Of a DNA stretch of 64,000 nucleotides, positions 1 through 64,000 are shown piece by piece (positions within the stretch are counted from its first letter, which is position 1; each line of letters opens with the position of its first letter). This stretch comes from Mayamaea pseudoterrestris. Its lineage: Eukaryota > Bacillariophyta > Bacillariophyceae > Sellaphorales > Sellaphoraceae. The DNA lies in NCBI GenBank assembly GCA_027923505.1, contig BROI01000019.1, forward strand, positions 62,001 to 126,000, given 5' to 3'. The notes below the pieces were generated by a model, which worked only from the letters and a program-made list of their open reading frames with translations, made no database searches and was not told where the DNA came from. Made by a program: the position numbers and the translations under genes.

Positions 1-1
1 G

Positions 2-2065
2 AACAAGTCACATGCTGCAGAAGTGACTCGACTTGGTCAAGAACTCGAGCGCATGTTTGCAGCAGTGCACCCGTCATCATTGCATGATCATTCCATGGAC
101 GTGACCACCATTGGAAATTCCGAGGATTCCTTTCGCAACCTTTGTCGCGCCCTGCAGGGGACGATTGAATCGTGCGCCGCGTTGGCCAAGTCATCTTCTG
201 CAGTCGACGCGGCGGCGGCGGAACTACAAGGCGACAACGTGAATGCTCCGCAGCACCAGTATGCGGAGGATGCCAGAGCGTACGTGCAACTGGCGGAGCA
301 AGCTTTATTGGCCTTGGCCAAGTTTCGCTCGGATCGTGCCGAGTTGATTGCCGTGGTTGTAGACCATGAGTCAGCTGCTGCTGCGTCGTCTCATGGCGAT
401 ACTGAAACTGATATTGCTCATTCACAGTCGTCGGCAAACAAGGGTTTTTTCCAAACGTTGGTCAGCTTTATACGTGGTGACAGTGGCAACGAGGTAAATT
501 CCTCTATCAAGGAAAATCCCTTGACGGCGAGACGATTTGCGCATGAGGATGCCAATCTTGGTGTCACGGAGGAACTATTGGGTTTAGTCTTGCGCTCCTT
601 GTATAGTTTAGTGGCAGAGGTGCCCAAGGATGGATTCGTGTTTTCGAACCATGCACACTCTGCGCAAAAGCAGCCACATGATTTGCACCAAGTGGCAGAT
701 CGCATGTGCAACTTGCTGGACGTCATGCCGCCGTCGTGGAAATGTACGAATGGAGAAACGCTGGATTTAGTGCTGGACATGCTCCGTCGGGTGGGGAGCT
801 TGGAGAGTGCTATAAACTCTTCTCAATTATTCCAACAACACTCAAATTTGGAGAACCAGGGTACATTTGCCCTCGTGTTGCAGGCATACTTGGCAGCTTG
901 CTTACAAGAGACGGATGATGAAATCCGGTTTAAGGTAGCCAAGATTGCGCTGACCGTCTTGCACGAGCAGTGGAGTGAATGCTATCCGGAACACCATGTG
1001 CAGCGTGTCTTGCATGCATCCATAATGCTTCATTGTGTCACCGTCGCCGATCGAGTGCGTGCACCTGGCACCGAAACATTCATGCGACAGCAGGGAGAAA
1101 ACCTTATTTTTCGAACTCTGGGCAAAAAGATGCATGCCAAGCTGATGCAAGAGTTGGAGACTACCAGTCCATCGTTAACTTACCTCTCGCTGCCACTGGC
1201 AAACTATCTTGCACAGTTGTATGCACATTCCGATGATCGCGACAAACTTGTCGTTGCCATGAGGACAGTTGGACCCATCCTCTCGCACTATCGCGTCAGA
1301 ATTGGAAAAATGATTGCATTTCCAGTCGTTGAGACAGTTAACGTAGTTCTTCGATCCGTGACACGCCAGTACCAGGGCGTGGCTAAAAAGAAATGGAAGA
1401 ATTTGAAGCCCGATGAGGATGTAAAGTTTGCGATGAAGGTGCTTGACGATATGCTGCGTCATCAGGACAGCACATGCTGGCCGGATGCCGACACTTTTGA
1501 TGTCATCTTTAGTCTTTTGTTGGCGGTGAAACCAGCAGATATTGGATTGCAGGCGGATCATCTACTAGCGAAGATGGAGATTCGTAACATCTTGTCCCCG
1601 TCGATACCAGTTCCTATCACCTTATCCACGTACCATCAGGTTCTGCAGTTTTGGTTGGAGGCGGCCAAGCGTGGGACCGCACCTGATGCATGTGATCGGG
1701 CTTTGGATATTTTGAACAAGCTTGAGCTACAGTCAAACCCGCTTTTGCTGAGCGATATTGAGTCGCGAATGCCTGTGGCGTTGCCATTGTACAACATATT
1801 CCTTCGTCCGACGCGGCATACATACAAGCTTATTCTCGAAATATGTTTGGCGACGAAAGCGGAAGAAAAGCTTGAAGGCGCTTTGCAGATTGCCTCTGAG
1901 GCTTATGCAAGAATGGAAAATAGTGGAATTATGTCGGACAAGAAGAATGCTACACTACTGGCTAAGATCAGGAACCACGGTGTAGCAGATAAAGGAGACG
2001 AGACGACGAATATTTCTAGCGAGACTTTCGACATGCTGAATAATGTAAAGCAGGATGCAATGTAA
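2..2065 (+). CDS. PPR-like helical repeat protein, 5' end outside the window
   Basis: The frame is already open at base 2, with no stop before the first ATG at 53, so the start probably lies to the left of the window. The visible part is about 680 residues, mostly alpha-helical and without membrane segments. The last third has paired helices resembling pentatricopeptide repeats, for example TFDVIFSLLLAVKP, TYHQVLQFWLEAAKRG and TYKLILEICLATK. PPR proteins usually bind organellar RNA, so a role in plastid or mitochondrial RNA processing is the natural guess, but the repeats are weak and the targeting leader would be off the window. A Ser/Ala-rich stretch around residues 115-160 is probably disordered. 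The stop at 2065 is followed by a short convergent spacer before the next gene on the other strand. Confidence 0.55.
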   Translation, partial: NKSHAAEVTRLGQELERMFAAVHPSSLHDHSMDVTTIGNSEDSFRNLCRALQGTIESCAALAKSSSAVDAAAAELQGDNVNAPQHQYAEDARAYVQLAEQALLALAKFRSDRAELIAVVVDHESAAAASSHGDTETDIAHSQSSANKGFFQTLVSFIRGDSGNEVNSSIKENPLTARRFAHEDANLGVTEELLGLVLRSLYSLVAEVPKDGFVFSNHAHSAQKQPHDLHQVADRMCNLLDVMPPSWKCTNGETLDLVLDMLRRVGSLESAINSSQLFQQHSNLENQGTFALVLQAYLAACLQETDDEIRFKVAKIALTVLHEQWSECYPEHHVQRVLHASIMLHCVTVADRVRAPGTETFMRQQGENLIFRTLGKKMHAKLMQELETTSPSLTYLSLPLANYLAQLYAHSDDRDKLVVAMRTVGPILSHYRVRIGKMIAFPVVETVNVVLRSVTRQYQGVAKKKWKNLKPDEDVKFAMKVLDDMLRHQDSTCWPDADTFDVIFSLLLAVKPADIGLQADHLLAKMEIRNILSPSIPVPITLSTYHQVLQFWLEAAKRGTAPDACDRALDILNKLELQSNPLLLSDIESRMPVALPLYNIFLRPTRHTYKLILEICLATKAEEKLEGALQIASEAYARMENSGIMSDKKNATLLAKIRNHGVADKGDETTNISSETFDMLNNVKQDAM

Positions 2066-2222
2066 ACGTTAATGAACAACTATAGCCGCAAGTCCACGTA
2101 AAAGCCTTCCCAGTGTCAAAGTGCATCGTCATTGTTCGGATTTACAGGTGGAGTGAAAAACATTACTGTCCCATGATGCAGTCATCTCATCTTAAATTTC
2201 GCAGACTATTTAACATGCATAT

Positions 2223-4325
2223 CTATTTTGCCGATCCGCCCCACAGGCTTGTCTTGCCCTCGAATGCGAGTCCAGTTAAAGAGGAGCCGGTGCTCTCCGG
2301 ACTCGTCGATGTCATGCTTGGTTGATGCATCGTTATTGTTGCAACTGGTGGCGGCGGTTCATCGAGCGGATTACCCAAAATATCTACTTCCACATTTTCG
2401 TTCCAAAACCGCAGCCACGGAGGCGCTTCATACATTGGGTTGTGATCCATAGGGTGAGATGGTGGCGAGGACGAGGACGAGCAATTTTCATCCTCCTCCG
2501 TTGGCGTGGTCGACGCTCGCTGGGTTGGAGACGAATTTTGCGGCGGCGACAGCCCGCCTTGTTCCGCTTGACCGTGCAAAGCGGTTTGTTGTGGATCAAT
2601 GTTTTCCGCTGACTGCTGTCTTGATTGTGTTTGTGGCGCTGCTGATGGCGTTTCCCCTTGGAGCCGGGCCGGAGCACTTGGAGGTCGACCCGGCGTCGCC
2701 TTGACACTTTGCGGAGCAGACTTGAACGTTGCATATCGAATAACATTGCCTGGGGTTTCCGCTTTGTTTACCATCTCCTGCTGCCTCGCTCTTTGGTTTG
2801 TCATTTCGTCTCGCTGCTCGTTGATGTCCAGTTCGCGCGGCCGCTTCTTTTCAAACAAAGGAGTTTCGTTATTTTTTACATCACCAACTCTGTAGCGTAA
2901 TTGGTTATCTCTCTCATGAAGTTGTAGCGGAGTTTGTTCTTCAAACGGATCATGATGCTGTTCCGAGTCATGCGTGGATGCTGCGCTTTGACGAAGCATC
3001 GGGGGCGCGTTCTGCAATGGGGAGTTGCGTTTTCTCGTCAGATATGGATTCTCTATTGGCCGACCAAGGGGTGTCTGATGGTCATGCAGATCAAAAGATT
3101 CTTCGTCGATAGGTTGCTGCTGCAACGGCGGCGGCGGAGAATACTCGTAATGTGATTTGGGTTCGGCAATGAAAAATGGATCGTCAGTGACATCATCATC
3201 TCGAGCATCATCCAAAGCCCATGGCAACGGTTCTTCCCGAAACTGCGGCTGCTGCTGCGGACACTGCTGTCTCTGATAACTCATTTCCCGAGGCGGCAGT
3301 GGTGTTTCACGAGATACATTTGTGAAGTCCACTCCATGAAGCATTGTCGGCGCTTGATGCTGGGCGGGAAAGCCATGCCCGTCTAATAAACCTTGAGATG
3401 TCATTGGCGGAGGCGAAAACTGATCTGTTCTTGCCGCAAATTCTCGAGGCTCTGGTTGCTGAAACTCGAACGGATTGGCATCAATGTTGGGCTCGTATGC
3501 ATACGGCGGGTGGGAAGGTGCTTGTTGTTGCTGAAAGTACGACTGATGGTGTTCCGTTGCCTGCTGCTGTATTTGCTGCGGATGGACATCCTCCCGGGCA
3601 TCTGGCCAGACTTGCTCCTGCTCGTTTCCGTACGAACCATCTCGTCGTCGGTCCGTTAGCGCGGATCGTGACTGCCTTTTATTTGCAGGAACTGGACTCC
3701 AACTCTCCTCAAACATACCCGGGTGCGCGTGCGGGCGTTGGTAAGATCCTACACTTGGCAATGGAGCAGCGGTCGCTCTGTCATCTTGTCGCTCGTAGAA
3801 TGTTGATCCATCAAGAACTTGCTGATGATGATGATGATTGGAGCGATCACTAATGGTCGAGACGGAGGTTGGACGGTGCTGCGAATACTGCTGATGAGGT
3901 GACGCAGCTGGTATTGAAGTGTACTGTTGGTGCGGATAAGGTGCGGATGCATATTGCTGCGTTGGCGCGGCCAATAAAGGTTGCATCGGTGGTGCTGCTT
4001 GATGGTGTTGCAACGGCGGGTGATGATGTGCCAAAGGCGGATGGTGTCTCGGCTGCTGCTGCTGCTGCTGCTGCAAAGGCGGATGATGCATTAACGGCTG
4101 CTGCTGCTGCTGCTGCTGCTGCAAAGACGGATGATGCATTAACGGCGGCGGCTGCTGCAAATGTCTCGGAGGAGCCGTGATTGCATAATGCCTTGTCGTT
4201 GCGTCGCGTATCCGTCTCGTCGGCTGATGCTGAAATGGTCCAGGCTGATGAGACGAGAATGCGTAACGTCCGTTTCGTTGCGTCGGGGAAGGCGGACCGC
4301 CAGAGGCAATTCCTCGTCGCAACAT
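2223..4325 (-). CDS. Gln/Pro/His-rich low-complexity protein, unknown function
   Basis: A single 700-residue open frame starting at the ATG whose complement is 4323-4325. I do not recognise a family. The first 170 residues are almost wholly His, Pro and Gln, with two poly-Gln runs of 7-8 encoded by CAG/GCT-type microsatellites (about 4050-4135). The rest is charged and Pro-rich, without membrane segments or folded domains that I can name. A short motif with Thr-Pro-Leu recurs in the middle and C-terminal parts (RETPLPP, HQTPLGRP, EQTPLQL, NETPLFEKK), followed by further Thr-Pro sites; these look like candidate proline-directed kinase or docking sites. The C-terminus holds a more ordered patch, PPWLRFWNENVEVDILG. 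A scaffold or transcription-associated role is possible but only inferred from composition. Confidence 0.6.
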   Translation of the reverse strand: MLRRGIASGGPPSPTQRNGRYAFSSHQPGPFQHQPTRRIRDATTRHYAITAPPRHLQQPPPLMHHPSLQQQQQQQQPLMHHPPLQQQQQQQPRHHPPLAHHHPPLQHHQAAPPMQPLLAAPTQQYASAPYPHQQYTSIPAASPHQQYSQHRPTSVSTISDRSNHHHHQQVLDGSTFYERQDDRATAAPLPSVGSYQRPHAHPGMFEESWSPVPANKRQSRSALTDRRRDGSYGNEQEQVWPDAREDVHPQQIQQQATEHHQSYFQQQQAPSHPPYAYEPNIDANPFEFQQPEPREFAARTDQFSPPPMTSQGLLDGHGFPAQHQAPTMLHGVDFTNVSRETPLPPREMSYQRQQCPQQQPQFREEPLPWALDDARDDDVTDDPFFIAEPKSHYEYSPPPPLQQQPIDEESFDLHDHQTPLGRPIENPYLTRKRNSPLQNAPPMLRQSAASTHDSEQHHDPFEEQTPLQLHERDNQLRYRVGDVKNNETPLFEKKRPRELDINEQRDEMTNQRARQQEMVNKAETPGNVIRYATFKSAPQSVKATPGRPPSAPARLQGETPSAAPQTQSRQQSAENIDPQQTALHGQAEQGGLSPPQNSSPTQRASTTPTEEDENCSSSSSPPSHPMDHNPMYEAPPWLRFWNENVEVDILGNPLDEPPPPVATITMHQPSMTSTSPESTGSSLTGLAFEGKTSLWGGSAK

Positions 4326-4969
4326 GGGATCAGCTGCCGCCGAATATCCGACATTGACTAAAAAGTTTTAGAAGTATGTAATCATTAGGTGAATCATGCA
4401 GATAGCTGTTTTTTGCGACGCATGATGTTGTCGTCTGCCGATCGCTTCGTCGTTTAACGCGACGCAAATTTACGTATCACGTTAATGCCAAACGATGCTG
4501 CAATACCAGCTTTCTCCGTTTTCGTCATACATACATACATACCTCCCTGCGACCGTCCTCCGCGAACAATGCGTCGCTCTTGCCGTCGGTGCGCAAAGGC
4601 TGCCAGCGTCGGATCGAGTGCTGCTGCCGGTCCTTTCGTAGCGCCGAATTGGTTCGATCGGAGGCGGCGTCCTCCTGAGGTTTGCCAGTATGACATGACG
4701 AAAGACAATAGTTGACTCTTGATGAATAATATGGAGCAGTACGTCGGTATCGGGTCGTGGATTGGAAAAAATCTTCCGATGCTGTGATGTTTCGCCATGG
4801 TGTGATGGGCGTGACGCGCGCGAGCAATGCCGCCATTTGTGTGCCGGATCGACATGAACACGTTTCAAAGATCTTTTCCAGGAACCACCGAATTTTCACC
4901 ATGACGGAACGAGAGCATCTTTATGCTTTACAACGTTCACATTCATAGTTTTACATAGTTCTTTAGATC
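4326..4969. other. Divergent intergenic region
   Basis: Separates the start of the minus-strand Gln-rich gene from the plus-strand AFG2 gene, so promoters for both should lie here. It contains a short CATA microsatellite at 4526-4542 and the tentative small minus-strand gene listed separately. No RNA gene was recognised. Confidence 0.6.
4454..4836 (-). CDS. Possible small spliced gene, unknown product
   Basis: Weakly supported. Two open frames on the minus strand look protein-like and can be joined by a plausible intron. The first begins at the ATG complement 4834-4836 (MAALLARVTPITPWRNITAS, a basic, mitochondrial-leader-like start). A donor GTACTG next to 4743 and an acceptor CTCAG before 4674 would remove 68 nt and continue in frame into RGRRLRSNQFGATKG. 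A second possible donor, GTATGT, lies in the CATA repeat at 4526-4542, so the end is uncertain; the frame closes at 4454. The region also lies between the start of the Gln-rich gene and the divergent AFG2 gene, so it may simply be promoter and 5' leader. Confidence 0.27.
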
Positions 4970-7777
4970 ATGGGTAAGAAGAAGAAGCCATCGACGCCTC
5001 AGTCAAAGACTAAAGATGGGAGACTATCAATTGATTCAGATGCACCGTCATCTCAGCCGCAGCATGCAACGCGGCAAGTCCGAGACTTATTATCTGTTCG
5101 ACTCGCTTCCAACGCAATCAAGCAGCGCTCGAACGAAATATATAAACCAACAATATGGATGCACGAGTCTGACATGCTAGCGATTGATGTCTTGGCGGGT
5201 GAATCAGTGATTGTACTGGCATACAAACGCCTCGAAGACGCCTCTGAAACAGCCGATGCAACTGACAGCAATCGCATTGTTGGAGCTGCAATCTGCAAAG
5301 TGGAAGCGTCTAGGTCTGGATTAAAGGATTCATTGTCGCAAGGAAAGGTTCAAATGGGACCGTCCTCCATACTGGAAGTTTTGCTGCCTCAAGACAATCA
5401 ATCTACGCTGGAAGGTGCCAGTTATCAGTCCCCTTCATCTAAAATTCCCTTGACACCTGCCCGCATGACGACTTTATCGCCAATGACCCCTTCATCATCG
5501 TCGTCGCGCTTTTCCTTCAAGACTGGTGGTGGAGGTGATCAGCTGTATTCATCGCCCGTGGCGAGTCCATCGCCTGGCAAACTGACAACCCCAAGCAAAA
5601 AGGTGGCGCCACAGTACCTACTCTATCTTGTACCAGTCGACTCGCAACTTGGGCGCAAACTTCATCAAAAGTTTGTTCGCATTGCCGACTCGATCCAGGT
5701 GCAAGTCTTGGACGAGTCGGTCAAAATAAAGGGTTGCGAAAGTATAGTGAAGCGTCTTGTACTAGCGCACTGCGTTGGACGGCATTTGCAGAAACAGGAG
5801 AAGTTTACCATTTCCTTTCGTGGACGACCACTTTCCTTGCTAGTCGCTGCGTGTGAGCCAGTGGACGATACGAAAGGTTTGGAAGAGTGCATGGAAACGC
5901 TGCAAGTGAATGATGACGAGGAGAAGAATGAAACGAGCCATCATGATTTAGAGATTGCAGAGATTGAACATGCACTTGAGCCTTCAGCGAGGGATAACTG
6001 CTTAATGAAAGTGTCTTACGCTACAACAATATGCTTATCTAGCGAGGCCAACAGTACAGACATTTCAAATAGATCTCTGGAAGCAATTCCAGAGCGTCAT
6101 GTCGCTGGTTTGTCATCGACATTGGACGAAGTCCGATCATTTCTCATGACACATATCGACTACCCGGAACTATTTGAAGGAACGTTGAAGCCTCCAAAGG
6201 GTATTCTCTTACATGGCTCCAGTGGAACGGGAAAGACCAGTCTGGCCAAGCAAATTGCGGTCGAGTTACAATCACATTACATTGTTGAATTTATCAATTG
6301 CGTATCGCTCCAATCCAAGACGTCCATTGTCGGGGAAGCCGAGCGCGAACTGTCCCGACTTTTCCATTTCGGGAGTGGCAAGAATTTGAAACCGAAACTA
6401 CTTATTATGGACGACATTCATCTCATCTGTCCCAAGCGCGGCGGTTACAGTCCAGGGACGGATCGATTGGCAGCAACGTTGTTGTCGCTCGTGGATGGAG
6501 TCGACAGCGGTAAGAGCAAAATAATACTGCTTGCAATCACGACCAACCCATCGTTGCTTGATCCGGCTTTGCGACGACCTGGAAGATTGGATACCGAAGT
6601 GGAAGTTCCATTGCCAGATGAGCCCGCGACTCGAGCAGAGATCTTGCGATTCCAATTGGATCGCATTGGTGCAAACAGTCCTTCATTATCCGATGGGGAA
6701 TGGAGCGATTTGGGCAAGCTTGCAAAAGGCTTTAATGGTGCCGACTGCATGCTTGCCGTGAAGGAAGCGGCACGATTTGCGATCTTGAGACAAGCACCGA
6801 CAATTGCCGACTCCCATCAGCATGCATCTGAGCTTGTCGTGTCTGTTGATGATCTGCGAAGCGGCATTAAAGCTACCAAACCATCTGCTATCAAGTCGAT
6901 CACGGTGGAGATTCCTCAGGTCAAGTGGACCGACATTGGAGGCATGGACGAGGTGAAGCGCCAGCTGCGCGATGCCATTGAGCTTCCATTGACGCACGCG
7001 GATACCTTGTCGCGGCTAGGCGTACCGGCTCCGCGAGGTATTCTTCTGTACGGGCCACCTGGTTGTTCCAAAACACTCATGGCGCGCGCCTTGGCAACTG
7101 AGGGGCAAATGAACTTTTTGGCTGTCAAGGGGCCCGAGCTACTGAGCAAGTGGCTTGGTGAGAGTGAGCGGGCACTTGCCTCCTTGTTCCGTCGCGCGAG
7201 AATGGCGTCGCCATCCTGCATCTTTTTTGACGAGTGCGACAGCATTGCTGTCAAGCGCGGAAGCAGTGACAGTGCCAGTAGCAGCCGCCTCTTGTCACAG
7301 CTGCTGACGGAGTTGGATGGCGTCAACCACACTGCAACGGACGGTAGGAAACAGCGGGTTGTTGTCATTGGAGCGACTAACCGGCCTGACCTTTTGGACC
7401 CTGCCTTGACGCGCCCGGGGCGAATAGATCGAATGATCTATGTTGGAGTACCTGATTATGAAAGTAGACGACAGATTTTTAGTCTGAGTTTGCGTAGCCG
7501 AGCTTGCAGTGATGACATTGATATTGACGCTTTGGCGCACGAAAGTGTTAGCGGCGGATTCTCTGGTGCCGAGGTTGTAGCCATTTGCCGCGACGCGGCG
7601 CTCTTGGCACTGGAGGAAGCAGATGATCTCATGGCAGAGCATTTGCCGGTGTTGGAGATGAAGCATTTGTTGTCTGCTGCCAAAGATACGAAGAAGCAGA
7701 TTACCCCGGAAATGTTGGAGTTTTACACGTCTTTTCGCAGATCCCGAGATACTTTTGGTGTGGAGTCGTTTTCGTGA
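4970..7777 (+). CDS. AFG2: AFG2/SPATA5-type double AAA+ ATPase (60S ribosome maturation)
   Basis: A 935-residue type II AAA+ protein with a long N-domain (about 1-370) and two ATPase modules. D1 has Walker A GSSGTGKT (about residue 416) and a Walker B reading LLIMDDIHL (about 477). D2 has Walker A GPPGCSKT (about 694) and Walker B CIFFDECDS (about 750). The Cys-Ser in the D2 P-loop is typical of AFG2/Drg1/SPATA5 and separates it from CDC48/p97, which has GPPGCGKT. AFG2 releases shuttling factors such as Rlp24 from cytoplasmic pre-60S particles. The ATG at 4970 is followed by a Lys-rich start (MGKKKKPSTPQSK). The D1 Walker B has Asp where Glu normally activates water, so D1 may bind more than hydrolyse ATP; D2 looks fully active. 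A Ser/Pro-rich insert lies near residues 150-205. No introns. Confidence 0.9.
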   Translation: MGKKKKPSTPQSKTKDGRLSIDSDAPSSQPQHATRQVRDLLSVRLASNAIKQRSNEIYKPTIWMHESDMLAIDVLAGESVIVLAYKRLEDASETADATDSNRIVGAAICKVEASRSGLKDSLSQGKVQMGPSSILEVLLPQDNQSTLEGASYQSPSSKIPLTPARMTTLSPMTPSSSSSRFSFKTGGGGDQLYSSPVASPSPGKLTTPSKKVAPQYLLYLVPVDSQLGRKLHQKFVRIADSIQVQVLDESVKIKGCESIVKRLVLAHCVGRHLQKQEKFTISFRGRPLSLLVAACEPVDDTKGLEECMETLQVNDDEEKNETSHHDLEIAEIEHALEPSARDNCLMKVSYATTICLSSEANSTDISNRSLEAIPERHVAGLSSTLDEVRSFLMTHIDYPELFEGTLKPPKGILLHGSSGTGKTSLAKQIAVELQSHYIVEFINCVSLQSKTSIVGEAERELSRLFHFGSGKNLKPKLLIMDDIHLICPKRGGYSPGTDRLAATLLSLVDGVDSGKSKIILLAITTNPSLLDPALRRPGRLDTEVEVPLPDEPATRAEILRFQLDRIGANSPSLSDGEWSDLGKLAKGFNGADCMLAVKEAARFAILRQAPTIADSHQHASELVVSVDDLRSGIKATKPSAIKSITVEIPQVKWTDIGGMDEVKRQLRDAIELPLTHADTLSRLGVPAPRGILLYGPPGCSKTLMARALATEGQMNFLAVKGPELLSKWLGESERALASLFRRARMASPSCIFFDECDSIAVKRGSSDSASSSRLLSQLLTELDGVNHTATDGRKQRVVVIGATNRPDLLDPALTRPGRIDRMIYVGVPDYESRRQIFSLSLRSRACSDDIDIDALAHESVSGGFSGAEVVAICRDAALLALEEADDLMAEHLPVLEMKHLLSAAKDTKKQITPEMLEFYTSFRRSRDTFGVESFS

Positions 7778-8124
7778 GTTAGATAATCTTTCCAGTCACT
7801 TATCGGCACGAAAAATCGCTTGAGGCTCAGGCAAACAAGCGAGCGAACGCATTAGAGGGCATTGGATGCAACATTCACTAAGTACATATTACAGACAGAG
7901 TGCAATTTAAGTAAGGTATGCATCCACGTGTGGCTTGGCTCACAGTAACTCGTTTTGTACCGTAGATCCGAACGTAATTTGCCCAGCTGCTTTTGATGAT
8001 ATTCGTGTCCGGCAAAATTGTAATTTAGCCTCAAGCCAGCAGCGGTATGCCTTGTATACAGCAGCAAAAGAGCAAGCCTGTTGAGGCAATCTACCCAAAA
8101 ATGCAATACAGTTTTACACCAGTG
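7778..8124. other. Convergent 3' spacer
   Basis: Lies between the stop of the AFG2 gene and the stop of the minus-strand glycosyltransferase-like gene. Probably the two 3' untranslated regions; I see no gene or repeat in it. Confidence 0.6.
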
Positions 8125-9593
8125 TCACAGTTGACGCTCAAGTGATAGCCATCGCTGACGATTCAGGTCCCGATTGATGGAATAAAGCTCAAACTTAAAT
8201 CGGTCACGCAATTCTGCATTTTTCCAAACGTAGTCAACTCGAAAATTTCCTCCGTTCTGCGCTCTCGTTTCGTTTGTATCAAGCCAGTAGGAACGGACGC
8301 GTTTGGCATTGCCTAATATTCCAGACCAGAAAAAGAACGTGGACAAGCCCGGGCCGATCAACTCCTTTTTGGCACTCATCAAAAAGCAAAAGTCTTGAAC
8401 ACCAGTTTGACCTTGAACAAAGCGAACTTGTAAGCCACGTTGTTCAAGTGCGTCAATGAATTGCTCCTCATGCTTGGATCGCTCAAACCGCGACACAATG
8501 GCCACCTTGTCACCCGCGTTCAAGTGACCAAACAAGTCGCGCGCCGTTTGGTGGGGACCCATTTCTTCGAAACCAAGGCGAACGCCGACGCGCGGCATTT
8601 CCGTCACAAAGTTGCGATGGTGCTATATTTGGTTATTGTGAGAGATTGTTTGTGAGTGCGACAAAAATATCATAATGTACAAGCATGCTTGCCTTTCGCA
8701 GCACTCACAAAGACAGATTCGTCTGGATATGGTGTGAGTGCACAACATGTCTCACGGTCAAACCTTAAAAGGCTTCGAATCTCGTAGTAGAACTCATCGA
8801 CAAACTCCACAAACGTTGGATGACCAACCATGGTTTCCGATAGTAGAAAGGGCAGGCTAATAAAAGGTGAATTGCTGCTGCTGCGATTGATATTGTTGCG
8901 ATTGTTTTGTCGTTCCAATGCTGCAATTTTCGTAAAGTTATCCAAAGTTTCTTGCACTTGGCTCGGATCCGTATTGACTCCTTGAAACAGCTCCATGTAC
9001 TTGCGTGTCACTTGCTGCTCCAGTAGTACATCAAAATCAGGTTGATTGCCGCGCGTAAAGTCGAATCGCCCGAGCGAACTTGAAAAGCAAAGCTTGGCAT
9101 CATCGCGGGCGCGTACCCACTTGCTATGAAGCTGATGACGGAGAATAATGTGATACTTCACATTCGAATCAGTGTTTTGCGCAGCTCTCGTCAGTTTGAG
9201 CCAAAGAACATAGGCGTGCACAAACTTGGCAATATTGTTTCCAAGCTCACCAGAGAGTTGACAGACAATCGATAACGATTCAGTGTCATTCTCGGATCCC
9301 ATCATGGATGACACTTGCTCAAGCATGTTCATCTCAACATACGCATTGTGATCGTCGTCGTCCGCCAGCAATGCGTCATCATGGAGCGTCTCATGCTTGC
9401 GCCGGACGCTTCCAGACCTCCAAACGTCTCCTCCAGTGTGACGACTCAATATATAATTCACAGAAAATGCTAGAATGACAAGAATGATGAGCAATACAAT
9501 CGTAAAAGCAACCTTTTGTAACTTGATCGTGACATGCCGTCGCTGCTTGTGGTGTCGAGTGATTTGCGGCGACGGCGGAAGCTCAATTTCCAT
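8125..9593 (-). CDS. Type II membrane glycosyltransferase-like protein, one intron
   Basis: Two exons, 9593..8709 and 8622..8125, joined over an 86-nt intron (donor GTGAGT, acceptor TATAG), give about 460 residues and restore the motif VFHHRNFVTEMP across the junction. The N-terminus is cytosolic and basic, then one membrane anchor (about 29-50), then a lumenal domain: the topology of Golgi glycosyltransferases. SGELGNNIAKFVHA (about 114-127) resembles the nucleotide-sugar-binding start of fucosyltransferase-like GT folds, and the C-terminal part (DFCFLMSAKKELIGPGLSTF) fits the acceptor end of the same fold. Substrate and family number cannot be fixed from sequence alone. Transcribed divergently from THOC1 across about 275 bp. 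Confidence 0.7.
8623..8708 (-). other. Intron in glycosyltransferase-like gene
   Basis: 86-nt GT-AG intron, donor GTGAGT, acceptor ATATAG. Without splicing the first frame would stop about a dozen codons into the intron. Confidence 0.75.
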
Positions 9594-9868
9594 CTATCTT
9601 TCAATCAAGCAGCTCCGTCATCAAGCTGATTCATAATATATTGAAAATATGAAAGGGTCGGCCGCAAGCGTCAAAAGTTGCCTCATGATGTGAGATGGAA
9701 ATGTGCCGTGAAGTTGAGCCGATTCTATCAGTGTCGCATACGACACGTTGTGACGTCACGTGCTCTGCAGCGCCGCCCGCACGTTTGTCCGAACGACTCT
9801 GTCGACCAAATCCGTTTCCTCATTCATCACAATCATCGTCTCTCCAGGCATAGTGTCCATCTACAGAT

Positions 9869-10691
9869 ATGGACCTATCACAGCTCATGGACGACCTGAA
9901 GAAGCCTGATTATCCAGAGAGTTTAGACGAGCCGCTGAAATCGTACTTGCAAACGGCGCTGGCGGCAAACGTTGCAGCAGCTGCCGACGAGTTGGAACTC
10001 GCACTACGTAAACATGCCGTCAATCTTTGCAGTAGCGGCACCACGTTGGCAAAATCTGCATTGGAACAGCTTGGACTATTTTGGCACCATTCACTCCATG
10101 TTTGCTTTCATGTGTCAGCGTTGGAAGATTCCAATGAAACGTACAAGTCGCTGCATGCTCGCAGAGCACCCTTTTTCATGCTGGAGGATGTGATTGATTC
10201 TCTCACTACCGCGGACGCGAAGGAACTTTGGGAGCAATACGTTGAATGCATGTTTCCAATCTTGTTTTCAGACTGCATTTGGAAGCCAGCTGGATCAAGT
10301 AGACCATGTTGGTTGCCATGTCTCAAGCTGTGCAATAGATTCATTCAGCGATTGGATTCAGTGTGGGCGGCCCGCATCATGATGACGCTGGCCCAAATCT
10401 TTCCACTCTCGGAAAAGTCGGCGAGTATGAAATGGGGAAGTCGAAACACCGAGACGGTTGCCATGTTTGAAACGGAGAAAGAGTTTGGCGAAGAAGCGAG
10501 TGTCGCGTTGCAAACACCACAAGCAGCAGCACCTCCAATATCAACCTACAGCTTTTACAAAACCTTTTGGAGCCTGCAGCAAGACTTTGCGTCATCATCC
10601 ATACAGGATTTGGCAAGCTTTCTGTCGCGACTAAAGACTGTCATGAATGTTCTTGAAACAATGCGACCAGATCAAGACGCAATAACAAGTT

Positions 10692-10722
<31 letters not shown>

Positions 10723-12148
10723 TACATCTATACTGGCCAACAAATATTTGATCAGTAGTCGCTTGCTTCCCATTCAGCTGGTGGATTCGCAGTTTCGTAC
10801 ATGCATACTGTCGCAGTTTCTCATTGTGGCGCACAATCTGGCACTGGAGGCTCCCAGCGTTGGCGCGCAACTGGAAAGTTTGCAGCAGCGCGCAAAAGGT
10901 TTACTGCCGGCAGACTTTTTAAGCATGCTGGAGTGCACGTTGCATACTTCCGAAATGCAGTGGCGTCAGTGGAAGAAGGACAAGTGTCCCGATCTCGAGA
11001 CGAACGTCAAGGCATTCATGGAAGCTTCTGGTGCTGTCAAGACGCGCAAGCGGCGTTTTGGGGATATGAATGGAAACGCCACATCCAACGAGTCTGTTTA
11101 CACTCGCATTGATCTTTGCAAGGACCTTCCTCAAATATGTCGCAACATGAAGCAGCTCGTTCCATCAGTCGATGACCATTTGGAGGAATATATGGAGGCT
11201 CTCGACCCTGACTCTGGAATCGAGGCCGAGTATCATCCCAAGAACAATGAGTTTTTCAACTGGCAGGCCTTACGACTCATGTCAATGAAATATCTTGCCG
11301 ATTTTGATAAAATACAACCCAATGGCGACTACGAACCATTGGTGCGTCACATATGGCAGCGCGACAAGAAAGTTACTGTTCCTGGAAGTGCACCCGAATA
11401 TATCGAGCATGAAGAGGTAGAGGAGGAACTTGACGAAGATCAGCCGCCGCAGGAGATGACTGGTGAAATGGATGTATCCATGGCTGACGATCCCACGGGA
11501 GAGCCTACTGGCAGTTTGCTTAAGGAGGACGCATCGGAGCAAGGTAGCCAGGCAGAACCGGACGCGCCAGGAAATGAGGATGTCGAAATGAATGGCGCTG
11601 CTGAGGATGTCGAAGACGCAGAGCTGGCAGCCTTAGTCAAGAAAGAGAGTTTGGTCACAGATGAGCAACCTTTGAACGAAAGTACGATGACAGAAGAAGT
11701 GAAGATTGCTTCGGAATCGTCGCAAGAAAAGCATGAGCATAGTACGAAGATAGAAAAGGTAAAAATTGCTTCGGAATCGTCGCAAGAAAGGCACGAGCGC
11801 GATGATTCTCAATCTACCGTAAAGCCGTCCGCAGTGGAGAGCGTTTCATTAAATCGCGATACAGGGCGAGACACTCAACGAAAGCCCACGCCTTCTTACC
11901 ATAATCATGAACGTAGCAGGGGCGATGTCCCAAGCCAAGGTAGTAGACGCAGTAGTAGCGCGGACAATCGTCGACCTGAGAATCACGAGCGAGGGCCACC
12001 TGGAGGAGGTAGATATGACGAAGCTCGGCGACCTTTGGAACGCCGATGGGAGCCAGCAGGACGGCGAGATGAACGCGGTGGACCGCGTCGAGATGATCGG
12101 GGACCAGGACCTAGTGGTGGTCGGGGGCCCCAGCGCGGGCGTCGCTAA
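9869..12148 (+). CDS. THOC1: THO complex subunit 1 (THOC1/HPR1 family)
   Basis: 759 residues, uninterrupted, starting at the ATG at 9869. The first 500 residues match the THOC1 fold: ARRAPFFMLEDVIDSLT followed by CLKLCNRFIQRL and LAQIFPLSEKS are the hallmark segments. THO couples transcription to mRNA packaging and export in the nucleus. The C-terminal 250 residues are disordered and differ from animal THOC1: an acidic stretch (about 510-605), a 20-residue tandem repeat with IASESSQE (about 608-650), then an Arg/Gly/Asp-rich tail (about 690-759) with RGG-like character suited to RNA binding. A (CAG)10 run at 10692-10721 encodes poly-Ala. Human THOC1 is about 657 residues and ends in a death domain, which I do not see here. 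Confidence 0.88.
10692..10721 (+). repeat. (CAG)10 microsatellite coding poly-Ala in THOC1
   Basis: Ten CAG units read in the GCA frame give a poly-alanine run, a likely length-variable site. Confidence 0.9.
11701..11820 (+). repeat. 60-bp tandem repeat inside THOC1
   Basis: Two adjoining 60-bp units (11701-11760 and 11761-11820) encode KIASESSQEKHEH and KIASESSQERHER. The central 28 bases are nearly identical while the ends have drifted, so this is an older duplication than the pure microsatellite. Confidence 0.85.
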
Positions 12149-12295
12149 TTACTATACACACGATTGATCGAATGAGGTGATAAAGGTTGTGTTAGGCTGT
12201 GCTCCGTGCGAATCATTCTCTTAGATTGATGCTATGCAATACCTCTCTGTATGGCACATGATCTGACAGACATGGTGGGATCGTAGCATGTTTGT

Positions 12296-14602
12296 CTACT
12301 TCAAGTCCCCGTTAAAAATAGAGTTTCGCCGACCGAAAAGGGTGCGCAAATCCACCTTGCCATCAAAGAGGTTGCACCAAGCTTTCTTCAGTGTGGCCAA
12401 CACACTGGAAGAATCGCGGACAACAATGTACCGACCATCCCTTGTACTTCGGATTAGTCGCAAATCTTCCAAGTCATTGAAAGCGGCGTTAAGGTCCATA
12501 TCGTGGTGCAGCATTGTATTGTTTAAATCATGAGCCAAAGCCATCTTGATAACACGCATGAGCTCGGACCGCTCGACGGATTCCATTTCTTGGCCAGCAA
12601 ACTTTTGGGACAGCAGAGTGTGGAATAGCGACGCTCGTAGTGCGCGTTGCGACCCTGCTTCTGTTGCGACATACTTCAGAGCACCCATGTTTCGATGAGT
12701 GATCTTGGTCGTTAAGAACGTTTTGACAAGCAGGTCGTATCGAGCAAGCTTGTTGCTATACCGAAAGAACGTGCGAATTATCCACAATGTTCCTGTTACA
12801 AGTGCCAAAAGGTCAAGACGAGGATTGTCGAATTTAAAGGAACTAACGACAAGTGCAAGACTTAGCAACGTGACGGAATCAAAGACAAATGCATCCGCTG
12901 GTCGAAAGATGAGTCTCGTTTTCGGCAGTACAGCCGGCAAATTGGCCATGGGAACGTTGTTAAACGCTCGAATTTCCATTTGTTTGGGCACGGGCTCTGG
13001 TGGCTCCGAAGGTCGCGGCGGAAGACCACCAATATCAAACATATCAGCGACATCATACACCCAAGGAGGAAGTTGCAAAGCTGGTTTCTTTCGACTCTCC
13101 TTTGCCGGGAGCGGCCTCCAGACCACAACTACTTCTTTATATGTTGGCTCGACAAGCTTTGATTTTGATACAAGTGTTTCAAGCAGCTTTCTTCGCATAT
13201 CTTTGCGAAACAAATTCACCAGGTTGCCGATACTGACGCGCTTTAACAGTTGCATTGAAGGCTTCCTCGGCTTCGATTGCGAAATGGCTCCATTGACGTC
13301 ATCGTATGGGCATTTTAGCTCACCCTTGTTCAAAAGCTGATACATTTCTTCTTCGGCAACTTCGCGCGCATCCTTAACTAGATGCCCTATTTCCGTCGTT
13401 CCATTGGAATCACAACAATTAATGCCGTCTCGGCAGACGATGAATGGGTTCAAGGCATCGGCAGGATCTGGTGCGCCCATGAAGCGCATCTTTGATCCGC
13501 CATAGCGAGATAAGGTGAATAGTTTACCTCGTGAAGACGCAAGTGCAATAGACTGTATCTTATCCGCTGCGTTGTCGACAATTTTTAGCCGTAGATAACT
13601 GACGGCTGGTAGCTTGGGAAAACTATCAAGGAGTGACAAGAGAATCGACCGCCCACCTTGAACAATCCTGCGATATTTATCGGTGATCAGAATTACGATC
13701 CATCGTTCCAACACGTTCAGTCGCAGTCGTACAAAAGCTGCGGAACGTTGCACCAATGATGCCTGCAGGTAGTCAAGTTTTGGTAGCAAGAGTCGCCCTT
13801 GGCTCACCTCTGCCGAATAGTCCCTCCAGTAAACAAGGACACGGCCTTCAAATAATAGTTCGTCTTCATTACTCCGTAGCTTTCCATCTTCTCTAACAAG
13901 CTCAGGATAAAATTGGCCAAAGAGATCAGGATCAAGTTCCCTCGTATCTGGTTGCAGTGACAGTCGCAAAAGATACCCAGCGTTCAAGGCGTCGCACAAG
14001 TCAATGTCGCGTCGCGAAAGTCGCTGAAAGCCGGCATCCTCCAGTACGTTTCGAGTCAGTGCAACTAGCTTCTTTTCTTCCTCTTGGTCATGTATGTTGC
14101 CGTCTTGTGCATGTTGTTGCATGTATTGCAGCTGTCGCGTTTCCTCATGCGCCATGGCATGGTAAATCGAGTCGAGACTTGCGAGCAACGTTGAATTGGC
14201 ATCAACCTTAAGATTCGTCAAGCACGACATGTCAAGCTTTGAGTCGGACCGGGTCACCACTCGACATATTGGAGCATCATTTTGCTGTCGATCATTCTTT
14301 GTTTGGCCATCTTGATCTAGATTCATCGGGGGCTGATCGGTCTTTACGGAAGCGAACCTTGTTGGTGTCCGAGGCGGAAATGGTAGCACTAAAGGCTTCT
14401 CCGCATCACCGTTGACTGCTGGATAGTTTGCATTAAAATGCGAAAGTGGTTCTTTTGCGACTGGTAGGCAAGAAACGAGTTTCGGACGCAATGAGCTCGA
14501 CAGAAAAGCCATGCTGCAGCAGGAGAGTAACCAGATGGTCACTGCAATGACTCTCGCAGCTCGGAAGGGACTGGGATGTAATTTCGATGCTTGCTTCATC
14601 AT
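12296..14602 (-). CDS. DUF3754 (TMEM143-like) membrane protein with plastid-type leader
   Basis: 768 residues in one frame. The N-terminus has a hydrophobic signal (about 17-34) ending in CSMAFLSSS, a Phe+1 site of the heterokont plastid leader, followed by a basic transit-like stretch, so plastid import is likely. The DUF3754 core spans about residues 270-680: a Tyr/Arg-rich region with YLRLKIVDN, the segment FNNVPMANLPAVLPKTRL, two adjacent hydrophobic helices (about 590-640), and the following FFRYSNKLARYDLLVKTFL, which matches the conserved YRNKL..Y element of the family. The C-terminus has a winged-helix-like regulatory look (DLEDLRLIRSTRDGRYIV). Human TMEM143 is mitochondrial; plant and algal members are plastid or mitochondrial and not functionally defined. 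Confidence 0.75.
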   Translation of the reverse strand: MMKQASKLHPSPFRAARVIAVTIWLLSCCSMAFLSSSLRPKLVSCLPVAKEPLSHFNANYPAVNGDAEKPLVLPFPPRTPTRFASVKTDQPPMNLDQDGQTKNDRQQNDAPICRVVTRSDSKLDMSCLTNLKVDANSTLLASLDSIYHAMAHEETRQLQYMQQHAQDGNIHDQEEEKKLVALTRNVLEDAGFQRLSRRDIDLCDALNAGYLLRLSLQPDTRELDPDLFGQFYPELVREDGKLRSNEDELLFEGRVLVYWRDYSAEVSQGRLLLPKLDYLQASLVQRSAAFVRLRLNVLERWIVILITDKYRRIVQGGRSILLSLLDSFPKLPAVSYLRLKIVDNAADKIQSIALASSRGKLFTLSRYGGSKMRFMGAPDPADALNPFIVCRDGINCCDSNGTTEIGHLVKDAREVAEEEMYQLLNKGELKCPYDDVNGAISQSKPRKPSMQLLKRVSIGNLVNLFRKDMRRKLLETLVSKSKLVEPTYKEVVVVWRPLPAKESRKKPALQLPPWVYDVADMFDIGGLPPRPSEPPEPVPKQMEIRAFNNVPMANLPAVLPKTRLIFRPADAFVFDSVTLLSLALVVSSFKFDNPRLDLLALVTGTLWIIRTFFRYSNKLARYDLLVKTFLTTKITHRNMGALKYVATEAGSQRALRASLFHTLLSQKFAGQEMESVERSELMRVIKMALAHDLNNTMLHHDMDLNAAFNDLEDLRLIRSTRDGRYIVVRDSSSVLATLKKAWCNLFDGKVDLRTLFGRRNSIFNGDLK

Positions 14603-15021
14603 ACTGAGGCCCGACTTTACGTATGATGCGTCTTTTTGTAAATGTTGCTGCTGTTACAGATGGAGTTGGCGGCAGGAATGATAGATTCGTGTTGTGGAGT
14701 GAAGTGGAGTGAGTTCGTTGTCACTTCGTCGAAACGCGCAACGACTTGATTCGCTCGTTTAAATTTGGTGACGTGGCATTCGCGCCATGTTTAGCTACCG
14801 ATGCGGTATACTCATGACTGCATCGGTCGCCATTTGTCTCAATACTCTTTACACTACAACATATAGCTGATGCGAGTGTTTAAATTATGTTTAGCTACCG
14901 ATGCGGTATATTCATGACTGCATCGGTCGCCATTTGTCTCAATACTCTTTACACTACAACATATAGCTGATGGGAGTGTTTAAATTTATCGGTTAAAGAA
15001 AATTTCGATTACTAATGCTGC
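14603..15021. other. Intergenic region with 100-bp tandem repeat
   Basis: Upstream of the DUF3754 gene and downstream of the aldo/keto reductase (both on the minus strand). It holds the tandem repeat listed separately and nothing else that I can name. Confidence 0.6.
14787..14986. repeat. Two 100-bp tandem units, each with a hairpin
   Basis: Units 14787-14886 and 14887-14986 differ at only two positions that I can see (c/t at 14811 versus 14911, and gcgag/gggag near the end). Each unit contains an inverted repeat, ACCGATGC and GCATCGGT, separated by 15 nt. Confidence 0.9.
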
Positions 15022-16188
15022 TCATCGACTTGCTGGCACGGACCCAAACCCAAGCCAATCCAATGTTCGGCAAGTCACCATGACCAAACCAAACAACGTG
15101 ACAAACAGCATACGCCTCCAAGCCGGACTCTCCAAGGTTGATCGATCCAATGCCACTCGATCGAGTCGCTCGACGTCCTCCCTACTTAACTGCCAACCCA
15201 AGCAACCAATCGAATCTTGCGCTTGTTGGACGGTTCGACACCCAACTAAAGGAATCACATCATGCTGAATGCACCAGTTCAATGCAACCTGCGCCATGCT
15301 CTTTTCGTACTTTTCGCTAAGTTCCTTTACGGTTGTTCGCAGAATAGTCAAGTCATCATACTTTAGGCGAAGCATCTTGGCCGGTTTGTTCTTCTCCATG
15401 CTTGCCGGCGTCAACCCATCCGTCAGTAAACCTTGACCAATTGGCGAAAACCCAATCACTTTGACATTAAGTTCGCGACACACGGTATGCATGTCTTGCA
15501 ACGCCTTGGAATTGTAGTCGAGTAACGAGTAGTGCACCTGGTTGCAAACAACTGGAACGCCGTACCTTTTGCCAGCGGCGACGGCCCGACGGACTTGGTC
15601 GGCGTTGCTGTAGAAGCGACGAGAAAGTTAATGGTTAGCATGCGCCACGACGGTGACACACATTTAAAAAGACTGCAGTCGCAATAAACCAGAAGCTCAC
15701 CAATTACTCAGACCCATGGACTTGATTAGCCCCTTTCTATAGCAAATGCTGCAAGCTTCTACCCAGTACTCGATGGGTCGCCAGTGCACTGGAGAATGCA
15801 GCAAATACACATCAATGCAGTCAATCTGTAGTAGCCGACAACTTTGACGAACGGCTCGCTCGAGATCAATGTGAAAGCATCGCCATGGAGCTGGAAGGAA
15901 TTTTGTCATGAGCACGGCGTCACTGGACAATGACTGCAATCGGCCAAGTCGCTTCTCCGATGTTCCACCTCCGTACCCTTCCGCCGTGTCGTATAATGTA
16001 ATCTGCGCCTGCTGGCAAAGTTTGACAATGTCGCGGCACGTTGATTCACTCAAGACACCCTTGCCGTTGATGAGCTTGTCGTCAATCCATGTTGTGCCCC
16101 ATTGCAGTGTTCCAATGGCGAGCGGGACCTTGAGAGTGATTTCTTTGTCAATGAGGGAGAGGGAAGTAGATGCTGTTTGAATGCTCAT
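15022..16188 (-). CDS. Aldo/keto reductase, one intron
   Basis: Exons 16188..15701 and 15607..15022 flank a 93-nt intron (donor GTGAGC, acceptor CTACAG); splicing creates SNCNADQVRRAV, the expected AKR segment. Total 357 residues from the ATG at 16188; the frame extends upstream only from a GTG. A TIM-barrel NADPH oxidoreductase with an apparently complete tetrad: Asp and Tyr in DTAEGYGGG, Lys in VLMTKF, His in VYLLHSP. The C-terminal half has GFSPIGQGLLTDG and the NADP-binding region VGCRTVQQAQDS. This resembles the plant/algal plastidial AKR group, but no leader is visible from the chosen ATG. Substrate unknown. The last 25 residues are hydrophobic and could anchor the protein. Confidence 0.85.
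15608..15700 (-). other. Intron in aldo/keto reductase gene
   Basis: 93-nt GT-AG intron whose removal joins ...GLSN to CNADQVRR in frame. Confidence 0.85.
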
Positions 16189-16539
16189 GGTGATGGATTG
16201 AGTTGTGAGCGGTTGCGAGGTAACTGCGGATGAGAAGCGGCGTGACCTCGGAAGATCGCGTTTTGAGCGAAGAATGCAATCATGGTGTGACACTCATGGC
16301 GATTCAGCTAGGTGCGTATAGATGGAGTCTATGGTGGCAGCACGGGTGGGCTTTCTTTGCATCACGATCCGATAGTTTGGACCTACCGTAGCCAATTAAG
16401 AGACTGAACATGTCTGGTTATCACCGTGGCGGGAAGAGTAGACGGTGTTCGCTCGCCGCAATGCCAGGCACCTATAACCATACAGATGTAACTATTAAGG
16501 AAATATCTTATATCGTTAGTAATTACAATAGACACACGT
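16189..16539. other. Intergenic region
   Basis: Between two minus-strand genes: the promoter side of the aldo/keto reductase and the 3' side of the hAT-derived gene. I see no terminal inverted repeat or gene here. Confidence 0.5.
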
Positions 16540-17901
16540 CTAGTTTTCCTTCTCATCCTTATCAGCCTCACGAATTGCTGCTGCTACTTCGCGAAGTCCC
16601 CATAAATTACTATGGAGCTTCAGAAAAAGCAAAACTTCAAATGAGTATGGCGTCATTCCAGCGCGCTCAACTGACAATATTTGCTTGGCATGGCTAAAGC
16701 ATTGCTCAACTGTATTATTGGTTCCAAGAATGAAGCGACAGTCCATGTACTTGCTTTTTCCATTTTGTGAATCACTTGCGTCGCCATCCAGGAAATCTTC
16801 CACCTTCTTGCGCCGCTTTGTGGCAGGACTAGCAACCTCATCGTCGAACCCCTTGTCATCCACTTCTTCCTCTTCGTCAGAGAGGAGCAAACATCGAACC
16901 GCACGTTTCTCTTCACGAGTAAGTTGCCGCTCCTTCCCTTTCTGGATCTTAATTACTCCCTGCTTAAAGTGTTTATACTTGACAACGTCAGAGGATGGCA
17001 CGCAGAGGTTGGTGACATTCTCCTCAATATTATTGCCAATATAATAGTCCTTCAACAAGCGATCAATGTGTTCCCTGTGGTGTTGTGCTGTGAAGTTGCT
17101 AACTTCCTCCTCCTCCTCTTCCTCCTCCTCCTCCTCGTCGCGCTCGATACTGTCGTCACCAAATATATCAGCCAATGCATCCGCAACAGCGCGGTCAACA
17201 CCTGCATGGTTGGCCAATGGGGAAATAGAAAGTAAGAGCTCCTTTAGCTCACCCCCTTGTAAAAAGGCAGCATATACAGCGAGATAGTGGACATTATGCG
17301 CCGTCCATCCGTCGAAATGACAAGCAAACTTATTTGGCAACATGTTGGATATCTTTTTCTCGACAATTGGAACCAATTTGAGCAAATACTTGCGCATTGT
17401 AGAAGACGACGGCCAGTGCTGTTGGTGAATGCTATTGGATTTGAACGATTGCTTGTCCAAGGTTGAAATAGGAAGGTCGTTGTCGACAAAAAACCAGCGC
17501 ATGATGGAATGTATGGCCTTGTCTCGGTCAGATGGGATCTGAAAGAAATTCTGCATCTGCCGTTGCTGCTTTGCGGTGCTGTTCGATTTTTGAAGCTCCT
17601 CAATCGCCTCGCGAACGCGTTTGTCAGTGCCAGCGACAGAAATGCAGGTGTCCATATGATTCTCAAGGTTCTTGAAGCCAGAATTAGCAATGATGTTGAA
17701 CTCTCTTTTGCATACATCATTCAAACACTGGAAGCGGTGGAAGAATCGTTGCTTTCCGGTCTCGTAGCGAGTTTCAATGTACTGGAAGCAAAACTTTGCG
17801 ATGCATGTAGGTCGCTTGCCCTTGTCGGATGGATCCCATTTCTCGCTGTAGGACGGAATTTTTGCCCCTGCAGGTGGTGCGCCCCAGACATAGGGCGCCA
17901 T
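16540..17901 (-). CDS. hAT-transposase-derived protein with shortened core
   Basis: 453 residues, uninterrupted. Order of parts: a BED-like zinc finger (C59, C64, H82, C86); the hAT RNase-H-fold opening CHFDGWTAHNVHYLAVYAAF (about 194-213); an acidic insert with 11 consecutive Glu (256-266); and the C-terminal hAT dimerisation domain, CRFILGTNNTVEQCFSHAK and YSFEVLLFLKLHSNLW (388-434). hAT transposases are usually about 600-700 residues. Here the segment normally following EENVTNLC (about 300), which would carry the second catalytic Asp, the conserved DNCSTN-like block and most of the insertion domain, is absent, while the frame stays open. So it is either a deletion derivative of a DNA transposon or a host gene retaining DNA-binding and dimerisation parts. 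No convincing terminal inverted repeats were found. Confidence 0.8.
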   Translation of the reverse strand: MAPYVWGAPPAGAKIPSYSEKWDPSDKGKRPTCIAKFCFQYIETRYETGKQRFFHRFQCLNDVCKREFNIIANSGFKNLENHMDTCISVAGTDKRVREAIEELQKSNSTAKQQRQMQNFFQIPSDRDKAIHSIMRWFFVDNDLPISTLDKQSFKSNSIHQQHWPSSSTMRKYLLKLVPIVEKKISNMLPNKFACHFDGWTAHNVHYLAVYAAFLQGGELKELLLSISPLANHAGVDRAVADALADIFGDDSIERDEEEEEEEEEEEVSNFTAQHHREHIDRLLKDYYIGNNIEENVTNLCVPSSDVVKYKHFKQGVIKIQKGKERQLTREEKRAVRCLLLSDEEEEVDDKGFDDEVASPATKRRKKVEDFLDGDASDSQNGKSKYMDCRFILGTNNTVEQCFSHAKQILSVERAGMTPYSFEVLLFLKLHSNLWGLREVAAAIREADKDEKEN

Positions 17902-18311
17902 TTAGCTGTAGCAGTCTTTTACTGAGAAATGGAAGGTATGGTGGCAGTCGACTGCTAGAAGAATGAATGGTATAAGAAGATGCTCCCTGCCGACCTTCTA
18001 CGGTACGTCGTCATTGTGCAAGCATGTTGAGTAGCGATGTGCGATGTCGTATCGATTTAGCTATCCACAATTAACTAATTGCATTGCTCAGTGTTGGCAA
18101 TCAATTATTGGAGTATAGCAAGCAAAGCAATAAATTCTTGTATTACAGTATTGCAGTATGTCGCAGTGACAATTATTTTTTCCCAGCATTGTTACACCTT
18201 GCCTATCATCAAGCGCGTAGCATCTCCTGCCTTGCCGTTGCTCGTTTTCAAATTATCTAGCCAACAGTTGAAGTATATGTACATTTCTATATAGTCTTGA
18301 AGCGATACTCT
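17902..18311. other. Intergenic region, AT-rich
   Basis: Promoter side of the hAT-derived gene and 3' side of RPB12. Contains short AT-rich runs and no gene that I can support. Confidence 0.5.
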
Positions 18312-18615
18312 TTATCTAGCTTCGAACTGGATCACTGCAGGTGCGAAAAAAGAAGTAGTTGAGCCAACTGTAATTTTGACGAATATATATCGAGAACAAC
18401 GCAAATATGAAGCATGACTCCTACTTACGTCGCTTTGTCCTTGTCTTGTACAAGATGCGGAACCCACATTGACGGCAGCGGACTGGATCGCCACCTTTGA
18501 TCAAGTTCTTTGCGCCGCAGTCGCCGCAGCGATACTCGACGCCTCGCATAAGTGGAACACTCGGAATTCCTGCAGATGTGTTTCCACCAGTCATTGGACT
18601 ACCAGGCGATGACAT
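18312..18615 (-). CDS. RPB12: RNA polymerase I/II/III shared subunit RPB12 (RPABC4)
   Basis: Exon 1 (18615..18429) encodes a 20-residue disordered start and then the zinc ribbon with four cysteines, [10 protein letters not shown] and [18 protein letters not shown]. Splicing over a 94-nt intron (GTAAGT to CTGCAG) adds a 23-nt last exon (18334..18312) that gives LIQFEAR and a stop. This restores the invariant family ending, which settles both the splice site and the identity. Total 69 residues, normal for RPB12. It is a structural subunit shared by all three nuclear RNA polymerases. Without splicing the frame would end in RRK. Confidence 0.95.
18335..18428 (-). other. Intron in RPB12 before a 23-nt last exon
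   Basis: 94-nt GT-AG intron, donor GTAAGT, acceptor with a pyrimidine tract ending CTGCAG. Confidence 0.92.
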
Positions 18616-19038
18616 ACTGATAGTTCTTGCTTAGTGAAGCTATGTTGTTTACTCAAAGTCGAAGATCAAAAGCCGTCGAAGTCGAAGTGTCGAAATTGAC
18701 TGCGAAACTGGATGGAACGCGACGAATGATGGTCAGCTCATCACCCAATGCATCGGCGACTGTGCTAAAGTCGAGCTACTCGAGAGATGTAAAGAACTTG
18801 GACAAGTTAAAGCCATTCGTCATTATCCTACCGGTAAGTAGACAGCAAGCCAAGGCTTTGTTGCCTTACAGTTACAGAAATTATAAGCCAAGCATGCGCG
18901 CGTACAATACTGATGAAATAAAAGTTATAGATATGAGAGACAGAGCTCATGCACCTTTGGTTGCTGTTACAAAGACACTCCATAATGTGTCGCCTTCGCG
19001 ACGCCTCCTGCTACTTGTACATTCCAGGTGCAAGCCGT
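18616..19038. other. Intergenic region upstream of RPB12
   Basis: Lies between the RPB12 start and the end of the ankyrin gene, both on the minus strand. A plus-strand frame from an ATG at 18642 runs about 134 codons to 19046 and contains a donor-like GTAAGT at 18835, but it resembles no protein I know and is probably not coding. Confidence 0.4.
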
Positions 19039-20105
19039 TTACATAAAGTCTGTTGGAGGAATCGTTCGAAAGTCTTTAATGGAAAGTATTTCAAGAACTT
19101 CCTTGGTGCACAAATTGTGATGAATGGCACATGCCATCGGAGTGAGACCGTGCTTGTTCACCTCATGAATTACTTCGGGTTGAAGCTCTACGAGACTCTC
19201 GGCAACCCTGGGAGAGCAGCCATGCATAGCTGCAATGTGAATTGGCAGATTGTCCTCATCGTCGCGCAAAGTCGCCGCGCTATGATCATGTTGCAACAAG
19301 AGCATTGCCTGCTCGTCATTGCCAACACCCTTTTTCAGCGAAACATGTAGCGGCGTTTCGCCAAACTTGTTGCTCTTGACAAGTACTTCGGGTGCTTTTT
19401 GAATAAGGAGCTCGAGAGTTTGCAACGAAGCTCCCGACTGAACAGCAATGTGCAACGGAAATGCCCCGTCTCGTGTCTGCTGGCTTAGCAAGCCATAATG
19501 CAAATCCGTCGCATCCTTGTGCATGCCTCCCGTCGGATCGAAAATGGCATGGTTCTGGTTCTCGTCATGCCCAGTATGATTGTATGGAGCGGGGTCTCCC
19601 ATCTGGTCGAAAAAAGGTAGAAGTGTTAACAAAGTGCATGTCAAGATACCAAACTATTCAGCTTCCATACAGTACCACATGCCTTAATACACTTGTCCAG
19701 GGCCAACGAATAAGCCTTGACTAACAGGCGGATGACGTCGTCATTCAACGGTGCAAACCGCAGCGCCATGTGTAGCGGAAGAAGCCCCTCTCGATTCACC
19801 GTTGCGAGAGCGTCCGGATGCGCTTCCAGCAACAACTGCACCATTTCCGTTGTCATGACTTGCGAACACACGGCCACATGGAGCGGCGTGTTTCCATGAA
19901 CATCCTCGACAGACGCCGCCTCTGGACAAGCTTGTAAGAGCGACTTGATGGCGTCGACGTTTGGATTCCGCCAAACGGCGCAGTGCAGAGGCGTCCATCC
20001 GTGATCCTCCACGCTCAGAATCGATTCGGGATGCTCATGGGCTTCCTTGACAATGTCGTCGGGGCGCCCATTCTCGCAGGCTTCGTGGAGATTTGTCCAA
20101 GTCAT
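19039..20105 (-). CDS. Ankyrin repeat protein, one short intron
   Basis: Exons 20105..19650 and 19602..19039 give 339 residues if a 47-nt intron (donor GTATCT, acceptor GACCAG) is removed; this is the only join I found that keeps both frames. The protein is almost wholly ankyrin repeats of the long (about 36-40 residue) heterokont type: GWTPLHCAVW, GNTPLHVAVC, GLLPLHMALR, GAFPLHIAVQ, GETPLHVSLK, NLPIHIAAMH and GLTPMACAIH. Repeat consensus includes an EALPEA-like second helix (LLQACPEAA, LLLEAHPDA). No signal peptide or other domain, so a soluble interaction protein of unknown partner. The start is the ATG at 20105; the frame upstream begins only with a TTG. It is divergent from the transporter gene at 20270. 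Confidence 0.8.
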
Positions 20106-20269
20106 GATAAACAAACTTTCGTCTCGGTTGTTGCAATCTGAAGTGTTGCTTTGTGCAAGCAGAAGGGTGAATGGACGTCACGTGAAATCCGGTTCGCATC
20201 CCGTCGAATTCGAGGATCGCGTTTCGTCTTGTCGCACCATCACACCATAAACCGCTGCGACATTAAAAA

Positions 20270-21709
20270 ATGAGTCATGCCATTCGTTCCGTCGAGTACT
20301 CGTCGTCGGTCACCATGGAGATTCGATCGTTTGCACAGCGCGTAGTCACGGAAACCCGCAATCTCATTTGGCTAGTCATGGACGGCAATGACTATGATAA
20401 TCATAACGCTCAACAATACTGCTCATCTTGGTGGTGGAGTGGCATTCACCGTTCCCGACGCAAGTCTACAACGCAAACATTGCCATCAACATCATTTCCA
20501 TCGCGCAGTCACTGGATGGCCTTGCTGCTTGGTCAGGCGATTGCCCTCTTGGCAGCCTCCATGAATGCAGCATCATTTACGCTAGTGTCTAGATTCCATG
20601 TGCAGACGCAAATGTTTCAAATGTTCTTTCTTTATATACTGCTGTCCATGTTTCTTTTTCGACGGAAACCAATTGCATCAGGCAGCTGCATCTCTCAACA
20701 ACAGTCAGAGTCATACGCAATCCCTGGTTGCTCGCGCATCAAACTACGCGCTCCATGGTGGATATATCTCTTGTGCAGCATTCTCGACGTGTTTCCCAAT
20801 TTCCTCGCCCTCTTGTCTCTCAAATACACGTCACTGACGAGCGCCGTCATTTTGGGCTCGCTGACCATTCCTAGCACCATGTGTTTCGCCAAGCTCATTC
20901 TCAAAAAGTCCTTTCGACCTGCGCAGTATCTTGGTGTCTGTCTCTGCGTGATTGGAGGTGTCATGATTGTCTTTGCGGATTCGTCAGTGACGGAAACGAG
21001 TGTTGCGTCGAGCAACGACGGCGGCAACAACGATAACACTACGTTCGACGAACCACCAACATCAACTTCACTACTCGACACGTTTTGGGGCGACGCCATG
21101 GCGATTGGTGCCGCCGTTTGCTACGGACTCGGTGATACCGTTGCGGAATACTTTTGCAAGCACGTGGAACGAAACGAATACCTCGGCATGCTTGGGCTTT
21201 ATGGAATGCTCTTTACCGGAATCAGTTTTCCAATGTTGGAGCATGATGCCTTGCGCAGCATTGCGCTGCAGTCCACGTACACGCAGTGGTGCATTGCCGG
21301 CATTTTCATGTGGTACGTGGCATCCGTCTACTTTTACTACACGACGGTGGCCGTCTTTTTGATCTCGTCGGACGCCACCTTGCTCAATATGAGCATGCAG
21401 GCGGCCACTCTTTGGACGATTATATTTTCCATTGCCGTTGATCACCAGGCGACGCCGTCGAATCTCTTTTTTGCGGCAGCTGCTCTCATTGTTGGTGGCG
21501 TCTTTGTCTATGAAGTGGCGCAACGCCCGTATGATGGTGCGCTGGAGCATTTGCCGACAGTCGTGGCGCAGGACGAATCAATGGATGAGGAAATTGTTGA
21601 AGGCGATGACGATGATGAGTTTGGTGAAGTCGAAGAAGTAAATATACAAGAACAACGGAGAAAAACTGACAGCGTCGACATTCGGCTACCGGCTATACAG
21701 CTTGCTTGA
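20270..21709 (+). CDS. SLC35F1/F2/F6-like drug/metabolite transporter
   Basis: 479 residues with about ten predicted membrane helices between residues 85 and 415, the DMT-fold count. The opening helix WMALLLGQAIALLAASMNAA and the following PNFLALLSLKYTSLTSAVIL match the SLC35F1/F2 (formerly DUF914) group, in which the motif SLxYTSLTSxxIL is conserved. A hydrophilic loop (about 240-265, Thr/Asp-rich) splits the two five-helix halves, and the C-terminal tail (about 415-479) is strongly acidic with EEIVEGDDDDEFGEVEE. Substrates of this group are poorly known; human SLC35F2 imports an anticancer compound. No plastid-type leader; plasma or endomembrane location is likely. Confidence 0.82.
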   Translation: MSHAIRSVEYSSSVTMEIRSFAQRVVTETRNLIWLVMDGNDYDNHNAQQYCSSWWWSGIHRSRRKSTTQTLPSTSFPSRSHWMALLLGQAIALLAASMNAASFTLVSRFHVQTQMFQMFFLYILLSMFLFRRKPIASGSCISQQQSESYAIPGCSRIKLRAPWWIYLLCSILDVFPNFLALLSLKYTSLTSAVILGSLTIPSTMCFAKLILKKSFRPAQYLGVCLCVIGGVMIVFADSSVTETSVASSNDGGNNDNTTFDEPPTSTSLLDTFWGDAMAIGAAVCYGLGDTVAEYFCKHVERNEYLGMLGLYGMLFTGISFPMLEHDALRSIALQSTYTQWCIAGIFMWYVASVYFYYTTVAVFLISSDATLLNMSMQAATLWTIIFSIAVDHQATPSNLFFAAAALIVGGVFVYEVAQRPYDGALEHLPTVVAQDESMDEEIVEGDDDDEFGEVEEVNIQEQRRKTDSVDIRLPAIQLA

Positions 21710-21836
21710 AAGTTCATTCATAGCATTAGGCAATATTTATATTATTCAAAGGCGTCGTATAGTCGTTACAGTGCTTTACATTGCAAGTCCGGCGTCGCAT
21801 CCTCATGCAACCCTCGATTTCGTAAATATTACTTGC

Positions 21837-22457
21837 TCAGGACATTGCGTATCCCGAAAGGAACAAGATGAAGAAGAGTGCCAATCCTCCAAAGATAGCC
21901 AAATTCTTTTGTCCCGCCGACCACGAGTTGGTTCCAAATCCGTAGCCCTGATTGACCTCAAATCCAGGAATTTCTTCCACAACTTCAGCAAAGGAATCCT
22001 TGCTCGCTCGACAGACTGGACATCGCCAGTTGCTTGGCAAGTCCAAGAATACAGTTCCCGGCTTGACTAATCCACCAATCATCATGCTGTCACCCTTGTC
22101 TTGGTCGTACGTCCAATCGCAGTTGGTGCACTTGTGCTTGCCGGTGGATTTTTTCATAAAGACTTCCTGCGCGCGAAGCTCCTCGGCCTTGAGTTGCTTT
22201 TCGAGTGCCTTGCGACTTTCCTCGTCCATGGTTTCCATGGCGGCTGCCATTGGATCAATTTCTGCTTTTGATGGTGACGCTGCTTCTGACTCTTCCTTGG
22301 TGTCACTCATGTACAGCCAAGTAGTTTGTCGTAGTGTCGCAGCTGAGTGAAAGGCTACTCGAGTGCGAATGGATGGCTGTTGGAAAGCATTATTTACTGC
22401 TGCAGCGCATATCAGCAGCGCCAATGATAGTAAGCGAGAAGATTGCCTGGTCGTCAT
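21837..22457 (-). CDS. RBD1: Plastid rubredoxin, RBD1/RubA type (photosystem II assembly)
   Basis: 206 residues. Leader: hydrophobic signal (about 8-22) ending in VNNAFQQP, a Phe+1 plastid site, then a basic transit-like segment. The rubredoxin domain has four iron-ligand cysteines, C110/C113 and C146/C149, with DLPSNWRCPVCRA. The linker GFEVNQGYGFGTNSWSAGQK and one C-terminal membrane helix (about 184-203) are the signature of cyanobacterial RubA and plant RBD1, which act early in photosystem II assembly at the thylakoid. A helical Glu/Lys-rich spacer (about 70-105) lies between transit peptide and rubredoxin domain and is longer than in plants. Divergent from the aminodeoxychorismate synthase gene. 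Confidence 0.92.
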   Translation of the reverse strand: MTTRQSSRLLSLALLICAAAVNNAFQQPSIRTRVAFHSAATLRQTTWLYMSDTKEESEAASPSKAEIDPMAAAMETMDEESRKALEKQLKAEELRAQEVFMKKSTGKHKCTNCDWTYDQDKGDSMMIGGLVKPGTVFLDLPSNWRCPVCRASKDSFAEVVEEIPGFEVNQGYGFGTNSWSAGQKNLAIFGGLALFFILFLSGYAMS

Positions 22458-22953
22458 GGTCTTGTATGGGAATGTTTGTTATGGTTGGGAAGAGTATGGT
22501 GTCGAGCGAGTAACTTCTGATGCTGCAACATCGTCATCGTCGAGTTGGCAGCGATCAAAAGATTCGGCGCGCCATCACTGACGTTGCGAAATGTCGCACC
22601 AACACAAGATAGTTGGTCCGGTACCCAACGGTCTTCTTCATTCGTTCTGCGCTTCTTCGCTCTCCATTCTCAAAGGCTTGCTGCTTGCTGAGCAAGCGGC
22701 TCCACTATACAACACTTAAATCTGGACTTACTACAAACAAGTACTGTAAGTGTACAGCGGACCAAACAGCTTGGGAAAGTCTTGCCGTTGAGTAAATTGA
22801 TGTCGCACCGAAACACGTGTGACTCACTGTCGCGCCGGCCGCGCTCACAAGTTCCGTCCACTCGATTGGAACGCGCTCGCATCACGTGCTTCATAGTCAA
22901 CCAAGGCAATGCTTGTTATTTACAAATGATTGAACGAAACCAAAGCTGCGAGA
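22458..22953. other. Divergent intergenic region
   Basis: Promoter region shared by the rubredoxin gene (minus) and the PabA-PabB gene (plus). I see no gene in it; short open frames here are unsupported. Confidence 0.5.
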
Positions 22954-25764
22954 ATGAGAGACTTGACGATAAGGAAGATATTGAGGCGACGCAAGGGCTG
23001 CTGGACCTTGATGGCGTCGCTGCTGCTGATTCTTCATGCGATTCCATCACGCTGCTTTCTCGCATTGCAACGTCCCTCGACGCGACATCTGTCTTTGCTA
23101 CAACAAAGACGAACTACATTGACTGCTACGCAATGCGATAATGATGCTTATCCCGCATCTTCAAGTAGCAGCAGCAATCGATACGACTTGAAACTGCTGC
23201 TTGTTGATCACTACGACAGTTTCACGTACAATCTTGTCGATTTATGCTCGCAGTACACGTTGCAACCACCAACTGTCGTTGCTTGGAATGTGTTACCCGA
23301 TTTGCAAAAGCTATTGGCATCAAAGTATGATGGCATCATTCTCAGTCCAGGTCCCGGCAAGCCGACTGAATACGCCACGACGCTGCAACTGTTACAGCAT
23401 TTGGTGTTGAATCAAAATGCTAGTAGTATTCCAGTACTCGGCGTTTGCTTGGGACATCAAATGCTTGGTCTCGCCTACAATGCTTCCGTCGTTTCAGCGC
23501 CAGAGCCAATTCACGGACAAGTTTGGGAATGCCGACTGGTAGAGCAGCATGACGAGACTGACGAGCAAGGTAAAGGTCAATTTGCGGCAAGAGCAGCAGG
23601 GGCAAACGACTTGACAATTAGCAGCCGCAACGTCTCTCGACTCTTTGAAAACGTTACAAAGACCTTTCATGCCACGCGATATCATTCATTGCAGGTTGTT
23701 TTGAACGAAGATTCGTCCTTGCTGAAAGCAACTGCAGTGGCGGATAGCCGCAATAACGCAACAACATCGGACGAGATGACGGTTGGCATGGCCATGGAAT
23801 CCGAGACGCATCCGCATTTTGGTGTACAGTTTCATCCCGAAAGTATTGGATCGCTTGACTCGGTGGGACGACGGTTGATTCAAAACTTTTTGAGCGTTTG
23901 CAACGAGTACCGTCGAGAGAGAAAGGTGGAGCAGCCATTGAGCGAGTCAACGGTAAAGAACTTTTACGATTTGCAACAATCAGCAAGTACACATTTATCT
24001 AGAACTGGTGCGTCGTCGGCAATGATGCGGAACAAGCCGACCGTTTACATTCATCAACTGTCCAACTGCAGCCTTTCGCCCGAGCAAGTCATGCTTGCCT
24101 TATATCGAAACGAACCATATGCATATTGGTTAGATCACGCATCGGAAATAGATAAGGACAGTAAAGCTGTATCTATACTGGGAGCGAGTCGAGAGCGCGT
24201 TGAATATTGGAATAATGGAAGTCGTCAAGGCACTGGAGCGCAGAAATACATTGTCGAGTATCATGGCTGCGATGAATCGCACAAAACGACTACCATTCAA
24301 GACATTGACATACTGGAATACTTATCATTACAGCACAGTGTGGAACGTCGAACCGATGCTGTAACCATGGTAAAGTTTGGTAATAAAGACGGCAGGGGCG
24401 AGCCAGTGTTTTCAGTGCAATCGGAGCAAGACTCTGATTTGCCGTTTGACTTTCGCGGCGGACATGTCGGATATCTTGGATACGAGGTGAGGTTTGATAC
24501 GCTACGATATCTACAGCTCGAGGAAGGGTTTCGAAATGATGACAGAAGTTATGATGCAGAGCAAAGCACCAAAGACGACCCGACCATTCCAACGGCTGCG
24601 TTCATGTTTGCGACAAAGAGTTGCGTTTATCATCATGCGACGCAGACGTGGTATCTGGTGACAGTTGTTCGCAACGAGCAAGAAGACCCAAAGGCTGTTG
24701 ATTGGATGCGAAAGACTACGGCCAAACTAGCAACTCTCCAAGCGAATAATTGCGTAAAGCGCGACCATTTGCCGTCGCACCAATCCACTTCCAGACCGCA
24801 GATGCACCCGAGGAAGCCAGCATTTGTTCCCAATCGATCGCGGGCGACGTATTCAGACAATTTTCGTAAGTGCATGGATCATATCTATCTGGGCGACTCC
24901 TATCAACTTTGCTTGACGAATCAACTTGAGGCAACTATACCATCGGACGCGACATTTTGTCCGCTGAACCTTTACCAAACGCTTCGACGAGCTAATCCGG
25001 CACCGCATGCGGCGTATCTAAACTGGAATTTTCATCAGTCTATTGTCGATCCGAAAGGATCTCTTGCCATTTGTTGCTCGTCGCCGGAACGCTTCGTTTC
25101 CGTCTCGCGACACACTTCGTTTGACAAGCTGTCAGTTGAAACTAAGCCCATTAAAGGCACGCGCGCTAGAGTGACGCCCTCCAGGAGTAGTATGCAACTT
25201 TCCTACGAGGAAAGTCGAGAGGACGCCAAGCGAGCAGACGATCTGCGCGCTTCAGTCAAAGATCGCGCTGAAAACTTGATGATTGTCGATTTGCTACGCA
25301 ACGACTTGAGTCGAGTCTGCGAAGCCGGATCGGTTCACGTGTCTAAAATGATGGACATTGAATCTTACACTACAGTGCATCAGATGGTGTCAACAATACG
25401 CGGGGTCTTGGACCCGAAGGCAACTGCGGCAGTCGACTTGCTAAAAGCATGCTTTCCGGGCGGCAGCATGACGGGTGCGCCCAAGATTCGCAGCATGGAG
25501 CTGCTCCATCAGATGGAGCAGCGTACTAATCGAGGTCCATACTCAGGATCGATGGGATACATTAGTGTGAATGGATGTGCGGATATGAATATCATTATTC
25601 GATCCGCAGTGCTCAGTTCCCAAATGCAAAACGAAACAAAACTTGCCATCGGCTCTGGGGGTGCCATTACGGCACTGAGCGACGACAATGACGAGTATGA
25701 TGAAATGATGCTCAAGGCAGCCGCTGTCATCCAGGCGATTGAGAAATGGCTGAGCAGCGATTAA
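22954..25764 (+). CDS. Aminodeoxychorismate synthase, PabA-PabB fusion (folate pathway)
   Basis: 936 residues from the ATG at 22954 (the frame upstream starts only with TTG). A basic start and hydrophobic segment ending IPSRCFLALQ look like a plastid leader. Residues about 75-325 are a class I glutamine amidotransferase with the Cys nucleophile in GVCLGHQMLG and His-Glu in QFHPESIG. Residues about 395-930 are the chorismate-binding synthase: KPIKGTRAR, NLMIVDLLRNDLSR, PGGSMTGAPKIRSMELL and YSGSMGYISVNG. The Lys in PIKGT is the PabB nucleophile, which favours aminodeoxychorismate synthase over anthranilate synthase. The product feeds p-aminobenzoate into folate. Plant and apicomplexan enzymes show the same fusion and plastid location. 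Confidence 0.92.
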   Translation: MRDLTIRKILRRRKGCWTLMASLLLILHAIPSRCFLALQRPSTRHLSLLQQRRTTLTATQCDNDAYPASSSSSSNRYDLKLLLVDHYDSFTYNLVDLCSQYTLQPPTVVAWNVLPDLQKLLASKYDGIILSPGPGKPTEYATTLQLLQHLVLNQNASSIPVLGVCLGHQMLGLAYNASVVSAPEPIHGQVWECRLVEQHDETDEQGKGQFAARAAGANDLTISSRNVSRLFENVTKTFHATRYHSLQVVLNEDSSLLKATAVADSRNNATTSDEMTVGMAMESETHPHFGVQFHPESIGSLDSVGRRLIQNFLSVCNEYRRERKVEQPLSESTVKNFYDLQQSASTHLSRTGASSAMMRNKPTVYIHQLSNCSLSPEQVMLALYRNEPYAYWLDHASEIDKDSKAVSILGASRERVEYWNNGSRQGTGAQKYIVEYHGCDESHKTTTIQDIDILEYLSLQHSVERRTDAVTMVKFGNKDGRGEPVFSVQSEQDSDLPFDFRGGHVGYLGYEVRFDTLRYLQLEEGFRNDDRSYDAEQSTKDDPTIPTAAFMFATKSCVYHHATQTWYLVTVVRNEQEDPKAVDWMRKTTAKLATLQANNCVKRDHLPSHQSTSRPQMHPRKPAFVPNRSRATYSDNFRKCMDHIYLGDSYQLCLTNQLEATIPSDATFCPLNLYQTLRRANPAPHAAYLNWNFHQSIVDPKGSLAICCSSPERFVSVSRHTSFDKLSVETKPIKGTRARVTPSRSSMQLSYEESREDAKRADDLRASVKDRAENLMIVDLLRNDLSRVCEAGSVHVSKMMDIESYTTVHQMVSTIRGVLDPKATAAVDLLKACFPGGSMTGAPKIRSMELLHQMEQRTNRGPYSGSMGYISVNGCADMNIIIRSAVLSSQMQNETKLAIGSGGAITALSDDNDEYDEMMLKAAAVIQAIEKWLSSD

Positions 25765-26028
25765 CTTGAAAAGTTCTTGAAGCCGAACACCTTTTGTTCG
25801 AGCCCTTTCTGTGCAGACGATCGTTCATTGCGCCGAACAAGTGAATGTATCAAAAATTGGCATGCAATATAAATTAGAATATAGATTAGATTACGTATTG
25901 GGGAACTGTCCCAGAGTCATTGTCCTTAAATGGTTGACATGGCATCGCCATCAGGTTGATCGGTGCACGTCGCGCCAATGTGTTTTATCGGCATGCGATC
26001 GCTTTTAATATGAGGGCGCTATTCGAGC

Positions 26029-29000
26029 TTACGAGAATGCTTCGACCGGTACACCCAAAAGGAATGTAGCAACCCAATTTGTCAGCGCTTCGTCGGCAAG
26101 ATCAGAAACCTTGACCTGACATTTAAAAACGCATGGTTCGCTGTCATTTGTATTATCTTGACGGCCATCATGTTTCGGAAAGGCATCACTCGCATCCCAG
26201 CCCGCTTTCGCCCACGCGTCATTCGCAATTGACATGTTATCTTGGAGTGTTGAGAACTTGAGGACCTTTTGCTTAGACAAGGCATTCCAAACCGATTGTA
26301 TTTTAGAGACAGGTACCATTTCGAAGGTGCCAGCCTCAATTTCGTCCTGTATGCCACCTTTTGCTCCTTCTTTAGTCCAAGCGCTCACGCCAGTGACGAC
26401 AAGAAAGTCATCCATGGTTGCAAGTCCGCGCGTAAGTGCTCGCGTAACCTCCTCGGCTTTCACCTTCCATATGCCGCCCTTGACCGTGTTCATTGGAAAC
26501 CCGACATTTGCACGACGGAGTTTCTCACTGCAGTGAACCCACAACAGAGGCTCGTCGTTTTTCAAAGTGTACTGTCCACCAAAACGAAGTGGCATGGTGA
26601 ATTTTTGAGAGCAACAAAGACCTCTATTACGTGGTGCTGCTGGCAGATCCAGACCCTCAGCAGCCGGTCGATTGAGAATGGCGCCGACCGTAAGCTTGTC
26701 GTCGTCCATAACGATTAGTATAACTGACTTGTGGAGCTCTTGATCCTGAAGAAGAAACGGCGATCGACCATTTGCGGAAGCACGTACAAGACAGCCGGCC
26801 ATGTTACAATGAGCCACAAACGAGGCCGGTTTGGAATAGTTATCATGAGCAGGACTTTTGACGACCAAAGCAAGTTGGCCAGCAAGGCCATCCAGAATAC
26901 GCTTCTTTGGCCCGGCGCATCCTCCTCCAACATTGCTCAGGAGCTTGTGTAGCGACCATTCTTTAAGCATCATGTCGTCGAATCCACCATCATGTCTTTG
27001 TGCGACATCATCACGCCCGATCATGTTCATAAGCAAATACCAAGTTTCGAGTCCAGCCTCACGAGGATCTGAAGAGGCTATCTGGCCCAACTCCTTTATC
27101 AACGTATGCGAGTCCGTCGCCACTGTATACCAGAAACTGCGATCGACCTCGCTTCGTAAAACACTAGGTCCCCAGCCCGCGTAGCCGCAAAACACTTGGA
27201 AATCTTCGGCTCGCGCCACACCAGCCTTGACTAAACGTTTTGCGTTCTTAAACGTTGTCCACTGAAGCCCATTCATAATTGGGACGCTAGCCTTTTGGGC
27301 TTCCTTGGCATCGATTGAGTGAAGGCAGACGAGGTCAGGTCTTTCACTATGAATTCCTTGGACGTCGCCTCCAAACCAAACTCTGTATCGAACGCCTGGA
27401 TTAAGATCATCTTCCAACTCAAAGTCGGTGGGACGGTTGAGTATAATTCCCTTTGTAAATGTATCTTCCTGATGATCCAAAACGAGTATTGCTGCCTTAT
27501 GGAAATACTGCTGCCGAAGTGAAAATCCAAAGTCCTGCTCCACTCCGCCAAGAATCACCGTTCCCTTTTCAATATTTCGGCCGCTATCATACGCCCATTG
27601 TGACTGGTCCAAGGGTGTCATCTTTTCAAGCTTCGTCTTTGTCGTTGAACGATCGAAATACAAACCTCCAATGCCGTCGAGATCGTCGCATTCCTCAACC
27701 ATGGCATCGCACAGCATGTCTTCATCGTCCGTAACCTTTGGCTCGGACATGACAAGCTTGGCTCGAAAAGCTCGCCAATCAAGGCTATCAATGTCAAGAC
27801 TGACTTCCTCGTCACCAGTATCGCATTTGTTTGCTCTCTCATTCATGTCCGCAACCAAGTTGGAGCTGGTAAAGTCGGCGTCCAGTATTGCTGGTGATCT
27901 TGAGTCCAAAGACATCTTCAGCGAGGCAGCAATAGACTCTAAATCAATATTAGGTTTGATCACATACGAGACTTCTTCTGTTTCTGTTGGTGCCAACGAT
28001 GGTTTAGGAGCGGTCGAGAGAACAATAGCGCTATCACTGAAATCATTCCTTTTGTCCACCGAAGGCGGTATACGCGCATCGACTCGGTCCAATGATGCCT
28101 TGTGTTCTATTACATCAACGGGTTCATGCAGCTGCTTTGCCGGCTTTAGAACCGGAGGAGCTCGTGGATATGAAGGTGATGGTGCAGATAAGCCAACAAT
28201 TGCTTCAAGATATCCATTACCGATACCGGGGTTAGCCGCCTTGAGTTTCTTGCCGAAAGGACTATTCATCCATTTCGGAGTTGGAGGCGTCACAATGTCC
28301 TCTGCCACATTTGTTGCTGATGTGTTTGATGCAGAAGAAGGTCCGGCGTGCTGTTCTGATTTAATGGACTCGACTATGAGCGGAGCGGCTGTGACATTCA
28401 TCGCCGAAAAGGGTGCGATAGAAGGTTTGGCAATGGATTCGGACGATGACTTGCTTAGAATCAGACCTTCGTCATACTTCGACAGCGCATCAACAGTAGT
28501 GTGAGCTGTTTCGAGTATAGATGATTCTGCCTCCACCGACGAACTCGCCGCAAGTGACTTCAAACTTAGCGCGTCATGAGCGACAACAGATGTTGTTTTA
28601 TCGAAGACTGGTATCGCAGGCGATAGACTAGGCAAACCCGCTTCAGCACTTTTCTTGTTCGTCTCCCTCAGTGAAAAGGGCAAACCTTCCAGTGAAGCAT
28701 TAGTAGCAATTTCAAAAGTAGCGCTGGCCGAAGGCGCGGATCCTGCCGCTTCCGTCAGAGCATTTTGAATAGCGGGTTGTTTATTAGAAGTAATTGGAAC
28801 GGTCCTAAAATCGCTCTCCTTTTCCCATGCTTCAAAGTCAGTCGAGAGCGTCACAGGCGACAAGTCAGACGACGTAGCTGAAACATCCGCCAAAACAGCG
28901 TCCACTCCATGTGGGAACAATTGAGAGTGGCTTTTTGACGAAAGCTCATCATTTGGCGCGTCTGTCGGTAACGATCGCCGTAAGAGTGGTTGAGAGGGTT

Positions 29001-30723
29001 CGTTGTCTAACATATGTTCATTTTCGCCGCCTTTCAGCTCGGTCGCAACGTCTCTTGTGAATAAAGTTGTGGCGCTTCTTAATGCAGGGGAATTTGATGG
29101 AGATTGTATAGCTTCCTCGGCAGTCGGTTGGAGTATATTTTCGTTGACAATTGTCGATTCGTTTGCTGCGCTGGAAGGTGTGCGGGAAACTATATTCTCG
29201 TTATTGCTGACTGAAGCGAGCGGTATTGTAACATATGTAGCGTTGGCTTCCGCGTCCGCACTGTTTAGAGGCGTATCTTCCACTTCATTATCCATGACTA
29301 CAGTTGAGTTGACCACTGCATTGTTAACTGGCTTACTTGTTTGTGACACGGTCAGGGTGTCACTGAAATTGCTTGCTGCCATGAGCACGGCTGATACGGC
29401 GGTTGCGTTGAATTGGTTGGTCTTTGCTTCTATTTTTGCTGGCTGATGCGACGACCTTCCCTTCTTTTTGAGTGTCGCTAGTGGCATCCACTGGCCCTTT
29501 GCTGCACTTCTGACTTTTGTCTTGGCAAAGCCCTTGGCCGAAATAGTCTTTGCTTCACGCGATGACGATGCCTTTGGCGTTTTCATCCCATCCAAACTAT
29601 TCAGCAGTGGCAAGTATTGTTGCTTTGACTTGCTGCTACTGCGCACAACAACCTTTTTAGCAGCCTTTCTTTTTGTTGGTGGTTTGCTTTCAACTTGTTT
29701 AAGTGCTTCTGCTGCTGATTGTTGTCTTGATGACGACGTTGTAGATGCATCCAATTCAACCTTTTCTTCTAAGCGAGGCATGTACTTGTGAACCTTGGTC
29801 GGACTTTCGGTTGGCGTTGCAGCAATCACACGAGCGTCTGGTGCATTCAACAAGCTAGCCGCAACATTGATCGATGCTTGGTCGAGAGGATGATTCTCGT
29901 CGGGAGCAGCGTTTGCATCCTGACTCCTTTGTCTACTATTGACTGGTAGGTACTTGTTAATTCTGCGTACAGAAATCTTTTTAGCGCCAGTGGCTGCTGC
30001 TGTAGATTCTTCCATGGCTGGTGCCGCTGCCTTGGATGCATGCGACAACTTTGTTGTGCGATTACTAGTGTCAGTTGCTTTTGGTTCAAGCGCATTTGCA
30101 TCCAGAGGCGTAGAATCATTGTCTGCCACTTTTTCCGAGGCAACAATGGATTCTTGGGCTGACGAAAACGTTGCAGACGAACTGGAAGCTCGGTTTATTG
30201 TTATCTTGTCGCGGCTATCTTCCAGCTCTCGAGTGTCTTTTGTTTTGTCAAGAGTGGCTTTCGGAATCGTTTCTGCTGCTTCTGTGGCATCTGCTGCATG
30301 TGTTGCTTCCGTGTATATGTATGAGTTTGGTGTTGCATTTATCTTGTTTTCCTTTTGCAGCGACATGGCTTTGGTCATGATCTGCACGGCAAGATAGTGG
30401 GCCATGACTGGTATTGTACTTGAAGACGAGGATGAGGATGATGCCGTGTCCTTTTCGTTGGACAGTCTTGCTGGAGGAGGAGTAATTGCTGCTGCAGGCG
30501 TTGAACTTGCTTCATTCTTGTTGGTTGTAGTTTTCGCCAAGGGCATAGACGGAGACGCTTCATTTTCATGCGGCAAGTATAAATGTAGTCGAACTGCATG
30601 ATGATCTCGTTGCCTCGTCGATGCAGTGCCGTGCTGTTGGAACGAGTTTGATGGAATTCCAAGAAAGGCAGACGCAAAAGGTGCGAGTATGAGCGTCGCG
30701 GCGACTTGGATGATGCGTCTCAT
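26029..30723 (-). CDS. Plastid-leader protein: disordered motif region plus two DUF179 domains
   Basis: 1564 residues in one frame. Signal peptide (about 5-19) ends PFASAFLGIP, an exact ASAF site, followed by a transit-like stretch. Residues about 30-1040 are Ser/Thr/Ala/Pro-rich and look disordered. Within a Lys/Arg-rich part four motifs of the form [KQ]-[YW]-[LM]-P occur: KYLP (aromatic at 258), KYMP (314), QYLP (370) and QWMP (412), spaced 56, 56 and 42 residues. The C-terminal third carries two DUF179 (UPF0301/AlgH-like) domains: about 1055-1280 with FHKAAILVLDH, ILNRPT and VWFGGDV, and about 1320-1500 with LHKSVILIVMD, ILNRPA and RFGGQYT. DUF179 has no firmly known function. The DUF179 part is clear; any role for the motifs is inference. 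Confidence 0.82.
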   Translation of the reverse strand: MRRIIQVAATLILAPFASAFLGIPSNSFQQHGTASTRQRDHHAVRLHLYLPHENEASPSMPLAKTTTNKNEASSTPAAAITPPPARLSNEKDTASSSSSSSSTIPVMAHYLAVQIMTKAMSLQKENKINATPNSYIYTEATHAADATEAAETIPKATLDKTKDTRELEDSRDKITINRASSSSATFSSAQESIVASEKVADNDSTPLDANALEPKATDTSNRTTKLSHASKAAAPAMEESTAAATGAKKISVRRINKYLPVNSRQRSQDANAAPDENHPLDQASINVAASLLNAPDARVIAATPTESPTKVHKYMPRLEEKVELDASTTSSSRQQSAAEALKQVESKPPTKRKAAKKVVVRSSSKSKQQYLPLLNSLDGMKTPKASSSREAKTISAKGFAKTKVRSAAKGQWMPLATLKKKGRSSHQPAKIEAKTNQFNATAVSAVLMAASNFSDTLTVSQTSKPVNNAVVNSTVVMDNEVEDTPLNSADAEANATYVTIPLASVSNNENIVSRTPSSAANESTIVNENILQPTAEEAIQSPSNSPALRSATTLFTRDVATELKGGENEHMLDNEPSQPLLRRSLPTDAPNDELSSKSHSQLFPHGVDAVLADVSATSSDLSPVTLSTDFEAWEKESDFRTVPITSNKQPAIQNALTEAAGSAPSASATFEIATNASLEGLPFSLRETNKKSAEAGLPSLSPAIPVFDKTTSVVAHDALSLKSLAASSSVEAESSILETAHTTVDALSKYDEGLILSKSSSESIAKPSIAPFSAMNVTAAPLIVESIKSEQHAGPSSASNTSATNVAEDIVTPPTPKWMNSPFGKKLKAANPGIGNGYLEAIVGLSAPSPSYPRAPPVLKPAKQLHEPVDVIEHKASLDRVDARIPPSVDKRNDFSDSAIVLSTAPKPSLAPTETEEVSYVIKPNIDLESIAASLKMSLDSRSPAILDADFTSSNLVADMNERANKCDTGDEEVSLDIDSLDWRAFRAKLVMSEPKVTDDEDMLCDAMVEECDDLDGIGGLYFDRSTTKTKLEKMTPLDQSQWAYDSGRNIEKGTVILGGVEQDFGFSLRQQYFHKAAILVLDHQEDTFTKGIILNRPTDFELEDDLNPGVRYRVWFGGDVQGIHSERPDLVCLHSIDAKEAQKASVPIMNGLQWTTFKNAKRLVKAGVARAEDFQVFCGYAGWGPSVLRSEVDRSFWYTVATDSHTLIKELGQIASSDPREAGLETWYLLMNMIGRDDVAQRHDGGFDDMMLKEWSLHKLLSNVGGGCAGPKKRILDGLAGQLALVVKSPAHDNYSKPASFVAHCNMAGCLVRASANGRSPFLLQDQELHKSVILIVMDDDKLTVGAILNRPAAEGLDLPAAPRNRGLCCSQKFTMPLRFGGQYTLKNDEPLLWVHCSEKLRRANVGFPMNTVKGGIWKVKAEEVTRALTRGLATMDDFLVVTGVSAWTKEGAKGGIQDEIEAGTFEMVPVSKIQSVWNALSKQKVLKFSTLQDNMSIANDAWAKAGWDASDAFPKHDGRQDNTNDSEPCVFKCQVKVSDLADEALTNWVATFLLGVPVEAFS

Positions 30724-31841
30724 CCTTCGTTACTGTCGTTGCTTTGAATGAATGAAGCAATAGAATGGAGTCAAATGATGTAAAGTAATGAGACTCGGCA
30801 AGTCGGAGGCAGTAAACATCAAGTGGAGGGAGATGGAATCGCTCAAAGCAAGCGATTATAGAACAAACATCATGGTGGAGGGAAGGCCTCTATAGACTGA
30901 CGTCAACTGAGTATCGTGCTTTATGTACACAATTGATAAATGTATCATCATGAATAGATACGTCAGTGAAAGTGGTGCCAATCTTTGTGTACAACACTTG
31001 GTGACGTGAGTCATGCTGGCGTCAAGAGTGAGTTTTCACGAGCATTGCTGAACACGAGAGATCGATTCTTCACCATGGCACCATGATGGTGGGTGCCTAC
31101 GTATCTACGCTCCCATTGCGGCACCCAGAGCAAGCTAATTGACGGCTCGAGTCACAAAGTTTCTAGCTAAGTACGGCGTTAGGCTTAACTAACTGGAAAT
31201 TACGGCCGAGAACACCGAGCGAATCATCGCGCGTCAAAATACAACCAAGAAAACGCTGCATTGCTTTGAATTTCACATTTCATCTTTCGAAGTGACTTTT
31301 GTACTCCGGCTTAACGGTGAAAGAACAGTTGAAAGAGCATCGCCTTTGATGCGTCTTGTTTTTGTAAACGCAGGCTTTAAAGGCCAGCAACAAGTTTCGG
31401 GCTTATGCTTAGCTCGTGGGCTCTTGGGACAAAAGTCTTAACAGAATTCCATCCGAACGAGAAGACGAACCGAAATCATTTTGGATTGTCAAAATTCACG
31501 CCACCTAGAAAACTAATACAGCTGCAGGCGAAAACTAGAACGGTTAGTTACTACTGAATCGGGATCGGGACGGAATGGGACCGAGTAATTCGATGTTTGA
31601 ACGATGAATGTTAGCCGATCCAGTCTATGCTATTGCGCAACCTGGCTGAGTGCAATGGAGCTGCTACTTGTTGACCATGCGCGGAAAGAATATCTTCAAA
31701 CAGGCTCGGAGCTGGAGCTGACTACACGCACGCTCACGCTTGCTCGCGAATCGTAGAGTTCTCTAGTTAAGGCGGGCTTTTCAAGGATTCAATCTACGAC
31801 GCTGTTTGGCTTATTTGAGATCCTTTTACTACACTCAAGAG
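30724..31841. other. Long gene-free stretch
   Basis: About 1.1 kb between two minus-strand genes. The first 200 bases from 30724 should hold the promoter of the DUF179 gene. The rest has no long open frame, no tRNA-like cloverleaf that I can fold by eye, and only a short inverted repeat near 31070-31105 (GGCACC ... GGTGCC). It could be an old element remnant or simply spacer. Confidence 0.5.
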
Positions 31842-33141
31842 CTAGTCGTTCAACGGACAGTACTTACAAGGAACAGTTAGCCTCTGCTTCGCCTGCACTG
31901 GATGGTGCAGCAACGCTTTTGTTCGTCTCATGCTCGTCAATCCCATCTGTGGCTTTTCAATAAAGGTTATAAGCACGTCGCTGGCTCGCAAGTATTCGAA
32001 TGATAGTTCAACAAACTGCATTTTATCAGTCCAGTACTGACACAAGACGCGCCATTCATCTTCGCATTTGCGCATGGCCACAAGCACCATCCAAACGCGT
32101 CTACCCTTAGCAGGGACACTATTTAAATCAATGAAAGATGGCAGCTCATAGTCACCCGTCAAACTGCCTAGCAGTGGCTGCTTGTACTCGTTCATGCGTT
32201 TGTCCATGACAAGATGCGAGATCAAGCCCGGTCCATGCGTCTTAAGTTGTTCGCGCACATCATAATGATCCTTATTACTAGTAGGCTTCATGTCAATCAA
32301 TGTGTAAGTGACGACCTTCGGATCCGCCAGTAAGCGCTCCAAATGACAACGATTAATCTTGCTTTCCAATATCAAATCATGGAGTTCCTCACTGTCAAAG
32401 TGTTGTCGAATGTATTGAGCAAGATCAACCATGCGGCACAGGCGATCCGGCCGACTCTGCTGCACCTTGTAGCACTGCACGACTGCGCAAGCATGCAAGT
32501 AGGCGCATGCAAAGCGTTCGATGCCTCGAACAATGCGAATGGTCGAGTCGTGAAAGATGTTGACGCAATGCTCATCACTCTTGCCGTAATTTTGAGCATG
32601 GTCGATCCAGCATTTCATTTGAATTGTTTGCTGATAGTCGTCTTGACAGCCTGTGAAGATCAAATGATTGACAGTGAGGCGTTCGCCAGACTGTTTGCTT
32701 TTGTCAAGTAGCATGGCGATGGACGCCATTCGTTGATTCTTGTCATTTTCAAAGAACCTTCGGCCATACAAGAACACTAAAATTCGCTTCCGACGCACGG
32801 CTGAGGGGTCAATGTAAATGTCAGGAACTGTTAGCTCCTTGACATATCCATCAAGAATGATGCGCTGCTCCGTCTCAAAATAGTCGGCGACGCTTCCGTC
32901 GACAAGCTTGGGAGTTGGGAGGTTCCATTCGCAAAGTTTTCGCCATTTCTAGCATACGCTCCTGCCCTGGAGACAGCTGTTTGTCCCTACTTAGGTCTGC
33001 CGTCATGTCGTTTATCAAAGGACAGCTACAAAGACTCTGAATGGATATGATTACACTACTGCGAAGTGGCGTTTCACAGTTTCGACCCGCGCGGAACGTG
33101 AAAAATGGGAAGCCATCGAGAACCGCTGCGATGCTTGCCAC
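31842..33141 (-). CDS. Peptidase-like protein of unknown function, gene structure unresolved
   Basis: The main frame covers 31842 to about 32936 on the minus strand and encodes more than 350 residues. It is open upstream of the first marked start: WNLPTPKLVDGSVADYF and VPDIYIDP precede a GTG at 32798. Another protein-like frame (32875-33141, with LSPGQERMLEMAKTL) overlaps its beginning, so either an intron or a frame shift separates them and I cannot assign a start. The C-terminal part (GPGLISHLVMDKRM, then WMVLVAMRKCEDEWRVLCQYWTD, then QFVELSFEYLRASD) resembles a papain-fold peptidase-like domain found in heterokont proteins. In active relatives a His precedes the MVL segment; here it reads VWMVLV, so the domain is probably inactive. 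Could be a decaying gene. Confidence 0.42.
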
Positions 33142-33275
33142 ACTTTTCTATATCAGGCGGGTGACTTATCATAGGTAGCGTAAGGCAAGAGCAGTTGCAT
33201 GCAGAATACGTGTATGTTCATTCCCTTTATAGTATCTAATGGTAGATACATTTCTGTCGATACGAAGCGCCATGG

Positions 33276-35606
33276 TCACTTTCCTCCCTTGCCTCGCTTG
33301 AATGGATTCGAAAATGCAGGCATGGAAAATGGCTGCGCTTGTTGCTTGGCCTTTTCCTTGAGCTGCTTGGCCAGGCTACCATATTCACTAGCTCCTTCAT
33401 TCATGACAGTGGCCTTGTCACTCATTTCGTTAATTTCTTCTCCTCGTTGTTGCATGAGACGCATATTCTCAGCCATTTGCGCTTGAACGCGCTCCGTCTT
33501 GATGCGCTCCACTTCGGCAGCACGCTCCACTTCCAAAGCCTTGGCTTCCTTCTTTTCTTTTATGGTATCCTCAGTTGCTGCAACTCGACCAAACAACTCA
33601 GTCTTGTCCTTGCGCGCTTCGCGCTTGGCACCAAACTCCAGCAGCAACTGCACAATATCGTCATCTTCAACATCTTGAGCCATGCTCATGGGCGATTGGC
33701 GATCATCGCCGCCGAGCAAATTGGCATTTGCGCCCGCTTCCAGCAGTAACTTCACCGCAGCAGTATTGCCTCGTCGAATGGCATAGTGAAGCGGCGCGTA
33801 CTGATTGTAAACATCCAAATGGTTTAGCAAATCACGGTTCCGAACAATACCTTCGTCCTCTGCACCGCAAATGGCCAATGTAAACCAAGGAACCTGCACC
33901 AACGCGTACTGCCAGCCAATGTCAGTGTGTGGACGGCTCGAGTGTAGCGTATTTTGCACCAGCACCGTATGAAAGGCATCGAGCCAAGATTGCCATTGCA
34001 TTTCAGGTACAATTAAAATGAGCGACGACGAGCCTGTAGCTAATGGTTGCCGCAAATGAATTTGTAGCGCATTCAGTGCCAGCAAGGGAGTCACGTGATG
34101 AATCTGCTTCCATTCAACAACTTGGTGCAGCGTGTAAACAGCATTGTTTGTTGATGCATCAAGCACTGCTGATGCACATGATTTCGTCGCCAAAGCAAAA
34201 CCATGTGTAAGCAAGTATAACTGCATTGGTATATTTGTACTGCTTTCATTGTCAGACATGTTCGTGATCGAAGATTCCACATGCGTCACTAGGACCGTTC
34301 CATGTTCTGCTACTTCCACTGCATCCTCCGCCTGCGTCGGCGCCGAAGAAGTATCGACAGCCCGTTCCATTTCAGATCCTGTCATTGCCACCATTAATTC
34401 CACTGGATCTTGCTTGAGTAAGATGCTACTCGTCGCAAACGACTTGCCGGCGTGAGCCAAATTTCGCCAGTTTTGCTTGATTGATTCATGCACTCGTGGT
34501 TTAGCAAATATCTTCCACGACTTTTGTTCTGTCACTCCAATCTGCAACTCCAAATCTATTATCGCAGCTTGTTCGGCTGGAGATGGCTTGTAGTGAACAC
34601 TATATATTTCTGGTCGAGTGCATGGCTCGACAGAATTGGTAGACGACGTGGAGGAGGAGCGACTTGCGGCAGCCGCATGTTCCATCTTGACACCATCGCC
34701 CTGCACCATGACGCTTGCATCCAAATCAAAGTCTTCATCAATGTTCAAGTCTCCTAATTCCGCGCTGAGATCCTTTGGAATGTCAGGAGGAATTTCGGTA
34801 AGGCCCTCGTCGTTATTTTCCTTCACTACCGCTGCCGCATCATCATTAGCGGCGTCCGTAGATTGCTCAACATTTGCAACGACATTTTCGACATGCGCAG
34901 CCTCGTCATGACGCACCGTATCCTCATATACTGCCGCCGTCTGCGGCTTGTTCTTTTGCTGCTTGAAAGACCAACGACCGAGTAACTTCTTCTTGGTTGA
35001 CGGCGAGGCCGCGTCGAGTTGCGAAAACGACTCCTCCGTTTGCTCAATGGCTTCTTCTTCTGTGGAATCATTAGCATTTGCAATGTGTTCAGCTTCATCC
35101 TTGTCTCCATAGTCGTCATGGCCCATGCCGGCATTTCCTTGTTCCAGTGCAACATTTTCCGTGGTGGATAAAGGAGAGGCAATGGTTTTCTCCTCTTCAG
35201 CAGCAGCAATATTCGATTCAACAAAAGCCTCCTCTTCTACTGTCGCCTCCAGTTCAGCAGCCGGCGACTCTTTCATATCAGGGACATTATCAGTCACTTG
35301 TGACTGCAGTATGTCACTGCCTGGTTCGCAGTCGTCCTTGACGTTTGCCGCATTCAAAGTGGTCGTCTCATCATGTTCGTCCTTTCCCATCGCTGCAGCT
35401 ACTCCATCATTTTCCTCACCAATCAAGTCTTCATTTCCACTGACAACTGTCACTTGGACATTCATGGATGGCTGATGCTTCTTCTTTTTGTGTTTCCTGT
35501 TTTGTTCGAGCTCCACGGCCGTCGCTTCGACGGCATCCTCAACGGACGTTGCTACCTGCTTCGAGTCGTCCACATTGACTGCTTCAGTCGCTTCGTCTTC
35601 TGACAT
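33276..35606 (-). CDS. PH-like / ankyrin / R-SNARE coiled-coil protein
   Basis: 776 residues from the ATG at 35606 (the frame upstream opens only with TTG). The first 320 residues are acidic and probably disordered. A central part (about 350-580) has alternating strands and a final amphipathic helix containing MQWQSWLDAFHTVLV, like a PH domain. Two ankyrin repeats follow: YAPLHYAIRRGNTAAVKLLL and a second containing QSPMSMAQD. Then a charged helix leads into MRLMQQRGEEINEMSDKA and MNEGASEYGSLAKQLKEK, which aligns with an R-SNARE motif with Arg at the zero layer, as in VAMP and tomosyn. The protein ends NPFKRGKGGK with no membrane anchor, so it would be a soluble, tomosyn- or amisyn-like regulator of vesicle fusion. 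The domain naming is from memory of the families. Confidence 0.7.
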   Translation of the reverse strand: MSEDEATEAVNVDDSKQVATSVEDAVEATAVELEQNRKHKKKKHQPSMNVQVTVVSGNEDLIGEENDGVAAAMGKDEHDETTTLNAANVKDDCEPGSDILQSQVTDNVPDMKESPAAELEATVEEEAFVESNIAAAEEEKTIASPLSTTENVALEQGNAGMGHDDYGDKDEAEHIANANDSTEEEAIEQTEESFSQLDAASPSTKKKLLGRWSFKQQKNKPQTAAVYEDTVRHDEAAHVENVVANVEQSTDAANDDAAAVVKENNDEGLTEIPPDIPKDLSAELGDLNIDEDFDLDASVMVQGDGVKMEHAAAASRSSSTSSTNSVEPCTRPEIYSVHYKPSPAEQAAIIDLELQIGVTEQKSWKIFAKPRVHESIKQNWRNLAHAGKSFATSSILLKQDPVELMVAMTGSEMERAVDTSSAPTQAEDAVEVAEHGTVLVTHVESSITNMSDNESSTNIPMQLYLLTHGFALATKSCASAVLDASTNNAVYTLHQVVEWKQIHHVTPLLALNALQIHLRQPLATGSSSLILIVPEMQWQSWLDAFHTVLVQNTLHSSRPHTDIGWQYALVQVPWFTLAICGAEDEGIVRNRDLLNHLDVYNQYAPLHYAIRRGNTAAVKLLLEAGANANLLGGDDRQSPMSMAQDVEDDDIVQLLLEFGAKREARKDKTELFGRVAATEDTIKEKKEAKALEVERAAEVERIKTERVQAQMAENMRLMQQRGEEINEMSDKATVMNEGASEYGSLAKQLKEKAKQQAQPFSMPAFSNPFKRGKGGK

Positions 35607-36190
35607 GATATTGCGTAACAACTATATTTTGAGACGAGGGACTAGTGTGAATGTTCTCGCTGGACCATTTAGGATTAGTTGGCCTCCTTCGTCCGCTTGA
35701 CGTTGTTTCGTTCGATGGCTGAAAAAGCGAAACGGATCCCGGCGAAGGCGCGGCAAGCGAAACGGCTGCCAGCTATAACCGGTAAGACGCAATTTATAAC
35801 CGCTATGACACTAAGTAAGACAGCTCCGCGGGATGAGAGACCGTTCGCAAACTTGTACGAGTGAACCATATTATATTCCATGTAAAGCAGTTCAGCTACC
35901 GGTAGTGCTATTGCGCATTCAAACCGTGCCATGCTGCTTGTCATGCGCTGGTCAGCTGCTGGTAGCTAACATGTCCGTTGAAAATCACGATGCGACATTC
36001 AATCTTGCATGCGACGCCATCCGAGCCCGCGCCGCAACGTCGCGGTCCATGGCAGCGTCCATGAATCGAAACGAAGAAACTGCTTGACGACTTGATGCGT
36101 CCATTGACAACTAGAGTAATTGCCACAACAGCCGCATCCATCCATCCAATCGTTTAACGAACCCATTGATCCAAGGATCAGTAATTAAAA
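35607..36190. other. Divergent intergenic region
   Basis: Between the SNARE-motif gene (minus) and MCM6 (plus). Contains a palindrome CTACCGGTAG at 35897-35906. Short open frames here (for example from the ATG at 35715) are not supported by any similarity. Confidence 0.5.
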
Positions 36191-39100
36191 ATGGCGTCTA
36201 CCAATGATGGTATTCCGCAGCAACATGTGGCCGACGCCATGGCTGAGGTCGGACTCTATGATGATGCTGATCCCTCGACAACACGAAACAATCGCCGGCA
36301 GCCCCAAGTCGTTCCGGACATGGAAGCGACGGATGAGAGTGGCGAGTTGGTGCGGCAGCGGTTCTTGCAGTTTCTGAGCGACTAGTAAGTGTGTTGACGA
36401 ATGAAATTGTGCAGCGCATGACGAATGAAGAGTGTATATACTGAAGAGTGCAGGGAGCGACATGAATACGAGGAGAGCAAGGGAGATTTGAATGACGAGA
36501 GGATTAGTCGTGAGCCGAAAGAGAGGATGGATGAGTCGCTGGAGGCTACGAATGGAGGTCATCAACCCGGAGTCTGCTGTCGTTATTTTCGTTCGTTTGT
36601 TGATCAGCAAGGAGAGAAGAGAAGGACCGAGTAACGATTGAGCACTGAATGTTTAATGATGACTCGTATTGCTTCTTCTGCCTGATTGTCTTTATATTAC
36701 TCATCTCCCATCCTCGTTGCTTTTTTGCAGTCGCGAGCAAGTCCAAGCCGATGCAGCAGCAAGCAGCAACCAACGAGCCAACGACAATGCCAGTGACCCG
36801 CAGCAGCAGCAAGAGACGCGCTTTATCTACCCATACGTGGAGCAGGCGCAGCAAATGGCCAAGCGTCAGTTGCAGCGGCGTTCCATGAGTCCCGACGACG
36901 ACGAAGACAATGTCGAACATGCGCATGACATGAATGCTCCCAAACAATCCGTTTTTGCCAATACACTGTTCATTGACTTTACGCACGTGACGTTGCACGA
37001 CTTGGAACTGGCGGAAGCCTTGCAGTCCGACTATGCTCGCTTTGAACCATTCTTGAGACGCGCCATTGCTAGTTTTGTCGTGGAGCTCGTTCCACAGCTG
37101 GATCTCGTGCAAAATAGCGGAGGATCATTAGGCGATCAAAACAAGCACTACTACTTTTGCGCCATTTACAACGTTTCCTCCATGCTGCATGTGCGCAGTT
37201 TGCGGACCGATCGCATTGGCCAATTGGTCGGACTGACGGGAACAGTGACGCGAACCTCGGACGTTCGACCCGAGCTACTGGTGGGAAGCTTTCGCTGCCA
37301 GCTCTGCGGATTGGTGGCCGACTCCATTGTCCAGCAGTATCACTACACGCGTCCAACACTTTGTCGCAACCCTGGCTGCAAGCGACTGGCGAGTGCGAAA
37401 CAGTTTGTACTCGAGACGTCGCGATCCGAGTTTGTCGACTGGCAAAAATTGCGCGTGCAGGAACATTCCGATGATATTCCGCCTGGTAGCATGCCGAGAA
37501 GCATGGATGTTATCGTCAGAAACGAAATGGTGGAAAGAGCCAAGGCGGGTGACAAGTGCATCTTTGTCGGAAGCTTGGTGGTCATTCCGGATGGATCGGC
37601 CCTCGCAAGGTCGGGAGAGGCACCTCGATCCATGCGGCGTGGTGGCGGTGGAAATGATGCGGCAGCTGGAGGCGGTGGAGGAGTTGGTGGACTCAAGGCA
37701 CTTGGCGTCAGGGAGTTGACATATCGAACCTGTTTTGTGGCCAATTGCGTCTTGCCTATCGACGCCATGGCGCGCATTGCTGGGGCCAACTCGCAGGCGA
37801 TTGCCAGCATGCTCTTTGGCTCGCAGAGTTTGGAGAATCATGAACCAAGCTCGGAAGAAGTTGTCATGGAACTGACGCGAGAGCAGCGCGAAGATGTACG
37901 ACAAATGCGAGCAAACCCGAGGCTGTACGAGCAAATGGTTGAGTCTATTTGTCCGAGTACCTTTGGCCATCGCGAGGTCAAAAAGGGAATCTTGCTAATG
38001 CTGCTTGGCGGAGTGCACAAGACAACAATGGAAGGCATCAAATTGCGTGGGGACATTAACGTTTGCATCGTCGGTGACCCATCGGTTGCCAAGTCGCAGT
38101 TTTTAAAGTATGTGCATGGATTTTTGCCGAACCGTACCGTCTACACGTCGGGAAAGGCTTCTTCGGCTGCAGGTCTGACGGCGGCGGTCCAAAGAGACCG
38201 AGACACTGGCGAGTACTGCATTGAAGCTGGAGCTTTGATGCTTGCCGACAATGGAATTTGCTGCATTGACGAATTTGACAAGATGGATGTTCATGATCAA
38301 GTAGCAATTCACGAGGCCATGGAACAGCAAACCATTAGCATCACTAAGGCTGGTATTCAGGCCACACTGAATGCCCGAGCAAGTATTCTCGCCGCGGCAA
38401 ATCCAATCTACGGGCGCTACGACCGCACCAAGACACTCAAAGCAAATGTTGCACTCTCCGCGCCCATTCTTAGTCGGTTCGACTTGTTCTTTGTAGTTTT
38501 GGACGAATGCAACCCCGACTCGGACCGCCAAGTAGCTGCGCATATTCTCAAGGTACACGTTTGCGAGGATGAAGCTGTCAAGACCCCTTACACCAAGGAA
38601 CAAATGCAGCGGTACATTCGGTTTGCCCGGACAATTCATCCCAAAATTACTGAAGAAAGCCAGCGCGTTCTAGTTGACTGCTACCGCAAGCTTCGTCAAG
38701 GCGACACGCTTGGCCGGAGTCGAACAGCTTATCGCATCACTGTGCGCCAACTTGAGTCCATGATCCGTCTGTCGGAAGCGATTGCGAGACTGCACTGCGA
38801 CGAAACAATTCAGCCAGCTTACGTTCGCGAAGCATTTCGCCTGCTCAAAACAAGCATTATTCAAGTGGAAACATCGGACGTTGATGTGGACGACGAGGAA
38901 GATGGCGACAACGATGGACATGATGACGGCGGCGGCGATGATGGTAATGATGAGGATGGTGGAGCAGGCATGCCGGCTAGGGATCATCACCATCCAGGCG
39001 AGTACGATTACGAAATGCAGGAGAGCGATGCACAGCCACACCATGAATGTGATGAGCCAGTCAAAGACAGTGATAACAAGACCATGGGCGACAGCTCAGT

Positions 39101-39467
39101 TGCCAAGCCTGGTGGCGGCAAGAAGAAAAAGACCAAGGTTTCTTTTGAAGAATACGAGGCGATTGCAAATGCCTTGGCGACTCACTTGCGCTCGTTGGAG
39201 CGTGACGAGGAACTTAATGACCAAGGTGGCGATCAAGTTGCTTCACTACTGAAATGGAAGGATGTTGTAAATTGGTATTTGGAGCAAGTGGAGCAGGACA
39301 TTGGCGACTCTTTGGAACTTTTGGACGAGATGCGAAAAAAACTTAACCTGGTGATCCGTCGTTTGATCAACGTCGACAATATATTAGTCATTGTCGGTGA
39401 GCAACCCAAGAATAAACGTCATGAGCAAGAGGTGCTACTTGCCGTTCATCCCAATTATGAGCTATAA
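36191..39467 (+). CDS. MCM6: MCM6, replicative helicase subunit
   Basis: Exon 1 is 36191..36384 and exon 2 is 36731..39467; the 346-nt intron (GTAAGT to TTGCAG) is removed to give FLQFLSDYREQVQAD. Total 976 residues (human MCM6 is 821). Visible in order: N-terminal OB region with RTDRIGQLVGLTGTVTRTS; zinc finger with two CxxC-like pairs (CQLCG, CRNPGC, about residues 255-285); AAA+ core with Walker A GDPSVAKSQ (about 513), Walker B CCIDEFDKM (about 575) and the Arg finger SRFDLFFVV; and a C-terminal winged helix. The segments CRNPGC, FVDWQKLRVQE and PRSMDVIVR are MCM6-specific. An Asp/Gly/His-rich acidic insert (about 780-860) sits before the winged helix and explains the extra length. A Gly-rich insert near residue 365-385 is also unusual. 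Confidence 0.94.
36385..36730 (+). other. Intron in MCM6
   Basis: 346-nt GT-AG intron, much longer than most others in the window (47-157 nt). I searched it for a nested snoRNA and found none that is convincing. Confidence 0.85.
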
Positions 39468-39970
39468 AGTACTGTTACAGAATGTGTAGCATTTCAGTAA
39501 CATACAATTTTGCAGTCAATGGCATTTCTGCCGCTACACGCTACCATCCAGCTATCCTTGAAAGAATGAAAAGGCAAGCTTTCTTTAGTTGAAAGCAGCC
39601 TTGAAAATTTTGAGAGCTTGATCAAGCTTCTTCGACGCGGGGATCTGTGATCCTGTCAATCCAGCATCGCCATCAGCAGATTGGAAGAAAACAACTACCA
39701 ATGGAGCGCCCACATACGCTTGTTACGTCGACAATGAATTTGTGAGCGCTGTGCAATTGCATCTCATTGTGGTGGTCAAGTTTATCATTTAGTACGTATG
39801 GTATGCACCGAAGCGAGTACGTTTAGCATGTTTCCCATCGATCTCCATTTTGGATCGGAAGCGGCAGCAAAGTTCGCAAACCGACACGACGATCGGCGAG
39901 CCGGCAGCAATACAATGTTTCTAGCGTGCTCGTTGTCGTGTTACTTGACTGCTTGTATGCAAGAAGATAA
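39468..39970. other. Intergenic region with a possible small minus-strand exon
   Basis: Between MCM6 and the 2H phosphoesterase gene, both plus strand. Most of it shows nothing; the minus strand at 39585-39719 is listed separately. Confidence 0.5.
39585..39719 (-). CDS. Possible last exon or remnant of a small gene
   Basis: A 44-codon minus-strand stretch ending in TAA (39585-39587) reads AYVGAPLVVVFFQSADGD, then GLTGSQIPASKKLDQALKIF, which looks like real protein (a beta strand followed by an amphipathic helix). Directly upstream a different frame reads HKFIVDVTS, one base out of register. So it may be an exon with an unseen acceptor, or the broken end of a former gene. I cannot name the family. 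Confidence 0.3.
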   Translation of the reverse strand, partial: AYVGAPLVVVFFQSADGDAGLTGSQIPASKKLDQALKIFKAAFN

Positions 39971-40993
39971 ATGGTTTACGTCGCGCGAGCAATGACCAAA
40001 TCCATGAGCATACGTTCAATTCATTATTCTTTTTTGCGAAAAATCAAATATTGTCGTGCGCGTTGGCACTACCACCATTCGGCTTCGTTTGGAAGCACAG
40101 CTCATTGTCAGTCCAAGTGTGCAGCCGACAATACTGCAGCGGAGATCAAGTCACATCGCGCTGAAATGGACCCGACTATCGCAGCCGCAGGAGAAGTATC
40201 GCCAAGAAGGGTATTCAGGAACCGTCCCGGCAGAAACAACTACCTAAAGGTCAATCTTGACGAGTCGACTATCAAACGACTGTATCAGATTATGAGGCAA
40301 CTATATGATGAGCTGAAAGCGCCCGCAGCGCAACAAGATATGCGTTCAGTAAATGTTGCAAGCGGTTCCGCAAGTGTCCAAAAATCATTGAGCATCAAGG
40401 TCAGATCGCCCAAGTCTCTTCATATGACGCTTCTTTTTGGTGGCGAGACCTTTGCCGAGCTGTCTCCAGGGGAGCTGCAAGACTTTTATAGCGGCGTCGC
40501 GATGGAAATGAATCGCCGCGGCCTGATGCAGGGAGATGGTGATTACAATGACGTTATTAGTAGCCATTTTAAATCTAAAAGCAACAATGACAATGCCATG
40601 TCAGTTCTACCAGTGACCAGAGCAAGCTCCTTTACGATTCAGGAGTTATGTTTATTTCCACCGCGACGAAACAATCTCATTGTGGCCATGCTCGTCGCGC
40701 CGCGGGAATGGATGCAACTTTACGACTCGTTGCGCAATGTGGCACTTTGCTCGAGCTCGCCGTTGCTCAAGGAACTTGCCAGTGATTACAACAAGCCAAT
40801 GTGGCTTCCACATGTCACCTTGGCGAATGTACATGGTGGGACAAGTGCAGATCGCGACGCACTGAGGCGAAAGCTAAAGCAAGTGAGTGACGAGCTGCAT
40901 GGCTTGCAGGCGACTCCATTTGGTGTCAGCTTGGGCGGTCCTGTGCCAGAGCAAGTCAAGCTGGATTGGGAGTTTAACATAAGGGCTACATAG
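39971..40993 (+). CDS. 2H phosphoesterase superfamily protein (LigT-like)
   Basis: 340 residues starting at the ATG at 39971. Two HxT motifs define the family: SLHMTLLFGG (H151, T153) and WLPHVTLANV (H281, T283). The 2H fold hydrolyses or ligates 2',3'-cyclic phosphates on RNA or small nucleotides. The first 65 residues are basic and hydroxyl-rich and could be a mitochondrial leader, although a later Met (M66) would also give a complete domain. A stretch rich in Ser and Asn (about 195-220) is inserted between the two lobes. Nothing in the context suggests the substrate. Confidence 0.8.
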   Translation: MVYVARAMTKSMSIRSIHYSFLRKIKYCRARWHYHHSASFGSTAHCQSKCAADNTAAEIKSHRAEMDPTIAAAGEVSPRRVFRNRPGRNNYLKVNLDESTIKRLYQIMRQLYDELKAPAAQQDMRSVNVASGSASVQKSLSIKVRSPKSLHMTLLFGGETFAELSPGELQDFYSGVAMEMNRRGLMQGDGDYNDVISSHFKSKSNNDNAMSVLPVTRASSFTIQELCLFPPRRNNLIVAMLVAPREWMQLYDSLRNVALCSSSPLLKELASDYNKPMWLPHVTLANVHGGTSADRDALRRKLKQVSDELHGLQATPFGVSLGGPVPEQVKLDWEFNIRAT

Positions 40994-41054
40994 CTGTGGT
41001 TACATGATAATATGTCGGGTAAAGTAGTAGCTACGAACAACGAAAGGTAAATCC

Positions 41055-41101
41055 TACCGGTACTCGGCGCGGGAATTTGAGCCAAAATCGTACCGGTACT
41101 C
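41055..41101 (+). promoter_or_regulatory. Repeated TACCGGTACTC motif just before the start codon
   Basis: The 11-mer TACCGGTACTC occurs at 41055-41065 and again at 41091-41101, three bases before the ATG at 41105. Its first eight bases are a perfect palindrome. It may be a transcription-factor site or initiator-like element; function is inferred from position only. Confidence 0.35.
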
Positions 41102-41104
41102 AAG

Positions 41105-42400
41105 ATGTTTCGATGTCACGCTTCGTCCCACATCACCATGGCGGCAGCTTCCTTGGCAGCCTCGCAAAGGCATGCTATGCGCTTGGTTCCTTACTCTTTA
41201 CTCCAACGAAGCAAAGCAAGCTTTAGAAGTGCCAGAAGAGAAATGTCGGATGATGCGATGGTCGACGCTTCAAGTGACTATAGAAACAGCAGCAGCAGCA
41301 GCAGCAGCAGCATGATCATGACGGAACCAATCCACATTCTCGGCGCTGGAAGCATTGGCTTGCTGCTCGCAGCGTCAATTCGATTGGCCTATCCGAGTTA
41401 TCCAGTGCAGCTGCTAGTTCGAGACCGACAATTGTATCGCAGCATTTTGGAAAATAGCAAGACAGTTACCGTTTGTTTGCGGGGTGCTGCAGAATCAAAC
41501 AATACAAGCAAAGATGCAACTATGCGACATAGACGACCACAGCCTCGACTTGTTGACGTTCCAGCGCAAATCATTGAACCGCAATCACCAAGCGCACTGC
41601 AACGTCCATTGCGAAACTTGATCGTAGCGACCAAGGCGTGGCAAGCCGTTGATGCTGTCGCATCGGTGCGCCATCGGCTCAACTCGTCCTCCAAAGTCAT
41701 TATTTTGTGCAATGGCTCCTTGGCCGTCAAGGAGGAACTGCAACAAGCCATGCGTGAGTGGAGTCATGATGATACAGCTGCTAGTGCTTCGGCTCCATTT
41801 GCTGGAAACCAGCAGTTGCATTTGGCTTGGACTTCGCACGGAGCCTATCGCGAAGAACATGAACCAACTGATCCAGACGACTACATATTTCACGTAGTGC
41901 ATGCCGGTCACGGTCAGCTTGTTTTGGAAGACAACCTTGGCTTGGCCAATTTGCTGCATCAGACGGGTCTCAACGCGACGAGTGTATCGTTTGCCACAAT
42001 CGTCTCTCAACTGTGGGGCAAGCTGGCGGCCAATTGCGTCATTAATCCATTTACAGCTCTGCACAAGTGTCGGAACGGAGAGTTGCTGGAAATGAAGAAT
42101 CGCGGTGAGCATGGCATTGATAGGACGATGCGAAAATTGATTAGTGAAATTGCTCAAGTGGCGCAGGCTGCCCAAGTAAACGGAAGCGGCTTGTCCAGTG
42201 CGGAGCTCGAAGACTTTTGCCTGCAAGTCATGCGTGACACTGCCAACAACAAGTCGAGCATGCTACAGGATGTATTGGCGGGGCAGCCGACGGAAATTGA
42301 TTACATGAATGGATATATAGTGCAGCGAGGACAAGCGTTGGGGATTCCGTGTCCAGCAAACGAGCTGCTTGTCAAGCAAGTAGGCGAGTTGCTGCAATGA
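41105..42400 (+). CDS. Ketopantoate reductase-like protein (ApbA/PanE family)
   Basis: 431 residues. After an N-terminal extension of about 70 residues (basic, Ser-rich, with a poly-Ser run from a (CAG)8 repeat) comes the Rossmann motif HILGAGSIGLLLAASIR. Further family marks: LIVATKAWQAVDAV, ILCNGSLAVKEEL, TSHGAYRE, and the helical C-terminal domain with LWGKLAANCVINPFTALHKC, SSMLQDVLAG and EIDYMNGYIV. The Lys in ATKAWQ and the Asn/Glu pair of the C-terminal domain match the catalytic pattern of 2-dehydropantoate 2-reductase, which makes pantoate for coenzyme A with NADPH. The leader could send it to mitochondria or plastid, but no ASAF-type signal peptide is present. Confidence 0.85.
   Translation: MFRCHASSHITMAAASLAASQRHAMRLVPYSLLQRSKASFRSARREMSDDAMVDASSDYRNSSSSSSSSMIMTEPIHILGAGSIGLLLAASIRLAYPSYPVQLLVRDRQLYRSILENSKTVTVCLRGAAESNNTSKDATMRHRRPQPRLVDVPAQIIEPQSPSALQRPLRNLIVATKAWQAVDAVASVRHRLNSSSKVIILCNGSLAVKEELQQAMREWSHDDTAASASAPFAGNQQLHLAWTSHGAYREEHEPTDPDDYIFHVVHAGHGQLVLEDNLGLANLLHQTGLNATSVSFATIVSQLWGKLAANCVINPFTALHKCRNGELLEMKNRGEHGIDRTMRKLISEIAQVAQAAQVNGSGLSSAELEDFCLQVMRDTANNKSSMLQDVLAGQPTEIDYMNGYIVQRGQALGIPCPANELLVKQVGELLQ
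41287..41310 (+). repeat. (CAG)8 microsatellite coding poly-Ser
   Basis: Read in the AGC frame this gives a serine run in the leader of the ketopantoate reductase-like protein. Confidence 0.88.
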
Positions 42401-42874
42401 TGTAAAAATTTACGACGACTAAAATACAATGTAGAAGTAACAACGCACAACAGAACCAATTTAAAACATGATACTCTACTCCTACATAGGCGACTAGCCC
42501 GTACATCTTCTCATCTTGATTCGAATCTTCCATTACCACAATTACAACGGCGGTGGCGGCGTTGTACACATGATTCTCCAATTCAGTCTTTCAACCAAAC
42601 TAAAGAGTAATGACGCGGCTGCCAAAATAAGATAGGCAGCGACGACCAATTACCAGCCCGTACGGAACCGACCATAGATGCACATCCAACGCTATTATGA
42701 AACTAGCGCGACCGTGTCGCAACGCAGCAATAAAACAAACAGAAACAAGACAAGAAATGAAACAATACAAGAAACCAAACGCCAAAAGTAGATGCAAAGT
42801 CAAGAATCGGCAACGTAGTAACAAGAACACGCATTCTCCAACCAAACCAACATCAACCAAGCTCCTTTCGGAAC
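42401..42874. other. Convergent 3' spacer
   Basis: Between the ends of the ketopantoate reductase-like gene and SEC61A. A/C-rich on the plus strand near 42690-42860; no gene recognised. Confidence 0.55.
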
Positions 42875-44676
42875 TTAGAATCCAAAGGCACCGACGCCGC
42901 CCTCCCTAGTCTCCTTGAGGAACGACTCGTAAAACTGGAAGATGATCGTGACACTCAACAAGATACCCGTTCCGGTTCCAATCGCTCCCATGAAATCAGC
43001 CATGACCGACAATGCGCCAATGCACATGCCTCCAAAGGCCGCCGCCGTGGGAATGTAACGGTTGAGTACGTGAATGAGGGCCGAGTCGCGGTGACCCTTC
43101 ATGACCATTTGGTTGTCGCGAAGCTGCTTGGCAACGTCGCGGGCCGAGGCACCGGAAACTTCAATCCACGTTTTGGAGAACAAGGCGCAGGCCGTCAAGA
43201 TGAAGGTCAAGTAAAAGACGGCATGGAATGGATCGTAAATGATCTCGGCAAACGAGAGTGGCGGCGAAATGTAGTAACTGTGAATTAATGGGGGTGTGAA
43301 TAATGGTATGAGATGAATGCGTTGCACCTTTAAAAAAAGTACGAAAGACAGCACACTTACGCAATGCCTCCCACTGGAACCTTTTGACCCGCCGATCCCT
43401 CCAAATCCTGCCACTTTCCAAGCAGTCGCACAAGCACATTGGTCGGAGCGCGATTGTACAAGAGCTGCGACACAAAGTACAAGTTGGAAACCAAGGCCGT
43501 CTGCAAGATAATGGGCATGTTGGACGTGTAAAAGAGCTTGATTGGGTAGTTGCCCTCCTGTCCGCGGTACTTTTGGTACTTGACCGGCAAATTGACGCGC
43601 CATCCTTGAAAGTAAATGACAATGACAAAGATCAAGACCGTCGCCATGAGATTGGTCAAGTTGGGCAAGTTTTGGCGATACAGTGCCTCCTTCAAGGCGC
43701 GCACCTTGTCGGTGCGCGTGATGAGCAAGTGAAAGAGGGCAATGACGGCGCCTTCAAACTCGGTACCACGACCAGTGTTGATGGTTGTTGGCGAAAAGGC
43801 CTTCCACACAATGGTTTCGCAAATGTTTGTCGCAATAAAGAGCGAAATACCCGATCCAAGACCATAACCCTTTTGAAGCAACTCATCGAGCGTCAAAACA
43901 ATGAGTCCCGAGCAAAAGAGCTGCATAATGATCAAAATGGCGTTACCCGCTCCAATGCTTCCAATGTCTCCATACATGCCCGAAACAACGTAGGCAATGG
44001 CTTCACCAACGGTGATCAAAATGCCAAACAGCTTTTGCGCCCCGCTAAAGAGAGCGCGATCCTCCTTGACATTGTAATCGACTTCAATAATTCTTGAACC
44101 AGCGAGCAACTGCATGACCATGCCCGATGTAACAATGGGACTGATACCGAGCTCCATCAAGGTGCCGCGGTTACTTGCCATGATCTGCGATGCGAAAAAA
44201 GGAGGTTACAGTCAGTCGAGGTTCAATGATGCATGCATACAAGTCTTGACCATGGCATTGCTAAAAAAGATGTAGCATTCAAACATACAATGCGACTCCT
44301 CAAACAATCTCAATCTTGATCATTTTATAACTATTACTTACAACTCTCATCCAGTAGAATGGGTCCGATGACTTGGCAGTCTGAACACCATACAATGGAA
44401 TCTGGCAGCACACCAAAAAGATAAAGAGGGTAATGCTCGTCCAAAGCAACTTTTCGCGAAAGGGAATCTGCGTATAAAGATAGACATATACGAGTGAGTG
44501 GCATGCTATTTCTCACAAGAAACAAGGGTTGCTTCATAGAGGAAATGACTCGCAATCCAATGACTGCATCGGCACTTGTGCTCGTTGTCTGCTATCATCA
44601 TGCGCACCTTGCGATCCGGACTGGCGACCTCGGGGAGGACGCACATGACGGGACGAATCAAGTGAAGGAACCTCAT
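42875..44676 (-). CDS. SEC61A: SEC61 alpha, protein-conducting channel of the ER
   Basis: Four exons: 44676..44608 (23 codons), 44467..44342 (42 codons), 44184..43361 and 43277..42875, giving 473 residues, the usual size. Splicing restores diagnostic joins: [34 protein letters not shown] and [13 protein letters not shown]. The protein has the ten-helix SecY/Sec61 fold; the N-terminal amphipathic helix [11 protein letters not shown], the plug region after CCQIPLYG, the lateral-gate residues near [13 protein letters not shown], and the cytosolic loop with [17 protein letters not shown] are all present. It ends [18 protein letters not shown]61 alpha forms the ER translocon, which in heterokont algae also handles the first step of plastid protein import. 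Highly conserved; no anomalies. Confidence 0.96.
43278..43360 (-). other. SEC61A intron 3
   Basis: 83-nt intron, donor GTAAGT, acceptor TTCACAG. Confidence 0.9.
44185..44341 (-). other. SEC61A intron 2
   Basis: 157-nt intron, donor GTAAGT, acceptor ATCGCAG. Confidence 0.9.
44468..44607 (-). other. SEC61A intron 1
   Basis: 140-nt intron, donor GTGCGC, acceptor ATACGCAG. Confidence 0.88.
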
Positions 44677-44964
44677 GGCTACTACTACAAAAACAACTGC
44701 AGTAACAACAGCAAGATCAATAAACAATCTGATGCGGACCGTTGCTCGTTGTGGATGATGAGTGTTTGGCTGCGCGAAACGTGAGGCTGGAAAATCGTCA
44801 AGTACCGAAGCGACGACAAGACTCGCCAAGTCACGAGTCGAGCGAAGCCGCGCGTTTCGTTGCACTTGGAGGATCGCGACGACCGCGATGGACGACGAAA
44901 CATCACGCATCGACCGACCTTCCAAGCCTCAGTTACTATATACCGCAATTGCTTCCTTATCACA

Positions 44965-46503
44965 ATGTCTCGTCCTCGGTGTCGATCGGTTACGCTCGCG
45001 GTGCTACTGCTGCAGACGTGTACAACATTCTCCGCTGCGTTTACACTGTCATCATCGCATGTTCGACGCCCCTCGACGCAACATCAATCATCATTGACAG
45101 CGCTACAAAGCAGCAATCAGAATACTCCAGACGACAATGAAATTAATAAACTGATTGGAAAGCGAGATCAAATCAAGCGCAAGCGGCAGGAGGACATGGA
45201 ACAAAAGGTGGAGCAGCTGGCGGAAAAGATTGGACCCGTGGTTGACTTTGACTTGGATTCACTGCCCGAGTTTCAAACGTTGCGAATCGCGAGAAATAAC
45301 AAGGAAAGTGATGATAGCAGCAGCAAGACTAGATCAAAGGAAACTGACGCTAAAAAGCAGCAAGATTTTGCCATTATCGATTTCCTAGCCGACTACTCCG
45401 ACGAAAATGACTTTCACGTTCCCAACCGCATGGGCATTTCCACCGTCGCATGGGGTGACGCTTCGCGCAACTTTGTGCTATCGAGTGGAGGCGGCAAGTC
45501 GAAATCCACAAAACTGTCCAAGCAAATGATGCAGGCTGGCAAGTTTGTTGCCGGCGACGTGTTGCTGGCGCATCGAACTTGCTTAATGGGCGGATTGAGT
45601 TTGATCGAAACAAGCTCCAGCTACGGCGCCAGTGCCGGCAAGCAGCAACAATCCTCCTGCGACTTGGTGCAGCAGTGCTTGAGTGCGGCGCAAGCTGATG
45701 GTTTGCCGGAAACGCTACTGGTGGCATCGGCGCAGTCAAACGCGCCGTGGAACAAAATAGTGGCGCCGTGGCGTCCCAACAAGGTAGTTTCTGATTTGGA
45801 ATCGACGCTGACGAGCATGAAGATGGAAATGCTGGAATTGTTCACACTGCCAAAGTCGCGTTTCGCGCCATCCGCAATGGTGGCCAAGTCTCTGGCGGCT
45901 GCCATTGAATCTGGACTCTGTCTCTACGTGGGAGTGGAAGGTGAGACCAGCGCCGGAACCTTGAAACGCATACAACGAAAACTGGAGGACCGAGACGTCA
46001 TATTGACGAGCAACACGTTTGAATTTTCACTGACCAATCGCAAGCACGCCAAAATGTTGGACGTTTGCAAGTCGCTTGGTGTCATTCCATTGATTCGCAA
46101 TCCACTCGACGGCGGACTAGCATCCGGTGTTTACACGGCCACGAATCCTTCCGGAGGCCAAGCTGGAACGGCGCGCGGCAAGTTTTCGTTCAAGCAGCTG
46201 GATAAACTCCAACCGCTGCATAGCGTTTTGGAGACGGTGGCTGAACGCGTGGAAACGCGAGTGCGACGAGAGGCGAACAACGTCAAGGAAAAGTTTCAGT
46301 CACGTGCTGGACCACCAAAGATCAATACGGATATAACAACGACGCAAGTGGCTCTTCACTATGTCATTGCCAAGGGTGGCGTGCCATTACCAGAAGTGAA
46401 TACGCTAAAGCAAGCTAATGAAGTGTTGGGCTGTTTAGGATGGACATTGACGGACGAAGAAGTCAGCATGTTGGATTCAGCAGCGGCCTTGTGTGAGCTA
46501 TAA
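44965..46503 (+). CDS. Plastid-leader aldo/keto reductase-like protein with degenerate active site
   Basis: 512 residues from the ATG at 44965; the frame is open further upstream, but this ATG gives a proper signal peptide ending TFSAAFTLSS (Phe+1 plastid site). A charged coiled segment (about 60-135) follows, then an AKR TIM barrel from about residue 150. Barrel marks: NRMGISTVAWGD, LIETSSSYG, AIESGLCLYVGVEGE, IRNPLDGGLASGVY and the C-terminal VPLPEVNTLKQANEVLGCLGW. The catalytic Tyr is kept in ETSSSYG (about 220), but the usual Asp is Glu (about 215), the Lys position reads VASAQ (about 257) and the His position reads LFTLP (about 293). It may therefore bind nucleotide without normal reductase activity. 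Divergent from SEC61A across less than 300 bp. Confidence 0.78.
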   Translation: MSRPRCRSVTLAVLLLQTCTTFSAAFTLSSSHVRRPSTQHQSSLTALQSSNQNTPDDNEINKLIGKRDQIKRKRQEDMEQKVEQLAEKIGPVVDFDLDSLPEFQTLRIARNNKESDDSSSKTRSKETDAKKQQDFAIIDFLADYSDENDFHVPNRMGISTVAWGDASRNFVLSSGGGKSKSTKLSKQMMQAGKFVAGDVLLAHRTCLMGGLSLIETSSSYGASAGKQQQSSCDLVQQCLSAAQADGLPETLLVASAQSNAPWNKIVAPWRPNKVVSDLESTLTSMKMEMLELFTLPKSRFAPSAMVAKSLAAAIESGLCLYVGVEGETSAGTLKRIQRKLEDRDVILTSNTFEFSLTNRKHAKMLDVCKSLGVIPLIRNPLDGGLASGVYTATNPSGGQAGTARGKFSFKQLDKLQPLHSVLETVAERVETRVRREANNVKEKFQSRAGPPKINTDITTTQVALHYVIAKGGVPLPEVNTLKQANEVLGCLGWTLTDEEVSMLDSAAALCEL

Positions 46504-46696
46504 CATGCAATATATGTAGACTAAATTTGTGTGGAGTTCATGCGCTAGCCTCCTAGCGATCCAAAGCGGTTATCGATTATTCGCATAAACGCGCATTGTG
46601 TAATGTAGCAGTAGTTTTAAAACAAACAGTTTGAAAATCGGAAACTCGATCAACATTAATTATTTTTGACCACTGCATGATACTCAGCAAATGGTA

Positions 46697-49192
46697 TTAC
46701 AAGACGCTGGAGAAGGGATTGAACGAGCAACCAGCGTGCTGTATAGCTTCCAAGGCGCGCCGAGCACGCTCCTCCTGTCGAGCCAATTCTGCAGATCGTT
46801 GATCCTTCAAGCGAGAGCGAACTTCCTGACTGTAGGCGGCACGCTCCTCGTTGGCCTTTTGAGATCGCCATTGAAAGTGACGACTCTTCTCCTTGGCGCG
46901 CAAGGCGAGGGACATGCGACGGCGCTGCTTACATTCGCGAATATATTCCTCAACATCTTGACGAGCTTGTGTTTCTAGCTCAAAGTTGGAATGGTTGTAT
47001 TGTTGTTCTTGCAGCTGCTGTTCCTTGGCTTCAATTCGACGGACATGCGCTTCTTTGCCACGATATTGGAGCGACGTTCGATCGCGGGCAGCACACTTGC
47101 TATTGTACTGGTCGACATCCTTTTGGGCACCAGCCTTCCACTCTTCGTCGGCAGATTGCTGCTGAAGCTCCTTCTCGCGCAACTCCTTTTCGACCTGGCG
47201 ATGATGCTGGGATTGCTCACCTCGAAGCTGGAGCGAGTTGCGGCGATCCTCCTCCAAACTAGCCAGATACTTCTTAGCATCCTCCTCGCCAGCCCACTTG
47301 AGAACCAATGACTCGCGTTCTTTTTCCAACGCCAGTGATTCAAGCTCCTTCATGACTTTTGCACGACGAAAGGCTTCTTTGTTGCGCCAAGCCAAGGATT
47401 CGCGATGCTCCGCCTCCAACTGGCGTTTGTATTCCGCCGCATCCTTTTCACCTGCCCACTTGAGCTCTAAATTTTCATGTTCGGCAGCAATGAGTTGATC
47501 GCGATGCTGATCTTGCTGCAGGCGCTGCCGTAAGGCGTAGTTGTTGCGTTGGGCAAGACTTTGGCGCCGTCGCGCATCCTCCTGACGACGGTACTCGTCG
47601 GCATCTCGCTCGCCATCAAGCTTGAGCTGAATACTCTTTGATTCAAGTGCTTGTTCCTTCTCTTGCTGCGTGCGAGTGAGCTCGCGTCGATGCTTTGCTT
47701 CCTTGTTGGCCAACGCAAGGTTTTCGCGCTCCGTTTGCTCTAACTGACGCTTGTACTCCTCTACATCTTTTTCGGCAGCCCACTTTAGTTGGTATGAATC
47801 ATGCTCAGCTGCAAGCTGTTCGCTTCGTTCCATCATTTCCTGCTTGCGAATCAATCGAGCATGCTCGTTGCGTTGCGCCAAACTCTGGCGCTGTTCCTTC
47901 TGCAACTGGCGTTGATAGTCGTCCGCATCCTTTTGCGCCTGCCACTTGAGCTCCAAAGAAGCATGTTCCGCTGCTGCCGCTTGATTCTGTCGTTGCTCCT
48001 CCTCCTGACGAATCATTCGCGCGTGTGCGTTGCGGTTTGCCAAACTGAGTCGTCGCTCCGCCTCCAATTTATGCTTTTCCTCGTCAACGTCACGCTCCGC
48101 TGCCAGTTTAAGCTGAATGCTCGCAGACTCTTGTTCAAGTCGCTCGGATTCCATTTGCTGGTGCAGCAGGCGAATGCGACGGGCATCACCGTTGCGAAAG
48201 GCAAAGCTTTGACGACGATTCTCCGCGTACTGCTGTTTGGCATTCATTTGCATGCGACTCGCTTCGTAACGCTCTTCGTAGAGAATCTCATCTTCCTGAA
48301 TCAGCTGCAGTTTGAGTTGCTCCTGACCTTGCTTGTTATTGTTTCGCAAACGTGTTCGCGCCGCAATGGACATGCGCCGACGGCTCTCTCGTTCGTCTTT
48401 CAAAGCTTGCTGGTGGTCGCGAAACACGGCTGACTTGAACTGAGATTCATGTTCCAGTTGCTCCAACTGCTGCGCTTTATTGTCTTGTTCCTTTTGCGCC
48501 TTTGTTTGACTCTTGTTGGATGACAATGTTTGCTGCAATCGCAAAAGACGAAGGCGCTGCTGGTTTGACTGCTGATGAAACGACTCTGCTTCCAATTTGT
48601 CATGCATCCATTCTTGTTTGAGTTGCATCGTTTGCTGAAACTTAATATGGTTTGTCTCCTGTTTCGCTTTACGAGCAGCATTCATTGTTGGATTGATACT
48701 CATGGCTGACTTTACCGACGCAGATGCTTGTTGAATGGCGTCTTGAGTCTTTTTGACGCGATCCTTGTCGAATCGCCGAAAGGTAGTAGCTGGACGTTGC
48801 TGCTGCTGCGGAATGCGCTTTGGAGCGACTGCTTTCGTAGTGGATGCAAGCGAGTTGACCGACAATGGAAACGGCGCATTTTCTTTTTCCTTGTGCGTGG
48901 TCGTTTGAATAATTTTGTCAAAGGGCAAGTTGTTCGTCACGTTGCGTCGCGTAGTTGTAGCAGTTGCTGCAATGGAAGTATCTGTCGATTTGTCGAGCAA
49001 GTCTGGCGACTGCATGTTCTTCTTCTTGTCTGATCCATGCGCAAGGGATTCATTTGGAGAGCTATGATGCTCGCGACTAAAATCGGGAGACGGCGAATAG
49101 ACGAGACTCAAATCGCTCACATCTCCGTCGTCCTCCTCCAAAATGACGTCTCCAAAAACACTGTAAGCCTTTTCCAGTTTACTGTTCGACAT
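46697..49192 (-). CDS. Coiled-coil protein with ten exact 54-residue repeats
   Basis: 831 residues, single frame. Residues 1-180 are Ser/Thr/Asn-rich and disordered. From about 180 the protein is a continuous charged helix built of 54-residue units. Each unit carries R-x-x-S-[LF]-x-x-R, for example RRRMSIAAR, RRQSFAFRN, RRLSLANRN and DRRNSLQLRG. The motif Ser falls at 275, 329, 383, 437, (Asn at 491), 545, 599, 653, 707 and 761, always 54 apart with no insertion or deletion. From residue 361 the units also share LKWAGEKDxxEY. The pattern suggests a rigid rod with a fixed axial period; RRxS resembles a basophilic-kinase site. I do not recognise a family. Cytoskeletal, basal-body or cell-wall patterning roles are guesses. 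Confidence 0.85.
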   Translation of the reverse strand: MSNSKLEKAYSVFGDVILEEDDGDVSDLSLVYSPSPDFSREHHSSPNESLAHGSDKKKNMQSPDLLDKSTDTSIAATATTTRRNVTNNLPFDKIIQTTTHKEKENAPFPLSVNSLASTTKAVAPKRIPQQQQRPATTFRRFDKDRVKKTQDAIQQASASVKSAMSINPTMNAARKAKQETNHIKFQQTMQLKQEWMHDKLEAESFHQQSNQQRLRLLRLQQTLSSNKSQTKAQKEQDNKAQQLEQLEHESQFKSAVFRDHQQALKDERESRRRMSIAARTRLRNNNKQGQEQLKLQLIQEDEILYEERYEASRMQMNAKQQYAENRRQSFAFRNGDARRIRLLHQQMESERLEQESASIQLKLAAERDVDEEKHKLEAERRLSLANRNAHARMIRQEEEQRQNQAAAAEHASLELKWQAQKDADDYQRQLQKEQRQSLAQRNEHARLIRKQEMMERSEQLAAEHDSYQLKWAAEKDVEEYKRQLEQTERENLALANKEAKHRRELTRTQQEKEQALESKSIQLKLDGERDADEYRRQEDARRRQSLAQRNNYALRQRLQQDQHRDQLIAAEHENLELKWAGEKDAAEYKRQLEAEHRESLAWRNKEAFRRAKVMKELESLALEKERESLVLKWAGEEDAKKYLASLEEDRRNSLQLRGEQSQHHRQVEKELREKELQQQSADEEWKAGAQKDVDQYNSKCAARDRTSLQYRGKEAHVRRIEAKEQQLQEQQYNHSNFELETQARQDVEEYIRECKQRRRMSLALRAKEKSRHFQWRSQKANEERAAYSQEVRSRLKDQRSAELARQEERARRALEAIQHAGCSFNPFSSVL

Positions 49193-49909
49193 GATGCAAA
49201 TCTAAATATCAGACTCTCGGCGTATGATTGATTGTCAGAATCGCTATTGTCGCTAATAAGCTGGAATTTGGTGCAGCAAAGTGCAGACGAATGCAAATTG
49301 GATGGCAGGCGCGATCAACAGGTCGTTACTTGCAAGTCAGAATTTTAAATCAGCTTGATACTAAAAACTCTTTGCTTTTAATTCTGGTAATAGTAGTAGG
49401 CAATCGAGACTGGCGGTGATAGTCTGTTGCAATTCCAAAGACGACGGATCGAGTGTCATCCATGGTCGACTGCATCCAGCAACGACATTTCAGTGGTGTT
49501 ACGACGTCAAACCGTTGCAGGCAAGGCTCGCTCGCCACGGGGCAGGCAGTTTCCGTGGGCTCATCTCACATTCTCAAGTTGCATGATCGTAAGCTATACC
49601 GCTATAATATTTCTATACCTCCCACATGTATGTATCGGCATGTTTGTAAGTGATAAACGAGTAGATATATCATTTTGGCAGTAGCAGCTTCTGAATCCTG
49701 GCGTGAACGAGTCGGTATCTTTGGACCCCTCCTTCACAATCCACGAACGCGATCCGACATGATGACGTTTGGGTTAGTCAGGAAGAATTTCCGTCGACCT
49801 CCCATCACAACATCAATCAAGGTGTTCCCGCATATTGTGCATGTAACAGTCAACAATATACATATATACATGACATAAGATAACAATCAGTCAACCACTT
49901 TCCATTTGG
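49193..49909. other. Divergent intergenic region
   Basis: About 700 bp between the repeat-rod gene (minus) and the Popeye-like gene (plus). AT-rich near 49590-49680 and 49850-49880 with CATA/TATA runs. No gene or RNA recognised. Confidence 0.5.
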
Positions 49910-50972
49910 ATGCAACTTGGCAGCTTGTTCTTCACTCTGGGAGCCGTGCACGCCGACATTCTCGTCATTCGCTTCTTCATGGTGAGCGCCTATTCTTGCC
50001 TCTTTCTCCAAGCCGTCTTGGGTGGACCGCTCTGGCCGTATGCAGCAGATACAAGCAATGAAAGTTTAAAACTAGACGCGCTGCTATGGTCAATACTAAA
50101 CTTGTACTTGCATGGATTTTCCTTGGTTGTTTTGTTGACCGACGAAGCCAAAGTACAATTGACCGACGATCAAGCTGCACTCTGGCGACTCTTTTACCGA
50201 ACTGGTGGCATGTCGGAGCGAATTTTCTACGAAGTCATGGTTTCCAATGGGCATGTGCAAGTTGTCGAGTGCGACGCAGACACAACTCTGGACACAGACA
50301 ATCACTTTTACATTCTCTATCAAGGCAGCGTCACAATGCACATTCAGGATGCGCGTGGAGAATCCATTGACCGACAAGTAGGCAGGGGCGAAATTTTTGA
50401 TTTCAAGCATCTTGGGATGCTCAACCAAAGCAAATACTTCCAGGAAACGTTTATACGCTGCGAAACAAAGACCAAGGCCAAGTTCTTCCAATTCAGCAAA
50501 GATTCCATGTCGCAAATAGCTCACCACCCGCTTTCCAAGGTGGTTTGGCAGTCGCTTTTGATCAACAATCTGTCTAGAGCTGTGGCCAACGCTCGAAGAG
50601 GCAATTTGTTTGTGAGCGAGGAATGTGCCGACGACATTTTTGCGCCACTTGCAAGTTGGGAGCTGCCTGACGCTACAAAGGCTGGTTCGGGTCAAACGCT
50701 TCACCATCCATTCCAGTACATTTGGTTGTCCATGCGACGGTCCTGTTACTACCCGTGGCCATGTGGTCGGTCGACGCCTGGAATGCGGCAGACGCAGCTG
50801 GCGGCGCCAGTGTCATTGACAAACGTGTCGGCTGGATCCTCGCGTTCCGACATGGAACGCGCCGTATCATATCCGTGAATGTTTGCAGGTGCGCGATTCA
50901 AAGGGACCGATTGTGTTTGAACTGGAGCCTTTCATCGCAGCCAAAGTGAATCTAATCTTGATATGTTGGTGA
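49910..50972 (+). CDS. Popeye-like cyclic-nucleotide-binding-fold protein; C-terminus unresolved
   Basis: The frame from the ATG at 49910 shows the Popeye domain layout: two or three N-terminal hydrophobic helices (about 1-75, with HADILVIRFFMVSAYSCLF and LLWSILNLYLHGFSLVVLL), then LTDEAKVQLTDDQAALWRLF and a beta-roll like the cAMP-binding fold (DNHFYILYQGSVTMHI, VGRGEIFDFKHLGM). POPDC proteins bind cAMP and act in membranes. The continuous frame ends at 50878, but its last 50 or so residues look non-coding. A different frame, 50835-50972, reads DPRVPTWNAPYHIRECLQV and GPIVFELEPFIAAKVN, a far more natural ending, so an unrecognised splice or frame change lies near 50700-50830. Confidence 0.6.
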
Positions 50973-51321
50973 CAAAAAATAGCGCCAAGTTTTCGGCTCC
51001 ATTTTCGCCGTCTTCAAGCACTGCTACGCCACGCAACTTTTAAAATCTCCCAGTCTATTTGATCAGCTTCGTTGCAGCATTGCGTGTTGTCAGCTGCATT
51101 AAGATGGGGTCGAGTATAGAAGTAGTAGTAAAGCATCAAAAGCATCATTCAATTCCGCCGTTCACATAGCAAACCATGTCTTTTCAGTCCCGGAAGGATA
51201 CGCGCACGTTTGGAGTCGACGCTTTCGTGTCGTCGCATCGTCCGCTTTCCTCCTGCCACTTGCTATTCCTCGCTCTGTATTCTACAACCTTAATCCGATT
51301 TCAGCCTTATACATTAATTGT
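50973..51321. other. Intergenic region
   Basis: Between two plus-strand genes. Should hold the promoter of the CCCH gene; nothing else seen. Confidence 0.5.
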
Positions 51322-52857
51322 ATGCCTCTATTGACTTACTCGGGCCGTCCGCAAAACAAAAAGTGGGTTCGGTCAGCGGCCGCAACGTCCGCTGTTCCTC
51401 CTACATTTTCGACAAGTACTTCGGATGCTGTCACAACCATCAACAGCACAATCGAAACATTATATATGCAGCAATCAAATGAAACAATAGCCAAGAAGCA
51501 GCCTCGACTTTCTGGACCGCAGAATAGCAAATCGGTCCGACCTCATGCTGCGCCGTTGCTGAACAAACATGATTCTGCAGCACCTGCTACATCTGCTGCC
51601 AGTATTCGTGATGAGACTGCCACGAACGGAACGTCTCCGTTGCAAACTTTGATTGTAGAACCTGTCAAGAAGCGCCCGCAACTCTCTGGTCCACGTGTGA
51701 AGGATATAGCGGCTCGCCAAGGAAAGAGCTGGAAGCGGCCTAGAGACGACACTGCGGCTGCGTCTTCCGCTGCAACTCGTTTCGAAGCTTGTGTAAGTGA
51801 ACAAATTATTAGTTCTACTTGGAAACGTCCAATTGAAGTCACGCAACCACAAGCTGATGAAAAAATAGCGCAAGAAATGACTAGAGAAACAGAAAATGGT
51901 AGTCGTCATAACGGGCCAGCCAAACATCATTTGCGAACAAATTGCGTTGCATCATCTGCTGCGCAGACTTCACAGCAGCCCTTGATACGCCGCAATCACC
52001 ACTCGCTGCAAGTCGTCAAGCATGCTCTTCTATGCGATAATTCGAGAGCCTTGAACAAGGAAACTGTTTCCCTTGCAGGGTTGCAGCAGCAGCCTGCGGG
52101 GCCAAGTGCATCGTCACGCACTTGGAAAGGACCCAGGGTGGACCAAGAGAGTAAGGATGACGAAACGGATGAACGAGCCAAGAGCAGTGACATGAAGCCG
52201 CCGTTGACAAAGATTGCTCGCAACAAGTTGGTGACTAAAGTTCACGTACCGAGTACCGGACATGTACAAGCAACTCGTCAGAAAACGCGCGGCCCAACTG
52301 TGAAGCGCATCAAGCTATTATCGAAGCAAGAAAAAAACGAGTCGGCTGGATACTTGAAAGCAGATGAAGATGGCAGCGGGAGCGATGCCGGCGGCGGTGA
52401 CATGGAGCAGTCGCACGTTTCCAATGGTTGCGCACCCGCCTCGAACAAACAATATACCGACCATGCGTATCGCTCCATTGCGCCTCAACGCAAGCTCCAT
52501 GGCGACAAGTATCATGGACGCAACAATCAATTCCACAATGCGCTCGTGCGCGTCGATTCCTCCAAAACGGCCATTTGCCCCACCTTTTTGCGCGGGCGCG
52601 AGTGCACCAAGGAACGCTGCACCATGCGGCACGATGTTGCGCGCGAGCACTGTCGACCCATCTGCAGCTACTTTCAGCACCAGGGCATGTGCTTGCGTGA
52701 GAATTGTTTGTTTCGTCATGTCAAGTTGGAGCGAGATGCTCTTCCCTGTCCCAGTTTTGAAACGTATGGGTATTGCCTTGACGAAAAGTGTGTCATGATG
52801 CATAGCAGTCGTCCGTATAAGAAGAAGAAAGAAGCTGCGATGACAACTAAAAGGTAA
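51322..52857 (+). CDS. CCCH zinc-finger protein, ZC3H3-like
   Basis: 511 residues. Residues 1-390 are basic, Ser/Ala/Lys-rich and disordered, with a recurring short motif around Trp-Lys-x-Pro (KKWVR, KSWKRPRDD, STWKRPIEV, RTWKGPRVD) and two copies of LSGPx. The C-terminus has three closely spaced CCCH fingers: ICPTFLRGRECTKERCTMRH, ICSYFQHQGMCLRENCLFRH and PCPSFETYGYCLDEKCVMMH, then a Lys-rich tail. Finger spacing and order fit ZC3H3/Smicl, which acts in mRNA polyadenylation and nuclear export; yeast Yth1/CPSF30-type fingers are the main alternative. The Trp-Lys motifs in the disordered part are reminiscent of ZC3H3 repeats but this is not certain. No introns seen. Confidence 0.75.
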   Translation: MPLLTYSGRPQNKKWVRSAAATSAVPPTFSTSTSDAVTTINSTIETLYMQQSNETIAKKQPRLSGPQNSKSVRPHAAPLLNKHDSAAPATSAASIRDETATNGTSPLQTLIVEPVKKRPQLSGPRVKDIAARQGKSWKRPRDDTAAASSAATRFEACVSEQIISSTWKRPIEVTQPQADEKIAQEMTRETENGSRHNGPAKHHLRTNCVASSAAQTSQQPLIRRNHHSLQVVKHALLCDNSRALNKETVSLAGLQQQPAGPSASSRTWKGPRVDQESKDDETDERAKSSDMKPPLTKIARNKLVTKVHVPSTGHVQATRQKTRGPTVKRIKLLSKQEKNESAGYLKADEDGSGSDAGGGDMEQSHVSNGCAPASNKQYTDHAYRSIAPQRKLHGDKYHGRNNQFHNALVRVDSSKTAICPTFLRGRECTKERCTMRHDVAREHCRPICSYFQHQGMCLRENCLFRHVKLERDALPCPSFETYGYCLDEKCVMMHSSRPYKKKKEAAMTTKR

Positions 52858-53082
52858 GAACAATGCGTGATTGCATGATAGAGTTGATTGAGTTGCTTGA
52901 AGCTGTTGCGTTACGAGTTGGAGGGTCTGGGAGATTGGCCGCTGCGTATATATTGTAAATACCGTAGCGATAATAGCAAAGTTATGAATATATTGCATCT
53001 ATGTGTAGCATAGCGTTGTAAGTAGCCTCCATGGATAAAGATGGAGAGAGGGCGAAGTGTAAGCAGCAGTAGCAGCCCTCCA

Positions 53083-54090
53083 TCACAAGAACGAGTCATC
53101 CCCCGACGACAAACTCGCCGAGTCTCCATAGTCAAGTAGCATTTCGCCTCCATCCAAGTATTCGTGATGGAGCGCCGCGTTCATGTATGCTTCTCCGCAA
53201 GTGCGAACGAGCAATATCTCAAAAGTCAGCAGGACGGACACAATGGCACTCGTCCAAACGACTATATCAATGCTTTCGTTGTCATCGTCTCCTTCATTCT
53301 TCTTTTCCATGATGCTAGTTACTACCATGTCAATGGCAATATATATACAAAAGGCCGCAAAGAGAATCATGGCAAGCACCATACATATCGTCGGCATGAC
53401 ATGGCTCCAGCGGCAGGCCCGATGCACCTGCTCCAACGGCAAACCGCTCCGTTTATGTTGCGGCAGCTGCAACACTTGTAGCTCCAGCAGTCCATCCAGC
53501 ATTGTCTCGTCGTGCGCCGGCACGGGGCCTTCAAAGGAAACTTGCGTCAAGTCGAATTGCATTGTGACGATTGGTAATCTTGTTGTTGGCGGCTTCCATC
53601 CCGACGTTTCCACAAAGTCAGACGCCAAGGTGCGGACGCGCTTGCGGACGCGCTTGTAAAAGGCTTGCGGACTCGCCTCGTCAAACGTCTTGTATTCAAT
53701 CACAACGTAGCATTCGGCTTCGGGACAGCAGTCGGTGTCGTTGCTGGTGCTGCTGCAGCATGAGGGACGACATTGCGTTTGCGATCCAAACTGCCGCGTG
53801 TATTGAATCGACCGACTGTCCACGGCGGCTCGAATCAAAATCCCGTCGCGCAGGTAGCGACGTAGCAGTAGATCCTCCTTGACGGAAAAGTAGCCAAGCA
53901 AGATTCCAAACAGGGAAAGTAGTAGCGCGCAAAGTAACGCAAAGGAAACGATAATGGCCGTGTCAAAGTCTGTCGTTGTCTCAATGACATCTTGCGTTAT
54001 GTCATCGCCCTCGGCGACATCTTCTGCAGTAGCTATTGTAATCGATGATATTATAACTGCCAACGTTACCAGTAGCCTTGTACGAAGCAT
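53083..54090 (-). CDS. Membrane protein with signal peptide, unknown function
   Basis: 335 residues from the ATG at 54090 (the frame continues upstream only from a TTG). A cleavable signal peptide (MLRTRLLVTLAVIISSITIATA) is followed by an acidic stretch, a membrane helix (about 50-73), a hydrophilic middle domain with a Cys-rich patch (CRPSCCSSTSNDTDCC), and two more membrane helices (about 235-260 and 280-300). The middle domain contains KEDLLLRRYLRDGILIRAAV and a region of alternating strands. I do not recognise the family. The C-terminus is acidic and Ser-rich. Confidence 0.62.
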   Translation of the reverse strand: MLRTRLLVTLAVIISSITIATAEDVAEGDDITQDVIETTTDFDTAIIVSFALLCALLLSLFGILLGYFSVKEDLLLRRYLRDGILIRAAVDSRSIQYTRQFGSQTQCRPSCCSSTSNDTDCCPEAECYVVIEYKTFDEASPQAFYKRVRKRVRTLASDFVETSGWKPPTTRLPIVTMQFDLTQVSFEGPVPAHDETMLDGLLELQVLQLPQHKRSGLPLEQVHRACRWSHVMPTICMVLAMILFAAFCIYIAIDMVVTSIMEKKNEGDDDNESIDIVVWTSAIVSVLLTFEILLVRTCGEAYMNAALHHEYLDGGEMLLDYGDSASLSSGDDSFL

Positions 54091-54189
54091 GGTCCTGCTT
54101 ATGGTAACTGCATGACTCTCTTTCGCTCGCTCGTTCCAACTTGAACGCAACGGCTGATTACTGGCAGAGTTGTGATGGCGTTCCGTCAG

Positions 54190-54469
54190 CGATGGAACTT
54201 GGAATTCTCGTCCGTTGAAAACTGTTGAAAAACGTCGATGGCGCGGCGCGCGCTAGCGGCGCGGTCCCCTCACCTCATTCTTCGTTCAAGCAGTGAGCAC
54301 CATGATGGCGACTATGAACATGCTGCCGCCACCAAACCGAATATCTCGACAATTCCTGGCGTATTTAGCAGCTCTTTGGATAGTCTCTGATATTTATGGA
54401 AACGTAACAGCATTTTCCATCCAAACGTCGCGGCGAAACCGTGGCAGTGCCATGCAAATCATCAAGAGC
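54190..54469 (+). pseudogene. Left copy of a host promoter and gene start, cut off by the element
   Basis: 280 bp that recur at 63548-63827 with one difference noticed (A versus G in ACAGCATTTTCC). The copy carries upstream sequence, an ATG at 54302 and the first 56 codons, encoding a signal peptide with IYGNVTAFSIQT, a plastid-type site. At 54470 the host sequence stops and element sequence begins, so this copy lacks the rest of its gene. The right copy continues normally and is the likely functional one. Confidence 0.8.
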
Positions 54470-55173
54470 TTTTGGGATTCTGGATTGGTCGAAATGAGAG
54501 GTGGTGCTTTCAGGATTCCAAGTTCCTTCAAGCCACGCCAGCGGCGTTCGCAGCGAACAGCCTCTTCAATCTTTCCTTGTTCTTCGGTTCGGAGTGGCGC
54601 ATGTCCCGCGGGGCATTCACTGACAACTCCGAACTAGTCGTGGTCATCCGGAACAATGACCTTGATCGTGGATGACCATTTGGCCGCAAAGCACACGCAA
54701 CACACCAACAACGAACCAGTCTGCTCCTTTGATTGTTGTTGTTGCTGCAGCTCATAATTCCTGGATCACCCCGAGTCTCCCGTCGAGACCAGTAATTATA
54801 GATTTTTAAGTCTTCCTCCCATCAAGATGTCTTCCAACTGGCTCTCCTACTACTCGGACCCGAGTCGCAATCGCCGCGTTCTTCCTCCGCTCTACAACGG
54901 ACTCGCTCAAACCATCATGACGTTCCAAGAGCACAAGGTCGAGAGCTCCTTGGAGAAGCTCTTTGCAACTCCCGCGACTCCAGTTGCTCTCATTTCTTTT
55001 GATGGAGACAAGATTGGAGTGCATGTGGCTCACCATTTCACGTTCGCTCCCAAGGATCAAAGCAACCCTCGCAACGCGTCAACGTTGTTTGCCTTCCTCG
55101 GTCACAAGGCCTCCGCTCCGGTCACTTTGATTGACGTCAAGACTCTTGAGCTTGTTACCAACAAGGCGACGCC
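54470..55173 (+). repeat. Left terminal direct repeat of the retroelement
   Basis: 704 bp repeated at 62374-63077 (offset 7904). The stretches I compared by eye were identical. Beyond 55173 the two copies remain related but diverge. The repeat contains the beginning of the Gag-like region. Confidence 0.9.
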
Positions 55174-56957
55174 AGTGTCTAAGCTCGGGCGAGTTTGTGT
55201 TCAAGTGGGAACCAAGATCCTCAGTTTCCCTTTCGCTCGTTCGCCCGCCTGCTTTCCCATCCGCCATTGCCATTGAGGCCATTGCCAAGAACTCCGCACT
55301 CCAGCGCTTATGTACCTAGAGTAGCCTAAGCCTAACTTAGTTGCTCGTGGCTGAGTAGAGCGTCTTACAACGTCCCCTTGCTCCAATCCTTTGGTGTGTT
55401 GCCATTTTGTGCCGACGCTTCAAGTCCATTCCAGCGGCAACCAAGACATTCCAGCGGCACGCAAGTTGGTCCAACATCCCCTTTATCCACGCGACCACGA
55501 AGACGACACAGCGCGTGCTCTCTGTTGACTCTGACTCTGACTCGGATGGCGAGCAATTAAAGAAGCTGAAGAACTTTGACTTTAAGAATCCCGACGCTAT
55601 GAATGAACTCGTCGGCAACTTGCTGGTCACCATGCATACGCTCACGAAGACGACGCTCAAGAAGGACAAGCAGGCAGCTCTCCAAGCCAAGCGCCACGCC
55701 GACGACCTTGACAAGCGCCATGAAGAGCGCAAGCGCAACGACGAGGCGCAGCGTCTTTTGATTGAAAAGACTTGCAAGTCTGGCGAGTCTTCATCATCCG
55801 GATTCTCCAAGCTCCTCGGCGACAACCAGCGCATGCTCCTTCGCCTCGCAACGCCCATCAGCGGAGTCACTCCCGAAGAGCCTTCCACATTCCAAACAAC
55901 CTTCTTTGCCGCCAAGAAAGATATTGCTCATTCGTTGTTGAAGCAAGCTTGCGAACGCTACAATGCTGAGTTTGTTGTTGGAAAAGGGGTGTCGCTGCGC
56001 ACGCTTTCAACGGACATCCCCGCGTCGAACCGGGACTCAACCATGAACATCTCCCTCCTCAACTTTACGGGCGCTCTTGTTGTCGTTCATTCTACTGATG
56101 ACCTTTGCGATCGCCAAGCTCTAGCCAACAATCAAGTTGAAGGATCTACCATGAAGAAGATTGCTGGCGACATTGTTTGGGAGTTTCCATCCGATGGCAA
56201 CGCGCTCGTCCGTGGCCTCTTCAAGTATGCCGTTTACTTTGACGTACTCGCTGGCCTCTCTCCAACCAGCGGCACATCCACCCTCATCGCTCAAAAGATT
56301 CGCTCCTTGGCTTCCACGTTAGCGAATCGCATTGACAAGATGCAAACGTTGCAGAATCAAGATCCTGACGCCATCGCTCAGTTTGCCAACACGATCGACA
56401 CCAAGATCAACATTTTCCTCAACCATTGTTTCAAGGACGCCATCTTCGACCCTACTCGCCTCGACGAGTTGGAAACCCTTGACAAGTACTTGGACTGTGG
56501 CTTTTCAAGCATCCTTTGCACCATTCCATCCTTCTTGCTCGAGCGCCTTCCATCGCATCGCATTGCCAAACGTGGCGCCGGCCAGCTGCCAGGAGGAGCC
56601 TCTCCTCCTGTAATCAAGCAAGCGAAGACTGGCGATGAAGGTGGCGCAGGAGCTCGCCAATTCCAAGCTCGCATCAATCCAAACAAGTTGGATATCCCAG
56701 CAGGGCATACGTATCAAAGCCTCTGTCCTCCAGGCAGCTTCCGTCGCAGTCCTCGGATCAAGATCGGCAACAAGGCAGGCCGCCCTTGCTTGAACTACTA
56801 CCTTCGCGGCGAATGCCGTTACCGCATCTGTCAAAACATGCATGGTCCATTGCGCCCTCAAGATAAAGTAAAACTCGAAGCGTTTATCGCTGCTCAAGCG
56901 GCCAATCCCAATGGAGACGCCAACCCACCAGCGGCCGCGGATGAGGACGAGTCCTGA
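54827..56957 (+). mobile_element. Gag-like region of the retroelement
   Basis: Begins with MSSNWLSYYSDP and ends with a Cys/His knuckle, CLNYYLRGECRYRICQNMH, of the kind that binds nucleic acid. Helical, Lys/Asp-rich middle part. Fossil; listed as a part only. Confidence 0.7.
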
Positions 56958-57798
56958 GGAGAATCCTCCACATGGTCAGCGGATGACCATGCTGGAGGAG
57001 CCTCTACTAGTTACGGCAACAATAACTTAGTAGCACAAGGTTCCAATCCCTACCATAACGCTACTAGTCGACTCGTCAACAACAACATCAACGAACACGT
57101 CCATGCCCCACCGGCAGCCACTGCGACCTCTCCAAGGCTGCGTCATCTTCACAATCAATGGCAGCGTCTCCAACAACAAGTTGATTCACTCACTTCATCA
57201 ACAGCAACAGCAACCATCGAGGACGAGTCATCCTCCTCCGACGACGACTCTGCCACCTACAGTGTTCATTCCATTCATCACCAGTCCGCGGCATCAACAA
57301 GCCATGCTACAGACTCGACGGCAACCACGACAGCCGCCCCGACGCCCACCAAGCCAACGTTTGCAATCAACGCTCCAACAGTCGCTCCAGCCATCCTCGC
57401 ATCGCCATCACGCCAGCTCACACCAGCGCGCAAACATCAACTTGCCTGGACGGCGCGTCGCCTCGCTGCTCGTACCGAGCGAGACGACTCAGAGGAGGAG
57501 GCAGACGACGGCGACGCAAACGGATCGGCCGCCACAACAACAAAGAATGGACCAGCACTTAAACGGATTAAGCATAAGCATCCAATGTCCACATTCCTGC
57601 ATCCTTCTTCCATATCAAACGAAATGAGTAAGTACTCCTTTCAACAAGTCCTCAAATGGACTGTCCGAATCCCTTCGTCTGCCCAGGACGAGTCCGCAAC
57701 AAACCCACCCAACGTCCCAATTACCATCCACGTTAACGCCACATCCACTACACAATCAATTGGACTCGCTTTATCGACTGAACTAGTCGATCCAGGGA

Positions 57799-59313
57799 TT
57801 GATTTGCCGCCTGCTCCTTGGCCGTCCAACGACGCCACCTGGCTGCAGTCCATCCTCCAAGCGCTCCAGTGGTTGCCACCGCCTTTACTTCCGTCGCCCT
57901 TCTGCTTTGAAATTACGCAAGAGGCAGCTGCCTACAATTTATCCATTCTTCAAGCCAACGACATGGATTTGCGCCACTTGCTCTTCTCCAACAAGGATTT
58001 GCCAACTTGTCCGGGCTCCAACTTTCGCCCAGTGGAACTACTCGATCCAATCTTCCTTGGCCACCCTAACTGGCCGCGTGTTCGCAGCACACTCAACAGG
58101 CGTGGCCTTTCCTCTCGATCCTCTCGAGGAGAAGACGCGCATTGAGGAGCTCAACGCCATGGTCGATTATGGGAATCACAAGTCAGCAAAAACGGAGCGA
58201 CACGCAGTCCTCGACACGTTGAAAGAAGAGACGGCAAAAGGATGGCATCTGCCTCTACCACTTGACGCTCTACATCTTATTCCCAACGTCTCTGTTGCTC
58301 CTTTTGGATATGTTAAACAACTCAAGCTACAAGCCGACGGATCCCGCAAGGAGGCTGGAAGGATTACGCACGATCAAACGTTCTGCCGTCTCCACGATGG
58401 CACCTCTGTTAATAAACGGGTCCGCAAGGCCGATCTACCACCCGTCTTCTACGGATTTGCTTTGCAACGCCTTCTTCATCGGATCATTGCTACAAGAGAC
58501 AAGTATAATGATCTTCCTATCTATCTTCCTAAATATGACTGGAAATCAGCCTACAAAAACTGTCACTTTGGCCTCGAAACACTTGTCCAATCGGCAACCA
58601 CGACAAAAGGTATCACGATCGACTCCACGCTGGCGCTCTTTGCCCTTCGCATGACTTTCGGTGGCTCTCCATGCCCCACAGTCTTCAGTGACCTCTCGGA
58701 ACTAGTCACTGACGCGGCCAACCAACTCGTCCGCGACGGCAACTGGCACCCTGCGACAATCCAATCCAGGTTCATTGCCAACATCAGCGTGGAACCAATC
58801 GTGTATCCTACGCCATCAACACCATTTGCAACATCTCGCCCCATGGCAGTTGGTGCTATGATCCCTGTTGATGGCAGCCCTTGTTTTGACGTCTTTCTTG
58901 ATGATCATCTTGGCGTCATTGTCCATACTAGTAACGACGCATTGATCCGTGGTGCTCATGCCATCCCATTATTACTTGATGTGCTTGGTCGCCCCGAGCG
59001 TGCCGACGAACCTCTACCGCGAAACGCTTTAATTGCAGTCTCCAAGTTGATTGCGGAAGGGTGTTTAACAGAGATTCAAGTGGTACTTGGTTGGGAGATT
59101 GATACTCGCACTCTTATCATCCGCCTCCCAGCCGACAAATTTCGCCTCTATACGACGAGTATTCGACCTCTCCAAAGTTTCTGCAACTCCACAATCAATA
59201 ACAACATCTCCACCAACAAGTTGATTCTTTATCATCATCATCATCAACAGCAACCATTGAGGCTGACTCATCCGCCTCTGACGACGACTCTGCTAGAAGG
59301 TGCGAAGTATTAG
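57799..59313 (+). mobile_element. Reverse transcriptase region of the retroelement
   Basis: Contains YLPKYDWKSAYKNCHFG and, further on, FDVFLDDHLGVIVH, which carries the YxDD-type (here LDD) core, with MTFGGSPCPTVFSDL between them. These match DIRS-like and other retroelement reverse transcriptases. Fossil; listed as a part only. Confidence 0.8.
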
Positions 59314-59320
59314 AAAGAGT

Positions 59321-61403
59321 GTCTATCTCGAGCAGAACGCCGCGATTTGATCACCTGCTTGGAGTACCTTACCACTGCTCACGCTGTGTGGACATCAACA
59401 CCATCTTTCGATACCCCGACGCCTTTGTCCTTATGGATGCTTGCATGTACCAAGTAAGCGGTTACAATTTGGATGGACGAGGATGGCACTGGCGCGTTCC
59501 AAAAGGTGCAACGCTGCAGCACATCAACTTTTATAAGTTCCTTGGCTTTGTTGTCGGCATTTGGCTCGCCGCCTTCGAAGGACGCCTCCATCAAGGAGAT
59601 TGCGTGCTCGCCATTGGTGACAACACTACAGCAGCAGGATGGCTGCATCGCTCCAACTTTTCAGATGAAACAGCCACTCCTCAAACGGTCTTGCTAGCGA
59701 GGCTGTTGTCCGCCATCTGTTTGGAATACGGAGTCTGCTGCAACTCGCAGTGGCATATGGGATTGGATAACGTGGTTCCTGATTTAATATCACATGATAT
59801 GGCCTGTTCTGATGCCAATCTCACCACCCACATCCTCTTCGTTCCTTCTTTGGCCTTAAAGGTACCGGCCTCCTTTTGCGTGGCTCGTCTACCGAGCAGG
59901 ATTTCATGCGCTCTCTCCTCCTTGATGCAGCTGACATGAGTTCCTCGGAGTCACACGCGCCACACACGCTAGAACATGGCTTGGGACCGTTGGATACGTT
60001 CTCTGAAAGAGCTGGTTTCTCGACCAATCCGTTCCTCCTTGAAGTCGACAGCCACCAACGCTTCCTTCTCTTCCTCGCCTTCATCCAGTCTGTCAGGAAC
60101 GACAACTATTCATCGCCACGCAACGGAAATCCCTTCTTGGTTGCCGGATCTGTCCAGTCCACCATCAATGGTGTGGCTAAGGCCTTTAAAGCCGCCGGCC
60201 ACCCCGACCCTCACAAAAATGACAGAGGAGACAACTTTCTAGTACTCGAGCGTCTCTACAAAGGCTACAAGAACTTGGATCCGTCTACGCGTCATCAAAT
60301 GGCGCTCCCGATGTATCTCTTGCGCAAGCTTATCATGGAGCGCTCTGACAATCCAGCCTACAGTCTATCTCGAGCAGAACGCCGCGATTTGATCACCTGC
60401 TTGGAGTACCTTACCACTGCTCACGCTGTGTGGACATCAACACCATCTTTCGATACCCCGACGCCTTTGTCCTTATGGATGCTTGCATGTACCAAGTAAG
60501 CGGTTACAATTTGGATGGACGAGGATGGCACTGGCGCGTTCCAAAAGGTGCAACGCTGCAGCACATCAACTTTTATAAGTTCCTTGGCTTTGTTGTCGGC
60601 ATTTGGCTCGCCGCCTTCGAAGGACGCCTCCATCAAGGAGATTGCGTGCTCGCCATTGGTGACAACACTACAGCAGCAGGATGGCTGCATCGCTCCAACT
60701 TTTCAGATGAAACAGCCACTCCTCAAACGGTCTTGCTAGCGAGGCTGTTGTCCGCCATCTGTTTGGAATACGGAGTCTGCTGCAACTCGCAGTGGCATAT
60801 GGGATTGGATAACGTGGTTCCTGATTTAATATCACATGATATGGCCTGTTCTGATGCCAATCTCACCACCCACATCCTCTTCGTTCCTTCTTTGGCCTTA
60901 AAGGTACCGGCCTCCTTTTGCGTGGCTCGTCTACCGAGCAGGATTTCATGCGCTCTCTCCTCCTTGATGCAGCTGACATGAGTTCCTCGGAGTCACACGC
61001 GCCACACACGCTAGAACATGGCTTGGGACCGTTGGATACGTTCTCTGAAAGAGCTGGTTTCTCGACCAATCCGTTCCTCCTTGAAGTCGACAGCCACCAA
61101 CGCTTCCTTCTCTTCCTCGCCTTCATCCAGTCTGTCAGGAACGACAACTATTCATCGCCACGCAACGGAAATCCCTTCTTGGTTGCCGGATCTGTCCAGT
61201 CCACCATCAATGGTGTGGCTAAGGCCTTTAAAGCCGCCGGCCACCCCGACCCTCACAAAAATGACAGAGGAGACAACTTTCTAGTACTCGAGCGTCTCTA
61301 CAAAGGCTACAAGAACTTGGATCCGTCTACGCGTCATCAAATGGCGCTCCCGATGTCCCTAATGCGCAAGCTTATCATGGAGCGCTCTGACAATCCAGCC
61401 TAC
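59321..61403 (+). repeat. Tandem pair of 1042-bp units within the retroelement
   Basis: Unit 1 is about 59321-60362 and unit 2 about 60363-61403, read as nearly identical with a few differences at the far end. Each unit spans an RNase-H-like part (LDGRGWHWRVPKG, VLAIGDNTTAAGWLH) and the beginning of the recombinase part. Confidence 0.9.
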
Positions 61404-62306
61404 AGTCATTTCCAGCTATTAGTCGGCCTCGCAGTCTTCTTTGCAATGCGCTCTTGCGAGTACCTTTGCATCCAAAAAGGCGACAGAGTTGAACGCCGCA
61501 CGCTGCCCATTCGAGCGTGCGATATAACGTTCTGGAAAGATGGCAAAAAGCTACCTCATAATAGCTCCTCCCTACACTTTGCCGACTCAGTTTCCATCAT
61601 CTTTCGCTTTCAAAAGAATCAATGGCGAGATGAAATTGTCACAATGGGACGCTCCGGACACTATTTCATGTGCCCCGTTGTCCTTGCGGCTTTGCTCGTC
61701 CGCTCGCTAAACAAGCTCGTCTCCAAGAAGCTTGTTAAGGAAGATGCCGAGCTCTACCATTACCTCGATTCTAATGGCAAAGTTGCTACTTGCAATACCA
61801 AGTTGGCGCTTCAATTCCTTCGCCAGTTTGTTTCCAGCAACGAGCCCGATTCCCTTGGCCTCGAAGTCGACCGCGTTGGCCTCCATTCCCTTCGCGCTAC
61901 TGCAGCAATGGCTATGTATCTTGCCAACGTTCAAGTCTGCACTATAATGCTTGTTGGACGATGGCGCAGCTTTGCCTTCTTATCTTATATTCGCAAGCAA
62001 GTGGAGCAGTTTACCGAGGGCGTTTCCGCCAAGATGCTTACCGTCGACTCCTTTCACACCGTCAACATTCAACGCCACCAACAACAACAACAACATCAAC
62101 AACCTCATTACATTTCCGATCAAACAGAACAACGGACGCTCCCATGCCATGGGACCACGTTGCCCATCGCCTTCAACGCGCCCGCCCACGCTCCCCCGCC
62201 ATCAATGGCACAGCAGCAGCTTCTGCAGCTGACGAGTGATCGCGCTTTACCGCCGATCAGTCACTGTGTTCAGTGGGGGAGGCTTTGGTTCCGACACATT
62301 AGCTAA
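60918..62306 (+). mobile_element. Tyrosine recombinase region of the retroelement
   Basis: The C-terminal half has the recombinase marks: Arg in FFAMRSCEYLC, the HSLRATAAMAMYLA box (HxxR) and VGRWRSFAFLSYIRK with the late Trp and Tyr. A Gln/His/Pro-rich tail follows. This domain assigns the element to the tyrosine-recombinase retroelements. Fossil; listed as a part only. Confidence 0.8.
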
Positions 62307-62373
62307 ACCAAAGTTTTCTGCAAGCGCCAGCTTCTTCATGTAGTTAATGAGGAATCTGTTTTGAGCCTGGTTC

Positions 62374-63077
62374 TTTTGGGATTCTGGATTGGTCGAAATG
62401 AGAGGTGGTGCTTTCAGGATTCCAAGTTCCTTCAAGCCACGCCAGCGGCGTTCGCAGCGAACAGCCTCTTCAATCTTTCCTTGTTCTTCGGTTCGGAGTG
62501 GCGCATGTCCCGCGGGGCATTCACTGACAACTCCGAACTAGTCGTGGTCATCCGGAACAATGACCTTGATCGTGGATGACCATTTGGCCGCAAAGCACAC
62601 GCAACACACCAACAACGAACCAGTCTGCTCCTTTGATTGTTGTTGTTGCTGCAGCTCATAATTCCTGGATCACCCCGAGTCTCCCGTCGAGACCAGTAAT
62701 TATAGATTTTTAAGTCTTCCTCCCATCAAGATGTCTTCCAACTGGCTCTCCTACTACTCGGACCCGAGTCGCAATCGCCGCGTTCTTCCTCCGCTCTACA
62801 ACGGACTCGCTCAAACCATCATGACGTTCCAAGAGCACAAGGTCGAGAGCTCCTTGGAGAAGCTCTTTGCAACTCCCGCGACTCCAGTTGCTCTCATTTC
62901 TTTTGATGGAGACAAGATTGGAGTGCATGTGGCTCACCATTTCACGTTCGCTCCCAAGGATCAAAGCAACCCTCGCAACGCGTCAACGTTGTTTGCCTTC
63001 CTCGGTCACAAGGCCTCCGCTCCGGTCACTTTGATTGACGTCAAGACTCTTGAGCTTGTTACCAACAAGGCGACGCC
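62374..63077 (+). repeat. Right terminal direct repeat of the retroelement
   Basis: Copy of 54470-55173. It is followed by a further related stretch of the Gag-like region that runs to the right junction at 63547. Confidence 0.9.
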
Positions 63078-63547
63078 TGTCTACACGCCTCTGGGCGAGG
63101 TTCTGTTCGATTTGAAGAACTTGGAGCGTCCAGTCCTCGAGGAATTGCTCAAGCTCGAAACCAACGTTTTGTCGCCTCTTGTTTCGCCCGCCTGCTTTCC
63201 CATCCCGCCACTTGCCATTGAGGCCATTGCCAAGCACGGTCCATACGATATTGAAGGCATCCTTTCAGCCTTTATGTCAACCTTGTGTACTTGGCCCACT
63301 CAGTATGCCTCTGTGGTCTCTACAGTCGACGTCTACCACAACGCCTTTCCCTTTGCTCAATTCCTTTGGTGGGCGTTGAAGGTGACCAGCAATTCGGACT
63401 TGTCTTCGGCCGACGAGGCGATACTTAAGTCCCTTCCTGGTTTGCCTACCATTTTGGACGCCGACTCCATTCCAGCGGCAACCCTCGAAGATCTTGCCGA
63501 GCACGCCAAGTTTGCCAACATCCCCTTTATCCACGCGACCACGAAGA

Positions 63548-63827
63548 CGATGGAACTTGGAATTCTCGTCCGTTGAAAACTGTTGAAAAACGTCGATGGC
63601 GCGGCGCGCGCTAGCGGCGCGGTCCCCTCACCTCATTCTTCGTTCAAGCAGTGAGCACCATGATGGCGACTATGAACATGCTGCCGCCACCAAACCGAAT
63701 ATCTCGACAATTCCTGGCGTATTTAGCAGCTCTTTGGATAGTCTCTGATATTTATGGAAACGTAACAGCGTTTTCCATCCAAACGTCGCGGCGAAACCGT
63801 GGCAGTGCCATGCAAATCATCAAGAGC
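63548..63827 (+). repeat. Right copy of the 280-bp host flank
   Basis: Matches 54190-54469 at an offset of 9358. Holds the promoter-proximal sequence and first codons of the host gene that continues to the right. Confidence 0.9.
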
Positions 63828-64000
63828 CAGTCTCTTCTGCATCATCGACGACGACTACTCATTACTCCTCTATATTCCACTCCCACCAATAATAATGACG
63901 ACGACAAAGACTCTAGAAAAAACAATAATGATAAAACTCAACAACAACAACCATCACCAATCGACGTTTCCGTGGACGCTCGCTTGACGCGCGTGCGACT
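63660..64000 (+). CDS. Host gene start, secretory/plastid-leader protein, continues past the window
   Basis: The ATG at 63660 opens a frame that stays open to the window end. It encodes a signal peptide (about 16-38, QFLAYLAALWIVSDIYGNVT) ending at AFSIQTSRRN, a Phe+1 plastid-type site followed by an Arg-rich transit-like stretch, then SQSLLHHRRRLLITPLYSTP and an Asn/Asp/Gln-rich low-complexity region. The body of the protein lies outside the window, so its function cannot be told. Its upstream region is a duplicate of 54190-54469, so the promoter may be intact even though the element lies directly upstream. Confidence 0.65.
   Translation, partial: MMATMNMLPPPNRISRQFLAYLAALWIVSDIYGNVTAFSIQTSRRNRGSAMQIIKSQSLLHHRRRLLITPLYSTPTNNNDDDKDSRKNNNDKTQQQQPSPIDVSVDARLTRVR

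Follow-up and report, generated by a model that had tools for sequence, protein, structure and literature searches.

The window, i.e. the whole analysed stretch of 64,000 nucleotides from the diatom Mayamaea pseudoterrestris, contains on its minus strand an open reading frame of 831 codons encoding a repeat protein, P0001. The open frame comprises 834 codons including the stretch before the ATG, and an in-frame TAG is located 3 codons upstream of this ATG. Hence, the 831 amino acids represent the whole protein, barring an upstream exon. The following features were assigned.

46697..49192, minus strand: 831-aa ORF of P0001, read as a single exon (ORF reading)
48773..49192, minus strand: residues 1-140, without predicted structure (block pLDDT 32-42), net charge 0, 4 Ser-Pro sites and 1 KEN tripeptide at residue 103 (motif and charge counts)
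46736..48679, minus strand: residues 172-819 (648 residues), predicted as helix for the most part (AlphaFold2 model)
Within the same model: non-helical breaks at residues 334-337, 345-357, 499-501, 506-527, 634-635, and 702-703
48272..48433, minus strand: residues 254-307, degenerate unit that retains RRxS at 275 (z 2.5)
46814..48271, minus strand: residues 308-793, nine clear 54-residue units (z 6.3-11.1; gap-free alignment)
46697..46735, minus strand: residues 820-831, short non-helical C-terminal tail, and stop (AlphaFold2 model)

A period of 54 residues had been proposed from the sequence-only reading and proved to be real. In the BLOSUM62 autocorrelation of residues 141-831 lag 54 reached 1.00 (7.5 SD over the average for lags 5-329), and the six strongest lags in this range were 54, 108, 162, 270, 216, and 324. 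The maximum over 2000 residue shuffles was 0.03 at any lag from 10 to 149. Likewise, 2000 shuffles of residues 172-819 in blocks of 6 residues reached at most 0.19 versus 1.10 observed. Scoring by a leave-one-out profile in fixed register resulted in z values of 6.3-11.1 for the nine units of residues 308-793, 2.5 at residue 254, 1.7 at 200, and -0.9 at 146. Thus, nine units are clear and the tenth, at 254, is weak. The ten repeats initially described are therefore found at the level of the Ser/Asn position, which recurs at 275+54k in ten of ten cases, whereas by profile only nine of them qualify as clear units.

The nine core units were aligned without gaps, the tenth unit being included in this alignment. 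Each third of the ten units was allowed shifts of at most 12 residues, and offset 0 came out best in 8, 9, and 8 of the 10 units, respectively (misses: units 254, 308, and 740). Columns 35-50 alone gave offset 0 in 7 of 10 units (misses: 254, 686, and 740). In the worn stretch of residues 172-307 the best lag was 55 instead of 54, and it was weak (0.27). These results establish the strict register for residues 308-793, and from residue 275 by the Ser motif alone. The earlier description of a perfect register holds to this extent.

Mean identity among the nine core units is 32% (range 15-48%), in line with the description of widely differing repeat sequences. Between units, 0.658 of the compared third codon positions are different, and where residues are identical the codon is shared at a frequency of 0.44 versus 0.38 expected from the codon usage of the gene. 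Synonymous sites are thus near saturation, indicating that the repeats are old. Pairwise identity was 0.375 in columns 1-34 and 0.185 in columns 35-48 at a chance level of 0.089. A freely varying linker of fixed length in columns 35-48 was ruled out by shuffling within this segment, which gave a mean of 0.134 and did not reach 0.185 in any of 2000 shuffles.

At the ten positions from 275 to 761 Ser occurs nine times and Asn once (residue 491), as counted before. The R-x-x-S-L context assigned to these positions has to be modified: Arg at -3 is present in only 6 of 10 units and the invariant Arg is located at -2 (10 of 10), while +1 is occupied by Leu in 8 units and by Ile and Phe in 1 each. 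Further conserved columns are Asp 7, Tyr 11, Arg 20, Leu 23, Arg 26, and Asn 27. Ser is only one among several such columns, and its role may simply be that of a contact. Substrates of PKA-type basophilic kinases carry the pattern R-R-x-S-hydrophobic, and 6 of the 10 units have RRxS with I, F, or L as the next residue. Judged by this pattern, a phosphorylation switch at the RRxS sites is possible.

The statement that no known family contains this unit is in agreement with the database searches. Neither Pfam nor NCBIfam gave a match to P0001 at E values up to 10, and neither the single sequence nor the repeat profile matched PDB sequences at E<=10. A fold search of the PDB with the P0001 model was also empty, which is uninformative for a lone helix modelled at low confidence. 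Among the best candidates scored in the genome (30.6 Mb, 41 contigs), no paralogue was found outside the ORF at E<=0.001 for whole P0001 or at E<=10 for five units. Pattern matches in viral contigs (9 and 12) and in bacterial and archaeal contigs (129) included no relative. Among openly licensed papers in PMC, searches for a 54-residue repeat gave a single paper, on phage endolysins, and no protein resembling P0001.

AlphaFold2 applied to the single P0001 sequence predicted mostly helix for residues 172-819, at low confidence (mean pLDDT 62.9, no residue >=90). The span of 648 residues equals 12 x 54, although its ends are inexact in this low-confidence model. A heptad seam was not detectable in P0001 (mean z -0.05 over 89 windows, a fraction of 0.04 above z 1.64). 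In contrast, two MukB coils used as positive control gave mean heptad z values of 1.14 (42 windows) and 1.49 (41 windows), with fractions of 0.36 and 0.44 above z 1.64, so that a heptad coiled coil is disfavoured for P0001. A hendecad seam was not found either (mean z -0.17, 88 windows). Like charges are scarcer than expected at i,i+4 (28 versus 48.7, z -3.6), as in single alpha-helices. Opposite-charge pairs are mildly enriched, with z values of 1.4 and 1.4 at i+4 and of 2.1 and 0.4 at i+3. Taken together, these values are more in keeping with a single helix than with a paired rod. Hence, the term rod used in the sequence-only reading is adequate for a predicted single helix, on the basis of the low-confidence model, and not for a coiled coil.

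We tentatively regard P0001 as a tandem-repeat helix that binds the microtubule lattice in a MAP7-like mode, a prediction to which we give a chance just short of even. Arithmetically, 54 residues correspond to 81 Å (54 x 1.5 Å) and to 15.0 turns (54/3.6). The same helix face would thus return with every unit, every 81 Å. The axial length of the tubulin dimer is about 8 nm. This reading is favoured because 81 Å matches the dimer and because MAP7 and MAP9 provide precedents. Selection on a physical period, as postulated before, is in keeping with a strict spacing maintained at 32% mean identity and near-saturated synonymous sites, and a 54-residue helix would match the tubulin dimer in length. 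The nature of the filament, the binding mode, and the phosphorylation switch are what we infer.

According to this proposal, the repeat region would form one long straight alpha-helix along a protofilament, each 54-residue unit covering one alpha/beta-tubulin dimer. The residues K-W/L-x-A-x-K/R-D...Y...L...R-x-S-L-A-x-R-N would dock at the same place on each successive tubulin dimer. With nine to twelve such contacts in register, each of them weak, the protein would stabilise a lattice length of about 70-100 nm or measure it, and it could be released through phosphorylation of the basic RRxS sites.

The 53-residue helix of MAP7 lies on the lattice parallel to the axis and is about one tubulin dimer long (PMC8985661), and its interface is argued to reach beyond one dimer (PMC10908866). 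P0001 shares with MAP7 a dimer-long single helix as the unit, which in P0001 is predicted. MAP7 has one such helical segment, whereas P0001 has nine or ten in tandem. A sequence match supporting membership in the MAP7 family was not found (0 Pfam families, 0 PDB sequences at E<=10); P0001 would thus be MAP7-like in its proposed mode, but its sequence does not place it in the MAP7 family. For MAP9, PMC12667982 describes one helix whose five pseudo-repeats follow the spacing of the lattice and use W and K, with a motif Phi-x-x-W-x-x-x-K, spacers of 35-36 residues, and a path that crosses protofilaments. The long single helix and the pseudo-repeats at a set spacing resemble what is predicted for P0001. 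The MAP9 motif with its 35-36 residue spacers crosses protofilaments, whereas the period of 54 would fit the axial dimer. By eye, W is present in 4 of the 9 core units and W-x-x-x-K in 3 of 9, a weak likeness to MAP9. The full MAP9 motif was not found, since none of the 4 W-bearing core units combines a Phi-type residue at -3 with Lys at +4 (by eye) and the period is 54 instead of 35-36.

Binding to the microtubule lattice is supported by the period and register, the near-saturated synonymous sites, the helix prediction, the absence of a seam, and the depletion of like charges. Several results count against it, namely a net charge of only +11 over the 648 residues of the helix, which is low for a binder of acidic tubulin, an enrichment of opposite charges that is no more than mild, the low confidence of the model and its breaks near 334-357 and 499-527, and a number of non-significant tests. 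Helical-wheel tests over the 54 columns, run at 100 degrees per residue, gave no significant result for conservation (p 0.24), for positive charge (p 0.12), or for hydrophobic residues (p 0.47), and a 54-residue charge wave was not significant either (p 0.10). A conserved face at 100 degrees per residue was dropped accordingly, as was the idea of a basic stripe running straight along one face of the helix, despite a peak of positive charge at period 3.600 in residues 308-793, given the p value of 0.12 on column permutation. Furthermore, the length match is one number: if unit lengths from 20 to 120 were equally likely, about 3% would fall within one residue of 54 by our own arithmetic. The match to 15 turns depends on the same number and is not independent of that to 81 Å.

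The genome contains 7 stretches matching the tubulin family (PF00091, which includes FtsZ), tubulin and plastid FtsZ not being separated in this count. Actin was rejected as partner, because 81 Å corresponds to about 1.5 actin subunits with their rise of about 55 Å and thus to no whole number. A septin filament was rejected as well: the genome yielded no match to septins in a search in which 6 of 14 prokaryote controls gave signals, none over the cut-off, and which had no true positive control.

Among the alternatives, a self-assembling helical rod fares best, although we consider it rather unlikely. Here, molecules would bind one another side by side at staggers of multiples of 54 residues, giving a striated fibre, or a lattice, that repeats every 8 nm without involvement of microtubules. 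The strict period, the predicted long helix, and the conserved hydrophobic columns would serve this arrangement equally well, and the Q/E/K/R-rich sequence may suit lateral charge pairing. However, pairing helical rods usually have a heptad or hendecad seam, of which P0001 has neither, and the W, Y, and N conserved among its columns are more suggestive of docking onto a structured surface. Less probable still is a stable single-alpha-helix spacer, i.e. a stiff arm in which the repeats are remnants of tandem duplication. It would account for a helix with 39% charged residues and 17% Q/N, for the missing seam, and for the scarcity of like charges at i,i+4, but it needs no specific conserved W, Y, D, N, or S columns, and columns 1-34 have kept an identity of 0.375 against 0.089 by chance despite near-saturated synonymous sites.

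We give little credence to a coiled-coil protein of the usual type, in which the period would reflect nothing outside the protein itself. P0001 is predicted to be a long helix and is rich in Glu, Gln, and Arg, and coiled-coil repeat proteins can likewise keep their register without insertions or deletions; the heptad z values, close to zero in P0001 and clearly positive in both MukB coils, contradict this explanation, as does the fact that 54 is no multiple of 7. An axonemal microtubule inner protein is very improbable: a 648-residue helix would measure about 97 nm, close to the axonemal repeat of 96 nm, but ParcG, TPH, Radial_spoke_3, and DM10 had no match in the genome, an absence that is unproved, as 14 control genomes were silent too. 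TPH-domain proteins of microtubule lumens, e.g. MNS1, are long charged helices on microtubules; P0001 had no Pfam match to TPH (PF13868), and neither had the genome, with the controls silent.

If P0001 does bind the microtubule lattice, a further step is conceivable, albeit speculative and improbable as a whole. P0001 may act as a "nebulin of microtubules", its up to 12 dimer-long units (648 residues, about 97 nm) reading and stabilising a fixed length of lattice, for example in the highly ordered spindle of the diatom. Phosphorylation at each unit would free the protein, and its degradation would proceed via the KEN motif. The nebulin unit comprises 35 residues and binds actin; both proteins have many repeats of one length, helical in nebulin and predicted to be so in P0001, and in nebulin this length is matched to the filament subunit. 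A spindle protein under cell-cycle control might well carry Ser-Pro sites and a KEN tripeptide such as those in residues 1-140; this is only a lead, as short motifs of this kind also arise by chance. Single lattice-reading helices are already known from MAP7 and MAP9. If true, the dimer-long helical unit repeated nine or ten times would show how binders of the MAP7/MAP9 type can multiply into a ruler, and P0001 would provide an entry point to the microtubule arrays of diatoms. From the sequence we predict an 8-nm register on microtubules and a loss of binding if the spacing between units is shifted by a few residues.

Upstream of P0001, a divergent gene at window positions 49910-50878 is Popeye-domain-like, its score of 24 bits being below the Pfam cut-off of 28.1 bits. 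An ORF run at 55599-62306 resembles a retroelement by eye and includes a tyrosine-recombinase-like ORF (60948-62306); three ORFs tested had no Pfam match. Similarly, an ORF at 16540-17901 looks by eye like the remnant of a hAT-type transposase, without a Pfam match. In the genome, 10 matches to silicon transporters were found, 9 of them over the cut-off (best E 2.0e-197), which points to a diatom. Such transporters also occur in a few other algae and protists. Three of the matches (loci L003-L005, G000:C1:2970661-2974680) lie in one frame, each in a 1445-codon open frame, and the genome thus seems to encode a triple-fused silicon transporter.
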